In this document: positions 1 through 64,000 of the stretch, piece by piece
How the letters are laid out: each line of letters starts with the position of its first letter
How positions within the stretch are numbered: position 1 is the first letter of the stretch
Origin: Planosporangium mesophilum
Lineage (GTDB): Bacteria; Actinomycetota; Actinomycetes; Mycobacteriales; Micromonosporaceae
Assembly: GCF_016863255.1 (NCBI RefSeq)
Contig: NZ_BOON01000016.1
Coordinates: 1-64,000, forward strand
Reading direction: 5' to 3'
DNA: 64,000 nucleotides
The notes under the pieces: model-generated
Databases searched by the model: none
What the model was told of the DNA's origin: nothing
The model's input: the letters and a program-made list of their open reading frames with translations, nothing else
Translations under genes and position numbers: made by a program

Positions 1-3
1 GGC

Positions 4-87
4 ATGAGCGAGCGTAGCGAGCGAACCGGTTGGTTCAGTGGGCTTAGGCCTCACGTCGGGATCGAGCGAAGCGAGGTCTCGGCGTGA
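4..87 (+). CDS. 27-residue mini-ORF, MSERSER...ERSEV module
   Basis: An ATG at 4 opens a 27-codon frame ending in TGA at 85-87. That stop shares GTGA with the mraY start. The bases before the ATG (GGC-ATGA) suggest its own start overlaps the stop of the upstream gene, presumably murF, which lies outside the window. The peptide begins [10 protein letters not shown] and ends ERSEVSA. A second 27-codon frame at 42740-42823 aligns without gaps, with 16 of 27 residues identical, and it too sits exactly between a stop and a start codon. The DNA is built from AGCGAGCG-type units at both ends. It is either a translated coupling peptide or a nucleotide repeat that happens to stay open. No function is known to me. 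Confidence 0.5.
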
Positions 88-1211
88 GGGCTGTCATCGT
101 CGCGGCCTTCGCGGCGTTCATCCTGTCGATCCTGCTCACCCCGATCGCCATCAAGGTCTTCACGAAGCTGCGGGCCGACCAGCCGATCCGGTCGGAGGGG
201 CCGGTCCCGCCGCACCTGGCCAAGAAGGGCACCCCGACGATGGGCGGGGTGGCGTTCATCCTCGCCACCCTCCTCGCGTACCTCGCCGGGCACCTCGTGC
301 TGAGCACGCTGCCCGACGTGCAGCTCCGGCTGACCCCGGCCGGGCCCACGGCCACCGGCATCGTGCTGCTCGGCCTGTTCCTCTGTACCGGTGCGCTGGG
401 CTTTCTCGACGACTACCTGAAGGTCAGCAAGAAGAACAGCCTGGGCCTCAACAAGCGGGGCAAGCTCATCGGCCAGGCGCTGGTCGGCGCCGTCTTCGGC
501 GTGATCGCGCTGTACTTCCCGAACAAGGCCGGCGGGACGGTCGGCAGCACGTACCTGTCGTTCGTCAAGGAGATCTACTGGCTGGAGATCGGCAAGGTCG
601 GCGCCGTCCTGCTGTTCGTCTTCGTGGTCATGTCGATGTCCAACGCGGTCAACCTCACCGACGGCCTCGACGGCCTGGCCACCGGCGCGTCGGTGATGGT
701 GATCGGGGCGTACGCGCTCATCGGCTTCTGGCAGTACCGGCACTGGGAGGCCGACAAGGCGTACTCGGTCGGCGCGGCGTACTCCTACAACGTCCGTGAC
801 CCGCTGGAGGTCGCGATCATCGCGGCCGCGGCAGCGGGGGCGCTGGCCGGATTCCTGTGGTGGAACACGTCCCCGGCCCGGATCTTCATGGGTGACACGG
901 GCGCGCTCGCGCTCGGCTCGTTGATCGCGGGCCTGGCGTACGCGACCAACACCGTGCTGCTGGTCCCGATCCTGGGCCTGCTCTTCCTCATCATCGTGAT
1001 CACCTGGGTGATGCAGATCGGCTCGTTCCGGATGACCGGGCGCCGGATCTTCCGGATGGTGCCGTTGCAGCACCACTTCGAACTGGCCGGCTGGAGCGAG
1101 GTCAACATCGTCGTCCGGTTCTGGATCATCGCGGGGCTCGGGGTGGCGATCGGCATCGGCCTGTTCTACGCCGACTTCCTGCGGGTGGTGACCAAGGGAG
1201 TGTCGGGATGA
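84..1211 (+). CDS. mraY: phospho-N-acetylmuramoyl-pentapeptide-transferase MraY
   Basis: Integral membrane enzyme that transfers phospho-MurNAc-pentapeptide from UDP to undecaprenyl phosphate, making lipid I on the inner face of the membrane. The 375 residues are of normal family length, with about ten hydrophobic segments. Family landmarks are visible: [11 protein letters not shown] near residues 107-118 (the Asp-Asp pair), [12 protein letters not shown] near 189-200, and the C-terminal PLQHHFEL near 327 (the HHFE motif). The GTG at 84 is chosen because it overlaps the preceding mini-ORF stop as GTGA and the N-terminus matches the family. The stop overlaps the murD start as ATGA, so the pair is translationally coupled. 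Confidence 0.98.
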
Positions 1212-2572
1212 GCGGGACCGGGTACGCGGGGCGTCGGGTCCTCGTCGCCGGTGCCGGCGTGGCCGGCGCCGCGGCGGCGCGCGCGCTGCTCGCCGCGGGC
1301 GCCGAGGTGACCGTGGTCGACCGGGCCGACGGCCCGGCGCTGGAGGAGCTGCGGGCGGCGGGCGCGAAGACCGCCGTCGGGGACGGCACGGACCTCGTCG
1401 GCGCCGTCACCGACGTCGTGGTCTCGCCGGGCTTCCCGCCCCACCACCCGCTCGCCGTCACGGCGCTCGCCGCCGGGCTCGAGGTGTACAGCGAGCCCGA
1501 GCTGGCCTGGCGGCTGCGTGGTCCGGACGCGCCGGCCTGGCTGGCCGTCACCGGGACCAACGGCAAGACCACCACGACGACGATGCTCGCGTCGATCCTC
1601 GCCGCCGCCGGGCTGCGGACCGCCGCGCTCGGCAACATCGGCGAGCCGCTGGTGTTCGCCGCCACCGGGTACGACGTGCTCGCCGTCGAGCTGTCCAGCC
1701 AGCAGCTGCACTGGTCGTCGACGCTGGCACCGCAGGCCGGCGCGATCCTCAACCTCGCCGACGACCACCTCGACTGGCACGGCGACTTCGACGCGTACGC
1801 GGGGGCCAAGGCCGCGATCTGGCGCTCGGCGGCCGCCGACGGCGTCGCGGTGGGCAACCTGGACGATCCCCGCGTGGCGGCGGCGCTGTCCCGGGTACCG
1901 GGCCGCACCGTGGGCTTCACGCTGGGCGAGCCGGGGCCGGGCCGGCTCGGGGTGGTGGACGGGGTTCTCGTCCACGACGGCGTCGAACTGGTCGCGGCCG
2001 ACCTGGTGAAGCCGCCGGGCGCGCACAACGTGGCCAACGCGCTCGCCGCCGCGGCGCTCGCCCGCTCGTACGGGGTGGCGGCGTCGGCGGTGCGCGACGG
2101 GCTCGCCGGGTACACCCCGCAGGCGCACCGCAACGCCCACGTCGCCACGGTCGGCGGGGTGGCGTACGTCGATGACAGCAAGGCCACCAACCCGCACGCC
2201 GCGCTGGCCGCGCTGGCCGCGTACCCGAGGGTGGTCTGGATCGCGGGCGGCCAGCTCAAGGGCGTCGACGTGTCCGACCTGGTACGCGCGGTCGCGGACC
2301 GGCTCGCCGGCGTGGTGCTGCTCGGCGTCGACCGGGCCGAGGTGGCCGCGGCGCTGGCGCGACACGCGCCCGACGTCCCCACCGTCGAGGTCGCCAGGAC
2401 CGATGATGGGGCGATGACCGAGGTCGTAGGCGCCGCCGCGCGGTTGGCCACGACCGGCGATACGGTCCTGTTGTCCCCGGCGGCGGCGTCGCGGGACATG
2501 TACGTCAGCTACGCCGAGCGGGGGCGCGCGTTCGCCGCGGCGGTGCGGGCCCTGGCCGGCTCCGGTACCTGA
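1208..2572 (+). CDS. murD: UDP-N-acetylmuramoylalanine--D-glutamate ligase MurD
   Basis: Cytoplasmic ATP-dependent Mur ligase that adds D-glutamate to UDP-MurNAc-L-Ala. An N-terminal Rossmann-type segment ([12 protein letters not shown]) is followed by the Mur ligase P-loop [10 protein letters not shown] near residues 114-123. The central domain carries [10 protein letters not shown], and a C-terminal ligase domain has GGQLKGVD and the [10 protein letters not shown] segment. At 454 residues it is of usual length. The ATG overlaps the mraY stop (ATGA), as expected within the dcw operon. Product and start are clear. Confidence 0.97.
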
Positions 2573-2611
2573 CAGCCGGCGTGGCGGGACAATCGGGGCC
2601 GAGGGGGTGGC

Positions 2612-4060
2612 GTGAAGACCGACACGACCGTTGAGGACAGGGACCCTCCCGCCGCGCCCACGTCCGCGCCGACGGCGGCCGCCCGGCCGGCAGCCGGGCC
2701 GGCGGCGGTGCTGCGCGGACTGCTCGACCGCCCGCTGGCTTCGTACTACCTGCTGCTGGCCAGCGTCGGGCTGCTGCTGATCTTCGGCCTGGTGATGGTG
2801 TTCAGCGCGACCAGCGTCGAGAGCTTCAGGCAGAGCGGCAGCGCGTACACCTCGCTGATCAGGCAGGCGTCCTCGGCGGTGGTCGGGCTGATCGGCTTCT
2901 GGATCTGCCAGCGGCTGCCGATGCGCACCTACCGGGCGGTGAGCCGGGTCGTGATCATCGGCTGCCTCGTGCTGGTGGTCGTCACCGACATCCTGGCGTT
3001 CCTGACCGCCCTGAACACCCCGCCGCACTCGGATCCGATAGCGGTGCACGTCGGTCCGCTGCACGCCGTGGAGCTGTGGCTGTACATCGGCGGTTTCCAG
3101 TTGCAGCCGTCCGAGTTGGCCAAGCTCGGGCTGGTGCTGTGGGCCTCCGACGTGCTCGTCCGCAAGGGTACGAAGATCGCGAACTGGCGGGAGCTGATCA
3201 ACCCCCTGCTCCCGGTCGCGCTGATGCTGTTCGGACTCGTGGGCTACGGCGACTTCGGCAGCATGACGTGCCTGTTCCTGCTGTTCCTCGGCGTGCTCTG
3301 GGCAGCCGGGGCGCCCAAACGGGTCTTCGTGGCGCTGCTGGGCGCCGCCGCGCTGGGGATGACCCTGCTGATCTCGATGGCCAGCTACCGCGCGGCCCGG
3401 CTCACCGTGTTCCTCGACCCCGAGCACGCCGACCGCGACAACGGCGGGTACCAGTTCTTCCAGGGCCTGTACGCCATCGCCAACGGCGGCTGGTTCGGCG
3501 TCGGTCTCGGGCAGGGCAAGTTCAAGTGGGGGCTGCTGCCCAACGGGCACAACGACAGCATCTTCGCGGTGATCGGCGAGGAGCTGGGCGTCGTCGGCTG
3601 TGTGGTCCTGGTGACCCTGTTCTCGGTGCTCGCCTACACTGGGCTGCGCATCGCCGGCCGTGTCGAACACCCGTTCCGCAGGCTCGTCGCCGCCGGCATC
3701 ACCTGCTGGATCGTCGGACAGGCGATGATCAATATCGGTGGCGTCATCGGCATCATGCCGATGACCGGTGTGCCGCTGCCGTTCATCTCCGACGGTGGAA
3801 CGGCCCTGGTCGTCGTGCTCTCCGCGGCGGGCATCCTGACCTCGTTCGCCCGCGCCGAGCCAGACGCCGCGCGAGCCCTGCACGCCCGCCCGCCGCGTCC
3901 GTGGGTACAGCTAGTGTGGGCGCCGTTGCCACCGTTGCCGGGCCGTCGGGGCGCCGACGGGACGGGCGGGGGCGGCAGGCGTGGCGCCGGCGGACCGGGC
4001 GCCGCGGGGGCAGGCCTCGACAGCGGTGGACGAGACATGGGCGGCGGCCGGGACCGCTAG
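2612..4060 (+). CDS. ftsW: septal peptidoglycan glycosyltransferase FtsW
   Basis: SEDS-family polytopic protein that polymerises lipid II at the division septum together with a class B PBP. The 482 residues have a Pro/Ala-rich cytoplasmic N-tail of about 45 residues, roughly ten membrane helices, and the family motif PFISDGGTA near residues 390-398. Residues beyond about 430 form a Gly/Arg/Pro-rich low-complexity tail, longer than in most FtsW proteins. The GTG start at 2612 follows a purine-rich GAGGGGG. The position between murD and murG separates it from RodA. Confidence 0.95.
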   Translation: MKTDTTVEDRDPPAAPTSAPTAAARPAAGPAAVLRGLLDRPLASYYLLLASVGLLLIFGLVMVFSATSVESFRQSGSAYTSLIRQASSAVVGLIGFWICQRLPMRTYRAVSRVVIIGCLVLVVVTDILAFLTALNTPPHSDPIAVHVGPLHAVELWLYIGGFQLQPSELAKLGLVLWASDVLVRKGTKIANWRELINPLLPVALMLFGLVGYGDFGSMTCLFLLFLGVLWAAGAPKRVFVALLGAAALGMTLLISMASYRAARLTVFLDPEHADRDNGGYQFFQGLYAIANGGWFGVGLGQGKFKWGLLPNGHNDSIFAVIGEELGVVGCVVLVTLFSVLAYTGLRIAGRVEHPFRRLVAAGITCWIVGQAMINIGGVIGIMPMTGVPLPFISDGGTALVVVLSAAGILTSFARAEPDAARALHARPPRPWVQLVWAPLPPLPGRRGADGTGGGGRRGAGGPGAAGAGLDSGGRDMGGGRDR

Positions 4061-4081
4061 CCGAAGGGGAGGAACGCTCAG

Positions 4082-5212
4082 ATGGCGGTATACGGCGCGG
4101 GCTCCGTACGGTCGGTCGTGCTCGCCGGTGGAGGTACCGGCGGACACATCTATCCCTTGCTCGCGTTCGCCGACTGCCTGCGGCAGCACGATCCGGGACT
4201 GCGTATCACCTGCCTGGGCACGCCGAAGGGGCTGGAGAACGAGCTGATCCCGCCGCGCGGCTACGACCTGCGCAACGTCCCCGCGTACCAGCTTCCGCGC
4301 TCGGTCAACATGAACCTGATGCGCACCCCGGACCGGATGTGGCGGGCCGCCAAGGTGACCCGCGACATCCTCGACGAGGTCTCCGCCGACGTCGTGGTGG
4401 GCTTCGGCGGCTACGTCTCGGTCCCGGCCTACCTCGCGGCGTGGCGGCGCAAGACGCCGATCGTGATCCATGAGGTCAACGTGCCGCCGGGCGTGGCCAA
4501 CCGGATGGGCATGCGCTTCACCCGAGACCTCGCGGTGGGCTTCCCGCACCAGGTCGAGCAGGTGCCGGCGCTGCGCCAGGCGCGGGTGACCGGCGTGCCC
4601 ATGCGGCGGTCGATCACCTCGCTGGACCGCGCCGCCCGCCGCGCCGAGGCCCGTGCGCACTTCGGGCTGCGCCCGGACCTGCCCACGCTGTTCGTGTTCG
4701 GCGCCTCCCAGGGAGCCCGGTCGATCAACCTGGCGATGGCCGGCGCGGCGAAGGCGATCACCGCGGCGGGCGTACAGGTGCTGCACATCATCGGCGCGCG
4801 CAACGAGCCGGTCGAGATCCCGCCGGACCTGCCGGTGCCGTACGTCACCGTCAAGTTCCTGTCGGAGATGGAGCTGGGGTACGCGGCCGGCGACCTGGCC
4901 CTGTGCCGGGGTGGTGCGATCACCTGCGCGGAGACCGCGGCCGTCGGTATGCCCGCAGTCTACGTACCGCTACCCTACGGAAACGGCGAGCAGCGCCGTA
5001 ACGCGTTGCCGATCGTCGACGCCGGGGGTGGCCTGATCGTCGACGACGGCGACCTGACGCCGGACTGGATCGAGCGGACGATTGTCCCGTTGGCCCGCGA
5101 CCACGCGCGCCTGGACACGATGAGCAGGGCCGCCGCGGCGTACGGACGCCGCGACGGCGACGAGGCGCTACGCGCCTTCATGTACGAAGTGGTGGGGGGG
5201 ATGGGTCGGTGA
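4082..5212 (+). CDS. murG: UDP-GlcNAc--lipid I N-acetylglucosaminyltransferase MurG
   Basis: Peripheral membrane GT-B glycosyltransferase (family 28) converting lipid I to lipid II. The N-terminal glycine-rich loop GGGTGGHIYPLLAF lies at about residues 15-28. The C-terminal donor-binding region has FGASQGARSIN and RGGAITCAETAAVGMPAVYVPLP. At 376 residues it is of normal length. The ATG at 4082 has a strong GGGGAGGA about eight bases upstream. The stop overlaps the murC GTG as GTGA. Confidence 0.97.
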   Translation: MAVYGAGSVRSVVLAGGGTGGHIYPLLAFADCLRQHDPGLRITCLGTPKGLENELIPPRGYDLRNVPAYQLPRSVNMNLMRTPDRMWRAAKVTRDILDEVSADVVVGFGGYVSVPAYLAAWRRKTPIVIHEVNVPPGVANRMGMRFTRDLAVGFPHQVEQVPALRQARVTGVPMRRSITSLDRAARRAEARAHFGLRPDLPTLFVFGASQGARSINLAMAGAAKAITAAGVQVLHIIGARNEPVEIPPDLPVPYVTVKFLSEMELGYAAGDLALCRGGAITCAETAAVGMPAVYVPLPYGNGEQRRNALPIVDAGGGLIVDDGDLTPDWIERTIVPLARDHARLDTMSRAAAAYGRRDGDEALRAFMYEVVGGMGR

Positions 5213-6690
5213 ACACGGCCAAGCCAGATCAGCTCGCCGAGCTGACGGCGGAGGACCTGGGGAAGGTGCACCTCATCGGGGTCGGTGGGGTGGGCATGAG
5301 TGGACTGGCCCGGCTGCTGCTCACCCGGGGTATCCCGGTGTCCGGCAGCGAGCTGCGCGAGTGGCCTTCGCTGGCCGGCCTGCGGGCGCTCGGCGGGACC
5401 ATCCACATGCAGCACGAGCCGTCCAATCTGGACGGCGTGGACACGGTGGTCTACTCGACCGCGATCGCGCAGGACCATCTGGAACTGGTCGAGGCCCGCG
5501 CGCGGGGACTGCGCGTCCTGCACCGGTCGGAGGCCCTCGCCGCGGCGATGGCCGGCCGGCGCTCGATCGCGGTGGCGGGTACCCACGGCAAGACGACGAC
5601 CACCTCGATGGCGACGCAGATCCTGCAGCACGCCGGGCTGGACCCGTCGTTCTTCATCGGCGGTGAGATCTCCGAGACCGGCTCGAACGGGCACCACGGC
5701 AGCGGCGAGTACTTCGTGGCCGAGGCGGACGAGAGCGACCGGTCGTTCCTGGTGTACCGCCCGCACGTGGGGATCGTCACCAACATCGACGCCGACCACC
5801 TCAACAACTACGGCGACCTGGCCGGCCTGGAGGACGGGTTCGTCGAGTTCTGCGGGCGGGTGGACCCGGAGGGGTTCGTCGTCACCTGCGCCGACGACCC
5901 GGGCGCGCGGCGGATGGCCGAACGGGTCCGGGCCGAGGGCATCCGGGTGTACACGTACGGCGAGGCCGAGGACGCCGACCTGCGCATGACCGAGGTCGTC
6001 TCCTCGGTGAACGGCGTGCGGTACATGGCATCGCTCGACGGTGAGTCGCTGGGCGAGATCTCGCTGCGGGTGCCCGGCCGGGTGCTCGGGCTCAACTCGG
6101 CGGCGACCGTGCTCACCGCGCTGCGGCTGGGCGTCGGGATCGAGCCGATCGTCGAGGCGCTCGGCGCGTTCTCCGGCGTGCGGCGCCGGTTCGAGCTCAA
6201 GGGCATCGTCGCCGGCGTGCGGGTGTACGACGAGTACGCCTACCACCCGACGTCGATGACGGCGGCGATGAACACGCTGCGCGAGATCGCCGGCGACGGC
6301 CGCCTGATCGTGGTCTTCCAGCCCTACCGGGTGTACCGCACCCGGGACCACCAGACCGAGATCGCGGCGGCGCTGGCGATCGGCGACGAGGCGATCGTGC
6401 TCGAGGTGTTCGGGCCCGGTGAGGTCCGGGAGCCGGGGGAGGGCGGCGTCGCGCTGACGGCCGAGATCGACCTGCCCGAGGACCGGAAGATCTTCGTACC
6501 GAACTGGGACGACGTGCCGGCCGAGGTGGCCCGGCGGGCGCGGGAGGGCGACGTCGTGGTGACGATGGGCGCGCCGCCGATCTCGCTCATGGGCGACGAA
6601 CTCCTCGCCGCGCTGGAGGAGTCGATCGGGTCCACGGGCAACGGGTCCACGGGCAACGGGTACGTGGCGCGCCACGCCCGCGCCGAGTAG
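5209..6690 (+). CDS. murC: UDP-N-acetylmuramate--L-alanine ligase MurC
   Basis: Cytoplasmic Mur ligase adding the first amino acid, L-Ala, to UDP-MurNAc. It has the Rossmann start HLIGVGGVGMSGLARLL and the ATP loop GTHGKTTTTS near residues 123-132. ADESDRSFL and NIDADHLNNYG follow in the central domain, then the ligase C-domain with YDEYAYHP. The 493 residues fit the family. The last 20 residues contain a perfect in-frame duplication encoding STGNG twice (about 6628-6659), which looks like recent slippage in a non-conserved tail. The GTG start is coupled to murG. No murB lies between murC and ftsQ. Confidence 0.97.
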   Translation: MNTAKPDQLAELTAEDLGKVHLIGVGGVGMSGLARLLLTRGIPVSGSELREWPSLAGLRALGGTIHMQHEPSNLDGVDTVVYSTAIAQDHLELVEARARGLRVLHRSEALAAAMAGRRSIAVAGTHGKTTTTSMATQILQHAGLDPSFFIGGEISETGSNGHHGSGEYFVAEADESDRSFLVYRPHVGIVTNIDADHLNNYGDLAGLEDGFVEFCGRVDPEGFVVTCADDPGARRMAERVRAEGIRVYTYGEAEDADLRMTEVVSSVNGVRYMASLDGESLGEISLRVPGRVLGLNSAATVLTALRLGVGIEPIVEALGAFSGVRRRFELKGIVAGVRVYDEYAYHPTSMTAAMNTLREIAGDGRLIVVFQPYRVYRTRDHQTEIAAALAIGDEAIVLEVFGPGEVREPGEGGVALTAEIDLPEDRKIFVPNWDDVPAEVARRAREGDVVVTMGAPPISLMGDELLAALEESIGSTGNGSTGNGYVARHARAE

Positions 6691-6697
6691 GGGCGCG

Positions 6698-7462
6698 GTG
6701 GGTCCGACGTCCGGCCGGTGGCGGCTGGTCCGGGCGCGTCGTGAGGCGGTACCGACGTCGGTACGCCGGTTCTCCGAACGGGCCCGCCGGCGCCGGCTGC
6801 GTGCGGCGGTGCCGTGGCTGGTCGGGCTCGGCGTCCTCGCGCTCCTGGCCGCCCTCGGTGGCGTCGGCTACGCCACGCCGGTGCTCGGCGTGACCGACAT
6901 CCGGGTGACCGGCGCGCGGCTGGTCACCGCCGACCAGGTACGGGCGGCCGCCCGGGTGGCGCCCGGCACGCCGCTGGTGCGCGTGGACACCGGCGCGGTG
7001 GCGCGCCGGGTGGGTGGACTGCCCGCGGTCGACCGGGCGACGGTCAGCCGGTCCTGGCCGCATGCGCTCGTGGTACGCGTGGTCGAGCGCACCCCGCTGG
7101 CGGTCGTGCCGGCCGGCGACGGGTACGTGGTGATCGACCGTACCGGGACGGTGTTCGACCGGGCGGCGCAGCCGCCGGCCGGGCTGCCCGTGATCAAGCT
7201 GCGTACCCCCGGCCGGGGCGACCCGGCCACCCGGGCCGCGCTGACCGTGCTCGCCGTCCTGCCGTCCCAACTGCGTGACCCGATGGCGGTCCTGGTCGCG
7301 GACGCGCCCGCCCGCATCCGGCTGGAGCTTAGCGACGGCCGGCAGATCGTGTGGGGGGACTCGACCCAGAACGACGAGAAGGCCCGGGTGGCGATCCTGA
7401 TGCTGTCCGGACCCCAGAAGGTGACGGACGTGAGCGCGCCGTCCGTGGTGACCACCCGCTGA
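6698..7462 (+). CDS. ftsQ: cell division protein FtsQ
   Basis: Bitopic divisome protein linking early and late division proteins. The 254 residues show a basic cytoplasmic N-tail, one membrane helix near residues 35-58 (VPWLVGLGVLALLAALGGVG), and an extracytoplasmic POTRA segment starting at VLGVTDIRVTGARLVTADQV. An FtsQ-type domain follows (VVRVVERTPLAVV). Sequence identity to other FtsQ is usually low, so the dcw position just before ftsZ is important support. The GTG at 6698 lies seven bases after the murC stop. Its TGA overlaps the next ATG (TGATG). Confidence 0.93.
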   Translation: MGPTSGRWRLVRARREAVPTSVRRFSERARRRRLRAAVPWLVGLGVLALLAALGGVGYATPVLGVTDIRVTGARLVTADQVRAAARVAPGTPLVRVDTGAVARRVGGLPAVDRATVSRSWPHALVVRVVERTPLAVVPAGDGYVVIDRTGTVFDRAAQPPAGLPVIKLRTPGRGDPATRAALTVLAVLPSQLRDPMAVLVADAPARIRLELSDGRQIVWGDSTQNDEKARVAILMLSGPQKVTDVSAPSVVTTR

Positions 7463-7971
7463 TGGAGGATGCCGTGCAGAGGCTCGACCCGCCGTTCACC
7501 GGCGACGAGCGCAGCCTGCTGGAGAGCTGGCTGGACTACCACCGGACCACCGTGCAGGTGAAGTGCGCCGGGCTGGCCGAGGCCGACGCCTGGCGCACCC
7601 CGTTGCCGTCGTCTCCGGCCATGTCGCCGGCCGGGCTGGTGCTGCACCTGTACTGGGTGGAGCGCAACTGGTTCGAACGGATCCTCACCGGCGTGGACGT
7701 ACCGCTGCCGTGGCTGGTGGAGCGGGACGCCGAGTTCGCCCGGTCCGGTACGGAGTCGCTCGACGGGGTGCTCAAGCGCTACGCCGAGCAGTGTGAGAGG
7801 TCGCGGGAACTGGCCGCCGGCCGGGGCCTCGACGACACCGGGTACCACCCGAAGCTGGGGGTGGACATCTCGCTGCGCTGGATCTACCTGCACATGATCG
7901 AGGAGACGGCCCGGCACAATGGCCATTTCGACGCCATGCGGGAGCTCATCGACGGTACTGTCGGTGAATAG
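7462..7971 (+). CDS. DinB/DUF664-type metal-binding protein
   Basis: The 169-residue four-helix-bundle protein resembles the DUF664/DinB superfamily, whose actinobacterial members include mycothiol-dependent transferases. Likely metal-ligand histidines lie in VLHLYWVERNWF (about residue 57) and in LHMIEETARHNGHFD near the C-terminus, the usual spacing for this fold. It is inserted between ftsQ and ftsZ and is coupled to ftsQ by a TGATG overlap. A GTG nine bases downstream is an alternative start. The substrate is unknown. A strong hairpin follows, so transcription from the mur-ftsQ operon probably ends here. Confidence 0.8.
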   Translation: MEDAVQRLDPPFTGDERSLLESWLDYHRTTVQVKCAGLAEADAWRTPLPSSPAMSPAGLVLHLYWVERNWFERILTGVDVPLPWLVERDAEFARSGTESLDGVLKRYAEQCERSRELAAGRGLDDTGYHPKLGVDISLRWIYLHMIEETARHNGHFDAMRELIDGTVGE

Positions 7972-7984
7972 CCGCTCCTCTCGT

Positions 7985-8042
7985 CGATCGAGGAGAAATG
8001 GCGGCCGTGAAAGGTGTCCGGTCGGCCATTTCTCGTCGATCG
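7985..8042 (+). terminator. long inverted repeat between DinB gene and ftsZ
   Basis: Arms at 7985-8002 and 8025-8042 are complementary over 18 bases with a single mismatch, around a 22-base loop. No clear U-tract follows, so termination is inferred from stem strength and from the position between the mur-ftsQ block and the ftsZ promoter region. Confidence 0.6.
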
Positions 8043-8131
8043 GCGGTGTCACGGACAAGTGACCCGGCGACACGCCGACGCCGGTCCTTGGATCAAACGA
8101 GGTCGGCACATACCTTTCCACCAGGCATTAG

Positions 8132-8284
8132 TTGACATAACTATAAGCCTCTAGTAAAGGGTGAGGGTTTGCCGAACCCTTGCTCCGTCTGCACGAAGCG
8201 GACGCCGACCGCGAGGGGCCGCACCCGATGCGGACACCCGCACCGGACCGGTGCTCGACGATTCTCGAAGGAAAGGCACGTCCG
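8132..8284 (+). promoter_or_regulatory. ftsZ promoter/leader region
   Basis: The roughly 240 bases before ftsZ are AT-rich for this genome. They contain a perfect -35-like TTGACA at 8132-8137, then TATAAG (8142) and CTCTAGTAAAGG (8149-8160). An inverted repeat AGGGTT-N5-AACCCT follows at about 8164-8180, so ftsZ seems to have its own promoter and a structured leader. The -10 assignment is uncertain. The ribosome-binding site is the GAAGGAAAGG run ending near 8277. Confidence 0.55.
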
Positions 8285-9388
8285 ATGACACATCCGCACA
8301 ACTACCTGGCGGTCATCAAGGTCGTCGGCATCGGTGGCGGCGGCGTCAACGCAGTCAACCGCATGATCGAGGTCGGGCTCAAGGGCGTCGAGTTCATCGC
8401 GATCAACACGGACGCGCAGGCGCTGCTGATGAGCGACGCCGACGTGAAGCTCGATGTCGGACGTGAGCTGACGCGGGGTCTCGGCGCAGGTGCCCAGCCC
8501 GAGGTCGGCAAGAACGCCGCCGAGGACCACCGCGACGAGATCGAGGAGGTGCTCAAGGGCGCCGACATGGTCTTCGTGACCTGTGGTGAGGGCGGCGGCA
8601 CCGGCACCGGCGGCGCGCCCGTGGTGGCCAACATCGCCCGCAAGATCGGCGCGCTGACCATCGGCGTGGTGACCCGGCCCTTCTCCTTCGAGGGCAAGCG
8701 GCGGCAGGTGCAGGCCGAGACCGGCATTGAAGAGCTGCGCAATCAGTGCGACACGCTCATCGTGATCCCGAACGACCGGCTGCTGGCCCTCGGCGACCGC
8801 GGCATCAGCATGATGGACGCCTTCCGCCAGGCCGACCAGGTGCTGCTCTCCGGTGTACAGGGCATCACCGACCTGATCACCACGCCGGGCCTGATCAACC
8901 TGGACTTCGCCGACGTCAAGAGCGTCATGAGCGGTGCCGGCAGCGCGCTGATGGGCATCGGCAGCGCCCGGGGCGACAACCGGGCGGTCGAGGCGGCCGA
9001 GGCGGCTATCTCCAGCCCGCTGCTGGAGCAGAGCATGGACGGCGCGCGGGGCGTGCTGCTGTCCATCGCGGGCGGCTCCGACCTGGGCCTGTTCGAGATC
9101 AATGACGCGGCGCAGCTGGTCACCGACGCGGCGCACCCTGACGCCAACATCATCTTCGGTGCCGTGATCGACGACGCGCTCGGTGACGAGGTGCGGGTCA
9201 CGGTCATCGCGGCGGGCTTCGACGGCGGTGCCCCGGCGTACAAGCCGGCCGAGCCGCCGCGCAAGGCGCCCACGCCGGTCGAGCCGGCGAGCCCGAACCC
9301 GACGGCGCGCCAGGCGCCCCCGGCGACACCCCGGCGCGTGCTCTTCGACGACGTTGACGTGCCCGACTTCCTCAAGAACGGCGCGTGA
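8285..9388 (+). CDS. ftsZ: cell division GTPase FtsZ
   Basis: Tubulin-like GTPase forming the Z-ring. The 367 residues begin [23 protein letters not shown] and carry the tubulin signature [10 protein letters not shown] near residues 103-112. The T7-loop region and a Pro/Ala-rich linker follow. The C-terminal tail VPDFLKNGA corresponds to the conserved peptide that binds SepF. The ATG at 8285 is preferred over upstream in-frame codons because of conservation and the GGAAAGG Shine-Dalgarno. Its stop overlaps the next GTG (GTGA). Confidence 0.98.
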
Positions 9389-10119
9389 GTACCGGCGCTG
9401 ACCCGCGACGGGACGAGCTCGCCCACCGCCTGTCGGAGGTCCGGGGGCGGATCGCGGCGGCCTGTGCCGACGCTGGCCGGGATCCTGGCGAGGTGACGCT
9501 GATCGCCGTCACCAAGACCTACCCGGCCGGCGACGTCCGGCGCCTGGTCGACCTCGGCGTGCACGACATCGGGGAGAACAAGGACCAGGAGGCCGCGCCG
9601 AAGGCGGCCGAGCTGGCCGCCGCCGAGGCGCTGGTGCGCTGGCACTTCGTCGGCCAGCTCCAGCGCAACAAGGCGAAGTCGGTCGTCGGGTACGCCGACC
9701 TGGTCCACTCGGTCGACAGTGTCCCGCTGGCGGCCGCGCTCGACCGGGCCGCGGCCCGGCAGCGGGAGCGGCCGCTGGACGTGCTCGTCCAGGTCAGCCT
9801 GGACGGTGACCTGGACCGCGGCGGCGCCGCCAGCGGCGCGGACGTACCCGAGCGCGACCTCGACCGGGTGGTCGCGGCGGTGGCCGGGTCGGGGTCGCTG
9901 CGGCTGCGCGGAGTGATGACGGTGGCGCCCCTGTCGTGGGACCCGCCGTCGGCGTACGAGAGGCTCGCCGAGGTGGCGCACGCGCTACGGGGGGAGCATC
10001 CGGCCGCGACGGTCGTCTCCGCGGGCATGAGCGCCGATCTGGAGGCGGCCATCGCCGCAGGTGCGACACACGTCCGGATCGGCAGCGCATTGCTCGGGAA
10101 ACGACCCCCGCTGCGGTAG
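9385..10119 (+). CDS. YggS/YlmE-type PLP homeostasis protein
   Basis: Single-domain fold-type III PLP-binding protein involved in vitamin B6 and amino-acid homeostasis, without a known catalytic reaction. The 244 residues include the PLP lysine in [10 protein letters not shown] (about residue 39). Other landmarks are [19 protein letters not shown], and the C-terminal [27 protein letters not shown]. Its place after ftsZ is conserved in Gram-positive ylm clusters. It is coupled to ftsZ by a GTGA overlap. Confidence 0.93.
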
Positions 10120-10138
10120 CCTCGCGGTCGGGACATCG

Positions 10139-10160
10139 AAAACTACACCAGTGTGGTTTT
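10139..10160. promoter_or_regulatory. imperfect palindrome upstream of sepF
   Basis: AAAACTACAC-CA-GTGTGGTTTT has ten-base arms with one mismatch. It lies in the 129-base gap between yggS and sepF and is A/T-rich for this region. It looks like an operator, but no regulator can be named from the sequence. Confidence 0.4.
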
Positions 10161-10248
10161 GGCCGGGACGGGATACCGGGCGGGTATTCGGTCCGGGGTT
10201 TGGGGTCACGGCACGGGGCGGTGCCGCACGAAAGCTAAGGGGCGCGGC

Positions 10249-10860
10249 GTGGGAGCAATGCGGAAGGCAGGGGTCTGGCTAGGCCTCGTGGAGGACGAAG
10301 ACGAGCGTGCGTACGGTGAGCGCGGCTACGACGAGCGCGGCTACCGGTACGGCGAGGACTTCGGCGACGAGGACGAGGTCGACGAGCAGCCGCTCCCGTC
10401 GACCAGGACCCGGGTCAGCGAGCGACTGGCCGCCGAGCGGGAGGCCCGCGCCGAGCGTTCGACCGTACGGTCCATCGCCCGTCCGACGTCGTCGACCGTG
10501 AGTTACCCCACGAGGGAGAACCTCGCTCTCGCGCCGCGGGTGAACGAGCGCCCGGCGAGCCAGGCCGAGGAGGAGGAGCGTCGTTATCAGATCACGACGC
10601 TGCACCCCACGACCTACAACGAGGCGCGGACCATTGGTGAGCATTTTCGCGATGGCGTCCCAGTCATCATGAATCTCACCGAAATGGACGAGGCGGATGC
10701 TAAGCGACTGGTTGATTTCGCTGCCGGGCTAGCTTTCGGCCTTCGCGGTACGATCGAGCGCGTCACCAACCGCGTGTTCCTGCTCTCGCCGGCCAACGTT
10801 CAGGTCACGGCAGAAGACAAGGCGAAGATCGCCGAGGGCGGGTTCTTCAACCAGAGCTAG
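10249..10860 (+). CDS. sepF: cell division protein SepF
   Basis: Anchors FtsZ to the membrane; essential in many actinobacteria, which lack FtsA. The 203 residues begin [20 protein letters not shown], an amphipathic membrane-binding helix, followed by an acidic/Arg-rich linker. The C-terminal DUF552 domain has [42 protein letters not shown] and GLRGTIERV. The GTG at 10249 is chosen because AAGGGG lies six bases upstream and the amphipathic helix then starts the protein; the ATG at 10258 is the alternative. It sits in the ftsZ-sepF-yggT-divIVA order. Confidence 0.95.
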
Positions 10861-10875
10861 CGAGGCCAGGCCACC

Positions 10876-11169
10876 GTGTTGTCGGTCACCATGCAGGTCG
10901 TCTATCTGCTGCTCTACATCTTCATCCTGATCCTCTTGGCGAGGTTCGTGATGGGTGCCGTGCTGCAGTACGGGCGGCGCTGGCAACCGGGGCGCGGTGC
11001 CGCTGCCGCACTTGAAGTCGTCTGGAGCGTCACCGATCCGCCCCTCAACGCGTTGAGGCGAGTGATCCCACCGCTCCGAATTGGTACGGTGAGTGTGGAC
11101 CTAGCCTCCCTAGTGCTGCTGGTTATCCTGTTCGTGCTGATGAACGTCGTGGTACGGCGTCTGATCTAG
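10876..11169 (+). CDS. YggT/YlmG family membrane protein
   Basis: The 97-residue protein has two hydrophobic helices, near residues 6-28 and 74-95. Between them is WSVTDPPLNALRRVIPPLRIGTVSVDLA, the recognisable YggT/YlmG core (P-L-L--R--P). The family lies beside sepF in many bacteria and is linked to septation and membrane organisation; the biochemical role is unknown. The GTG start lies 16 bases after sepF, so the two are co-transcribed. Confidence 0.9.
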   Translation: MLSVTMQVVYLLLYIFILILLARFVMGAVLQYGRRWQPGRGAAAALEVVWSVTDPPLNALRRVIPPLRIGTVSVDLASLVLLVILFVLMNVVVRRLI

Positions 11170-11223
11170 TAACTGCAAGTAGTGATGGCGCCACGCGGCC
11201 GCAACTGAACCCGAGGAGTTTCG

Positions 11224-12024
11224 ATGCCGCTCACCCCGGCCGACGTCCACAACGTCGCATTCAAGAAGCCACCTATCGGCAAGCGGGGATACGACGAGGA
11301 GGAGGTCGACGCCTTCCTCGATGAGGTCGAGCGCGAGCTCGCCCGTCTGATCGAGGAGAACAACGAGCTGCGGGCGCAGGCCGAGCGTGGCGGCGGTCGC
11401 AGCGTGGGCGGTGGCAGCGCTTCTGACGCGCGGCTGGCCGCCGAACTCAGCGAGTTGCAGAGCCAGTTCGACCGCGTCCAGCGCGAGAAGTCGGCGGCGG
11501 AGCAGGCGGCCCGCAGCATGCAGGCCGAGCTCGACCAGGTCCGGGCCCAGGGTGGCGCCGGCGTGGTGGGCGGCGGCGACGGCGAGCAGCAGGCGCTGCG
11601 GGTGCTCATGATGGCCCAGCGCACCGCTGACGACCACGTCAACGACGCCCGTCGCGAGGCCGACAAGGTGCTGGGCGACGCGCGGACCAAGGCCGAGGAG
11701 GTCACCCGCGAGGCGCGGGCCAAGGCCGACGCCCTGGAGCGGGACGCCCGCCAGCGCCACCAGGAGGCCATCGCCGGTCTCGACGCGAAGCGCACGGCGT
11801 TGCAGAAGCACATCGAGGAGCTCAAGCAGTTCGAGCGTGAGTACCGCACGCGCCTGAAGGCGTACCTCGAGAGCCAGCTGCGCGACCTGGACGGTCGGGC
11901 ACAGGGTCTGGAGGCGGACCTCACCCGGACCGAGAACGGCCGGTCGGTCGGTGGCAACACCGGCGGCCTGGCGACGCTCGCCGGAGCGTACGGTGGCCGT
12001 TCCGGGATGGACGGCGGACGCTGA
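11224..12024 (+). CDS. divIVA: DivIVA/Wag31 polar growth protein
   Basis: Coiled-coil scaffold that marks negatively curved poles and septa and directs actinobacterial apical cell-wall growth. The 266 residues open with [33 protein letters not shown], the conserved lipid-binding domain. A Gly-rich linker near residues 55-70 and two long coiled-coil stretches rich in Glu/Arg/Ala follow (about 75-115 and 130-230). The C-terminus is variable. A good GAGGAG precedes the ATG at 11224. A strong terminator follows directly. Confidence 0.96.
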
Positions 12025-12032
12025 TTCGACTC

Positions 12033-12068
12033 CACAGCGGCGTGTCGCGCACGCGACTCGCCGCTGTG
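12033..12068 (+). terminator. divIVA terminator hairpin
   Basis: Arms CACAGCGGCG (12033-12042) and CGCCGCTGTG (12059-12068) pair perfectly. They enclose a second GTCGCG/CGCGAC stem, giving a long GC stem nine bases after the divIVA stop. There is no U-run, as is common in high-GC actinobacteria. Confidence 0.75.
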
Positions 12069-12140
12069 CCGGTCGCTGATCCGGGGTTCGATCGTTAGAC
12101 GTGACGACAGGTCAGGGACTACCGCCCCGGAGGGCCGGCC

Positions 12141-12908
12141 GTGATAGTCGGAAGTCTACTTCTCATCCTCGGCTCCATCGTGCTACTGGCGCTGGGTCTG
12201 GTACAGGGCTCCAACACGTACCTCGTCGGTTCGGTGGCGGCGAGTCTGCTCGCCGCGATCGCGCTCGTTGTGGGCAGCCGCCGGGCGGCTGCCGCCTCGG
12301 CGCCCGGCAACGGCAAGGGAGCCCGAGGACGTACCCGTGCTTCCCGCGAGGGGGCCCCGCTGATCGAGCCGCCCGGTTACGCCGAGCCGGCTGGTTACGC
12401 CGAGCCGGCCGGGTATGCCGAGCCGGCTGGTTACGCCGAGCCGGCCGGGTATGCCGAGCCGGTTGGTTACGCCGAGCCGGCTGGGTACCGGGGCCGGCCG
12501 GAGCCGATGACGGAGACGATCCCCGCCATCCGCGAGGGCGTGCAGGACCGCCGCCCGCTGGTGGCGGCCCAGGAGATCCCCGCGCAGAGCGGCGCCCCGG
12601 ACGTGAGTCAGTCGCTCCCGAGCCAGGTCATGCTCGACGAGGACCCCGACGACATCGAGGGTGAGGAGCCGGCGGACGAGCCGGTCGCCCAGTACGTGTC
12701 GGCCGCGGACGCCGCCCGGGTGGCCCGGATGAGCAACGACGTGCTCGTCGTCGACGGTCGGCCGCGCTACCACCTGGCCGGCTGCGTGCACCTGCTCGGC
12801 CGGGACAGCGAGCCGCTGCCGGTACACGAGGCCGTCGAGCTGGGCTTCACGCCCTGCGGGCTGTGCGAGCCCGACAGCGCGCTGCTGGCCGAGGCCCGCC
12901 GGGTCTGA
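12141..12908 (+). CDS. membrane protein with GYAEP repeats and C-terminal Cys motif
   Basis: The 255-residue protein is of unknown function. Two membrane helices lie near residues 2-22 and 27-45. A basic segment and then six GYAEPA-type hexapeptide repeats (about residues 78-113) follow, then an acidic linker. A conserved-looking C-terminal module has YHLAGCVHLLGR, then GFTPCGLCEPD. This C...CxxC pattern resembles the Ada-like zinc-binding motif found at the ends of some nucleases and membrane proteins, so metal binding is plausible. The GTG at 12141 is preceded by GGAGGG. It follows divIVA but is separated from it by a terminator. Confidence 0.75.
   Translation: MIVGSLLLILGSIVLLALGLVQGSNTYLVGSVAASLLAAIALVVGSRRAAAASAPGNGKGARGRTRASREGAPLIEPPGYAEPAGYAEPAGYAEPAGYAEPAGYAEPVGYAEPAGYRGRPEPMTETIPAIREGVQDRRPLVAAQEIPAQSGAPDVSQSLPSQVMLDEDPDDIEGEEPADEPVAQYVSAADAARVARMSNDVLVVDGRPRYHLAGCVHLLGRDSEPLPVHEAVELGFTPCGLCEPDSALLAEARRV
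12373..12486 (+). repeat. 18-bp coding tandem repeat (GYAEPA)
   Basis: About six copies of GGTTACGCCGAGCCGGCT-like units, differing mainly at two wobble sites. From the second unit on, the variants largely alternate (GGTTACGCC versus GGGTATGCC), so a 36-bp higher-order unit is visible. The repeats are in frame and lengthen the linker of the surrounding membrane protein. Confidence 0.85.
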
Positions 12909-12965
12909 CGCGGGTCACCGCCGGCCGTCCGCCGGTCCGGCGTGGGTCACCGTCCGCCGTCGACG

Positions 12966-12971
12966 CAGAAT
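12966..12971 (+). promoter_or_regulatory. -10 box (CAGAAT) of leaderless DUF167 gene
   Basis: CAGAAT ends six bases before the GTG at 12978, so a transcript would start at or next to the start codon. No Shine-Dalgarno sequence is present. Confidence 0.4.
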
Positions 12972-12977
12972 GGGTGG

Positions 12978-13265
12978 GTGGTCACCATCGCCGTCCGGGT
13001 CAAGCCGGGCTCGTCGCGTACCCGCGTCGGCGGTAGCCACGCCGGGCCGCACGGCCCGGCGCTGGTGGTCGCGGTGAACACGCCGGCGGTGGACGGCCGG
13101 GCGACCGAGGCGGCGCGCCGGGCCCTGGCCGAGGCCCTGGGCCTGCGCGCGGCGGCGGTGAGCCTGCGGATCGGGGCCGCCAGTCGGGACAAGCTGTTCA
13201 CCGTCGACCACCCCCCGCCGGACCTGGCGGAGCGGGTACGGCACCTACGTGACGGATCGGCCTGA
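12978..13265 (+). CDS. DUF167 (YggU) family protein
   Basis: The 95-residue protein shows the DUF167 pattern: VTIAVRVKPGSSRTRVGG at the start, then ALVVAVNTPAVDGRATEAARRALAEALGLRAAAVSLRIGAASRDKLF. The family is widespread and is often near yggS/yggT; its function is unknown. The GTG at 12978 is chosen because the conserved fold begins there and a -10-like CAGAAT is positioned for leaderless initiation. It is independent of the preceding gene. Confidence 0.88.
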   Translation: MVTIAVRVKPGSSRTRVGGSHAGPHGPALVVAVNTPAVDGRATEAARRALAEALGLRAAAVSLRIGAASRDKLFTVDHPPPDLAERVRHLRDGSA

Positions 13266-13508
13266 GGCGTCCCGGTACGCCGGCAGAGTCCGATCCCCGA
13301 CACATGAGGGGTTCAACGCGGGCGCCGATGGGTATGCCACGCCGATAACCCGAGGCGGAGTCTGAGCAGGTGACGCGGGAAACCGGTCGCTCCGGCCCGC
13401 CCGTATCGTGTGGCACGATTGTCGGACGCACGTACGTTCCGTATTCTTGCCACTCTCTGGAGTGCGCGGCGTTCCGTCGCGCGCCCGTTTTGCATTCTGG
13501 GGGACGCG

Positions 13509-14279
13509 ATGGCGGCTGGGGCGATTGCCGCGCGGAGGACCGGTTCAGAAGCCGGGCCTGCCGAGAAGACTACGACGGGTGACCGCCGTGCCCAAACCTT
13601 CACCACCGAAAGCGTGACCAAGACCACCCCCAGCCCGGCGGCGGGCAGTGCGGCCCCCGCGCACGTCCCCTCGGTGCCGTCCTCGACGGCGTCCGACCAC
13701 CCGGTCCAGGCCGTACCCCTCGGTGCGTCCCCGGCCTGGAAGGCCCGGCGGCGTGCCCCCGCGCCGGCCGGGACATCCGTAGCAAGCCCTGCGCAAGTAC
13801 CGGTAACCGCCGCGACCACCGCGGCCGAGGGAGCGACGATGGCTAAGACCGCCGACAGCAAGACCGCCACCGACACGGCCGGCACCAAGACCGCTACGGG
13901 TAAGGCGCCTCGCGCGCGCTCCGCGGCCGACACCGAGAAGATCCGGGCGGCCCTGTCCGAGCGTCGCGACGAGCTGCGGACCGAGTACGACCAGACCCTG
14001 TCGGAGATCGCTGAGCTGCAGCGCGATCGGCTGACCGACTCGGCCGGCGACGACCAGGCCGACACCGGCACCAAGACGTTCGAGCGCGAGCAGGAGATCT
14101 CGCTGGCCAACAGCATCCTGGAGCGGATCAGCCAGGTGGAGCGGGCGCTGGAGCGCCTCGACGACGGCACGTACGGTTGGTGCGAGCGGTGCGGCAACAC
14201 CATCCCTGTCGAGCGGCTGGCCGCGTTCCCGTCGGCTACGCTCTGCGTCACCTGCAAGCAGTTGGAGGAGCGGCGCTGA
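13509..14279 (+). CDS. DksA/TraR-type C4 zinc-finger protein
   Basis: The C-terminal 130 residues are a DksA/TraR-like regulator. A coiled-coil region (KIRAALSERRDELRTEYDQTLSEIAELQRD) is followed by the C4 finger CERCGN...ATLCVTCK. Such proteins bind RNA polymerase through the secondary channel. Two starts are plausible. ATG 13509, with GGGGGA upstream, gives 256 residues with a long Ala/Pro/Thr-rich N-tail. ATG 13839, with GAGGGAG upstream, gives 146 residues, nearer to the family norm. The 240 bases before 13509 hold no other gene and presumably the promoter. It is followed closely by lspA. Confidence 0.8.
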   Translation: MAAGAIAARRTGSEAGPAEKTTTGDRRAQTFTTESVTKTTPSPAAGSAAPAHVPSVPSSTASDHPVQAVPLGASPAWKARRRAPAPAGTSVASPAQVPVTAATTAAEGATMAKTADSKTATDTAGTKTATGKAPRARSAADTEKIRAALSERRDELRTEYDQTLSEIAELQRDRLTDSAGDDQADTGTKTFEREQEISLANSILERISQVERALERLDDGTYGWCERCGNTIPVERLAAFPSATLCVTCKQLEERR

Positions 14280-14293
14280 ACGGCGAGGAGAGC

Positions 14294-14926
14294 TTGGCCA
14301 CGGATCACGGGTCGCAGCAGCCGGCCGGGTCCGAGGAGCGGGTCGGACGGCCGGGCGACGACGGGCAGGCGCCGGAGCGGGCCCTGCGCCCGGGCCGGCC
14401 GATCGGCCTGCTCGCCGGCGCCGGTGCCCTGGTGCTGCTGGTCGACGTCCTCACCAAGCAGTGGGCCGTCAGCGCCCTGAGCGGGCGCGAGCCGGTACGG
14501 CTGCTCGGCGGCGTGGTCTACCTGGACCTGATCCGCAACAGCGGCGCGGCGTTCAGCCTCGGCACCGGGTACACGTTCATCTTCCCGGTGATCACGGTTG
14601 CCGTCGTGGCCTGGATCTGCTGGACCGCGCGGCGACTGCGCTCGGCGCCGTGGGCGCTGGCGCTCGGGCTCGTCCTCGGCGGGGCGCTGGGCAACCTGTC
14701 CGACCGGCTGTTCCGGGCGCCCGGCCCGATGCTCGGGCACGTGATCGACATGATCAGTCTCTTCGGCCCCAACGGCGAGCACTACCCGGTGTTCAACATC
14801 GCCGACTCGGCCCTGTGCGTCGGGGTGACGCTGGCGGTCGTGCTGGAGCTGACCGGGCGGCGCGTCGACGGTACCCGTACCCGAAACCGTGATCAGACAG
14901 GTGTGCCAGACTCCGCAGGTGGCTGA
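14294..14926 (+). CDS. lspA: lipoprotein signal peptidase LspA
   Basis: Membrane aspartyl protease (signal peptidase II) that cleaves signal peptides of lipid-modified prolipoproteins, acting after Lgt (encoded at 48471). It has four hydrophobic segments. The motifs are [30 protein letters not shown] (first catalytic Asp) and [12 protein letters not shown] (second catalytic Asp). The TTG at 14294, after GGCGAGGAG, gives 210 residues with an extended N-tail; the exact start is uncertain. The stop overlaps the rluD GTG region. Confidence 0.92.
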
Positions 14927-15851
14927 CGTTCGTTCACTGCCCGTACCCGATGGTCTCGACGGTCTGCGGTTGGACCAGGCGATCTCACGTCTGTTCGGGC
15001 TGTCGCGCACCGCGGCCGCTTCGATCGCGGAGGCCGGTGACGCCTTGATCGACGGCGTACCGCGGCCCAAGTCCGACAAGGTCAGCGCCGGCTCCTGGCT
15101 GGAGGTGACGCTGCCTTCGCCCGAGGGGCTCGCCGGGCCGGTCGAGCCCGAACCGGTGTCCGGCCTGAACGTCGTGTACAGCGACAACGACATCGTGGTG
15201 GTCGACAAGCCGGTCGGCGTCGCCGCCCACCCCAGCCCGGGCTGGACCGGCCCGACGGTGACCGCCGGCCTCGCCGCGATGGGCCACACCGTCGCCACCA
15301 GCGGCGCCGCCGAGCGGCAGGGCGTGGTCCACCGCCTCGACGTCGGCACCACCGGGCTGATGGTGGTGGCCAAGAGCGAACGGGCGTACAGCGTGCTCAA
15401 GCGCGCCTTCAAGGCCCGCGAGGTGGACAAGCGCTACCACGCCGTGGTCCAGGGCCACCCGGACCCGCTGCGGGGCACCATCGACGCGCCGATCGATCGC
15501 CACCCCAACCACGACTACAAGTGGGCCGTGGTGTCCGGTGGGCGCCCCAGCGTGACCCACTACGACACCATCGAGGCGTTCCCGGCCGCCAGCCTGCTCG
15601 ACATCTCGCTGGAGACCGGGCGTACCCACCAGATCCGGGTGCACTTCTCGGCGCTGCGCCACCCGTGCGTCGGCGACCTCACGTACGGGGCCGATCCGAC
15701 GCTGGCGAGCCGGGTGGGGCTGGAGCGCCAGTGGCTGCACGCGCACGAACTGGGTTTCACCCACCCCGCGACCGGCGAGTACGCCCGATTCACCAGCGAG
15801 TACCCGGCCGACCTGGCACACGCCCTGTCGGTGTTGCGCGGGGAAGCATGA
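14919..15851 (+). CDS. RluA/RluD-family pseudouridine synthase
   Basis: Isomerises uridine in structured RNA, by analogy 23S rRNA. The 310 residues comprise an N-terminal S4-like RNA-binding domain ([31 protein letters not shown]) and a catalytic domain with [16 protein letters not shown] near residue 138, including the catalytic Asp. [19 protein letters not shown] lies near residue 235. The GTG at 14919 overlaps the end of lspA. The lspA-rluD pairing is widely conserved. The stop overlaps the following ATG (ATGA). Confidence 0.94.
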
Positions 15852-16624
15852 ACCTCAGCGACGCGCTGGCCCGGCTGCGACGCGGGGCGCGGCGCATGCG
15901 CGGCCTGCTCCTGGTCGCCCTGCTGGCAGCGGTCGCGGTGACCGCCGTGACGGTGTGGCAGGTCGGGCGCGTGTCCACCGGCGCCACCGGCGGGGACACC
16001 TCGGCGGGCGACGTGGTCCGGGTCGGCGTGGCCGACGGTGGCTCGGTACCGGCGTACGCCGACCGCAGCCGCTCGGAGCTCGCCGGGCTGGTGGCCGGCG
16101 GCGGGACCGGGGACCTGGTCGCGCTGGTGACCCTGGGCGGGTACCTGGCCCCGGACAAGCTGGCCCCGGTTCTGAACGGTGCGTCGGTGACCCAGGTGTA
16201 CGCGCGGGTGCCGGCGCCGGGGCTGCAGACCCAGATCGTCCGGCTGGACGCGTACCGGGTGCCCGAGGACGTCGTCGCCGCCATGGACCGGGTGGCCGCG
16301 CGCAAGGACTCCGAGGCGGCCGACTACGCGCGGCTCGTCGCGCAGCTGTCCGGCGGCGGGAACTCCGAGACGCAGCTGCGCGCCGTGTACACCACGGGCC
16401 AGCGGATCGCCGCCACCGAGGCGGCTGGCTACCGCGCGCACTGCGCCTGCGTGTACGCGGCCGTGGTGCGCGCGACCCCGGCGGCGCTGGACGCGCTCGC
16501 GCACCGCGCCGAGGTACGGATGGTCGATCCGGCCCCGGAGGTACGACGGCTGGACCGCGCGGTGTTCCTGCCCCCGCTGCCGGAGCAGCGCGAGCAGGCC
16601 GTGCCGCCGGACACTTCCGGCTAA
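15848..16624 (+). CDS. single-pass membrane protein of unknown function
   Basis: I do not recognise a family. The 258 residues start [19 protein letters not shown], with one membrane helix near residues 17-38 ([18 protein letters not shown]), giving an extracytoplasmic body. That body is Val/Ala-rich and includes [20 protein letters not shown] with a Cys-Ala-Cys near residue 200. The last 20 residues are Pro/Glu/Gln-rich. It is coupled to the pseudouridine synthase by an ATGA overlap, so it is transcribed with lspA-rluD. A short GC hairpin (about 16625-16640) follows the stop. Confidence 0.7.
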
Positions 16625-16759
16625 ACGGGAGCGTCCCGACGGCCATTCGAGCGTTGAACCTCGGAGCCCGGTTGCCCGTATGGACATCCCGGGTGTGGTC
16701 GGATATCGATCCGGTCCGTAGCCTGTTGATGGCGGCAGACAGGTGGCAGGAGGCGAGCG

Positions 16760-17818
16760 TTGGAGCGCACCGAGGCCGGCTGGAGCCGATCGGCCGAGCC
16801 CAGTAACCGGTGGCGATCGTTGCTGGACCGCGCCCTGCCCGGCAGATCCGGGGAGCAGGCGCTGGTCAGCTACGACCCGCCACCGACCGCGCCACCGCCG
16901 CCACCGACCGCGCCACCGCCGGCACCGCCCCCGCCAACCCGGCACGAGTACGTGGAGACCGACCAGGGCCTGGCGCTGCGCTGGCCGCCGGCGCCGCAGC
17001 CGTCCGACGGGACCGACCGGCAGGAGGCGGTGCTCCGCGCCGCCCTGGGCGGCCCGCGGGTGCTCGCCTTCGCCAACCCCAAGGGCGGGGTGCACAAGAC
17101 CACCGCGACCGTGCTCGCCGCCGCCACGGCCGGCAGCGTGCGAGGGCGGGGCGTGATCGCGTGGGACGACAACGAGCTGCGTGGCACCCTCGGCCTGCGG
17201 GCCGGTAGCGCCCGGCACGCCCGTACCATCCGGCACCTGCTGCACGACCTCGCCCAGCTGGAGATCTACGGTGGGTACGAGCTGGCCGAGCGGCTCGACG
17301 ACTACCTCCGGCACGCCTCCGACGGCACGTACGACGTGCTCGCCGGCGAGGAGGACCCCCGCTTCGCGCAGAAGCTCGACCCGTACACGGTCCGCCGGGT
17401 GCTCGAACTGCTCTGCCGTACCCACGACGTGATCTGCGTGGACACCGGCAACAACGTGGAGAGCCCCAACTGGCGCACGGTGATCCAGTCGGCCGACCAG
17501 CTCGTGGTGACCACGGTGCCGCGCGAGGACGCCGCGTTCACCGCCGACTGGATGCTCGATCTGCTGGAGGAGGCCGGTCTCGGCGCGATGGTCAGGAACG
17601 CGGTCACGCTCCTGTCGTGCCCGACGCCGGGGAAGTCGCCCCTGCTGGACGACCTGACCGCGCACTTCGGTACCCGTACCCGGGGGGTTGCGGTGGTGCC
17701 GTACGACCCGCAGCTGGAGAGCGGCTCCAACATCGAGTACGGGACGCTGGCCCCCGCCACGAAGCGGGCCTGGCTGAAGGCGACGGCGATGATGCTGGAG
17801 CCGTACGCCCGCTCCTGA
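16760..17818 (+). CDS. ParA/MinD-like ATPase with atypical P-loop
   Basis: The 352-residue protein has a Pro-rich N-tail with PPPTAPPPPPTAPPP-type runs (residues 40-60). A SIMIBI-class NTPase domain follows. The P-loop near residue 106 reads NPKGGVHKTT, where the usual deviant Walker A is KGGxGKT; a His replaces the second Gly. Other segments are GVIAWDDNELRGTLG (A'-like), DVICVDTGNNVESPNW (Walker B/switch) and VVTTVPREDAAF. Partner and cargo are unknown. Such proteins occur in actinobacteria near secretion, polarity and chromosome genes. A TTG start is inferred from the GGAGG seven bases before 16760. The 135 bases upstream look like a promoter region without a clear motif. Confidence 0.8.
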   Translation: MERTEAGWSRSAEPSNRWRSLLDRALPGRSGEQALVSYDPPPTAPPPPPTAPPPAPPPPTRHEYVETDQGLALRWPPAPQPSDGTDRQEAVLRAALGGPRVLAFANPKGGVHKTTATVLAAATAGSVRGRGVIAWDDNELRGTLGLRAGSARHARTIRHLLHDLAQLEIYGGYELAERLDDYLRHASDGTYDVLAGEEDPRFAQKLDPYTVRRVLELLCRTHDVICVDTGNNVESPNWRTVIQSADQLVVTTVPREDAAFTADWMLDLLEEAGLGAMVRNAVTLLSCPTPGKSPLLDDLTAHFGTRTRGVAVVPYDPQLESGSNIEYGTLAPATKRAWLKATAMMLEPYARS

Positions 17819-17902
17819 CCGATCACATCGAGCGCCGGAATCGGTCCTACCGCTGGGCTACCATCGCTGCGACGACTCGGGGGATGAGGGGGCGAAGCTG
17901 GC

Positions 17903-21436
<3,534 letters not shown>

Positions 21437-21483
21437 CCTGCGCCGGTTCAGCGGTACCGGTGGGCGGTGCCTGCGGGGCATGG

Positions 21484-21489
21484 CAGGAT
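21484..21489 (+). promoter_or_regulatory. -10 box (CAGGAT) of leaderless DUF2567-like gene
   Basis: CAGGAT lies seven bases before the GTG at 21497. No Shine-Dalgarno is visible, so a leaderless mRNA is likely. Confidence 0.4.
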
Positions 21490-21496
21490 CGCCGCT

Positions 21497-22336
21497 GTGA
21501 CGACCGCAGCCCTCATACCGCAGCCCCTGCCCGAACCGCCCGCCCCACCGGTACGCGATCGAGGCCTGCGCCGTGAACTGCTGATCGCGCTCGCCGTCGC
21601 CGGGGCGCTCGCCGCCCTCGGGCTGCCGCTCGGCCTGTTGTGGCGGGCCGTCTCACCCAGGGTCGAGTTCGTGATGACCGAGTCGGGGCCGACCACCCTC
21701 CAGGCGGAGCCGGAGGGCTTCATCGCCGGCGACGGCTGGTACGTGCTGATCACCTTCGTGGCCGGCCTGCTCGCCGCGGTCACGGTGTGGGCGGTGGTGC
21801 GCCACCGCCGGGGGCCGCTGATCCTGCTGGGGCTGGGCCTGGGCTGCGTCGCTGGTGCGGTGCTCACCGCGTGGCTGGGCCACCAGATCGGGTACGCGCA
21901 GTACCGGCAGTTGATCGCCCACGCCCCGGTCGGCACGCACATCCTGCGCCCGCCGTCGGTACGGTCGGGCAGCGTCGGCCTGTGGTACGGGTTCCTGCCG
22001 CGGGTACAGGGCGCCGTCCTGGTACAGGCGGTCGCGGCGGTCATGACCTACCTGATGCTGGCCGCGTTCCACGTCGAGCCCGACCTGCGTCAGCCGGAGG
22101 GGGTGCCGCCGCGCCAGCCGTTCGAGCCGATGGCCCCGCCGGTCCCGCCCGCAGGGCTGGCCTCGCCGGGGGAGCAGGCCGAGCCGGGGGAGCAGGCCGA
22201 GCCGGGGGAGCAGGCCGAGCCGGGGCAGCAGGCCGAGCGGGCCGAAACCGTCAGTTCGGGGCCGACCGGTTCGACAACTCCGCCAGCGTCGCCGGTACCG
22301 CCCGAATCTGATCCAGCAGCGCCACCTCGCGGCTGA
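21497..22336 (+). CDS. DUF2567-like membrane protein
   Basis: The 279-residue protein has a Pro-rich cytoplasmic N-tail and four hydrophobic segments (about residues 27-48, 76-97, 105-128 and 170-192). The extracytoplasmic loop contains GYAQYRQLIAHAPVGTHILRPPSVRSGSVG. The pattern recalls actinobacterial DUF2567 proteins from memory; the function is unknown. Four PGEQAE-type hexapeptide repeats sit near residues 224-247, and a Pro/Ser-rich tail overlaps the convergent Lon-N gene by 86 bases. GTG 21497 is preferred because of the leaderless promoter and the family-like start. Confidence 0.7.
   Translation: MTTAALIPQPLPEPPAPPVRDRGLRRELLIALAVAGALAALGLPLGLLWRAVSPRVEFVMTESGPTTLQAEPEGFIAGDGWYVLITFVAGLLAAVTVWAVVRHRRGPLILLGLGLGCVAGAVLTAWLGHQIGYAQYRQLIAHAPVGTHILRPPSVRSGSVGLWYGFLPRVQGAVLVQAVAAVMTYLMLAAFHVEPDLRQPEGVPPRQPFEPMAPPVPPAGLASPGEQAEPGEQAEPGEQAEPGQQAERAETVSSGPTGSTTPPASPVPPESDPAAPPRG
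22165..22240 (+). repeat. 18-bp coding tandem repeat (PGEQAE)
   Basis: Four in-frame copies of a GGGGAGCAGGCCGAGCCG-type unit in the C-terminal tail of the DUF2567-like gene. The last copy has one base changed (CAG for GAG). They are near-identical, which suggests recent slippage. Confidence 0.8.
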
Positions 22337-22961
22337 GCAGCTTGCGCTCGGCCCGCAGCCGGCTGACGGTGTCGGGCTCGGCGAGCAGGCTCTGGCGATC
22401 TTCCATGGTCAGTGAGGCGGTCGCCGCGACCAGATGCGACAGCACGTTGGGGTCGTCGGGCAACTGCTCGCCGGTCGAGGTCTCCCCGCGCAGCATCCGC
22501 AGGTACCGCTGGAAGACCTCGAGCACACCCGGGGCGAGGGCGTCGGCCAGGCCCGGCTCGCCCGCCGACTCGTCCAGCCACTCCACCCGGCCGTGGAGGT
22601 ACGGGCCGGCCGTGGTGTCCACGTCGACGATCCGGAAGCGGCGCCGGCCCACGGTCACGATGTCGAACCGGCCGTCGGGGTGCTCGGTGACCTGCCGCAC
22701 CTGGGCGCTGCAGCCCACCTCGTACAGGCTCAGCGAGGTGCTCGTGGTCAGCCCGTCGGACGACTCGCCGCCGGGCGTCGCGTGCTCGACCTCCCAGCCG
22801 CTGCGGATCGCGACGACGCCGAACTCGCGCGCCTCGTCGGCCGGCAGGGCCATGAGGTCGCGCATGAGCTTCCGGTAGCGTTCCTCGAAGATGTGCAGGG
22901 GCAGCACCAGACCCGGGAACAGGACGGTGCCGAGCGGGAACAGCGGTAGCGCCGCGGTCAC
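22251..22961 (-). CDS. Lon N-terminal-domain (LON substrate-binding) protein
   Basis: Stand-alone LON substrate-binding (PUA-like) domain protein of 236 residues with no protease or AAA part. It starts VTAALPLFPLGTVLFPGLVLPLHIFEERYR, the hallmark of the family. Other segments are EFGVVAI, VGCSAQVRQV, GRFDIVTVGRRRFRI, and a helical C-terminal half. A role in protein quality control is presumed, not shown. The GTG at 22961 is chosen because the conserved motif starts there. Its 3' end overlaps the convergent membrane gene by 86 bases. It diverges from hisD across 124 bases. Confidence 0.88.
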   Translation of the reverse strand: MTAALPLFPLGTVLFPGLVLPLHIFEERYRKLMRDLMALPADEAREFGVVAIRSGWEVEHATPGGESSDGLTTSTSLSLYEVGCSAQVRQVTEHPDGRFDIVTVGRRRFRIVDVDTTAGPYLHGRVEWLDESAGEPGLADALAPGVLEVFQRYLRMLRGETSTGEQLPDDPNVLSHLVAATASLTMEDRQSLLAEPDTVSRLRAERKLLSREVALLDQIRAVPATLAELSNRSAPN

Positions 22962-23072
22962 GCCGCTGAGCGTATCCGACGCCCGATGCCGCACCGGGGG
23001 CCCGTCCGGGCGGCGGGGTGCAGTGTAGGTCTCATCCGTTGGACGCAGCAGGTCCGCTTCGTGAGAGCCGCC

Positions 23073-23078
23073 TAGACT
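23073..23078 (+). promoter_or_regulatory. -10 box (TAGACT) of leaderless hisD operon
   Basis: TAGACT is followed by seven bases and then the hisD GTG at 23086. With the usual -10 to start-site distance, transcription begins at the start codon. No Shine-Dalgarno lies in front of hisD. Confidence 0.6.
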
Positions 23079-23085
23079 TCTCTAT

Positions 23086-26053
<2,968 letters not shown>

Positions 26054-26665
26054 GTGGCGCCGCGCGTCGTCGTCCTCGACTACGGCTCGGGCAACCTGCG
26101 GTCGGCCCAGCGGGCCCTGGAACGGGTCGGTGCCGCTGTCGTCGTGACCGACGATCTCTCCGCCGCCCGTGACGCGGACGGGCTCGTCGTGCCCGGCGTG
26201 GGCGCCTACGCCGCCTGCATGGCCGGCATCGAGGCGCTGGGCGCCGGCCCGGTGATCGCCGAGCGGGTCCGCGACGGCCGGCCGGTGCTCGGCATCTGCG
26301 TGGGGATGCAGGTGCTCTTCACCGCCGGTGAGGAGCACGGGGTGGTCACCAAGGGCCTCGGCCTGCTGCCCGGCGCGGTCACCCGGCTGTCCGCCCCGGT
26401 GGTACCGCACATGGGCTGGAACGCCGTCGACTGGCCCGCGTCTTCGCGTCTGAGCGCCGGCCTGGCGCCGGACACCCGGTTCTACTTCGTGCACTCGTAC
26501 GCCGCTCCCGCGCTTGTCGAGGGTGCGGCCGTCGCCACGGCTCAGCACGGCGCGCCGTTCGCCGCCGCGGTGGAGCAGGGTGTGTTGTCGGCCACCCAGT
26601 TCCACCCCGAAAAGTCCGGCGACGCCGGCGCCGCGCTGCTGGCCAACTGGGTCAACTCGCTATGA
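26054..26665 (+). CDS. hisH: imidazole glycerol phosphate synthase glutaminase HisH
   Basis: Class I glutamine amidotransferase subunit passing ammonia to HisF. The 203 residues start VVVLDYGSGNLRSAQRAL. The nucleophile Cys lies in VLGICVGMQVLF (about residue 82). The catalytic His-x-Glu is in ATQFHPEKSGDAG near the C-terminus. GTG 26054 directly follows the hisB TAG. The stop overlaps the next ATG (ATGA). Confidence 0.97.
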   Translation: MAPRVVVLDYGSGNLRSAQRALERVGAAVVVTDDLSAARDADGLVVPGVGAYAACMAGIEALGAGPVIAERVRDGRPVLGICVGMQVLFTAGEEHGVVTKGLGLLPGAVTRLSAPVVPHMGWNAVDWPASSRLSAGLAPDTRFYFVHSYAAPALVEGAAVATAQHGAPFAAAVEQGVLSATQFHPEKSGDAGAALLANWVNSL

Positions 26666-26979
26666 GTCGGGAGCGCGCCCTGCGGCGAGCGGCGCGCGAG
26701 GCCGAAGCCCACCAAGCGCGGGTACGGCGGGAGCGGGCGGCCCGCCGCCGCGCGGTGCTCACGCGCCTGCGCCCGGCACTGCCTCGCCGGCGCGGCTCCG
26801 GGCGCCTGCCGTCCCGGCTCAGTCGCGCCGAACGGGCGGGGATCACGGTCGGTGCGCTGGTGGCGGTAACGTTCGTCTGGCTGCTGGTGGACGGGCTGTC
26901 GACCCGCATCGCCTTGACCGCCCTGATCGCGCTCTGCGCGCCAATGCTGTTCGTGCTCACCCTGGACCGGAGGACCTGA
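26662..26979 (+). CDS. small membrane protein within the his operon
   Basis: The 105-residue protein is of unknown function. The N-terminal 60 residues are extremely Arg/Ala-rich ([19 protein letters not shown] and similar). Two adjacent membrane helices follow near residues 66-84 and 85-100. It is coupled on both sides: ATGA with hisH, and one base before the hisA GTG. I do not recognise a family. The conserved-looking helices suggest a real protein tethered to the membrane with an RNA- or phospholipid-binding basic tail, but that is inference. Confidence 0.7.
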
Positions 26980-26980
26980 C

Positions 26981-27709
26981 GTGGCCCTGACCCTGCTGCC
27001 CGCCGTCGATGTGGCCGATGGCCAGGCCGTACGCCTGGTACAGGGCGCCGCCGGCAGCGAGACCGCCTACGGCGACCCGCTCGAGGCCGCCCTCGCGTGG
27101 CAGCGCGACGGCGCCGACTGGGTGCACCTGGTCGACCTGGACGCCGCGTTCGGGCGGGGCTCCAACGCCGACCTGCTGGCCGACGTGGTCAAGCGCCTGG
27201 ACTGCGCCGTCGAGCTCTCCGGCGGCATCCGCGACGACGAGTCGCTGAAGCGGGCGCTGGCGACCGGCGCGGCCCGGGTCAACCTCGGTACCGCCGCGCT
27301 GGAGAACCCGGACTGGACCGACCACGTCTGCGCCACGTACGGGGACCGGGTCGCGGTCGGGCTGGACGTGCGCGGGCACACCCTGGCCGCCCGGGGCTGG
27401 ACCAAGGAGGGCGGTGACCTGTTCGAGGTCCTCGACCGGCTGGACCGGGCCGGCTGCGCCCGGTACGTGGTGACCGACGTCCTGCGCGACGGCACCCTCA
27501 CCGGCCCTAACGTCACCCTGCTGCTGCAGGTGTGCGAGCGTACGCAGAAGCCGGTCGTCGCCAGCGGCGGCGTGTCCAAGCTCGATGACCTGCGTCAACT
27601 GGCCGCCCTGGAGCCGGCGGGCGTGGAGGGCGTGATCGTGGGCAAGGCGCTCTACGCCGGCGCGTTCACCGTCGCCGAGGCGCTGACGGCGCTGTCGGAG
27701 ATCCAGTGA
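26981..27709 (+). CDS. priA: phosphoribosyl isomerase HisA/PriA
   Basis: TIM-barrel ProFAR isomerase. In actinobacteria such as Streptomyces and Mycobacterium the homologue (PriA) also does the TrpF reaction. No separate trpF is seen with the trp genes in this window, which agrees with a bifunctional enzyme. The 242 residues start [68 protein letters not shown] and [12 protein letters not shown] carry the barrel motifs. The GTG follows one base after the upstream stop. Its stop overlaps a mini-ORF before hisF. Confidence 0.93.
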
Positions 27710-27750
27710 GCGAGCGCAGCGCCGTCAACAGCGGTGGAGTGCCGGCATGA
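27706..27750 (+). CDS. 14-codon mini-ORF between hisA and hisF (half module)
   Basis: A GTG at 27706, overlapping the hisA stop as GTGA, opens [14 protein letters not shown] and ends in TGA at 27748-27750, overlapping the hisF ATG as ATGA. The start repeats the AGCGAGCGCAGC unit of the 27-codon modules at 4-87 and 42740-42823, but the second half differs. It probably keeps ribosomes moving from hisA to hisF. Confidence 0.35.
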
Positions 27751-28508
27751 GCGTCGCGGTGAGGGTGATCCCCTGCCTGGACGTGGACGCCGGGCGGGTG
27801 GTGAAGGGCGTACGCTTCGCCGACCTGCGCGACGCGGGGGACCCGGTCGAGCTCGCCGCCGCCTACGACGCGGCGGGCGCCGACGAACTGGTCTTCCTCG
27901 ACGTGACCGCGTCCGCCGACGAGCGGGCCACCATGCTCGACGTGGTGCGCCGTACCGCCGAGAGCGTGTTCATCCCGCTCACCGTCGGCGGCGGGGTGCG
28001 TTCGGTGGACAACGTCGACACCCTGCTGCGCGCGGGCGCCGACAAGGTGGGCGTCAACACGGCCGCGATCGCCCGGCCGGAGCTGATCGCCGAGATCGCC
28101 AACCGCTTCGGCCGGCAGGTCCTCACGCTGTCCCTGGACGTGCGCCGGTCACCGGCCACGCCCAGCGGGTTCGAGGTCACCACGCACGGCGGGCGTCGCG
28201 GTGCGGGGCTGGACGCGGTGGAGTGGGCGGCCCGGGCGGCGGAGCTGGGCGCGGGGGAGATCCTGCTCAACTCGATGGACCGCGACGGTACCAAGGACGG
28301 CTTCGACCTGCCGCTCATCACGCTGGTCCGGGAGGCCGTCGGCATCCCCGTGATCGCGTCCGGCGGCGCCGGCGCGGTCGAGCACTTCGCGCCGGCGGTG
28401 GGTGCCGGCGCGGACGCGGTCCTCGCCGCCAGCGTCTTCCACTTCGGACAGCTGTCGATCGGCCAGGTCAAGGACTCGTTGCGGGCCGCCGGTCACCCGG
28501 TACGCTGA
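27747..28508 (+). CDS. hisF: imidazole glycerol phosphate synthase cyclase HisF
   Basis: TIM-barrel cyclase making IGP and AICAR with ammonia from HisH. The 253 residues start [24 protein letters not shown]. The catalytic Asp lies in CLDVD (residue 12) and the second in [15 protein letters not shown] (about 177). VPIIASGG-type loops appear as [15 protein letters not shown]. It ends the his operon; hisG and hisE are absent here and hisI lies at 42381. Confidence 0.97.
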
Positions 28509-28616
28509 CTCCAGCCTTCCCGTGATCATGAGAAGCCGGAGATCCGCTCAGCCTGCCGTGTCGGTTGCCGATGAGGAGGGGAGCGCCAGCATCGCCGACA
28601 GCGGGAGGGCGGCGTC

Positions 28617-30068
28617 ATGCGTACGAGCGTCCCCGGCTGGGCGTGGTTCCTGGGCGTCGGTCTGCTGGTCGCCGCCCCCTACCCGTGGTTGGCCCCGGGG
28701 CTGCTCCAGCAGTGCTGGTACGACGGGATAGCGGTCGTCGGTACGGCCGCGATGGCGGTGGGTACGCGGCGCAACCGCCCCGAACAGCCGGCGGCGTGGT
28801 GGCTGCTGGTCGTCGGCCAGGGGGCGAATGTCGTCGGTGACGTGCTGTACTTCATGCTCCCCGACCGCCCGTCGCCGGCCCCGTACGACCTGCCGTACCT
28901 GCTCAGCTACTTCCTGGTGGCGTTCGGGCTGCTGCTCCTGTTGCGCCGCCGCAACCGCGGCGGCGACCGCGCGAACCTCGTCGACTCCCTGCTCGTCGCG
29001 ACCGCCTTCGCGCTGCTGACCTGGGTGTTCCTGATGAAGCCGGTGGTCGGCGACCGGTCGATGGCCCTGCCCGCGCAGCTCATCACGCTGTCGTACCCGA
29101 CCCTGGACCTGCTGCTGCTGGCCCTGCTGGCCTGGCTGCTGACCACGGACGGCGTGCGCAACGTCTCATTCGTGCTGGTCGCGGTCAACATGGCGGCCTT
29201 CCTCGGCGGTGACTACGTCTGGGCCTTCGCCGACCACGCCCTCTACAACCCGGGTAACCTGGGCAGCCGGTTGATCGACTGCACGTATCTGGTCGCCTAC
29301 CTCTGTTTCGGGGCCGGCGCGCTGCACCCGGGAATGGCCGAGATCGGGCGTCCGGTGGATCTGGACCGGGTCCGGCCGGTTTCAGTTCGGCGGCTGGTGC
29401 TGCTGGCCGGCGCCACGCTGATCGCGCCGGCGCTGCTGGCGTGGCAGGCGTACCGCGGTGGCGGGCGGGTACCCGACGCGTACCCGATCGTGCTGGGCTG
29501 TGTGACGATGTTCCTGCTCGTCGTCGCCCGCATGACGATGCTGGTGCGGCAGGTGCACGCGCAGGCCCGCGTCCTGGCCGACCAGGCCGACCGGCTGCGC
29601 GAGGTGGCCGAGCGGGACCCGCTGACCGGGCTGCCCAACCGCCGGGCCTGGAACGCCGAGCTGCCGTCGGCGCTGCGGCGGGCCGCGCGTGACGCTGCTC
29701 CGCTGTCCCTCGCGGTCCTGGATCTCGACCACTTCAAGGCGTTCAACGACACGTACGGGCACCAGGCGGGCGACCGCCTGCTCGAGGAGACCGCTGCGAC
29801 GTGGGTGGCGAACCTGCGCGCGGTGGACCTCGTGGCCCGCTACGGCGGAGAGGAGTTCGTCGCGCTGCTGCCCGGGGCCACCGAAGCCGAGGCGGTCGCG
29901 CTGCTCGACCGGCTGCGCCCGCTCACCCCCATGGGGTGCACGTTCTCGGCCGGCGTGGCGACCTGGAACGGGTTGGAAAGTGCCGACGAGCTGGTGGCCC
30001 GCGCCGACCGTGCGATGTACCGAGCCAAGGACGCCGGCCGGAACCGGGTCGAGGCCGCACTCACATGA
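28617..30068 (+). CDS. membrane diguanylate cyclase (GGDEF domain)
   Basis: The first 300 residues hold about nine to ten hydrophobic helices. A short signalling helix (MLVRQVHAQARVLADQADRLREVAERDPLTGLPNRR) leads into a complete GGDEF domain. DLDHFKAFNDTYGHQAGDRLL binds metal and GTP, and the active-site loop is GGEEF at residues 410-414. RAVD at 401-404 stands five residues before the loop, the inhibitory I-site RxxD, so product feedback is likely intact. The protein should make c-di-GMP. The sensor type of the membrane part is unknown. GGAGGG precedes the ATG at 28617. The 108 bases between hisF and this gene show no clear terminator. Confidence 0.93.
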   Translation: MRTSVPGWAWFLGVGLLVAAPYPWLAPGLLQQCWYDGIAVVGTAAMAVGTRRNRPEQPAAWWLLVVGQGANVVGDVLYFMLPDRPSPAPYDLPYLLSYFLVAFGLLLLLRRRNRGGDRANLVDSLLVATAFALLTWVFLMKPVVGDRSMALPAQLITLSYPTLDLLLLALLAWLLTTDGVRNVSFVLVAVNMAAFLGGDYVWAFADHALYNPGNLGSRLIDCTYLVAYLCFGAGALHPGMAEIGRPVDLDRVRPVSVRRLVLLAGATLIAPALLAWQAYRGGGRVPDAYPIVLGCVTMFLLVVARMTMLVRQVHAQARVLADQADRLREVAERDPLTGLPNRRAWNAELPSALRRAARDAAPLSLAVLDLDHFKAFNDTYGHQAGDRLLEETAATWVANLRAVDLVARYGGEEFVALLPGATEAEAVALLDRLRPLTPMGCTFSAGVATWNGLESADELVARADRAMYRAKDAGRNRVEAALT

Positions 30069-30114
30069 TCACGGAAATTTCCGTGCTCCAGGACGGAAAA
30101 GTCTCCGTGATCAT
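30065..30114. terminator. convergent inverted repeat with TGATCA arms
   Basis: ATGATCACGGA (30065-30075) pairs with TCCGTGATCAT (30104-30114). Inner stems are also possible: the palindrome CACGGAAATTTCCGTG (30070-30085), or TTTCCGT/ACGGAAA. The stop codon of the cyclase lies inside the left arm. It separates two convergent genes, so a bidirectional terminator is likely. Confidence 0.65.
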
Positions 30115-30127
30115 GGGCCGGGGCGGG

Positions 30128-30787
30128 CTATGCGGCCAGGGGCTCGGCGGGCGCCGGGGCCACGGCCGGTGAGCGTACCGAGAACAGCGGGATGAACACG
30201 TGGGCCAGCGGGCCGATCGACACCGCGTACAGCAGCGTCGCCCAGCCGACCTGACCGCCCAGCAGGAAGCCCGCGGTGAGCACGGTCACCTCGATGGTCG
30301 TGCGTACCAGGCGGATCGAGCGACCGCTGCGAGCCACGTACCCGGTCATCAGCCCGTCGCGCGGGCCCGGGCCGAGCCGCGCGCCGATGTACAGGCCGGT
30401 GGCGATCCCGTTCAGCACGATCCCGCCGATCAGGAAGGCCCACTGGGCGGCGACGGCGCGGGGCGTGGGCAGCAGCGCCACCGCGGGGTCGACGACCAGC
30501 CCGACCACGATCGCGTTGCTGATCGTGCCGATGCCGGGGCGCTGGCGCAGCGGGATCCACAGCAGCAGGACAGCGACGCCGACCAGGATGACGATGACGC
30601 CGAAGCGCAGCCCGGTCAGCTTGGACAGTCCCTGGTGGAACACGTCCCACGGGTCCAGGCCGAGCCCCGCCTGGATCATGAGCGCCATGCTGACCCCGTA
30701 ACAGACCAATCCGACGTACAACTGGACGAGACGTCGCGCGGTCTGGTGGCGTAGTGGCATTGGTACGGGGTTGCTGGTGGCGCTCAT
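30128..30787 (-). CDS. YczE-family membrane protein
   Basis: The 219-residue protein has five to six membrane helices. LVCYGVSMALMIQAGLGLDPWDVFHQG near the N-terminus and ARLGPGPRDGLMTGYVARSGRSIRLVRTTIE in the middle are typical of the YczE/YitT-like family. The transport or sensing role is unknown. It is transcribed divergently from a MocR-type regulator, a pairing (YczR/YczE) known from comparative genomics. ATG 30787 is preferred to an upstream TTG because a -10-like CAGAGT sits seven bases before it. Confidence 0.85.
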   Translation of the reverse strand: MSATSNPVPMPLRHQTARRLVQLYVGLVCYGVSMALMIQAGLGLDPWDVFHQGLSKLTGLRFGVIVILVGVAVLLLWIPLRQRPGIGTISNAIVVGLVVDPAVALLPTPRAVAAQWAFLIGGIVLNGIATGLYIGARLGPGPRDGLMTGYVARSGRSIRLVRTTIEVTVLTAGFLLGGQVGWATLLYAVSIGPLAHVFIPLFSVRSPAVAPAPAEPLAA

Positions 30788-30794
30788 ACATGCC

Positions 30795-30834
30795 ACTCTG
30801 AAGGCCAATCGGAGTTGTTGATATAGCCAATTGG
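30795..30834. promoter_or_regulatory. YczR/YczE divergent promoter with direct repeats
   Basis: Two near-identical direct repeats, GCCAATCGG (30804-30812) and GCCAATTGG (30826-30834), are offset by 22 bases, two helical turns. A minus-strand -10-like CAGAGT is at 30795-30800 and a plus-strand TATAGC at 30823. MocR regulators characteristically bind direct repeats, so this is the probable operator for the adjacent regulator. Confidence 0.55.
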
Positions 30835-30840
30835 GGGCGA

Positions 30841-32298
30841 GTGGCCTTGGCGGGCAGTGTTCGTGGCTCTCAGCTCACCCGACTCCTGGGCGACTGGCAG
30901 GGGCCCGGTCGGCGTCGGTCGGGTCCGGAGTACGCCCAACTGGCCGGTGCGGTCCGGAGCCTGCTCACCGACGGTCGCCTCGCGCTGGGCGTACGACTGC
31001 CGGCCGAGCGCGAACTGGCCCAGGCGCTGGGCCTGAGCCGTACCACCGTGACCGCCGCGTACCGGACCCTGCGCGAGTCGGGCCACCTCACCAGCCGGCG
31101 GGGCGCCGGCAGTTGGACCGCGCTGCCGGGCGGGCACCGGGTCGGTACCTCGGGGCTGTGGGCGCCGATCGAGGACGACGAGATCATCGATCTCGGACAG
31201 GCCGCGCTGCCTGCCCCGCCGGAGCTGACCGACGCGGTCGCGGCGGCGGCCGAGGACCTGCCCGCCTACCTCACCAGCGCCGGGTACCACCCGATGGGGC
31301 TGCCCGTGCTGCGGGAGGCCGTCGCCGCCGACTTCAGCCGGCGAGGCCTGCCCACCCTGGCCGACCAAATCATGATCACCGGCGGCGCACAGCACGCACT
31401 CGACCTGATACTGCGGCTGCTCGTCGCGCCGGGCCAGCGGACCCTGCTGGAGACGCCGACGTACCCGAACGCCCTCACCGCGGTGCTCGCCAGCCGGGCC
31501 CGGGTCGTCGGGTACGCGCTGGGCGACGCCGGCTGGGACGGCGACCTGCTGCTGAGTACCGTCCGGGACGCCCGGGCGCGGCTGGCGTACCTGATCCCGG
31601 ACTACCACAACCCGACCGGTCACCTGATGGAGACCGCGCTGCGGGAGCGGCTGCCCGCGGCGGCGCACGCGGTCGGCACGGATGTCGTCGTCGACGAGAC
31701 CTTCGCTGATCTGCGCCTGGACGGCCCGGAACTGCCGCCGTCGGTCGCCACGTTCGACCGCGCGGCCCGCGTCCTCACGGTCGGCGGCATGAGCAAGCCG
31801 TACTGGGGCGGCCTGCGCATCGGCTGGGTACGGGCCGCCACCTCGATCACCGCCCGGCTGGCCGCCGCCCGCGTCGCGGTCGACATGTCCTCGCCGGTGC
31901 TCGAGCAGCTCGTCGCCGCCCACCTGCTCGGCGCGCGGGAGCAGGTGCTCGCGGCGCGCCGGGCGCAGCTCACCGCCCGCCGGGACACCCTGGTCGCCGC
32001 GTTGCGGGCGCGCCTGCCCGAATGGCGGTTCGTGGTACCGCACGGCGGCCTGAGCCTGTGGGTGGAGCTGGACGCGCCGGTGTCCAGCGTGCTCGCCCGT
32101 ACCGTGGAGGAGCTGGGCGTGCGGGTGGCGGCGGGGCCGCGGTTCGGCGCCGACGGCACGATGGAGCGGTTCCTGCGGCTGCCGTACACCCGGCCCGAGG
32201 CCGATCTCGTCGAGGCGGTCGAGCGGCTCGCGCAGGCCCGCGAGAGCGTGGACCGGGTGCCGGTACGTCCGCTGCGCGCCCCCGCGATCGTGGCCTGA
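30841..32298 (+). CDS. MocR-type regulator (GntR HTH + aminotransferase domain), YczR-like
   Basis: The 485 residues hold an N-terminal GntR winged helix (YAQLAGAVRSLLTDGRLALGVRLPAERELA, then LGLSRTTVTAAYRTLRESG) and a fold-type I aminotransferase-like effector domain. The latter has TGGAQHALDLI, IPDYHNPTG, and the PLP lysine segment GGMSKPYWGGLRIGW (about residue 320). MocR proteins sense PLP or PLP adducts and bind direct repeats. The divergent yczE gene identifies the likely target and the YczR subgroup. The GTG at 30841 is preceded by TTGGGGGCG. Confidence 0.9.
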   Translation: MALAGSVRGSQLTRLLGDWQGPGRRRSGPEYAQLAGAVRSLLTDGRLALGVRLPAERELAQALGLSRTTVTAAYRTLRESGHLTSRRGAGSWTALPGGHRVGTSGLWAPIEDDEIIDLGQAALPAPPELTDAVAAAAEDLPAYLTSAGYHPMGLPVLREAVAADFSRRGLPTLADQIMITGGAQHALDLILRLLVAPGQRTLLETPTYPNALTAVLASRARVVGYALGDAGWDGDLLLSTVRDARARLAYLIPDYHNPTGHLMETALRERLPAAAHAVGTDVVVDETFADLRLDGPELPPSVATFDRAARVLTVGGMSKPYWGGLRIGWVRAATSITARLAAARVAVDMSSPVLEQLVAAHLLGAREQVLAARRAQLTARRDTLVAALRARLPEWRFVVPHGGLSLWVELDAPVSSVLARTVEELGVRVAAGPRFGADGTMERFLRLPYTRPEADLVEAVERLAQARESVDRVPVRPLRAPAIVA

Positions 32299-32304
32299 AA
32301 CGAC

Positions 32305-32344
32305 TTTCCGGCGGTCGTGGCCTTCAGGCCACGACCGCCGGAAA
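32305..32344. terminator. perfect 19-bp hairpin between convergent genes
   Basis: The arms TTTCCGGCGGTCGTGGCCT and AGGCCACGACCGCCGGAAA are perfectly complementary around a TC turn. They lie six bases after the regulator stop and 14 before the acyl-CoA ligase stop. T and A runs flank both ends, suiting termination in both directions. Confidence 0.85.
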
Positions 32345-32357
32345 AGTGCGAGGAGCT

Positions 32358-34184
<1,827 letters not shown>

Positions 34185-34280
34185 GGAGGGCCTCCACGGG
34201 GTCTGCGCGTGATGGGGGTCACGGTCAGTGTTACCGCAGAGTAATTTCCCATCCCCGTTGTCGGCTAGTCCCGTCTCTCC

Positions 34281-34913
34281 CTATAGGCCAAATCGTGCTC
34301 TGCGCAGTCTGTCGACCAGTTCCTCCGGGCCGGTGAGGTCGACGCGGGCGGCGGACTGGCGGCCGTAGAAGAACAGAACGAGCTCACCGGGATCGCCTGT
34401 GATCGTTACCGTCGGTTCACCATTGCCGATGGTGACCGCGCCGTGACCGGGAGCCTCCACGCGTACGGTCTCCTCGACGCGGCGCAGATTGAGGCGGGCC
34501 AGTGTGGGGACCCGCCGCCACAGCAGCGCGGCCAGCCCCGGGTCCAGCGGCCGCGGTTGCCGGTCCGGCCCGCCGCGGCGGACGTCCTCGGTGTGGATGA
34601 AGAACTCCAGGGTATTGGCGGCCTCGTCCAACGGGGCGAGGCTGAGCGGGCTCCAGCGGGGTGGGTGGCGGACGAGTCCGACCAGGTCGGGGTAGTCCCG
34701 GCCGTCGCGGTAGCCGCGCTGTACCCGCTCGGTCCAGCCGCGCAGGGCTCTGATGAGCACGCCGGGGATCGCATCGGGACGGCGGTCCCGCAGGACGACG
34801 TGGGCGGCCAGATCGCGTGCTGTCCAACCTGTGCAGAGAGTGGGCGCGTCGGGCCCCGCGTCGAGCAGGGCGTCGGCGAGGGCTTGGCGCTCCATCAGGG
34901 CATACCGCGGCAT
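34281..34913 (-). CDS. TIGR03085-type metal-binding protein
   Basis: The 210-residue actinobacterial protein is of the DinB/mycothiol-maleylpyruvate-isomerase-like fold. The start MPRYALMERQALADALLDAGPDAPTLCTGWTARDLAAHVVLRDRRPDA is typical of the TIGR03085 family. A putative ligand His lies in EFFIHTEDVRRG (about residue 117). The physiological substrate is unknown. ATG 34913 is selected because a TATGAT -10 box lies exactly seven bases upstream (leaderless); an in-frame ATG 12 bases upstream is the alternative. It diverges from the ABC exporter operon. Confidence 0.85.
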   Translation of the reverse strand: MPRYALMERQALADALLDAGPDAPTLCTGWTARDLAAHVVLRDRRPDAIPGVLIRALRGWTERVQRGYRDGRDYPDLVGLVRHPPRWSPLSLAPLDEAANTLEFFIHTEDVRRGGPDRQPRPLDPGLAALLWRRVPTLARLNLRRVEETVRVEAPGHGAVTIGNGEPTVTITGDPGELVLFFYGRQSAARVDLTGPEELVDRLRRARFGL

Positions 34914-34920
34914 GGGCTTC

Positions 34921-34926
34921 ATCATA
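34921..34926 (-). promoter_or_regulatory. -10 box (TATGAT) of leaderless TIGR03085 gene
   Basis: On the minus strand TATGAT is followed by seven bases and the ATG at 34913. This is the best -10 match of the leaderless group in this window. Confidence 0.55.
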
Positions 34927-35027
34927 TTCACCACTGTCGTGTGACGGCTGACACAGTTCATAACCCAGGTGCGGAGGCCGCCTTCTCTGGTAAGGATGGA
35001 CTCCGCTGGTGATGACTTACAGGGGGA

Positions 35028-36845
35028 GTGGCCTTGAGTGGCGACCGGGTGCTCGGCAAGGGGCTTCGGGTACTCGGTCACAGCATCCGCGAACAGCCTC
35101 GGCTGTTCTGCGTCGGTGTCGGCGGCAGCATCCTGTTCAGCCTGCTCACGATCGCCGGGGCGTACGTCGTCGGCGGCGTGGTCGGCAAGGTGGTGGTGCC
35201 GGCGCTCGACAGCCACCACGCGCCCGCCGGGACCCTGGCGGTGGCCGCCGGGGTGATCTTCGCGGTCAGCGCGGGCAAGGTCGTCGGCCTGTTCGGCCGG
35301 CGGCTCGGCGCCGGCGCCATGCAGTTCCGGCTCCAGGCCGCGTACCGCCGCCGGGTCACCCGCCGGTACCTGGAGCTGCCGGTCGCCTGGCACCACCGGC
35401 ACGCAACCGGCACCCTGCTGTCCAACGCCAACTCCGACATCGAGGCGGCGTTCTACCCGATCGCGCCGCTGCCGTTCGCGGTCGGCACGGTCGTCATGCT
35501 GGTCACCGCCGTGGTGTCGCTGTTCTTCACCGACTGGGTGCTGGCCGGCGTCGGCGTCGCGATCTTCCTCGCGCTGCTGGGCCTGAACGTCGTGTACTCC
35601 CGGCGCATGTCGCCCCGGGTGTCGGCGGCGCAGCGGCTACGGGCCGAGGTCTCCGCGGTCGCCCACGAGAGCTTCGACGGCGCGCTGGTGGTCAAGACCA
35701 TGGGCCGGGAGAGCGAGGAGACGCAGCGGTTCGCCGCGAAGGCCACCGAGCTGCGCGACGCGCTCATCCAGGTGGGCCGGCTGCGTGGCCTGCTGGACCC
35801 GATCATCGACTCGCTGCCCAGCTTCGGCACGCTCGCGGTCCTGGTGGTCGGCGGCTGGCGGCTGCGCCAGGGCGCGGTCACGGTAGCGGACGTGGTCAGC
35901 GTTGCGTTCCTGTTCACCGTGCTGGCCTTCCCGGTACGGGCGATCGGCTGGGTGCTGGCCGAACTGCCGCGCAGCGCCGTCGGCTGGGAGCGGGTACAGA
36001 GCGTGCTCACCGCCACCGGCGACATGGCCTACGGCCGGGAGGAGCTGCCGGACAGCGCCAAGCCCGCCACGCTGCGCTTCGAGCACGTCGAGTTCGGGTA
36101 CGGGGCGTCGTCAGACCAGCCGGTGCTGCACGACGTCACCTTCGAGGTACCGGCCGGGCGTACCGTCGCGCTCGTCGGGCCCACCGGCTCGGGCAAGTCC
36201 ACCATCGCCTCGCTCGCCGCCCGGCTGGTCGACCCGGGGCGCGGCAGCGTCGAGATCGACGACGCCGTCGTGTCCACCCTGACCCACGCCTCCCTCGCCG
36301 GGACCGTCGCGCTGGTACCCCAGGTGCCGTTCGTCTTCGACGACACCGTCCGCGGCAACGTCACCCTGGAGCGGGAGGGCGTGGACGACGAGGCCGTGTG
36401 GCGGGCGCTGCGGGTGGCGCAGGCCGAGTCGTTCGTCTCCGCGCTGCCGCAGGGGCTCGACACCACGCTCGGCGAGCGCGGTACCTCCCTGTCGGGCGGC
36501 CAGCGGCAGCGGCTCACCCTGGCCCGCGCCCTGGCCGGCGAGCCCCGGCTGCTCATCCTCGACGACGCCACCAGCGCGGTCGACCCGCGGGTGGAGGCGG
36601 CGATCCTGTCCAGCCTGCGCGACGACGACGCCACGGTCTCCGTCCTCCTCGTCGCGTACCGCAGGGCCACCATCGCGCTGGCCGACGAGGTCGTCTACGT
36701 CGAGCACGGCCGGGTCGTCGCCCGCGGCACCCACGCCGACCTGCTGGCAGGCGTCCCCGGGTACGCCAACCTGGTCACCGCGTACGAGAAGGCCGACGCG
36801 GAACGGGAACGCGAGAAGGCCTACGACGAGGAGGTCTCCGCGTGA
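35028..36845 (+). CDS. ABC exporter half-transporter, degenerate-site NBD
   Basis: Fused permease-ATPase (type IV exporter fold) of 605 residues with six membrane helices in the first 310. The NBD has Walker A VGPTGSGKST near residue 384 and signature LSGGQRQR near 488. Walker B is LLILDDATSAVD, where the catalytic Glu is Asp, and the H-loop is AYRRAT, where the usual His is Tyr. Both changes mark a non-hydrolysing site. The next gene has the complementary pattern, so the two form a heterodimer. Substrate unknown; drug or lipid export is typical. GTG 35028 has AGGGGGA upstream. Confidence 0.92.
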   Translation: MALSGDRVLGKGLRVLGHSIREQPRLFCVGVGGSILFSLLTIAGAYVVGGVVGKVVVPALDSHHAPAGTLAVAAGVIFAVSAGKVVGLFGRRLGAGAMQFRLQAAYRRRVTRRYLELPVAWHHRHATGTLLSNANSDIEAAFYPIAPLPFAVGTVVMLVTAVVSLFFTDWVLAGVGVAIFLALLGLNVVYSRRMSPRVSAAQRLRAEVSAVAHESFDGALVVKTMGRESEETQRFAAKATELRDALIQVGRLRGLLDPIIDSLPSFGTLAVLVVGGWRLRQGAVTVADVVSVAFLFTVLAFPVRAIGWVLAELPRSAVGWERVQSVLTATGDMAYGREELPDSAKPATLRFEHVEFGYGASSDQPVLHDVTFEVPAGRTVALVGPTGSGKSTIASLAARLVDPGRGSVEIDDAVVSTLTHASLAGTVALVPQVPFVFDDTVRGNVTLEREGVDDEAVWRALRVAQAESFVSALPQGLDTTLGERGTSLSGGQRQRLTLARALAGEPRLLILDDATSAVDPRVEAAILSSLRDDDATVSVLLVAYRRATIALADEVVYVEHGRVVARGTHADLLAGVPGYANLVTAYEKADAEREREKAYDEEVSA

Positions 36846-38671
36846 CCACGGCCGTCACCCGGGCGTCGACCTGGTCCACGCTGCGGCGGGGGCTCGCGAT
36901 CTCACCCGAGCTGCGCACCGGCCTCGCCGGCACCCTCGGCCTCGCCGTGCTCGCCACGGCCGGGCGGGTGGCCGTACCGGTCGCCATCCAGAAGGGCATC
37001 GACTCCGGCCTGCGCGGGCCGCACGGCGCGGATCTCGGTGTCATCACCGGCATCGTCGCCGTCACGGCCGCCGTGCTGCTGATGACCATGGTCTGCGCGT
37101 ACCTGATGAACGTGCGGCTGTACACGGTCAGCGAGACGGCGCTGGCCGGGATCCGGACCCGTACCTTCCGCCACATCCACGACCTGTCGATGCTGCACCA
37201 GCAGAGCGAGCGGCGCGGCTCGCTGGTGTCGCGGGTGACCGGCGACGTCGACCAGATGAGCCAGTTCCTCCAGTACGGCGGGGTGACCCTGCTGGTCAGC
37301 TTCGGGCAGCTCACCATCACCACGGTGGTCATGGCGCTGTACTCCTGGCAGCTGACCCTGGTGGTCTACGCGGCGTTCGCGCCGGTCGTGTTCATCATCC
37401 GGTTCTTCCAGCGGCGGCTGACCGTCGCGTACGGCGCCGTGCGCGTCCAGGTCGGCACGATGCTCGCCGCGGTCTCCGAGAGCGTCGTGGGCGCGGCCGT
37501 GATCCGCGCGTACGGCGTGCGCGGGCGCACCGAGTCCCGGCTCGACGCCGCGATCGAGGACAACCGCTCCGCGCAGTTCACGGCGCTGCGTACCAGCGTC
37601 ACCAGCTTCACCTTCGGTGAGTGGGCGTCGGGGCTGGCGACGGCGGGCGTGGTGGTCGTGGGCGTCCTGCTCGGCGCCGGCGGTGACCTGACCGTCGGGC
37701 AGCTCACCGCGTACCTGTTCCTGGTCACGCTGTTCGTGCAGCCGGTGCAGATCGCCACCGAGGTGCTCAACGAGGCGCAGAACGCGCTCGCCGGCTGGCA
37801 TCGGGTACTCGACGTGCTCGACCAGCGGCCCGACGTGGCCGACCCGGGCGACGGCGGCCGGGACCTCCCGCCCGGCCCGGTCGACGTCCGGTTCTCGCAG
37901 GTGCACTTCGCGTATCCCGCGACGGTGCCGGGTCGCGGCCCGTCAGGCACGGGCGAGCCGGAACCGTTGTTAGGCCCGGAGGTGCTCTCCGAGATCGACC
38001 ACGTGATCGCGGCCCGCACCCGGGTGGCGGTCGTGGGGGAGACCGGCAGCGGCAAGACCACCTTCGCCAAGCTGCTGACCCGGCTGATGGACCCGACCCG
38101 CGGGTCGGTCCTGCTCTCCGGCGTGCCGTTGACCGAGGTGCGCTTCTCGTCGCTGCGCCGCCGCGTCGTGATGGTGCCCCAGGACGGCTTCCTGTTCGAC
38201 GCCACCGTCGCGGACAACGTGCGCTTCGCCCGGCCCGACCTGAGCGACCAGGAGCTGTACCTGGCCTTCACCGAACTGGGGCTCCGTGACTGGGTCGACG
38301 GGCTCCCGGCGGGGGTGCACACCCAGGTCGGCGAGCGCGGCGAGGCGCTGTCGGTCGGCGAGCGCCAACTCGTCGCCCTCGCGAGGGCGTACGTGGCAGA
38401 CCCGGACCTGCTGGTCCTGGACGAGGCGACCAGCGCGGTCGACCCGGCCACCGAGGTACGCCTCCAGCGCACCCTCGACGCCGTCACCCGGGGCCGGACC
38501 ACGATCGCCATCGCGCACCGGCTGTCCACCGCCCGGGCCGCCGACGAGGTGCTCGTCGTCGACCGGGGCCGGATCGTCCAACGCGGGCCGCACGACGAAC
38601 TGGTGGGCGACCCCGAGTCGGTGTACGGCCGGCTGTACGCATCCTGGCTGGAGCAGACCCGCGCGTCGTAA
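36842..38671 (+). CDS. ABC exporter half-transporter, catalytic NBD
   Basis: The 609-residue partner of the preceding gene, coupled by a GTGA overlap. It has six membrane helices (about 25-320), then an NBD with Walker A VGETGSGKTT near residue 398, Walker B VLDEATSAVD with the catalytic Glu, and H-loop AHRLST. The signature is LSVGERQL instead of LSGGQ. Its Walker motifs pair with the normal signature of the partner to make the one competent ATP site. The linker before the NBD carries a Pro/Gly-rich insertion (about residues 363-380). Confidence 0.92.
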   Translation: MTTAVTRASTWSTLRRGLAISPELRTGLAGTLGLAVLATAGRVAVPVAIQKGIDSGLRGPHGADLGVITGIVAVTAAVLLMTMVCAYLMNVRLYTVSETALAGIRTRTFRHIHDLSMLHQQSERRGSLVSRVTGDVDQMSQFLQYGGVTLLVSFGQLTITTVVMALYSWQLTLVVYAAFAPVVFIIRFFQRRLTVAYGAVRVQVGTMLAAVSESVVGAAVIRAYGVRGRTESRLDAAIEDNRSAQFTALRTSVTSFTFGEWASGLATAGVVVVGVLLGAGGDLTVGQLTAYLFLVTLFVQPVQIATEVLNEAQNALAGWHRVLDVLDQRPDVADPGDGGRDLPPGPVDVRFSQVHFAYPATVPGRGPSGTGEPEPLLGPEVLSEIDHVIAARTRVAVVGETGSGKTTFAKLLTRLMDPTRGSVLLSGVPLTEVRFSSLRRRVVMVPQDGFLFDATVADNVRFARPDLSDQELYLAFTELGLRDWVDGLPAGVHTQVGERGEALSVGERQLVALARAYVADPDLLVLDEATSAVDPATEVRLQRTLDAVTRGRTTIAIAHRLSTARAADEVLVVDRGRIVQRGPHDELVGDPESVYGRLYASWLEQTRAS

Positions 38672-38705
38672 TGCCACCCTTGCGGCAAGCGTGCACGCTG
38701 GTTGT

Positions 38706-39212
38706 ATGTCGTACCACTCACCGGTTGATCTCGAAGCGCCTACCGTCACCGAGCCGGCCCGCCGCTCGGCGCCGCCGTCGGTGCACGTGGTCGCGGTGCT
38801 CGCCTACCTCGCCGGGCTGGCGCTGGTCGTCGCCGGCGTCGGGGTCTGGGCGGTCTCGTTCGACGCCGGCCGGTCGGTCGATCTCAGCGGGTACCCCCGG
38901 GCCGTCGCCGACCTGGGGCAGGTGGACCTCGCCACCGCGGCGGTCACAGCCTTCGTCGGCCTGCTCGTGATGGTGCTGGCCCGCAAGCTGCAGCGCGGGC
39001 GGCAGTGGGTACGGGTCCTCGTGGTGGTGGCGTCCGCGTTCGCCATCACCACCACGCTCTACAACGGGCTGGTGGGGACCGGCGACACGAACGCCCTGTT
39101 CGGGTTCGTGTTCCCGGTGATCTTCGTGGTGCTGCTCAACCTGACCGCGGCCCGGTCGTACTTCAGCCGCCGCGCCTACCGGTCCAGCCCCTCCAGCGGG
39201 CCGGCGAGGTAG
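38706..39212 (+). CDS. four-helix membrane protein of unknown function
   Basis: The 168-residue protein has a short hydrophilic N-tail and four hydrophobic helices (about residues 25-50, 72-92, 100-118 and 127-148). An RKLQRGRQWVRVLVV segment lies between helices two and three, a pattern common in small actinobacterial membrane proteins. ATG 38706 gives the full first helix. Its last 37 bases overlap the convergent TetR gene. It may belong to the exporter operon (34-base gap), but no function can be given. Confidence 0.75.
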   Translation: MSYHSPVDLEAPTVTEPARRSAPPSVHVVAVLAYLAGLALVVAGVGVWAVSFDAGRSVDLSGYPRAVADLGQVDLATAAVTAFVGLLVMVLARKLQRGRQWVRVLVVVASAFAITTTLYNGLVGTGDTNALFGFVFPVIFVVLLNLTAARSYFSRRAYRSSPSSGPAR

Positions 39213-39778
39213 CGCTGGATCGTGGGCGCGACGTTCGCGACCAGCGTCTCGCGGGGCGCGCTCGCGATGGGTTCGATCTTGACGATGTAACGGGCCATGA
39301 TCAGACCGACCAGCTGCGACGCGACCAGCGAAGCCCGCAGCGGGCCTTCCTTCGGGTCGAGGTCGAGGCCGCCGATGACCCGGCGCAGGATCTGGCTGGT
39401 GACGAACTCCCGCAGCATCCGCGCCGACCAGTCGTGGCTGACCGCGCTGCGGATCAGCGCAGCCGCCGGTACGCCGGCGGGGGAGTCCCAGACGGTCAGG
39501 AACATCCGGATCAGGCGCTCGCCGACCCCGTCGAGACCGCCGGCGAGTACCTCGCCGATCGCCTTGCCGGGATCGATCGGCGCCTCCATGACCGCCAGGA
39601 AAAGCTGCTCCTTGGCCCCGAAGTAGTGATGGACCAGCGCCGGGTCGACCCCGGCGCTGGTCGCGATGTGTCGGATGGAGGCCTTGTCGTAGCCGTGCTC
39701 GGCGAACGCCTGCCGGGCCGCCGCGAGGATCGCCTCGCGGGTGTCCTGGTTGCCGGGGCGTCGTCCGGTGCGGGCCAT
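39176..39778 (-). CDS. TetR-family transcriptional regulator
   Basis: The 200-residue repressor has an N-terminal HTH: TREAILAAARQAFAEHGYDKASIRHIATSAGVDPALVHHYFGAKEQLF. A TetR C-terminal ligand domain follows. It is the last gene of a minus-strand operon encoding an ABC ATPase and an ABC-2 permease. That suggests autogenous control of the exporter through the palindrome at 41294-41307. The ligand is unknown. Confidence 0.92.
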   Translation of the reverse strand: MARTGRRPGNQDTREAILAAARQAFAEHGYDKASIRHIATSAGVDPALVHHYFGAKEQLFLAVMEAPIDPGKAIGEVLAGGLDGVGERLIRMFLTVWDSPAGVPAAALIRSAVSHDWSARMLREFVTSQILRRVIGGLDLDPKEGPLRASLVASQLVGLIMARYIVKIEPIASAPRETLVANVAPTIQRYLAGPLEGLDR

Positions 39779-39799
39779 GCCTCTCCTGTTCGTGCGTGG

Positions 39800-40537
39800 T
39801 TACGCGGTGCGTCGACGTAGCGTGGCCGCGCCGAGCAGCAGGGCGACCACGATGCACCCGACCACCACCGCCACGTCCCGCCACATCGTGCGGGTCGGGT
39901 CGGCGTGCCGGCTCACCTCGATGAGCGCGTCGACCGCGTACGTCATCGGCATCACGTTACTGAGCTTCTCCAACCAGCCGGCCATCTGGTCCCTCGGCCA
40001 GATCAGGCCGCACAGCAGCATCTGCGGCAGGACGAAGGCGGGCATGAACTGTACGGCCTGGAACTCGCTGCTGGCGAAGGCGCTGACCAGCAGGCCGATC
40101 GCCATGCCGAGGACGGCGTTGCCGATGGCGAGCCCGGCGACGGCCCAGGCGCTGCCGGACGTGTTCAGGTCCAGCAGCGCGTACCCGAGCCCGGCCGCCA
40201 CCGCCGCCTGTGCCGCTGCGGCGAGGGCGAACGCCAGCCCGTACCCGAAGAGCAGGTCGAGCTTGTGCATCGGCGTGGTGAGCAGGCGCTCCAGGGTGCC
40301 GGTGGTCCGCTCCCGCAGCATGGCGACGCTGGTGATCAGGAACATCGCGATGAAGGGGAAGACGCCGAGCATGATGACGCCCACCCGGTCGAAGATGGCC
40401 GGCTGGGAGTCGAACACGTACCGCATCAGCGTGAGCAGCAGCGTCGGTACGACCAGCAGCAGCCCGATGGTGCGCGGGTCGTGGCGCAGCTGGCGCAGGA
40501 TGCGCGCCGTGGTGAACAGGGTGATCCGGGCCGACAT
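39800..40537 (-). CDS. ABC-2 type transporter permease
   Basis: The 245-residue permease has six membrane helices. LLTTPMHKLDLLFGYGLAFAL and LLCGLIWPRDQMAGWLEKLSNVMPMTYAVDALIEV are typical ABC-2 family segments (the latter the C-terminal signature). ATG 40537 overlaps the ATPase stop (TGATG); a GTG one codon earlier is possible. It works with the ATPase encoded upstream as an efflux pump, substrate unknown. Confidence 0.92.
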   Translation of the reverse strand: MSARITLFTTARILRQLRHDPRTIGLLLVVPTLLLTLMRYVFDSQPAIFDRVGVIMLGVFPFIAMFLITSVAMLRERTTGTLERLLTTPMHKLDLLFGYGLAFALAAAAQAAVAAGLGYALLDLNTSGSAWAVAGLAIGNAVLGMAIGLLVSAFASSEFQAVQFMPAFVLPQMLLCGLIWPRDQMAGWLEKLSNVMPMTYAVDALIEVSRHADPTRTMWRDVAVVVGCIVVALLLGAATLRRRTA

Positions 40538-41268
40538 CACGCCACCACCTTCTGGTGCTTCTGCTGTGCCAGTACCAGGCGCAGGAACGCCTCTTCCAGA
40601 TCGTCGGTGCCGGTGGCCGCGCGTACCGCGGCGGGGGTGTCGTCGGCGACGACCCGCCCCTCCCGGATGAGGATCAGCCGCTCGCAGCGGCCCGCCTCGT
40701 CCATGACGTGGCTGGACACCAGCAGCGTGGTGCCCTCGGCGGCGAGGGCGTGGAACTGCTGCCACAGGTCGTTGCGCAGCACCGGGTCCTGGCCGACGGT
40801 CGGCTCGTCCAGGACGAGCAGGTCGGGCTTTGACAGCAGCGCGCAGGCGAGACTCGCCCGGGCGTGCTGGCCGCCCGACAGCGTGCTGACCAGTTGGTCC
40901 GCCGCCTCGCGCAGTCCGACGTCGATGATCGACTGGTCGGCCTGGCGGTGGCCGATGCCGTAGAGGGAGGCGAAGTAGCGGGCGTTCTCGCGGACGGTCA
41001 GGTCGGCGTACACGCTCGGCGCCTGGGTGAGGTAGCCCACGTTCCGGCGCAGTGCCGGGCTGCCCGCCGGCTGGCCGAGCACGGTCACCGTACCGGACTT
41101 GATCTTCTGTACCCCGACGACGCAGCGCATCAGGGTGGTCTTGCCGCTGCCGCTCGGCCCGAGGAGGCCGGTGACGCTGCCGCGCGGAACGGTGCAGTTC
41201 AGGTTGTGGAGCACGGTCCGCTTGCCGCGCACGACGACGAGGTCGTCAACGGCGATCGCGTGGTCCAT
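40537..41268 (-). CDS. ABC-2 exporter ATP-binding protein
   Basis: The 243-residue NBD of the DrrA/ABC-2 drug-export type. Walker A is GPSGSGKTTLMRC, the signature LSGGQHARASLA, Walker B LLVLDEPTVGQDP, and the H-loop SSHVMDEA. The C-terminal tail DDLEEAFLRLVLAQQ is typical of the class. ATG 41268 has GGAG six bases upstream; an in-frame ATG at 41289 lies only a few bases from the operator and is less likely. First gene of the ATPase-permease-tetR operon. Confidence 0.92.
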   Translation of the reverse strand: MDHAIAVDDLVVVRGKRTVLHNLNCTVPRGSVTGLLGPSGSGKTTLMRCVVGVQKIKSGTVTVLGQPAGSPALRRNVGYLTQAPSVYADLTVRENARYFASLYGIGHRQADQSIIDVGLREAADQLVSTLSGGQHARASLACALLSKPDLLVLDEPTVGQDPVLRNDLWQQFHALAAEGTTLLVSSHVMDEAGRCERLILIREGRVVADDTPAAVRAATGTDDLEEAFLRLVLAQQKHQKVVA

Positions 41269-41293
41269 GGTGGTCTCCAAAGAACTCATCGGA

Positions 41294-41310
41294 TGTTGAA
41301 ATCAACAGTA
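41294..41310 (-). promoter_or_regulatory. palindromic operator overlapping exporter promoter
   Basis: TGTTGA-AA-TCAACA (41294-41307) is a perfect inverted repeat in an unusually AT-rich stretch. On the minus strand TACTGT (41310-41305) can serve as -10, so the operator would cover the -10 and start site. The TetR regulator encoded at the end of this operon is the probable ligand-responsive repressor. Confidence 0.55.
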
Positions 41311-41400
41311 GATGAAATATTGAGGCAGGCACAAGCGGGCCGGGTGAGGCATCGATCGAGTGGGGGGCCGGGCGGCTGGCCGCGCGGGCGTCGGGGCGAT

Positions 41401-42246
41401 TCAGAGCGCGAGGACGCGCTCCAGGAACTCGCGGTACCGGCGGACCGCCACCCGCAGCGTCTCGGTGTCGGGAGCCGCGCCGTCCCGGCGGGGATCCAGC
41501 TCGGCCTGCTGGTGCTGCAGTGTCGCGGCGAGCGCGCTGACGGCCTCGCTGACGACGGTCGCCGCCGCGGTGACCGCGAAGTCCGGGTCGTCGACGAACA
41601 GGTTGCCGGCCTGGCGGATCCGGGCCCGGAAGGCCTCCGCGTCCGCGTCCGGCCAGAGCACGATCCGGGTCTCGGGGAGATCGCCCGGGCGCAGCCCGGT
41701 GGCGGCCGGCTTCCCGGTCTCCGCCGATGCCTGCCCGGTTTCCCCGGTGTCCGCGGTGTCCGCGGTGTCCGCGGTTTCCCCGGTCTCCTCGGCTTCCGCG
41801 CTCTCCACGTCGACGGCTACCGGCGTCGGCTCGCCGTTCTCGGCGACGCCCGCCTCGTCCCGGTCAGCCTCGGCGACGCCCGCCTCGTCCCGGCCAGCCT
41901 CGGCGACGCCCGCCTTGTCCCGGTCAGCCTGGTCGGGGTCCGGCCCGACGCTCTCCGGGGGCGTCTCCAGCCCGACGCCGTCGACCCGCGTCTGCGTCTC
42001 CGGCCCGACGCCGTCGGTCGGGATCCCCGTCCCCGTCCCCGGCGCCACCGGCTCGACCGGCTCGACCGGCTCGACCGGCGGCCGAACCCGGGCGGGATCG
42101 ACCCACCCCGACCGCTCGCTGGACGGCCGCGAGGACGGCTCCCACGGGCTGCGCTGCGACGGGATCCCGGATGAGCCGGCCCAGGGCGTGAACGGCGTGA
42201 GCGGTACGTCGCGGCCGAACCCGCTGCCATTGGTGTTCGGGTACAT
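41401..42246 (-). CDS. repeat-rich protein of unknown function
   Basis: The 281-residue protein starts MYPNTNGSGFGRDVPLTPF after a good TGAGGAGCAGC. Residues 55-190 are low complexity: PVEPVEPVEPV, three copies of a ten-residue (R)DEAGVAEA unit, and TADTADTADTGETG. The last 90 residues (TRIVLWPDADAEAFRARIRQAGNLFVDDPDFAVTAAATVV and onward) look like a folded helical domain. No known family is recognised. It diverges from hisI across 134 bases. Confidence 0.65.
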   Translation of the reverse strand: MYPNTNGSGFGRDVPLTPFTPWAGSSGIPSQRSPWEPSSRPSSERSGWVDPARVRPPVEPVEPVEPVAPGTGTGIPTDGVGPETQTRVDGVGLETPPESVGPDPDQADRDKAGVAEAGRDEAGVAEADRDEAGVAENGEPTPVAVDVESAEAEETGETADTADTADTGETGQASAETGKPAATGLRPGDLPETRIVLWPDADAEAFRARIRQAGNLFVDDPDFAVTAAATVVSEAVSALAATLQHQQAELDPRRDGAAPDTETLRVAVRRYREFLERVLAL

Positions 42247-42366
42247 GCTGCTCCTCAGGTCCATCGCGCCGGTCACGATCTCACGGGTGGCGATTCGTGT
42301 CGCGCACAAGGTACCGCCGGCGTCGGCGGGCGCACATCCCATGAAGGCGGGGAGCCGTCGATGGGA

Positions 42367-42372
42367 GACAAT
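42367..42372 (+). promoter_or_regulatory. -10 box (GACAAT) of leaderless hisI-trpE operon
   Basis: GACAAT is followed by eight bases and the hisI GTG at 42381. No Shine-Dalgarno is present. Confidence 0.45.
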
Positions 42373-42380
42373 CGGGCACT

Positions 42381-42743
42381 GTGCAGCTTGATCCCGAACC
42401 GCGGCTCGACCCGGACATCGCCGCGCGGCTGAAGCGCGACCCCGCCGGGCTGGTCCCCGCCATCGTCCAGGAGGCCGGCACCGGCACCGTACTGATGCTC
42501 GCGTGGATGGACGACGAGGCGCTGCGGCGTACCCTCGCGACCGGCCACGCGACGTACTGGTCCCGCTCCCGCCGGGAGTACTGGGTGAAGGGCGCCACCT
42601 CCGGGCACCATCAGTACGTCCGGTCGGTGGCGCTCGACTGCGACGGCGACACCCTGCTGGTGACCGTCGAGCAGGTCGGCGCGGCCTGCCACACCGGCGA
42701 GCACAGCTGTTTCTTCGACGTCCTCCAGGAGGCGAAGCCATGA
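42381..42743 (+). CDS. hisI: phosphoribosyl-AMP cyclohydrolase HisI
   Basis: Zinc enzyme opening the purine ring of PR-AMP, third step of His synthesis. The monofunctional 120-residue form (no HisE part) shows [35 protein letters not shown], then [28 protein letters not shown] with the Cys/His/Asp ligands. It is separated from the his operon by 14 kb and heads the trp genes, an arrangement seen in other actinobacteria. The stop overlaps the next mini-ORF (ATGA). Confidence 0.97.
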
Positions 42744-42823
42744 GCGGGCGCAGCGAGCGAATCGAGTGGCTCAGCCCACCGGGGGCTCACGACGGCACCG
42801 AGCGCAGCGAGGTGGCGGCATGA
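42740..42823 (+). CDS. 27-residue mini-ORF, MSGRSER...ERSEV module
   Basis: This is the second full copy of the module at 4-87. ATG 42740 overlaps the hisI stop as ATGA, and the TGA at 42821-42823 overlaps the trpE ATG as [14 protein letters not shown]...ERSEVAA aligns gap-free with the first copy. Conserved positions are M1 S2 R4-R7 W10 S12 H17 G19 E21-V25 A27. The two copies sit in unrelated operons (mur and trp), so they are dispersed repeats rather than family members with a pathway role. Confidence 0.5.
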
Positions 42824-44346
42824 CCACCGGGGCTGTCGTACCCGACGAGGCGACCTTCGCCAGGCTCGCGCATACCCGCCGGGTGGTACCGGTGACCCGG
42901 CGGCTGCTCGCCGACGGCGAGACGCCGGTCGGGGTGTACCGCAAGCTCGCCGGCGGCCCGGGGACGTTCCTGTTGGAGTCCGCCGAGCAGGGGGTCGGCT
43001 CGGCCGGCGCGGTCTGGTCGCGGTACTCGTTCATCGGGGTGCGCAGCGCGGCCACGCTGATCGAGTCCGACGGCCGGGCGCGGTGGCTGGGCACCCCGCC
43101 CGACGGCGTACCCACCGTCGGCGACCCGGCCGACGTGCTGCGCGCCACCGTCGCCGCGCTGCACGCTCCCGAGCCCGACGAGATCGACCTGCCGCCGCTC
43201 TCCGGCGGCATGGTCGGCTTCGTCTCGTACGACCTGGTCCGCCGCTTCGAGCGGCTGCCCGACCTGGCCGAGGACGACCTGCGGCAGCCGGCGCTGGGCA
43301 TGATGCTCGCGACCGACCTGGTGGCGCTGGACCACTTCGCCGGCGCGGCCGTGTTGATCGCCAACGCGGTCCTGCCCGAGAACCCGTCCGACGACCAGGT
43401 GAAGGCGGCCTACCACCAGGCCATCGGCCGGCTGGACGCGATGACCACGGCGCTGTCGCGCCCCACCCCGCCGATGGTCTCCACCGTCGAACCGGGTCGG
43501 GTGGCCGAGGTGACCAGCCGGACCCCTGCCGGCGAGTACCCGAAGGCGGTGGAGGTGGCGAAGGAGGCGATCCGGGCCGGCGAGTGCTTCCAGATCGTGG
43601 TCGCCCAGCGCTTCGAGCGCCCCACCGATGCCGACCCGATCGACGTGTACCGGGTGCTGCGCACCACCAACCCCAGCCCGTACATGTACCTCCTGCGCTT
43701 CGACGGCTTCGACATCGTCGGCTCGTCGCCGGAGGTGCACGTCAAGGTCACCGGCCGGCGGGCGATGCTGCACCCGATCGCGGGTACCCGCTGGCGGGGC
43801 GCCACCCCCGCCGAGGACGCGGCGCTGGCGGCGGAGCTGCTGGCCGACCCCAAGGAGCGCTCCGAGCACGTGATGCTGGTCGACCTGGCCCGCAACGACC
43901 TCGGCCGGGTCTGCAAGCCGGGCAGCGTCGAGGTGCCGGAGTTCGCCACCGTCGAGCGGTACAGCCATGTCATGCACATCGTCAGTACGGTCGTCGGTGA
44001 GCTGCGCGAGGAGTACTCGGCGTTCGACACCCTCGCCGCCACGTTCCCGGCCGGCACGCTCTCCGGCGCGCCCAAGGTCCGCGCAATGGAGATCATCGAG
44101 GAGCTGGAGCCCGTCCGGCGCGGCGTGTACGGCGGGGTCGTGGGCTACTTCGGCTTCGGTGGGGACATGGACACCGCGATCGCGATCCGTACCGCGCTGT
44201 TCCGCGACGGCGCGGCGTACGTGTCGGCCGGCGCCGGCATCGTGGCCGACTCCGACCCGGAGGCCGAGGAGACCGAGACCCGTAACAAGGCCGCGGCGGT
44301 GCTCGCCGCGATCGCGGCCGCGGAGACGCTGCGGCCGGCCCGATGA
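42820..44346 (+). CDS. trpE: anthranilate synthase component I TrpE
   Basis: Chorismate to anthranilate, with a TrpG glutaminase not encoded here. The 508 residues include FLLESAEQG near residue 50, the LLES element of the tryptophan feedback site. The catalytic C-half has [37 protein letters not shown], and [30 protein letters not shown] 42820 is chosen because it follows the mini-ORF with ATGA and matches the family. Its stop overlaps the next gene. Confidence 0.97.
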
Positions 44347-44846
44347 GCCCCAACCGCGTCCGTACCCTCGCCGTCGTCGCCTGCGCCGCCGGTGCCGGGC
44401 TGGCGCTGTTCGCCGCCGGCCGCACCTGGCTGGAGGTGACGGTGGTGCGCCCGGCGCCGCTGCCGCCGCTGCACCAGGCGAAGACCGGCGCGGCCCTGAT
44501 GCCGTGGCTGTCCGCGCTCGCGCTGGTCGCGCTGGCCGGCGCGGGAGCGCTGCTGGCCAGCCGTGGCCCGGTCCGCGCCGCGGTGGGCGTACTCCTGACG
44601 GTTTCGGGTCTCGGCGTGGTCGCCGGGGCGCTGTCGCGGCTGGGAACCGCCACGCCGGCCTGGCCGCTGTTGACCGCGCTGGGCGGTCTGGTCGTCGCCG
44701 GCGCGGGCGCGTTGACCATCGCGCGCGGGAAGAAGTGGCCCGGCATGGCCGCCCGCTACGACCGCCCGTCCCAAAAGTCGGGATCGGCGCGCAGCGAGGC
44801 TCAGATCTGGGACGCGCTCGACCGCGGCGAGGATCCCACCCGCTGA
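44343..44846 (+). CDS. Trp biosynthesis-associated membrane protein (TIGR02234-like)
   Basis: The 167-residue protein has four hydrophobic helices (about residues 7-27, 57-77, 84-102 and 105-125). A hydrophilic tail ends [12 protein letters not shown], the typical ending of the actinobacterial Trp-operon membrane family. ATGA overlap with trpE. Function is unproven; co-location with trp genes is the only clue. The 93 bases to trpC hold a separate promoter. Confidence 0.88.
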
Positions 44847-44926
44847 CCAGCGGGTTAGCCATTATGCCGTACCCCTGTCCGTGACGACGCCCATACCCCC
44901 GACGCCCACCCCCCGGTGGGTCCGCT

Positions 44927-44932
44927 TAGCAT
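44927..44932 (+). promoter_or_regulatory. -10 box (TAGCAT) of leaderless trpC operon
   Basis: TAGCAT is followed by seven bases and ATG 44940, the same geometry as hisD. trpCBA and the genes after it can therefore be transcribed apart from trpE. Confidence 0.55.
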
Positions 44933-44939
44933 CGGGCCC

Positions 44940-45799
44940 ATGACAGCGGAAGAGGGGAGTCCGCAGAACCCCGCGCGATTCCAGCCCGAGTCAGGCCACG
45001 TGCTGGACGAGATCCTGGCCGGCGTACGTGAAGACGTCGCCGCACGCCAGGAGCGGGTTCCGCTGGAGGAGATAAAGAAGGTGGCCGCCGCGGCGCCGCC
45101 GGCCAAGGACGCGTACACGGTGCTGCGCGCTCCCGGCGTCGGCGTGATCGCCGAGGTCAAGCGCTCGTCGCCGTCCAGAGGCCAGTTGGCCGAGATCCCG
45201 GACCCCGCCGAGTTGGCCAAGGAGTACGCGGCCGGCGGCGCCCGGTGCATCAGCGTGCTGACCGAAGGGCGCTGGTTCGGCGGCAGCCTCGAGGACTTCG
45301 CGTCGGTGCGCGCCACCGTCGACGTCCCGTTGCTGCGCAAGGACTTCGTGGTCTCCAGCTACCAGATCCACGAGGCGCGCGCCTACGGCGCGGACGTCGT
45401 CCTGCTCATCGTGGCCGCGCTGGACCAGAACACGCTGACCGGCCTGCTCGACCGCATCGAGAGCCTGGGCATGACCGCCCTGGTCGAGGTGCACACCGAG
45501 GAGGAGGCCGACCGGGCGCTCGACGCGGGAGCCCGCGTGATCGGCGTGAACGCCCGCGACCTGCGTACCCTCGAGGTGGACCGCTCGGTGTTCGAGCGGA
45601 TCGCCCCGGGCCTGCCCGGGCACGTCGTGAAGATCGCAGAGTCGGGGGTGCGGGGTCCGCACGACCTGATTCGCTACGCGTCGGCCGGTGCCGACGCGGT
45701 ACTGGTCGGGGAGGGCCTTGTGACCCAGAAGAGTCCGCGGGAGGCGGTGGCCGAGCTGGTAACCGCCGGCAGCCATCCGGCGACGCCGAGGCCGGGCCG

Positions 45800-45803
<4 letters not shown>
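44940..45803 (+). CDS. trpC: indole-3-glycerol phosphate synthase TrpC
   Basis: TIM-barrel enzyme closing the indole ring. The 287 residues have a 20-residue N-tail, then [36 protein letters not shown] (catalytic Lys), [43 protein letters not shown] and [12 protein letters not shown]. It is monofunctional (no TrpF fusion), in keeping with PriA supplying TrpF. Leaderless ATG. The stop overlaps trpB (ATGA). Confidence 0.97.
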
Positions 45804-46998
<1,195 letters not shown>

Positions 46999-47002
<4 letters not shown>

Positions 47003-47823
47003 GCGAGCGAAGCGGCAACGCCACGAACGTTTCGGTCGCCTTCGACAAGGCCCGGGCCGAGGGCCGGTCGGTCCTCGTCGGCTACCTGCCGGCCGGCTTC
47101 CCCGGCGTCGACGGCGGGATCGCCGCGATCCGGGCGATGGTCGAGGCCGGGGTCGACGTCGTCGAGGTCGGCTTCCCGTACTCCGACCCGGTCATGGACG
47201 GTCCCGCCATCCAGCGCGCGGCCGAGGCGGCCCTGGCCGCGGGTACCCGCGCCAAGGACGTCCTGCGTACCGTCGAGGCGGTGGCCGACGCCGGTGCGCA
47301 GGTGCTGGTCATGTCGTACTGGAACCCGGTCGAGCGGTACGGCGTGTCCGCGTTCGCCCGCGACCTCGCCGCCGCCGGTGGCGCCGGGCTGATCACGCCC
47401 GACCTGATCCCGGACGAGGCGGACGAGTGGCTGGCCGCCTCCGACCGGTACGGCCTGGACCGGGTGTTCCTGGTGGCACCGTCCTCGACCGACGAGCGGG
47501 TACGGGCGACCGCCGCCGCGTGCCGCGGTTTCGTGTACGCCAGCAGCGTCATGGGCGTCACCGGCGCCCGGGACAAGACCTCCAGCGCGGCGCCCGCCCT
47601 GGTCGAGCGGGTCCGCCGGCTGGCGCCCGACCCGGCCCTCCCGGTCGCCGTCGGCCTCGGCGTACGCGACGGTGCGCAGGCGGCCGAGGTCGCGTCGTTC
47701 GCCGACGGGGTGATCGTCGGTAGCGCCCTGGTCAGTTGCCTGCTCGACGCGCCTGATCTCGACGCGGGGATCGCCGGGCTGCGGACACTCACCGCCGATC
47801 TGGCCCGGGGCGTCCGGGCGTAG
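46999..47823 (+). CDS. trpA: tryptophan synthase alpha chain TrpA
   Basis: TIM-barrel subunit cleaving indole-3-glycerol phosphate. The 274 residues include [35 protein letters not shown] (catalytic Glu and Asp), [15 protein letters not shown] and [16 protein letters not shown]. The first codons (ATGAGCGAGCGAAGC, MSERS) match the 5' end of the mini-ORF module rather than a normal TrpA start. The N-terminal ten or so residues therefore look replaced by a fused half-module. ATGA overlap with trpB. Confidence 0.97.
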
Positions 47824-47837
47824 CGGGGCGGACGCCC
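47808..47837. terminator. hairpin between convergent trpA and Nudix gene
   Basis: GGGCGTCC (47808-47815) pairs with GGACGCCC (47830-47837) across the trpA stop codon. It lies just before the stop of the convergent Nudix gene. Confidence 0.5.
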
Positions 47838-47844
47838 GGTCGGC

Positions 47845-48393
47845 TCAGCCCACGGCGGCGACGTTCGCCGCCTGGGCGGCGCCGGTGAGGTCGGTCCGCT
47901 CGCGCGTCAGGTCACGGCGCACGACCCGTACGACGCCGGAGCGGCCGGCGACGGCGTCCGCCAAGGCCGCGCGCGCCGTCGCGGTCAGGTCCTCCGGTAG
48001 CGCGTCCGGGTCGTACCACGACAGGCGCAGGATCCGGCCCGCCACGTTCACGGCGACCTCGCCACCGTGCCACGCGCCGCGGAACACGTGCACCACCACG
48101 TCGGGCACGCCGTCACCGCAGCCGTCGCCGGTCAACTGGTAGAGGCCGACCAGGTCGGACAGTTCGATCTCGGCCCCGGTCTCGATGCGGACGTCCCGGA
48201 TGACGGCGTGGATCGGGCTCTCGCTGTTGCGGATGCGCCCCCCGGGCAGTGCCCAGAGCGGTTGACCCTGGCCGAGTTGGCACAGCAACAGGCGCCCGGC
48301 GTCGTCGGAGACGACCGCGGCGACCACCATGGTGCAGGGGTGGTCGCCGATGTATGGGGGGCCGCCTTTGATGGCCGAAGTGAGCTGGCTCAT
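47845..48393 (-). CDS. Nudix-fold protein with degenerate Nudix box
   Basis: The 182 residues hold a Nudix fold: TMVVAAVVSDDAGRLLLCQLGQGQPLWALPGG and then the box GGRIRNSESPIHAVIRDVRIETGAEI. The GX5E and the second Glu of the EE pair are kept. The canonical REUXEEXG has Asp for the first Glu and Ile for the next, so hydrolase activity is doubtful. It could be a ligand-binding Nudix-like protein. ATG 48393 has a TAGGCT -10 box six bases upstream and is probably leaderless. Divergent from lgt. Confidence 0.82.
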   Translation of the reverse strand: MSQLTSAIKGGPPYIGDHPCTMVVAAVVSDDAGRLLLCQLGQGQPLWALPGGRIRNSESPIHAVIRDVRIETGAEIELSDLVGLYQLTGDGCGDGVPDVVVHVFRGAWHGGEVAVNVAGRILRLSWYDPDALPEDLTATARAALADAVAGRSGVVRVVRRDLTRERTDLTGAAQAANVAAVG

Positions 48394-48399
48394 ATCGGT

Positions 48400-48462
48400 A
48401 GCCTAGAACCGGGCCCACGGTGTGACCACCATAACGCGGGCAACGCGCGTACGGGGTAGCGT
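48400..48462. promoter_or_regulatory. back-to-back leaderless promoters (Nudix gene / lgt)
   Basis: In the 77-base divergent gap, a minus-strand TAGGCT (48405-48400) lies six bases before the Nudix ATG. A plus-strand TAGCGT (48457-48462) lies eight bases before the lgt GTG. Neither gene has a Shine-Dalgarno. Confidence 0.5.
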
Positions 48463-48470
48463 GTGCACCC

Positions 48471-49547
48471 GTGAACCTCGCCGCGCTCACCCCTCTTGCC
48501 GAGATTCCCAGCCCCACGCAGAGCGTGTGGCACCTCGGCCCGGTGCCCATCCGGGCGTACGCCCTGTGCATCGTGCTCGGCATCGTCGCCGCCTGCGCCG
48601 TGACCGAGATCAGGATGCGCCGTCGTGGCGCGCCCGAATGGGCCGTGCTCGACATCGCCGTGTGGGCGGTGCCGTTCGGCATCGTCGGCGCACGGATCTA
48701 CCACGTGATCACCTCACCGGACGCGTACTTCGGCGCGAACGGCGACCCGCTGGCCGCGTTCCAGATCTGGCGCGGCGGCCTCGGCATCTGGGGCGGCGTC
48801 GCCGGCGGTGCGCTGGGCGCGTGGATCGCGGGTCGCCGCATGGGCATCCCGCTGGGCTTCATCGCCGACGCGCTGGCGCCCGGTCTGCCGCTGGCGCAGG
48901 CGATCGGGCGCTGGGGCAACTGGTTCAACAACGAGCTTTTCGGCCGGCAGACCTCGCTGCCGTGGGGGCTGAAGATCTACAGCTGGGACGGGGAGAAGGG
49001 CGCGGCCCAGACCGACCTGGCCGGGCATCCGATCGCCCAGCCGGGGCTGTACCACCCGACGTTCCTGTACGAGTCGCTCTGGGACATCGGCGTGGCGATC
49101 CTGGTGTGGCAGTTGGACAAGCGCTACCGGTTCGGCCGGGGCCGGGCGTTCGCGCTCTACGTCATGGCGTACACGGTCGGCCGGTTCTGGGTCGAGGCGA
49201 TGCGTGACGACGAGGCCCACCACATCCTCGGGATGCGGGTCAACAACTGGATGTCGATCATCGTCTTCGTCGGCGCGCTGATCTACTTCCTGCGGGTACG
49301 CGGTCCGCAGCAGCGCCTGGTCGTCACCGACTCCGGCGAGATCCAGGTGACCACCGCCGACGGGCTGCCCGCCGCGGCCGGCGCCTCGACGGCAGCGACC
49401 GGTTCCTCAACGGCCGAGCCCGACCCGGAGACCGCGGACGCGGCCGAGCCCCCAGGGGACGGCGATCCGGTCACGCCGGCGGAGGAGGGTGACGGCGTCA
49501 CCGCCGGGAACGGTCCGGCGTCCGCCTCGGCGGGCGAAACGCACTAG
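48471..49547 (+). CDS. lgt: prolipoprotein diacylglyceryl transferase Lgt
   Basis: Membrane enzyme adding diacylglycerol to the lipobox Cys, before LspA acts. The 358 residues have about seven helices. Family landmarks are WRGGLGIWGGVAGGALG near residue 100, ALAPGLPLAQAIGRWGNWFNNELFGRQT near 137-163, and the C-terminal FYVMAYTVGRFWVEAMRDDE-like segment. The last 75 residues are a Thr/Ala/Glu/Pro-rich extension typical of actinobacterial Lgt. Next to trp genes as in other actinobacteria. Confidence 0.95.
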   Translation: MNLAALTPLAEIPSPTQSVWHLGPVPIRAYALCIVLGIVAACAVTEIRMRRRGAPEWAVLDIAVWAVPFGIVGARIYHVITSPDAYFGANGDPLAAFQIWRGGLGIWGGVAGGALGAWIAGRRMGIPLGFIADALAPGLPLAQAIGRWGNWFNNELFGRQTSLPWGLKIYSWDGEKGAAQTDLAGHPIAQPGLYHPTFLYESLWDIGVAILVWQLDKRYRFGRGRAFALYVMAYTVGRFWVEAMRDDEAHHILGMRVNNWMSIIVFVGALIYFLRVRGPQQRLVVTDSGEIQVTTADGLPAAAGASTAATGSSTAEPDPETADAAEPPGDGDPVTPAEEGDGVTAGNGPASASAGETH

Positions 49548-50756
49548 ATGGGCTCCGCGGTCGTTGTCGGCGCCGGCATCGGCGGGCTCGCCGTCGCCGG
49601 CGCCCTTGGCCGGGCAGGCTGGCAGGTCACGCTCCTGGAACGGGACGAGCGGCTCCGGCCCGGGCGGGCCGCCCTGCTGCTGTGGCCGAACGGGGTACGT
49701 GCCCTGCGCGCGCTCGGCCTCGACGAGGGGCTCGACGCGATCGCGACCCCGGTGCGCCCCGACGGACTGCGCCGCCCCGACGGGCACTGGCTGCGCCGGT
49801 CCGCCGCCGACCGGTCCGACGGGGCGACGCCGTACGTGGTGCACCGCGAGGATCTCCACGACGCGCTGGTGGCCGGGCTCTCCGACCGCATCGACATCCA
49901 GACCGGCGTGACCGTACGGGCCGTGCGCACCGACGGGTACCGGCCGGTCGTCACCGACGGGCAGGCCACCTGGGAGGCCGACCTGGTCGTCGCGGCCGAC
50001 GGGGCGCGCAGCGCGGTACGGCAGCGCCTGGCGCCCGCGAGCCAGCCCGTCAGCGGCGGCTACGCCGCCTGGCGGGCGGTCATCCCCTGGTACCGCGCCC
50101 CGGAACTGCCCGCCGGCACCCCGGCCGCGGGGGAGACCCTCAGCGTGGGGCACCGGTTCATCCACGCCTCGCTGGGCGAGCGAGGCTCGGCCGGGGCGTC
50201 GAGTCGGGGCGGCATCTACTGGATGGCGAGCGTGCCCGGCGCGGCCCGCCCGGAGCCGCCCGCGGTGCAGCTGTCGCTGCTGCGGCGGTGGTTGGCGGGC
50301 TGGCACCCGCCGATCGGGCAGCTCCTCGAGGCGACCCGGCCGGAGGACCTGGTCCAGGAGACGGTCACCGAGCTGAGCCCGATGCCGGAGTCGTTCGTCT
50401 TCCCGACCGGCGGCGGCGGGTACGTGCTGCTCGGTGACGCGGCGCACGCCATCGCCGACCACCTCGGCCAGGCCGCGTGCCTGGCGCTCGAGGACGCGGC
50501 CACGCTGCGCACCCTGGTCCGTGCCGCGGCGCCGGGTCCGGCCCTGGTCACCGCGCTTCGGGCGTACCAGAACAGCCGGCGACCCCGCGCCGCGCGGGTG
50601 GCCCGCAGCGCCCGGCGGCTGGCGACCGTCCTGCAGGGCAGGGGCAGCCGGCTCGGTACCCGGGCCCGCGGCATGGCCCTCGCCACCATCGCGCCGCGCA
50701 TGCTCGAGGCGGCGGCGTCCGGAGCGAACGACTGGGAACCGCCCCCTATTTCATGA
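49548..50756 (+). CDS. FAD-dependent monooxygenase (PHBH/UbiH type)
   Basis: The 402-residue flavoprotein has AVVVGAGIGGLAVAGALGRAGWQVTLLERD at the N-terminus (FAD Rossmann loop). ADLVVAADGARSAVRQRL is the DG motif. FPTGGGGYVLLGDAAHAIADHLGQAACLALEDA near residue 285 is the GD motif binding ribityl. It probably hydroxylates a small aromatic or polyketide-like substrate, unknown. ATG 49548 directly follows the lgt stop, but that seems incidental. The stop lies in the left arm of the following palindrome. Confidence 0.9.
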   Translation: MGSAVVVGAGIGGLAVAGALGRAGWQVTLLERDERLRPGRAALLLWPNGVRALRALGLDEGLDAIATPVRPDGLRRPDGHWLRRSAADRSDGATPYVVHREDLHDALVAGLSDRIDIQTGVTVRAVRTDGYRPVVTDGQATWEADLVVAADGARSAVRQRLAPASQPVSGGYAAWRAVIPWYRAPELPAGTPAAGETLSVGHRFIHASLGERGSAGASSRGGIYWMASVPGAARPEPPAVQLSLLRRWLAGWHPPIGQLLEATRPEDLVQETVTELSPMPESFVFPTGGGGYVLLGDAAHAIADHLGQAACLALEDAATLRTLVRAAAPGPALVTALRAYQNSRRPRAARVARSARRLATVLQGRGSRLGTRARGMALATIAPRMLEAAASGANDWEPPPIS

Positions 50757-50803
50757 TCACCCAGAGTGTGGGGCGTCATGGCGCCCACAACTCCCGGTGA
50801 TCA
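50753..50803. terminator. convergent inverted repeat with TGATCA arms
   Basis: ATGATCACC (50753-50761) pairs with GGTGATCA (50796-50803). An inner stem TGTGGGGCG/CGCCCACA (50767-50775 / 50782-50789) has one bulge. The stop codons of both convergent genes lie inside the TGATCA arms. Same architecture as the repeat at 30065-30114. Confidence 0.6.
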
Positions 50804-50998
50804 AGACGAGGTAGGGGTGAGGTCGCCGTGCTCCACGCAGGTGGCCCGCCACCCGGCCGGCAGCACCTGTACCTTCATCCGGCGCCGGCACTGCCCGCAG
50901 TACCGGGGCGGCTCCAGCTCCCGGGCCGCGGCGCAGGCGGAGTGCGGGCCCTCGTCGAGGGCCCGCCCGCACCGGTCACACCAGACGATCATGATCAC
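50801..50998 (-). CDS. bsaP: small Cys-rich BioB partner (BsaP-like)
   Basis: The 65-residue protein (63 if ATG 50992 is used) is directly coupled to bioB by a GTGA overlap. It carries [38 protein letters not shown] and ATCVEHGD: six Cys, two in CxxC pairs, as for a metal or Fe-S site. From memory this matches BsaP (Rv1590 next to bioB Rv1589), an auxiliary protein that mycobacterial biotin synthase needs, with homologues in other actinobacteria. The identification rests on the Cys pattern, the size and the bioB linkage. Confidence 0.8.
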
Positions 50999-51990
50999 AG
51001 CGTGGCGGACAGGGCCTTGACGGGCATCTTCAGCTCCTCGAGCAGGGCGAGATCCTCGTCGGGCTTGCGGCCGAGCGTCGTCAGGTAGTTGCCGACGATC
51101 ACGGCGTTGACGCCGCCGAGCAGGCCGTCCCGGGTACCCAGGTCGCCGAGCGTGATCTCGCGTCCGCCGGCGTACCGCAGGATCGTGCGCGGCAGCGCCA
51201 GGCGGAACGCGGCGATGGCGCGCAGCGCGTCCTTCGGGTCGAGGACCGGCTGGTCGGACAGGGGCGTGCCGGGGCGCGGGTTGAGGAAGTTGAGCGGCAC
51301 CTCGTGCGGGTCCAGCTCCTGGAGCTGGATGGCGAACTCGGCCCGCTGCTCCACGCTCTCGCCGAGCCCGAGGATGCCGCCGCAGCAGACCTCCATTCCG
51401 GACTCGCGCACCATGCGCAGGGTGTCCCAGCGCTCCTCCCAGGAGTGGGTGGTGACGACGTGGGGGAAGTACGAGCGCGAGGTCTCCAGGTTGTGGTTGT
51501 ACCGGTGTACGCCGAGCGCGACCAGCTCGTCGACCTGCTCCTTGGTGAGCATGCCGATCGACGCGGCGATGTTGATGTCCACCGCCTCGCGGATCGCCTT
51601 CACGCCCTCGGCCAGCTGCGCCATCAACCGGGCGTCGGGGCCGCGGACGGCCGCGACGATGCAGAACTCGGTCGCCCCGGTGGCGGCGGTCTGCCTGGCC
51701 GCCTCGACCAGGGCCGGGATGTCCAGCCACACCGCGCGTACCGGCGAGGTGAACAGGCCGGACTGCGAGCAGAAGTGACAGTCCTCGGGGCAGCCGCCGG
51801 TCTTCAGCGAGACGATGCCCTCGACCTCGACCTCCGGGCCGCACCAGCGCATGCGGACCTGGTGCGCCAGCTCGAGAATGGCCGGGATCTGGTCGTCGGG
51901 CAGCCGAAGTACCTCGAGCACGCCGGCCTCGTCGAGGCCGACACCGGTTTCCAGGACGCGCTCGGCGCGCGCGAGTACGGACTCAGGCAT
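50995..51990 (-). CDS. bioB: biotin synthase BioB
   Basis: Radical SAM enzyme inserting sulfur into dethiobiotin. The 331 residues include the SAM cluster motif [13 protein letters not shown] near residues 66-78. [51 protein letters not shown] and [11 protein letters not shown] follow, all standard BioB segments including ligands of the second cluster. The ATG at 51990 has TAGGGT six bases upstream, so it is leaderless. bsaP follows in the same transcript; bioF and bioD lie divergently 1.1 kb away. Confidence 0.97.
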
Positions 51991-51996
51991 GGCCGT

Positions 51997-52130
51997 ACCC
52001 TACAAGGCCCTCACGCCGGCCACCGTGAGGGACGCTCCTGTGTGCGCAGTTGATCACGCTCGTTGACCTGGGTGGACTGTCGCCTTAGGGGATTCGTCCG
52101 GATCCGCGGCGATGGCCGAGCCGGCAGACT
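51997..52130. promoter_or_regulatory. divergent promoters of bioB and DUF998 gene
   Basis: Minus-strand TAGGGT (52002-51997) lies six bases before the bioB ATG. Plus-strand CAGACT (52125-52130) lies six bases before the GTG at 52137. The 146-base gap shows no obvious palindromic BirA/BioR-type operator. Confidence 0.4.
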
Positions 52131-52136
52131 GGCCAG

Positions 52137-52742
52137 GTGGGGAAACCTCGGACCTGGGGCCTGGCCGCCGTCGGTGGCATCGTCGTCGCGGTGGCGCTCG
52201 TCGTCGTCGGGCAGGTCGACCCGAACGACAACCTGAACCCGTGGGCCCTCACGGTGAGCGACTTCGCCGTCTCGGATCGGGGCGGCGTCACCGATGTCGC
52301 GATGGGGGTGATGGCGGCCGTCACCGTCGCCGTGCTCGTCGGCCTGCGACGCGCCGGCATCCGCGTCGGCGCCTGGGCGACCGGGCTGCTCGCGCTGTGG
52401 GCGGGCGGTCTGCTGCTGGCGGCGGCCGTGCCGACGGACGAGCCGGGACTGCCGCTGACGGCAGGTGGTCACGTGCACCGGTACGCGTCGGTGGCCGCGT
52501 TTCTGGCACTGCCGATCGGCGCCTGGGTGCTCGCGAAGCGGTTGCCGGGCGTGGTCGCTGCGCGCCGGGTCCGGGGGCTCGCGGCGGTGAGCCTGGCCTG
52601 CGCGTCGGCGATGGTCTGGTCGGCGTTCCCCGGCGATCGGGCGCTCATCGGCCTCGCCGAGCGACTGCTGCTCCTCGCCGAGGTCGCGCTGCTCGCGGCC
52701 GTGGCCGCGCCCCTGCTGGGCCGGCACCCGCAGCGGACCTGA
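52137..52742 (+). CDS. DUF998-like membrane protein
   Basis: The 201-residue protein has six hydrophobic helices with small loops. NPWALTVSDFAVSDRGGVTDVAMGVMA between helices one and two, and GHVHRYASVAAFLALPIGAWVLAKRL in the middle (the conserved His pair), recall DUF998 proteins. The function is unknown. The GTG start lacks a Shine-Dalgarno and has CAGACT six bases upstream. It lies between bioB and bioF but no link to biotin is known. Confidence 0.8.
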   Translation: MGKPRTWGLAAVGGIVVAVALVVVGQVDPNDNLNPWALTVSDFAVSDRGGVTDVAMGVMAAVTVAVLVGLRRAGIRVGAWATGLLALWAGGLLLAAAVPTDEPGLPLTAGGHVHRYASVAAFLALPIGAWVLAKRLPGVVAARRVRGLAAVSLACASAMVWSAFPGDRALIGLAERLLLLAEVALLAAVAAPLLGRHPQRT

Positions 52743-52914
52743 CGCGACGGCGAGCGCACCCGTGACGCAATCGACAACCTGCTCGGTGCCATCATTGCCC
52801 AGACGGTCTGACGACGGCCGGAGCGGTGCGCGAGGTGCGTTTCCCCCGTTGGAACACCTGCTCCGGCGCAACCGGGCGTTTTCGTGGACGTCCGGCGACA
52901 GCTGGAGGTGTGCC

Positions 52915-53136
52915 ATGAACTGGCTCGAACGCGACGCGGCGTCCGGGTGGCACCGAGGTACAGAGCGTGGCGTGGTGCCCCTCGCCACCAAGAACCCGGC
53001 CATCCCGCCGCCCGATCCCGACCAGCCCAGCGGCCCGGGCCCGACCGACCCCGAAGGGCCCACCGACCCCAAACCCACCGACCCGACCGACCCGACCGGT
53101 CCGGACGAGCCACCCGCCCTCGGGGTGGCCGCGTGA
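52915..53136 (+). CDS. 73-residue Pro-rich small protein coupled to bioF
   Basis: ATG 52915 has a clear GGAGGT upstream. The frame runs to a TGA that shares GTGA with the bioF start. The N-half (MNWLERDAASGWHRGTERG) is amphipathic-looking with two Trp. The C-half is Pro/Asp/Thr-rich with PTDP repeated. No signal peptide or known family is seen. The ribosome-binding site and the coupling argue for real translation. It may serve as a leader setting bioF expression or act as a small partner. The 172 bases upstream hold no other gene. Confidence 0.6.
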   Translation: MNWLERDAASGWHRGTERGVVPLATKNPAIPPPDPDQPSGPGPTDPEGPTDPKPTDPTDPTGPDEPPALGVAA

Positions 53137-54335
53137 CGCTCGCTCCGGAGGGCGCACCGCTCACCGTCCACGAGCCGATCGGGGAGGGCGGCTGGCTCGA
53201 CAGCCTCACCGAGCAGGCCGCCCGGCGTGCGGCGGCCGGGCTGCGCCGCGACCTGCGCCCGCACGGGCCCGTTGAGGACGTGGTCGACCTCGCCGGCAAC
53301 GACTACCTGGGGCTCGCCCGCCACCCCGAGGTCGTCGAGGCGGCGGTGGCCGGCTTGCGCGCGTACGGGCTCGGCGCCACCGGCTCCCGGCTGGTACGCG
53401 GCTCGACCGACGCCCACGACGCCCTGGAGACGGGGCTGGCGGAGCTGCTGGGCACCGGGACGGCGCTGGTGTACTCCTCCGGCTACCTGGCCAACCTCGG
53501 CGCGGTCAGGGCGCTCGCCGGCCCCGGTACCCTCGTGGTCTCCGACGCGTACAACCACGCCTCCCTGGTCGACGGCTGCCGGATGGCCAAGGGCGGCCGC
53601 GACGGAGTCGAGGTCGTGATCAGCCCGCACGCCGACGCGGGCGCGGTACGCAACATCCTGGCCGCGTACCCCGGCCGGCCGGCGCTGGTCGTCACCGAGT
53701 CGGTGTTCTCCGTCGACGGTGACCTCGCGCCGCTGCGGGCGCTGCACGCCGCCTGCCGCGAGTACGGCGCGCTGCTGCTCGTCGACGACGCGCACGGGGT
53801 GGGCGTACTCGGCCCGCACGGCGCGGGCGGGGTGGCGGCGGCGGGGCTGGCCGGCGAGCCGGACGTGGTCGTGACCGCCACCCTGTCCAAGGCGTTCGGC
53901 GCGGCCGGTGGCGTGGTCGCCGGCCCGGCCGAGCTGCGCCGGCACCTGGTCGACACCGGCCGTACCTTCATCTACGACACGGCGCTGCCGCCGGCGGTCG
54001 CCGCCGGTGCCCGCGCAGCCCTGGGCGTCCTGCGCGCCGGGGACGGGCTGCGCGCCGAGCTGGCCGACCGGGCCCGGTACGCGACCGCCCGGCTGCGCGC
54101 CGCCGGCCTGGAGGTACCTGCGCCGTCCGGCGGCGTCCTCGCGGTCACCGCCCCGGACGCGGAGCGGGCCCTCGGGTGGGCGCAGGCCTGCCGCGACCGA
54201 GGCGTCGCGGTCGGCTGCTTCCGCCCGCCGTCGACGCCGGACGGCCGTTCGCGTCTGCGGCTTACGATCAATGTCGGAGTGGGACGTACCGATTTCGAAC
54301 GCGCCGTCGACGTCATCATTCAGGTGCGTCCATGA
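53133..54335 (+). CDS. bioF: 8-amino-7-oxononanoate synthase BioF
   Basis: PLP alpha-oxoamine synthase condensing pimeloyl thioester with alanine. The 400 residues have DLAGNDYLGLARHPEVV, GATGSRLVRGSTDAHDALE, SDAYNHASLVDG, LLVDDAHGVGVLG, and the PLP lysine in TATLSKAFGAAGG (about residue 253). RLRLTINVG lies near the end. The GTG at 53133 overlaps the upstream small ORF. Product assignment is supported by bioD downstream and bioB nearby. Confidence 0.94.
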   Translation: MTLAPEGAPLTVHEPIGEGGWLDSLTEQAARRAAAGLRRDLRPHGPVEDVVDLAGNDYLGLARHPEVVEAAVAGLRAYGLGATGSRLVRGSTDAHDALETGLAELLGTGTALVYSSGYLANLGAVRALAGPGTLVVSDAYNHASLVDGCRMAKGGRDGVEVVISPHADAGAVRNILAAYPGRPALVVTESVFSVDGDLAPLRALHAACREYGALLLVDDAHGVGVLGPHGAGGVAAAGLAGEPDVVVTATLSKAFGAAGGVVAGPAELRRHLVDTGRTFIYDTALPPAVAAGARAALGVLRAGDGLRAELADRARYATARLRAAGLEVPAPSGGVLAVTAPDAERALGWAQACRDRGVAVGCFRPPSTPDGRSRLRLTINVGVGRTDFERAVDVIIQVRP

Positions 54336-54360
54336 CGCACAGCATCCTTGAGGAGCGACC

Positions 54361-55077
54361 ATGACGCCGTTGCGTGGACCGGTCATCGTGACGGGTACCG
54401 ACACCGGGGTCGGTAAGACGATCGCGACCGCTGCGCTGGCCGCCGCGGCCACCGAGGCGGGGCTGCGGGTCGCCGTCGTCAAGCCGGGCCAGACGGGCGT
54501 CGCGACCGGCGAGGAGAGCGACGCCGACGCCGTGACCCGACTGGCCGCTCCGGCCACGGTACGCACGCTCGCCTCGTACCCGGATCCCCTCGCCCCGCTG
54601 ACCGCGGCTCGGGTCGCCGGCCTCGCGCCGCTGGTCCTGGCCGACGTGCTCGCGGGCGTGGAGGAGCTCGCGGCAGCGCACGAGCTGGTCCTCGTCGAGG
54701 GGGCCGGCGGCGTACTCGTGTCCATGGGCGACGGCGGGTGGACCATCGCCGACCTGGCGATCGCGCTCGGCGCCCCGGCGGTCGTGGTCGCCCGCGCCGG
54801 GCTCGGCACGCTCAACCACACCGCGCTGACCCTCGAGGCGCTCGACCGGCGGGCGGTGCCGGCGCGCGTGGTGATCGGCGCCTGGCCGCAGGTGCCGGAC
54901 CTGGTGCACCGGACGAACCTGTCCGACCTGACCGGCGAGCTGGGTGGGGTGGTACCCGACGGCGCGGGCGGCTGGCAGCCGGCGGAGTTCCGACGGCGGG
55001 CCGCCGACTGGCTGGCCCCGGAACTGCACGGCACGTTCGACGCCGAGAAGTTCCGGAGCCAGCAGGCGTCCCGTTAG
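54361..55077 (+). CDS. bioD: dethiobiotin synthetase BioD
   Basis: ATP-dependent carboxylase closing the ureido ring. The 238 residues have P-loop VTGTDTGVGKTIATAAL at residues 10-26, VVKPGQTGV with the conserved Lys, and VEGAGGVLVSM. GAGGAG precedes ATG 54361, 25 bases after bioF. Its TAG overlaps the stop codon of the convergent glyA. No bioA is present in the window. Confidence 0.95.
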   Translation: MTPLRGPVIVTGTDTGVGKTIATAALAAAATEAGLRVAVVKPGQTGVATGEESDADAVTRLAAPATVRTLASYPDPLAPLTAARVAGLAPLVLADVLAGVEELAAAHELVLVEGAGGVLVSMGDGGWTIADLAIALGAPAVVVARAGLGTLNHTALTLEALDRRAVPARVVIGAWPQVPDLVHRTNLSDLTGELGGVVPDGAGGWQPAEFRRRAADWLAPELHGTFDAEKFRSQQASR

Positions 55078-56348
55078 CGGGGCGTCGGCTCCCAGCCCGG
55101 CATCGGGTACCCGGCCAGCAGCTCCCGTACCTGGGCGGCGATCGTGTCCAGGGTGGACTCGTCGGCCTTGGCGGCCGCGTCGACCGCCGCCGAGATCCAG
55201 GCCGCGATCTGCGGCATCTGCTCCTCGGTCAGCCCCCGGGTGGTCAGCGCCGGGGTACCGAGCCGCAGCCCGGACGGGTCGAACGGCTTGCGGGTGTCGT
55301 ACGGCACCGTGTTGTAGTTGGTCTCGATCCCGGCGCGGTCCAGCGCCTTGGCCACCGGCTTGCCGCCGATACCCTTGCTGGTCAGGTCGACCAGGATCAG
55401 GTGGTTGTCGGTACCGCCGGTGACCAGGTCGAAGCCCTGCTCGGTCAGCGCGGCCGCGAGGGCTTTGGCGTTGGCGACGATCTGGTGGGCGTACCGGCGG
55501 AACGAGTCCTGGGACGCCTCCCGCAGCGCCACCGCGATCCCGGCGGTGGTGTGGTTGTGCGGGCCGCCCTGCAGGCCGGGGAAGACCGCCTTGTCGATCG
55601 CCTTCGCGTACTCGGCGGTGGTCATGATCATGGCGCCACGCGGGCCGCGCAGGGTCTTGTGCGTGGTGGTCGTGATCACGTCGGCGTACCCGACCGGCGA
55701 CGGGTGCGCGCCGCCGGCGATCAGGCCGGCGATGTGCGCGATGTCGGCGACCAGGACCGCGCCGATCTCGCGCGCGATCTCCGCGAACGCGGGGAAGTCG
55801 ATCGTGCGGGGGATCGCGGTACCACCGGCGAAGATGATCTTCGGGCGCTCCCGGCGGGCCAGGTCGCGAACCTGGTCCAGGTCGACCCGGCCGTCGGAGC
55901 GACGCACCTCGTAGCGCACCGGGCGGAACCAGGTACCGGTGGCTGAGACGCTCCAGCCGTGGGTGAGGTGGCCGCCCATCGGCAGCGCCATGCCCATGAC
56001 CGGGTCGCCGGGCTGGGCGAACGCCAGGTAGACGGCGAGGTTCGCCGGCGAGCCGGAGTACGGCTGGACGTTGGCGTGGTCGACGCCGAACAGGGCCTTC
56101 GCGCGGTCGATCGCCAACTGCTCGATCTGGTCGATGAACTGCTGGCCCTCGTAGTAGCGCCGGCCCGGATATCCCTCGGAGTACTTGTTGGTCAGGACCG
56201 AGCCGGTCGCCTCCAGGACGGCGGGGGAGACGTAGTTCTCCGAGGCGATCATCCGCAGCACGTCGTGCTGACGCTGGGCCTCGCTCTCGACCAGAGCGGC
56301 CAGCTCCGGGTCGGCGGTGGTCAGGTGCGGGATCGGCGGTACGTGCAT
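55074..56348 (-). CDS. glyA: serine hydroxymethyltransferase GlyA
   Basis: PLP enzyme moving a one-carbon unit from serine to tetrahydrofolate. The 424 residues include IASENYVSPAVLEATGSVLTNKYSEGYPGRRYY near the start. VADIAHIAGLIAGG and VITTTTHKTLRGPRGAMI hold the PLP lysine near residue 231. GGTDNHLILVDL comes later. The ATG at 56348 has CCGGAGGA upstream. A ZTP riboswitch in its leader ties expression to folate/purine status. The 3' end shares its stop with bioD. Confidence 0.97.
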   Translation of the reverse strand: MHVPPIPHLTTADPELAALVESEAQRQHDVLRMIASENYVSPAVLEATGSVLTNKYSEGYPGRRYYEGQQFIDQIEQLAIDRAKALFGVDHANVQPYSGSPANLAVYLAFAQPGDPVMGMALPMGGHLTHGWSVSATGTWFRPVRYEVRRSDGRVDLDQVRDLARRERPKIIFAGGTAIPRTIDFPAFAEIAREIGAVLVADIAHIAGLIAGGAHPSPVGYADVITTTTHKTLRGPRGAMIMTTAEYAKAIDKAVFPGLQGGPHNHTTAGIAVALREASQDSFRRYAHQIVANAKALAAALTEQGFDLVTGGTDNHLILVDLTSKGIGGKPVAKALDRAGIETNYNTVPYDTRKPFDPSGLRLGTPALTTRGLTEEQMPQIAAWISAAVDAAAKADESTLDTIAAQVRELLAGYPMPGWEPTPR

Positions 56349-56351
56349 GAG

Positions 56352-56470
56352 CGTCCTCCGGGTACGGTCGGCCGGCGACCGGACACCCAGGCGCGCGGTG
56401 CCGCGATCATGGTCGCTCCCCGGTGGTTGTTTCCACCTCTGTCATGCGCCAGTCACGAGTACCCGTCCGA
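56352..56470 (-). promoter_or_regulatory. ZTP (pfl) riboswitch upstream of glyA
   Basis: On the minus strand all three conserved blocks of the pfl/ZTP aptamer appear in order: CGTGACTGGCG (56457-56447), a GGTGG-AAACAA-CCACC hairpin running into CCGGGGAGCG (about 56437-56414), and CGCCTGGGT (56392-56384). P1 is CGGAC (56469-56465) with GTCCG (56383-56379 region). Just downstream, TCCGG of P1 could instead pair with CCGGA of the glyA Shine-Dalgarno (56361-56357). ZTP binding, which stabilises P1, would then free the ribosome site. glyA is a classic target of this riboswitch; the switching mechanism is my inference. Confidence 0.92.
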
Positions 56471-56506
56471 GTGTAGTGCCGAGGAGCGATCAGGGCGCGA
56501 CGCACG

Positions 56507-56512
56507 TACGCT
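56507..56512 (+). promoter_or_regulatory. -10 box (TACGCT) of leaderless capA-like gene
   Basis: TACGCT lies six bases before the GTG at 56519. No Shine-Dalgarno is present. Confidence 0.45.
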
Positions 56513-56518
56513 GACGCG

Positions 56519-57586
56519 GTGAGAACCCGGGCGTTGATCGCGCTGGTCACCGTGCTGGTGGCCGTCGCCGGCTGTTCATCCGGCGCGCCGGTGGCGATTT
56601 GGGCCGAGCCGGCCGTCGGTGGGGCGGCCGGGTCCGCGTCGGGTTCGGCGCCCCCGGCCGATATCACACTGGCCTTCGCCGGTGACGTGCACTTCGAGGG
56701 CCGTACCGCCGACCTGCTCAGCCGCCCGGCGGACGCCTTCGGCCCGATAGCGTCGGTCTTGCAGAGCGCGGACGTGGCCATGGTCAACCTGGAGACCGCC
56801 GTCACCGAGCGGGGCACGCCCGAACCGAAGCAGTTCCACTTCCGGGCGCCGGCTTCCGCTTTCGACGCCGTCAAGGCAGCCGGGGTGGACGTGGTCACGA
56901 TCGCCAACAACCACTCGCTCGACTACGGGCAGGTGGGGCTCACCGACACCCTGGACAATGCGCGCAAGGCCGCTGTGCCGGCCATCGGGGCGGGCCGCAA
57001 CGCCGCCGAGGCGTACGCACCATGGGTGACGACCGTGCGGGGCACTCGCGTCGGCTTCGTGGCGGTCAGCCAGGTTCACGAGCTGGAGTCCACCTGGGCG
57101 GCTCGGGACAATCGAGCCGGTGTGGCGATGGCCGCCGACGGCGCTCGTGCCGCCGCCGCCGTACGCGCGGCGCGGTCGATGGCCGACGTGGTCGTGGTGT
57201 ACGCGCACTGGGGGCAGGAGGGCAACGACTGCCCGAGCGCCGAGATGAAGACGTTCGCTTCCCGGATGGCGGCTGCGGGCGCGGACGTGGTGCTCGGCAC
57301 CCATGCGCACCTGCTGCTCGGCGACGGCTGGATCGACAAGACCTATGTCGCGTACGGCCTCGGAAACTTCCTGTGGTGGCGCGACGACGCGTTCAGCAAC
57401 GACACCGGCGTACTGCGCGTGACCCTTCGCGATCGCAAGGTCGCACGCTCGGAGCTGGTACCCGCGCTGATCTCCCGCGGCACCGGGCAGCCGCTGCCGG
57501 CCTCCGGCGACGAGGCCGACAGGATCGCGAAAGAGTTCGCCGGTCTCCGCTCGTGTACGGGGCTGGAGGACGCGCCCCGCGGCTAG
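56519..57586 (+). CDS. CapA-family lipoprotein (metallophosphoesterase fold)
   Basis: The 355 residues begin with a lipoprotein signal peptide and lipobox, LVAVAGCSSG (Cys at residue 19), so the protein is membrane-anchored outside the cell after Lgt/LspA processing. The CapA (poly-gamma-glutamate capsule) domain shows ITLAFAGDVHFEG, VNLETAVTERG, VVTIANNHSLDYG, VVVYAHWGQEGND and VVLGTHAHLLLGDG, with the expected His/Asp/Asn ligands. The substrate here is unknown; capsule genes are absent around it. A decayed second copy follows directly. Confidence 0.9.
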   Translation: MRTRALIALVTVLVAVAGCSSGAPVAIWAEPAVGGAAGSASGSAPPADITLAFAGDVHFEGRTADLLSRPADAFGPIASVLQSADVAMVNLETAVTERGTPEPKQFHFRAPASAFDAVKAAGVDVVTIANNHSLDYGQVGLTDTLDNARKAAVPAIGAGRNAAEAYAPWVTTVRGTRVGFVAVSQVHELESTWAARDNRAGVAMAADGARAAAAVRAARSMADVVVVYAHWGQEGNDCPSAEMKTFASRMAAAGADVVLGTHAHLLLGDGWIDKTYVAYGLGNFLWWRDDAFSNDTGVLRVTLRDRKVARSELVPALISRGTGQPLPASGDEADRIAKEFAGLRSCTGLEDAPRG

Positions 57587-57639
57587 CCTGTCGCCGTGGT
57601 CCCATGCCGCGTGATCGGAATGGCCTGGGTGGTACTCGC

Positions 57640-58273
57640 CTGGCAGGGTGCGGCGGGCAGCCGATCTCCCACTCTCCGCCGGCCTGCCGGCCGTGGGGCG
57701 AGCCGCGCCGCCGAGGCGTACGCCCGCGCTGTACGTGTCGGTGAAGGGCGTCAAAATCGCGATCCTGGCGTTCGGTCAGGTGCACGAGCTGGAGTACGCC
57801 TGGGCGGCTCGTGACGATCGCCCCGGTGTCGCGACGGCCCTGGGCCTGACGCGGTCAGTATCCGCGGTCCGTGCGGCCGCCGACCTTGTGGTCGTGTTCA
57901 ACCACCGGGGCCGGGAGGGCAACTCGTGCCCCATCAGCGAGCAGAAGACCTTCGCGGCCAAGCTCGCGGCCGCCGGCGGCGACGTGATCCTCGGCTCGCA
58001 CGCCCACACGCTGCAGGGCGACGGCTGGATGGGCGGGACGTACGTGGCCTACGGGCTGGCCAACTTCCTCTGGTACGGCGACTCCTTCAGTACCGACACC
58101 GGGGTCCTGAAAATGACCATGCGGGCCGCACGGTGGTCAAAAATGAGCTCGTACCCGCCGTGGTCTCTGTCACAGGACAGCCGATCCCACTGACCGGCGA
58201 GGCCGCTTCCAAGGTCAACAAGCGCTTCGCCGGACTGCGCCAGTGCGCCGGCCTGTCCGCCCGACCGTCGTGA
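57640..58273 (+). pseudogene. truncated, frameshifted second capA-like copy
   Basis: From about 57732 the sequence encodes VKIAILAFGQVHELEYAWAARDDRPGVATA, FNHRGREGNSCPISEQKTFAAKLAAAGGDVILGSHAHTLQGDGWMGGTYVAYG and on. It parallels the second half of the upstream CapA protein residue by residue. The signal peptide and the first catalytic half are missing. Near 58122 a one-base deletion shifts the frame: the expected VVKNELVPAVVSVTGQP continues in the next frame to the stop at 58273. A tandem duplication followed by loss explains it. Confidence 0.85.
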
Positions 58274-58340
58274 ATTCCCTGCTTGATCGGGGTGTGGAGG
58301 CGCGGAGCGGTAAGCATCGACGCGCCGACGGGGGCCCGGT

Positions 58341-58370
58341 TTGGCAGTGGGGGCAACCCTGGGCTAAAGT
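58341..58370 (+). promoter_or_regulatory. promoter of the tRNA operon
   Basis: TTGGCA (58341-58346) and TAAAGT (58365-58370) are 18 bases apart, a good sigma-A-type promoter. The first tRNA starts about 27 bases after the predicted start site. Confidence 0.7.
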
Positions 58371-58403
58371 TCTCATCCGTCAGCGGGAAACAGCCGGTGA
58401 CGT

Positions 58404-58476
58404 GCGGACGTAGCGCAGTTGGTAGCGCATCACCTTGCCAAGGTGAGGGTCGCGGGTTCGAGTCCCGTCGTCCGCT
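58404..58476 (+). tRNA. tRNA-Gly (GCC anticodon)
   Basis: A 73-base cloverleaf. The acceptor GCGGACG pairs with CGTCCGC, the D-arm is GCGCAGTTGGTAGCGC, the anticodon loop CTTGCCAAG has GCC, and the T-arm is CGGGTTCGAGTCCCG. CCA is not encoded. Confidence 0.97.
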
Positions 58477-58510
58477 CGGAGGCCGCCAGATAATCTCGAG
58501 GCGACACCTC

Positions 58511-58581
58511 GGTGGAGTGGCCGAGAGGCGAGGCAACGGCCTGCAAAGCCGTGTACACGGGTTCAAATCCCGTCTCCACCT
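58511..58581 (+). tRNA. tRNA-Cys (GCA anticodon)
   Basis: A 71-base cloverleaf with acceptor GGTGGAG/CTCCACC and discriminator T (typical of Cys). The anticodon is GCA within CCTGCAAAGC, and the T-arm is ACGGGTTCAAATCCCGT. CCA is not encoded. Second in the Gly-Cys-Val order common in actinobacteria. Confidence 0.97.
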
Positions 58582-58617
58582 CGAGAGAAGTGCACGGGGG
58601 CACCACGGAAAAACCCG

Positions 58618-58692
58618 GGGCGATTGGCGCAGTGGGAGCGCGCTTCCTTGACACGGAAGAGGTCACTGGTTCAAACCCAGTATCGCCCACCA
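58618..58692 (+). tRNA. tRNA-Val (GAC anticodon)
   Basis: Acceptor GGGCGAT/ATCGCCC, anticodon arm CTTCCTTGACACGGAAG with GAC, and T-arm ACTGGTTCAAACCCAGT. The 3' CCA (58690-58692) is encoded, unlike in the two preceding tRNAs. Last tRNA before island-like DNA. Confidence 0.97.
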
Positions 58693-58707
58693 GAGAAACA
58701 GCAGGTC

Positions 58708-58743
58708 AAAGGCTCGTTACCGAAGATCCGGTAACGAGCCTTT
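58708..58743 (+). terminator. rho-independent terminator of the tRNA operon
   Basis: AAAGGCTCGTTACC (58708-58721) and GGTAACGAGCCTTT (58730-58743) form a perfect 14-bp stem with an eight-base loop. TTTCGGTTT follows. Confidence 0.9.
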
Positions 58744-58928
58744 CGGTTTATGCCCATTACATTGGGAGCAAAATGGGAGCACATGATCGTCTACCTCTCT
58801 GAGGTGCCGATGGGCGCGCGTCGGGCGCGTGGGACGGGCCCGGCACGGGCCAGCGGTTAGCGGTCGGTCGGGTGAACGGCGGCGGGGCGGCACCGCGACG
58901 GTGGCGCCCCGCAGGCCGGTGCCAGGGG
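58744..58928. other. gap between tRNA terminator and integrase remnant
   Basis: About 185 bases without a gene. It contains the AT-rich near-direct repeat TTGGGAGCAAAATGGGAGCA at 58761-58780, unlike the surrounding DNA, which may mark an attachment region next to the tRNA-Val gene. Nothing else is recognised. Confidence 0.4.
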
Positions 58929-59529
58929 TTACGCGGCGTGCAGGTGCCGCACCGGGGCTGCCGGTGCGGGCTGGGTCGATAGCCAACGGTCCTGGAGCGC
59001 CTCGGTGATGCGCTGGCGCATGGCGGGCGTCACATGGCTGTAGATGCCGCGGACGCCGGGCAGCCGGTGGCCCAGCCGCTTGGCTTGGGCGACTTCGGGG
59101 ATGCCGTCTTCGATCAGCCAGGTTTTGTGCGTGTGTCGGAGGTCGTGGAGGTGCATGCCTTCGATGACAGGGCCGGTGTGGGCGCGCGCATTGCCGTTGA
59201 CGACGGGTCCCCAGACGCGGCGGGACATGCTGGAGCGGCGTAGGAAGGCGCCGCGGGCGCCGCAGAAGACGATGTCGTGGTCGTGGCTGTCGAGTACCTC
59301 CCGCAGTAAGGCGGTCAGGAACGGTGGGAGGTGGATGTCGCGGACGGAGTTCGCGGTTTTGGGTGGGCCGAGGTAGAGGTGGCCTTGGACCTCGTGCAGG
59401 GCGCCGACCTCGGGGTGCACCTGGATGAGCCCGTCGCCGAGGTGGGTGTTGGCGCGGGCCAGGCCGGTGAGTTCGCCCCAGCGCATGCCGGTGTAGGCGG
59501 CGGTGAAGTGGTGCTGCAGATGTCTGCAT
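58929..59529 (-). pseudogene. tyrosine recombinase (phage-type integrase), C-terminal remnant
   Basis: The frame encodes the whole catalytic domain of a tyrosine integrase (about 186 residues from MRWGELTGL). Catalytic Arg is in GMRWGEL, Lys in PPKTANSVRDI, HxxR in HLHDLRHTH, His in AKRLGHRLPG and the nucleophile Tyr in RGIYSHVTP. It opens just after an in-frame TAA near 59537. No core-binding N-terminal domain is found upstream, although HHFTAAYTG, normally part of the domain, is still present before the Met. It is a truncated gene; catalysis without the N-domain is unlikely. Confidence 0.85.
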
Positions 59530-59625
59530 TCGAGTCGTTATGGGGTGGGCTGTCCAGAGGGATGCCTCAGGGGACTGTGGTACCGCCGCGACTAGCGTCT
59601 CTAATCCATCCCACTAGGGACCAGA

Positions 59626-59656
59626 AGGTTAGGGGTTCGAATCCCTTGGGGCGCGC
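59626..59656 (+). other. tRNA 3'-end-like fragment (possible att core)
   Basis: GGTTAGGGGTTCGAATCCCTTGGGGCGC reads as a T-arm (AGGGG-TTCGAAT-CCCTT) followed by the 3' strand of an acceptor stem. The 5' half of a tRNA is absent, because no matching GCGCCCC and D-arm precede it. Integrases of this type often recombine at tRNA 3' ends and leave such copies. The parent tRNA gene is not in the window. Confidence 0.5.
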
Positions 59657-60186
59657 AGCATGACCAAGGCTGTGAACAGCAGTAGCGTTGGTCGCGGCCT
59701 TGATTCGTTCCCGCATAGTGATGCGATCTTCCACCGTGTGGGAGCGTGGTGCTCCGTTGTCGATGTGCTGGCCCGTGCCGACCCGTGCTGACCAGTGCGT
59801 TTCCCGCGCCGCCCAGTCTGGGTCATGGTCGCGGCGGTGATCCGGCGGCCTTCCGGACGTCCACTTCAGACGCTGTGGCGGATCTAAGGCCACCGACCTC
59901 GACGTTCGTCGCACGGACCGCCCAAGTGTCGGAGCTGGCAGCGGGATCGGTCGGTCGGTCGATCTCGCATCTGATTCCGTCGCCCGTTGCCCGGCTGCTG
60001 TGCATCGCGGCCGGCGGGCGGCAGAACGGACGCAACGGCAGCACGCCCCGACCCCGGCGACGCGGGCCGACGAGAAGGTCCACTATGACGTAGCGAGCAT
60101 CTTCTTGGAGTGGCTAAGCCCAAGCATGGCTACGTGCCGCTCGTTATCGCGCGTGCCGGAACGTCCATGACTGGGTGCCGGGTCGG
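59657..60186. other. non-coding gap between att-like fragment and NACHT gene
   Basis: About 530 bases without a convincing gene. The frames present lack family features, ribosome sites and consistent codon bias. It contains the terminator region of the minus-strand NTPase gene and probably decayed mobile-element DNA. Confidence 0.4.
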
Positions 60187-63100
60187 CTACTCCGCCGAGT
60201 ACAGTTCGGGCATTGTCCGGATGCTTCCCTCGCGGGCCTGCCGCTTGAGCGCGGACTGGTAACGGACGCGGACGTCGTGAGGCATCCGGTGTTCCAACTC
60301 GTGCAGCCAGTCGGGCAGAGGTCGGATCCGGTCGACGCATGCGGTGATCGCGATGCTGGCCATGCTTGCGTCCCAGGCGAGGAGCCCGACGACGAGTCGG
60401 TGAGAAGCAGGGCTGGGTGCGCGGGTCACTGCGGTATTGATGGCTGTGCTCCACTCGCGGGCGCCGCGTCGACGCCAGGTGGTCGCGGCGGGCTGCAGAT
60501 GGCGGAGTCGCTGCCCGACGTCGATGAGCAACTCGATGGCGGCGACAGGGTCGCTGCCGGAGAGGTGGTCGCCGAGTTCGGCGAGTTGCGCGTTGAGGGT
60601 TGTGAGGACACTGCGGCCGTACTCGTTGTCGGCGGTGTAGCCGGCGTCCCAGACCAGACTCATGGCCTGGTCAGCCAGGTGGCGGCGCTGCGCTGGTAGG
60701 TCGGCGGCCTGCAGGTGTCGGTCGCAGATGGCGACCAGGATTCGCCGGGCAAGCGCCTCACGTGTCACCGCCGCCTGGTCTCGCTTGCTGTCGGCCTGTC
60801 CAGCCGGCTTGTCCGCTCGCCTGGATCTGATCTCCTGTCCGGTGGAGGAGTAGCGTTCGCATATTGTGGTCAGCCTCGTCAGGTCGGCCGTGCGCCAGTA
60901 CGGTGAGCCGAGCATCGCGACGGCGAGGTCGAGAACGGCTCGGCTGTCGGCTCCGTCGGCTCGTGCCGTCAGTCGTGTCGCCAACGCAGCCGGGGTGGGC
61001 GCCTCGTCGAGGTTGTGGCGCAGCAACTGCTTCCAAAGCAGGTAACCGGACCAGCTGTCAGCGACACGGTTGGAGTTGACCAGCGTGCGTCGCAGCCGAC
61101 GCAGCCGACGCAGCCGGTCGTGGCCGCTGTGGAGCACCGTTACCGCGTGGTCTGGCATGTTCTGCAAGGCGTTGCACAGGTCGGACGCTTCGCCGGTGGC
61201 CTCGGTGAGCGTGATCAGGGCGTCCAACGCAATCGGCGAGCCGTCCACGGCGGCGTACTGCACCTGATCAACGGTCGCGGTCCTGGACGCAGTGTCTAGC
61301 GTCGTGCCGTCCGTCCCGGCACACCATGCCTCGAGCGCGGCCGAGGCCTCGGGATGGCCAGCGACGGCAGCGGGGACCATCAGCGGGCGCAGACCGTCAG
61401 GTTGGAACCACGCCTCGTGCCAAATCTTGTCGGGTAGCGCCGCGAGGAGTTGCGGCCCGCGTACCTTCGCCCCGTGCAGGGCGCGTACCAGCAGGGTGGC
61501 ACTGTACCCGCTGGTGCGGTCGCCGGCTCCCAGTTCGTGACGGGCGATTGCGCGGAGGGCAACCGTCAACGGGGCGTTGTCGGCTTGCCAGAACGCGTCG
61601 CCCAGAACGACGCACAGGTCCTCGACCCTGTCCGGTTGGCTCTCCTGGCTCAGGGCGGTGAGAAGGAACTGCACCGAGTCCGCGTCCAGTCGGGCCGCCA
61701 TCCGTGTCAGCGCGCGCAGTTCGGCGCGGCGACCCATCTTGGACCAGTCGCCGCGCCCGAGGGTTGATTTGATCTGCCCGATGAGTTCGCCCACGTCGAC
61801 GTAGGCGACGGCTTCTGCCCGCAACCGGACGAACTCTTGTTCCAGGACGGCTGCGTTACGGGTGGGGTGGGTGGCGTGCACATGGGCGGTGACCTCGTCG
61901 ACGACACGGTGATCGAGGGCTGTCTCGCGGGCGATGGCGTTGAGTAGGCCGAGAACCTCGGCCATGCCGCCGACGTCGGAATGGTTCACGAAGCGTCGCC
62001 AGAAATGCATTGCCTGCTCGACACACCAGCGCGGATCGGCATATCGCAGGGCGGACAGTAGTCGTAGGTAGAGGCTGTCGTGTTGACGCCACTCGGCCGG
62101 ATCACGCTTGAGGAGCCAGCAGATGCAGTCGTGGTCGACGACGAAGTGGTGGGCCGCATCACGGTGGGTGCTGCTGAGCCGGGTCAACGTGTCGAGCACC
62201 CGCAGGGCCAAATCCCGGGTGGCTCTGGCCGGTTCCGCACGTGAGGAGGTGCCGCTTGCGCGGTCCCACAGGACCGCCAGGCTGGGTTCGACCGCGGCGA
62301 ACGTGTCGTGGTACGCAGATGGCACTAGGTGCAGGTATCCCTTCGCGGCGTCCATGTCGACGCTGACCAGCCGGCTGGACGCGAGCGATCTGAGGTCCGG
62401 GCTCGGGGAGCGGGTGCGGGCGTATGTACGCAGCGCGAACATCTGCACCATGGGTCGATCGTCGCGCAGCCACCCGGACAGCAGTTCCTCGGCCAGCGGC
62501 ACCGGAACGGCCGGATGACGCCCCGCCAGCAGCAGCACCTGCGCGGCCACTTCGCTGTAGAAGAAGTCCGCCGGATCTTCGAGCACCCGATTGGCGAGCA
62601 GGCGCATCGCTGACTCCCCACGGCGGGCAGTCGCGCGGGCGGCGGTGTGCTCCATGAACGTCTGGTGGAAGAACCGTAGGCGGCCCGCGTGGCCGGGCGA
62701 ACTGAGCACATGCCGTGCACGCAGCGCGTCGGCTGCGGTAGCAGCGGCGCGCCGGCTCGCGCCGGTGAGGCGTTGGATCATCTCCTGAACATGCAGCCGG
62801 TCGGCCTCGATGATTCCCCCGACGAGCAGTCCGAACCCCACCGCCTCCGCCTCCGCGGTCAAGTCGACGCCGGACCGCCGGTGGCCGGGCGACTCGTCTG
62901 TCTCGATCCGGCGCGCCCAGAACTCCTCGTACAACCCGATGCTGTCGATGTCGAGCCGCGGCATCTGACCGGCTGGGGCGTACAACTCGAACAGCAGCCG
63001 CAGCGCCAGCGGACTGCGGGAGATTTCGACGATCGGCAGGCCGCGCACGTTCGCCTCGGTGATGATCCGGGCGGCCTCGGCCGCTTGGTGCGGCGGATAG

Positions 63101-63996
63101 AAGGCACGCGCGTACGCGGCGATCGCGCTGGCCCGTTCCTCGTTTTCGTAGCCGCGCAGATGGATGCCGTGGACAGTGCGGCTGTCGGTCGCTCCCGCAG
63201 CCGTCTCGTAGTCGATCTTCAGGGAGGCGATCTCCAAGGGCCGAGACGTCACGAGCAACGCGATCCGCTGCTCGAACGCGACGGCAAGCAGGTCATTGAC
63301 GAGACGGAGAAAGTTCACGTCGGTGTGCAGCAGGTCGAGGGTGTCGACCAGCAACGCCAGGCGGACGTCCCGGCGGGCGGCCTCGTGTGCCGCCCGTCCG
63401 ATCATTTCCGGTGTGACGACCGCCGCGCCGGCCGCTGCTGCGGGATGTCCCGGTGGCGCCAGCAGCGCGGAAGCCGGCACCAGGATGGGCGTCATTCCAC
63501 GTTCAATCAACCGGTTGTGTAGCTGCCACATCAGCGCGGTCTTGCCATGCCCCGCCTCGCCGACAACCGCCTGTACCGAGGGCACCGTCAGCCGCTTCAG
63601 GATGAGGTCTTCCACCGTCCGGGTGATGTAAAGGCCTCCGCTGTATGTGAGCGGCCTGGCGCCGATCCCGACGGTGACCAGGTCGGATTCGGCCACGGCG
63701 GCACGGCTGACGCGCTGCAGTTGCGTCAGGATCGATCCCGCTGCCGGACCTGGGCGAGTGCTGCCGCGTGGGGCAGCCTGCGGCAGCGCCGCGTCGATTG
63801 CCTCGTCGACGAACTCGGGGCAGCGGCAGCCCACGATCTGCCGCAGCGCCTTGACATGGTCCCTGTTGGAGGGTGGTCGACCGCCGGTCATCCATGCGCT
63901 CAGCGACTGTGAGCTTCCGCCCCCCGTCGCCTGTCGAAGCTTCCCGGCGAGAACCTTCAGGCTCCAAGTGCTGGCATGATCGCGGTAGTGGCGCAC
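60187..63996 (-). CDS. large HTH-NACHT-type (STAND) NTPase with helical C-terminus, 5' end may be cut
   Basis: About 1269 residues are visible, and the frame is still open at the window edge, so the true start may lie outside. Residues 10-55 look like an XRE-like HTH (LAGKLRQ...SQSLSAWMTGGRPPSN). Walker A GEAGHGKT lies at 146-153 and Walker B LALLVDTLDLL at 213-223. Sensor-1 LLVTSRP is at 247-253, and RFFHQTFMEHTAARA at 441-455 matches the F-H-x-F-x-E-x-x-A element of NACHT winged-helix regions. The remaining 800 residues are Leu/Ala/Arg-rich helices resembling HEAT/TPR-type repeats. No nuclease or TIR effector is seen. STAND ATPases act as signalling switches and several are antiphage sensors; that role here is inference from architecture and island context. 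Confidence 0.8.
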   Translation of the reverse strand: MRHYRDHASTWSLKVLAGKLRQATGGGSSQSLSAWMTGGRPPSNRDHVKALRQIVGCRCPEFVDEAIDAALPQAAPRGSTRPGPAAGSILTQLQRVSRAAVAESDLVTVGIGARPLTYSGGLYITRTVEDLILKRLTVPSVQAVVGEAGHGKTALMWQLHNRLIERGMTPILVPASALLAPPGHPAAAAGAAVVTPEMIGRAAHEAARRDVRLALLVDTLDLLHTDVNFLRLVNDLLAVAFEQRIALLVTSRPLEIASLKIDYETAAGATDSRTVHGIHLRGYENEERASAIAAYARAFYPPHQAAEAARIITEANVRGLPIVEISRSPLALRLLFELYAPAGQMPRLDIDSIGLYEEFWARRIETDESPGHRRSGVDLTAEAEAVGFGLLVGGIIEADRLHVQEMIQRLTGASRRAAATAADALRARHVLSSPGHAGRLRFFHQTFMEHTAARATARRGESAMRLLANRVLEDPADFFYSEVAAQVLLLAGRHPAVPVPLAEELLSGWLRDDRPMVQMFALRTYARTRSPSPDLRSLASSRLVSVDMDAAKGYLHLVPSAYHDTFAAVEPSLAVLWDRASGTSSRAEPARATRDLALRVLDTLTRLSSTHRDAAHHFVVDHDCICWLLKRDPAEWRQHDSLYLRLLSALRYADPRWCVEQAMHFWRRFVNHSDVGGMAEVLGLLNAIARETALDHRVVDEVTAHVHATHPTRNAAVLEQEFVRLRAEAVAYVDVGELIGQIKSTLGRGDWSKMGRRAELRALTRMAARLDADSVQFLLTALSQESQPDRVEDLCVVLGDAFWQADNAPLTVALRAIARHELGAGDRTSGYSATLLVRALHGAKVRGPQLLAALPDKIWHEAWFQPDGLRPLMVPAAVAGHPEASAALEAWCAGTDGTTLDTASRTATVDQVQYAAVDGSPIALDALITLTEATGEASDLCNALQNMPDHAVTVLHSGHDRLRRLRRLRRTLVNSNRVADSWSGYLLWKQLLRHNLDEAPTPAALATRLTARADGADSRAVLDLAVAMLGSPYWRTADLTRLTTICERYSSTGQEIRSRRADKPAGQADSKRDQAAVTREALARRILVAICDRHLQAADLPAQRRHLADQAMSLVWDAGYTADNEYGRSVLTTLNAQLAELGDHLSGSDPVAAIELLIDVGQRLRHLQPAATTWRRRGAREWSTAINTAVTRAPSPASHRLVVGLLAWDASMASIAITACVDRIRPLPDWLHELEHRMPHDVRVRYQSALKRQAREGSIRTMPELYSAE

Positions 63997-64000
63997 GATC

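Follow-up and report, generated by a model that had tools for sequence, protein, structure and literature searches.

The window, which is the complete 64,000-nt stretch of Planosporangium mesophilum DNA analysed here, carries on its minus strand an open reading frame of 424 aa (56348-55074) that encodes a serine hydroxymethyltransferase (SHMT; PF00464, 518.4 bits), the product of glyA. A Shine-Dalgarno sequence, GGAGGA (56354-56359), precedes the ATG at 56348; its extended form, CGGAGGA, is predicted to pair with the anti-Shine-Dalgarno at -9.5 kcal/mol. The closest named orthologues are those of Planosporangium thailandense (91%) and P. flavigriseum (90%), and a quick tree of glyA placed these two together with the window (SH-aLRT 99). 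Convergent with glyA, the plus strand bears two genes at 52884-55077, placed by Pfam in aminotransferase class I/II and P-loop AAA_26 and judged by eye to be bioF and bioD; the last of them overlaps the end of glyA by 4 bases. On the other side, at 56519-58193 (plus strand), lies a complete PGA_cap gene (355 aa), followed by a second frame whose similarity to PGA_cap is confined to the C-terminal region (profile positions 106-252 of 255). Further on, genes for tRNA-Gly, tRNA-Cys and tRNA-Val (58404-59486) stand beside a short phage-integrase frame on the opposite strand (58929-59486), a stretch that is possibly the remnant of an integrated element. The minus-strand frame at 60187-63996 specifies a protein of 1269 aa; NACHT matches it below threshold (21 bits, cut-off 26.7), and PADLOC gave no match at E ≤ 0.001.

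A preliminary description made from the letters of this DNA had identified a ZTP riboswitch of glyA at this point and proposed a covariance-model scan. When the whole window was scanned with cmscan, RF01750 (ZMP-ZTP) matched positions 56466-56378 of the minus strand with 49.7 bits (gathering score 39; E 4.2e-05) over its full length (model positions 1-86 of 86), the model ending 29 nt before the glyA ATG. The aptamer ahead of glyA is real and belongs to RF01750, and the identification was borne out: the score lies above the cut-off and an SHMT gene (PF00464), which is of the purine/one-carbon type, follows directly on the 3′ side. The element is an ordinary member of the known ZMP/ZTP riboswitch class. 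The pfl motif, its association with glyA and the ON logic expected of it were described in 2010, glyA being one of the five genes most often associated with the class (PMC2864571); the identity of the ligand was established afterwards, according to PMC7266159, which cites Kim et al. 2015. The glyA-leader copy is the single RF01750 match in its own genome at E ≤ 0.001; two more SHMT-like loci (49% and 45-47% identity) are present, and the core pattern found no aptamer in the loci around them (L174-L176). Among 150 sampled Micromonosporaceae genomes, this one included, 144 have an RF01750 match (142 above the cut-off), as have all four genomes of the genus, again counting this one. Other aptamer copies precede other genes, which from their translations were judged by eye to be another SHMT type, purH, folD and a cyclodeaminase-like gene.

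For comparison, a core pattern was applied to 176 locus records, yielding 153 aptamers; 91 distinct leaders stood before a window-like glyA (N-terminal identity ≥58% over ≥30 aa). Removing three with a core longer than 80 nt left 88 references, and the 58 nearest to the window by N-terminal identity, minus L052 and L091, gave the 56 of alignment A1, the other 30 being left out. The rows of A1 were not thinned for redundancy; pairs were counted on the 54 distinct rows. Since the retrieval pattern fixes ACTGGCG, part of the 3′ side of P2 and CG[CT]CTGGG, only P1, the outer bases of P3 and the region upstream escape its influence, and the invariance of core and pseudoknot letters in A1, which adds nothing, was dropped as evidence. 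The named pairs were formed in 91.5% of cells, against 89.1% in shuffled alignments, and doubly changed cells numbered 37, against 21.5; none of 500 shuffles was as high on the first count or reached 37 on the second. With the partners slid, 37-48% of cells were paired, with up to 34 doubly changed cells (at +2). Seven pairs showed double change, a number reached by 35 of the 500 shuffles, and further pair types were not above shuffles (323 of 500).

As judged from the alignment, this covariation signal resides in P3. In the window, P3 is formed by GGCACC (56397-56402) and GGUGUC (56382-56387); in A1 the helix is paired in 95.7% of cells and shows double changes, its outermost pair being G-C in 21, U-A in 10 and C-G in 9 of the 54 rows, and the C that follows GGUGU extends it by one pair. 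Pairing survives a change of letters between the window (GGCACC/GGUGUC) and L027 (GACACC/GGUGUC). The P2 hairpin, GGUGG...CCACC (56422-56437), is found by the RF01750 alignment, A1 and RNAalifold. The pseudoknot letters are also present in the window, according to the RF01750 alignment: GGCG at 56447-56450, with its partner named from the known class, and CGCC, in L3, at 56390-56393. P1 has inner bases UCGU (56455-56458) and GCGA (56413-56416), the latter within the 3′ strand GCGACCAUGA (56416-56407). This helix is kept only partly in A1, where the outer pairs tried were formed in 47% of cells, and RNAalifold run on A1 recovered P2 and P3 together with a pair of short helices that are not P1. 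The preliminary description had all conserved aptamer blocks in place, which holds for the core, P2, P3 and the pseudoknot letters; in P1, 4 of the 10 model positions are marked as non-standard pairs in the cmscan alignment. An upstream ATG inside the aptamer (56410), considered as the start of a leader peptide, was set aside because only the window and L032 have it among the four leaders of the genus.

The aptamer lies close behind a putative promoter element. A TANNNT box ends 11-20 nt 5′ of ACTGGCG in all 91 leaders (mean 3.8 and maximum 11 over 500 shuffles). In the window this -10-like box is TACACT (56475-56470, minus strand); it is known from the comparison of leaders, a scan for the sigma-70 consensus having returned no promoter at the window leader. 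By the usual -10 spacing the RNA presumably starts near 56463, inside P1.

The switch had been proposed to work through GTCCGG, taken as the 3′ strand of P1, which would pair with CCGGA of the ribosome site. The RF01750 alignment assigns this strand differently: GUCCGG (56384-56379) begins with the GU that ends the P3 3′ strand GGUGU (56387-56383), its first C extends P3 in A1, and CGG lies outside. UCCGG (56383-56379) can indeed form five pairs with CCGGA (56361-56357), but a longer helix is chosen when the window leader is folded without constraint. In that free fold CUGGGUG (56390-56384) pairs with UACCCGG (56364-56358) at all seven positions, two of them G-U, and the helix stacks on a linker hairpin, CGGUCG-CCGGC-CGACCG (56365-56381), giving 13 pairs with a two-base bulge. 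The CUGGGUG:UACCCGG helix disrupts P3 and extends into the Shine-Dalgarno, 47% of the stretch from there to the start codon being paired into the P3 zone in the modelled fold. The linker hairpin was rejected as a conserved element, its arms and loop differing across the four genus members and its stability over 89 leaders falling within that of shuffles.

These features suggest how the leader might work, and we think it probable that it is a ZMP/ZTP riboswitch in which UACCCGG invades P3 and holds the Shine-Dalgarno in the absence of ligand, which the ligand then frees. The folded aptamer would consist of P1, P2, P3 and the GGCG/CGCC pseudoknot, an architecture backed by the RF01750 score and, in the case of P3, by covariation as well. 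With no ligand bound, the linker hairpin would form and its 3′ strand, UACCCGG, would invade L3 and the 3′ strand of P3 (CUGGGUG), breaking the aptamer, holding the start of the Shine-Dalgarno and presumably keeping glyA translation low. To judge from the known class, a shortage of 10-formyl-tetrahydrofolate would raise ZMP/ZTP, stabilise P3 and the pseudoknot and block the invasion; the ribosome site would thus be freed and GlyA would supply one-carbon units. The least certain step is the exact competing helix. The same riboswitch might operate in the same direction with the Shine-Dalgarno held either by UCCGG:CCGGA or by GGGUGUCC (56388-56381) paired with GGACGCUC (56356-56349), just before the AUG. 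Both pairings are largely kept by the letters of the four genus members: in the window, L032, L027 and L006, respectively, the former retains 5, 5, 5 and 3 of 5 pairs and the latter, with the 8 nt before the AUG, 8, 8, 7 and 7 of 8, the corresponding figures for CUGGGUG with UACCCGG-type strands being 7, 7, 7 and 6 of 7 (2-4 of them G-U), all as letter counts without a chance control. The sister leader L032 adopts the GGGUGUCC helix when folded freely. It also counts against invasion by UACCCGG that only two of the four genus members route the Shine-Dalgarno into the P3 zone in their free folds. Against the two other helices, the free fold of the window favours CUGGGUG:UACCCGG, and UCCGG:CCGGA is shorter than both of its competitors. 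On these letters and folds any of the three candidate helices could possibly hide the Shine-Dalgarno, although we regard a helix other than CUGGGUG:UACCCGG as unlikely.

Invasion of P3 by UACCCGG was compared with chance by shuffling linkers. The helix that would hide the Shine-Dalgarno is present in the modelled free fold of the window but is not above shuffles for this sequence: the leader hairpin had p 0.37 among 200 linker shuffles, and 13 of 90 foreign Shine-Dalgarno zones formed a duplex with the P3 zone at least as strong as that of its own Shine-Dalgarno zone. Forcing P3 and leaving the pseudoknot letters unpaired lowered the cost of opening the Shine-Dalgarno and start codon from 10.7 to 8.9 kcal/mol, a drop that 40% of 15 shuffled linkers matched. 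Even in this forced state, the stretch from the Shine-Dalgarno to the start was still 55% paired (0.44 with itself or with the start of the coding sequence). The wiring through P1 is therefore unsupported, since the strand named for it belongs to P3, a longer helix is preferred and the single-sequence tests fall within shuffles. The negative result is not strong either, because the fold tests omit ligand, pseudoknot energy and co-transcriptional order.

Pooled over 89 leaders (the linkers of the remaining 2 of the 91 being too short for shuffling), the release of the Shine-Dalgarno was 1.05, against 0.50 in shuffles, with 51 leaders above their own shuffle mean (Wilcoxon p 0.034, uncorrected for relatedness). 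Twelve of the 89 beat all 15 of their shuffles, eight of these being among the 23 leaders of the Actinomadura group. Hairpin stability over the 89 leaders was not raised (mean z -0.23, p 0.25; 9 of 89 at p ≤ 0.05). The idea that the P3 and Shine-Dalgarno zones are co-adapted was rejected, the cognate duplexes of the 91 leaders (-11.26) being no stronger than foreign ones (-11.63) and no better than those formed with the Shine-Dalgarno zones of the 15 orthologues that lack an aptamer. Within the set, a translational platform is most clearly indicated, by prediction, in the Frankia glyA leaders (L065, L083 and L111), in which the strand after P3 faces the Shine-Dalgarno and all three hairpins have p ≤ 0.005 against linker shuffles. 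In the release test L065 and L111 beat all their shuffles, but L083 did not and showed no release (difference -0.3); with P3 forced, the Shine-Dalgarno of L065 was still paired by other means. Translational control is likely in this glyA family, and we infer the form that it takes in the window.

The preliminary description had also proposed a translational ON switch. This part is plausible, because no terminator-like site was found around the leader, the Shine-Dalgarno (GGAGGA) is strong and nearly half of the stretch from it down to the start codon pairs into the P3 zone in the modelled free fold; the P1-based wiring attached to it lacks support. The aptamer might instead control transcription, through a Rho-dependent or unusual terminator, rather than ribosome access. 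Many pfl RNAs are overlapped by predicted terminators, as described in PMC2864571, and the free fold of the window is a strong hairpin. Against this, no terminator-like site was found in 56300-56560 and a run of at least four T occurs in 1 of the 91 leaders only; we consider transcriptional control improbable. With no terminator-like site found there, an ON switch acting on translation is the reading that fits best, even though for this sequence it is no stronger than with shuffled linkers.

The aptamer is not present in every orthologue. Fifteen of 80 named orthologues lack the core by the pattern, and RF01750 matched none of these with the E limit relaxed to 5. In four of them (L066, L068, L085 and L110, from two Thermocrispum, one Actinophytocola MAG and Kibdelosporangium; start at about 1501) TANNNT lies 6-8 nt before the start codon, and from this spacing these four glyA genes look leaderless. 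The box lies 29-38 nt before the start in five of the 15 and at other distances in two, and is not found within 80 nt in four; none of 1000 shuffles reached the count for 6-8 nt or that for 29-38 nt, these ranges having been chosen after seeing the data. In L035, L042 and L051 (Micromonospora sp. HM5-17 and two Plantactinospora), TANNNT and a Shine-Dalgarno, CCAGGAGGACG, stand upstream of 1501 with no aptamer between them. Mapped onto the glyA tree, the aptamer switches between present and absent at least seven times, four of these changes being forced by starred branches. Such counts do not distinguish gains from losses, but since the orthologues without an aptamer are nested within groups that bear one, loss is suggested. 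The leader L091 comes from a MAG labelled Acidobacteria, and its glyA and aptamer fall among Micromonosporaceae relatives, through either a binning error or transfer.

The repeated changes imply that the aptamer is dispensable in some lineages and, like the negative platform tests of the window sequence, would suit an aptamer that is a relic or binds its ligand without controlling glyA, a reading that we consider very improbable given that the aptamer occurs in all four genus genomes and that P3 pairing is kept through the change seen in L027. The arrangement of box and aptamer also allows the riboswitch of this actinobacterial glyA family to be viewed as a removable cassette placed directly behind the promoter, whose repeated clean loss would leave that promoter driving either a short leader with a Shine-Dalgarno or a leaderless mRNA. 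Because the -10 box is so close, the RNA would start inside P1 and few P1 pairs would be left. We regard the case for and against this cassette as evenly balanced.

Compared with known systems, the window shares with the glyA-associated members of RF01750, as the sources describe them, the core, P2, P3, the pseudoknot letters, the gene and the expected ON logic; it differs from the class in its weak P1 (4 of 10 model pairs non-standard) and in that no terminator-like site was found in the leader region. The P3 invasion modelled for the window resembles a published mechanism, that of the pfl ZTP riboswitch of Clostridium beijerinckii, in which, as PMC10085676 describes it, an invading strand displaces first P3 and afterwards the pseudoknot. 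In both, an alternative helix competes for the 3′ strand of P3 and the pseudoknot strand; that of C. beijerinckii is described as forming an intrinsic terminator, whereas the candidate invader of the window, to judge from its fold, would run into the Shine-Dalgarno. A further comparable system is the ZTP riboswitch of Pectobacterium carotovorum, a bacterium of another phylum: trimethoprim is reported to raise a translational lacZ fusion, but not that of a binding mutant (PMC10117056). A study of 2026 describes a covariation model of whole ZTP riboswitches that starts from terminator-bearing sequences (PMC13273304).

The leader described here contributes a ZTP switch, likely acting on translation, for glyA of the Micromonosporaceae, and it directs the search for the competing strand to P3, not P1. 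The leader set, with its natural absences of the aptamer, could serve for studying how riboswitch control is lost; if the cassette reading is true, one gene would have moved between riboswitch-controlled, Shine-Dalgarno-led and leaderless translation.
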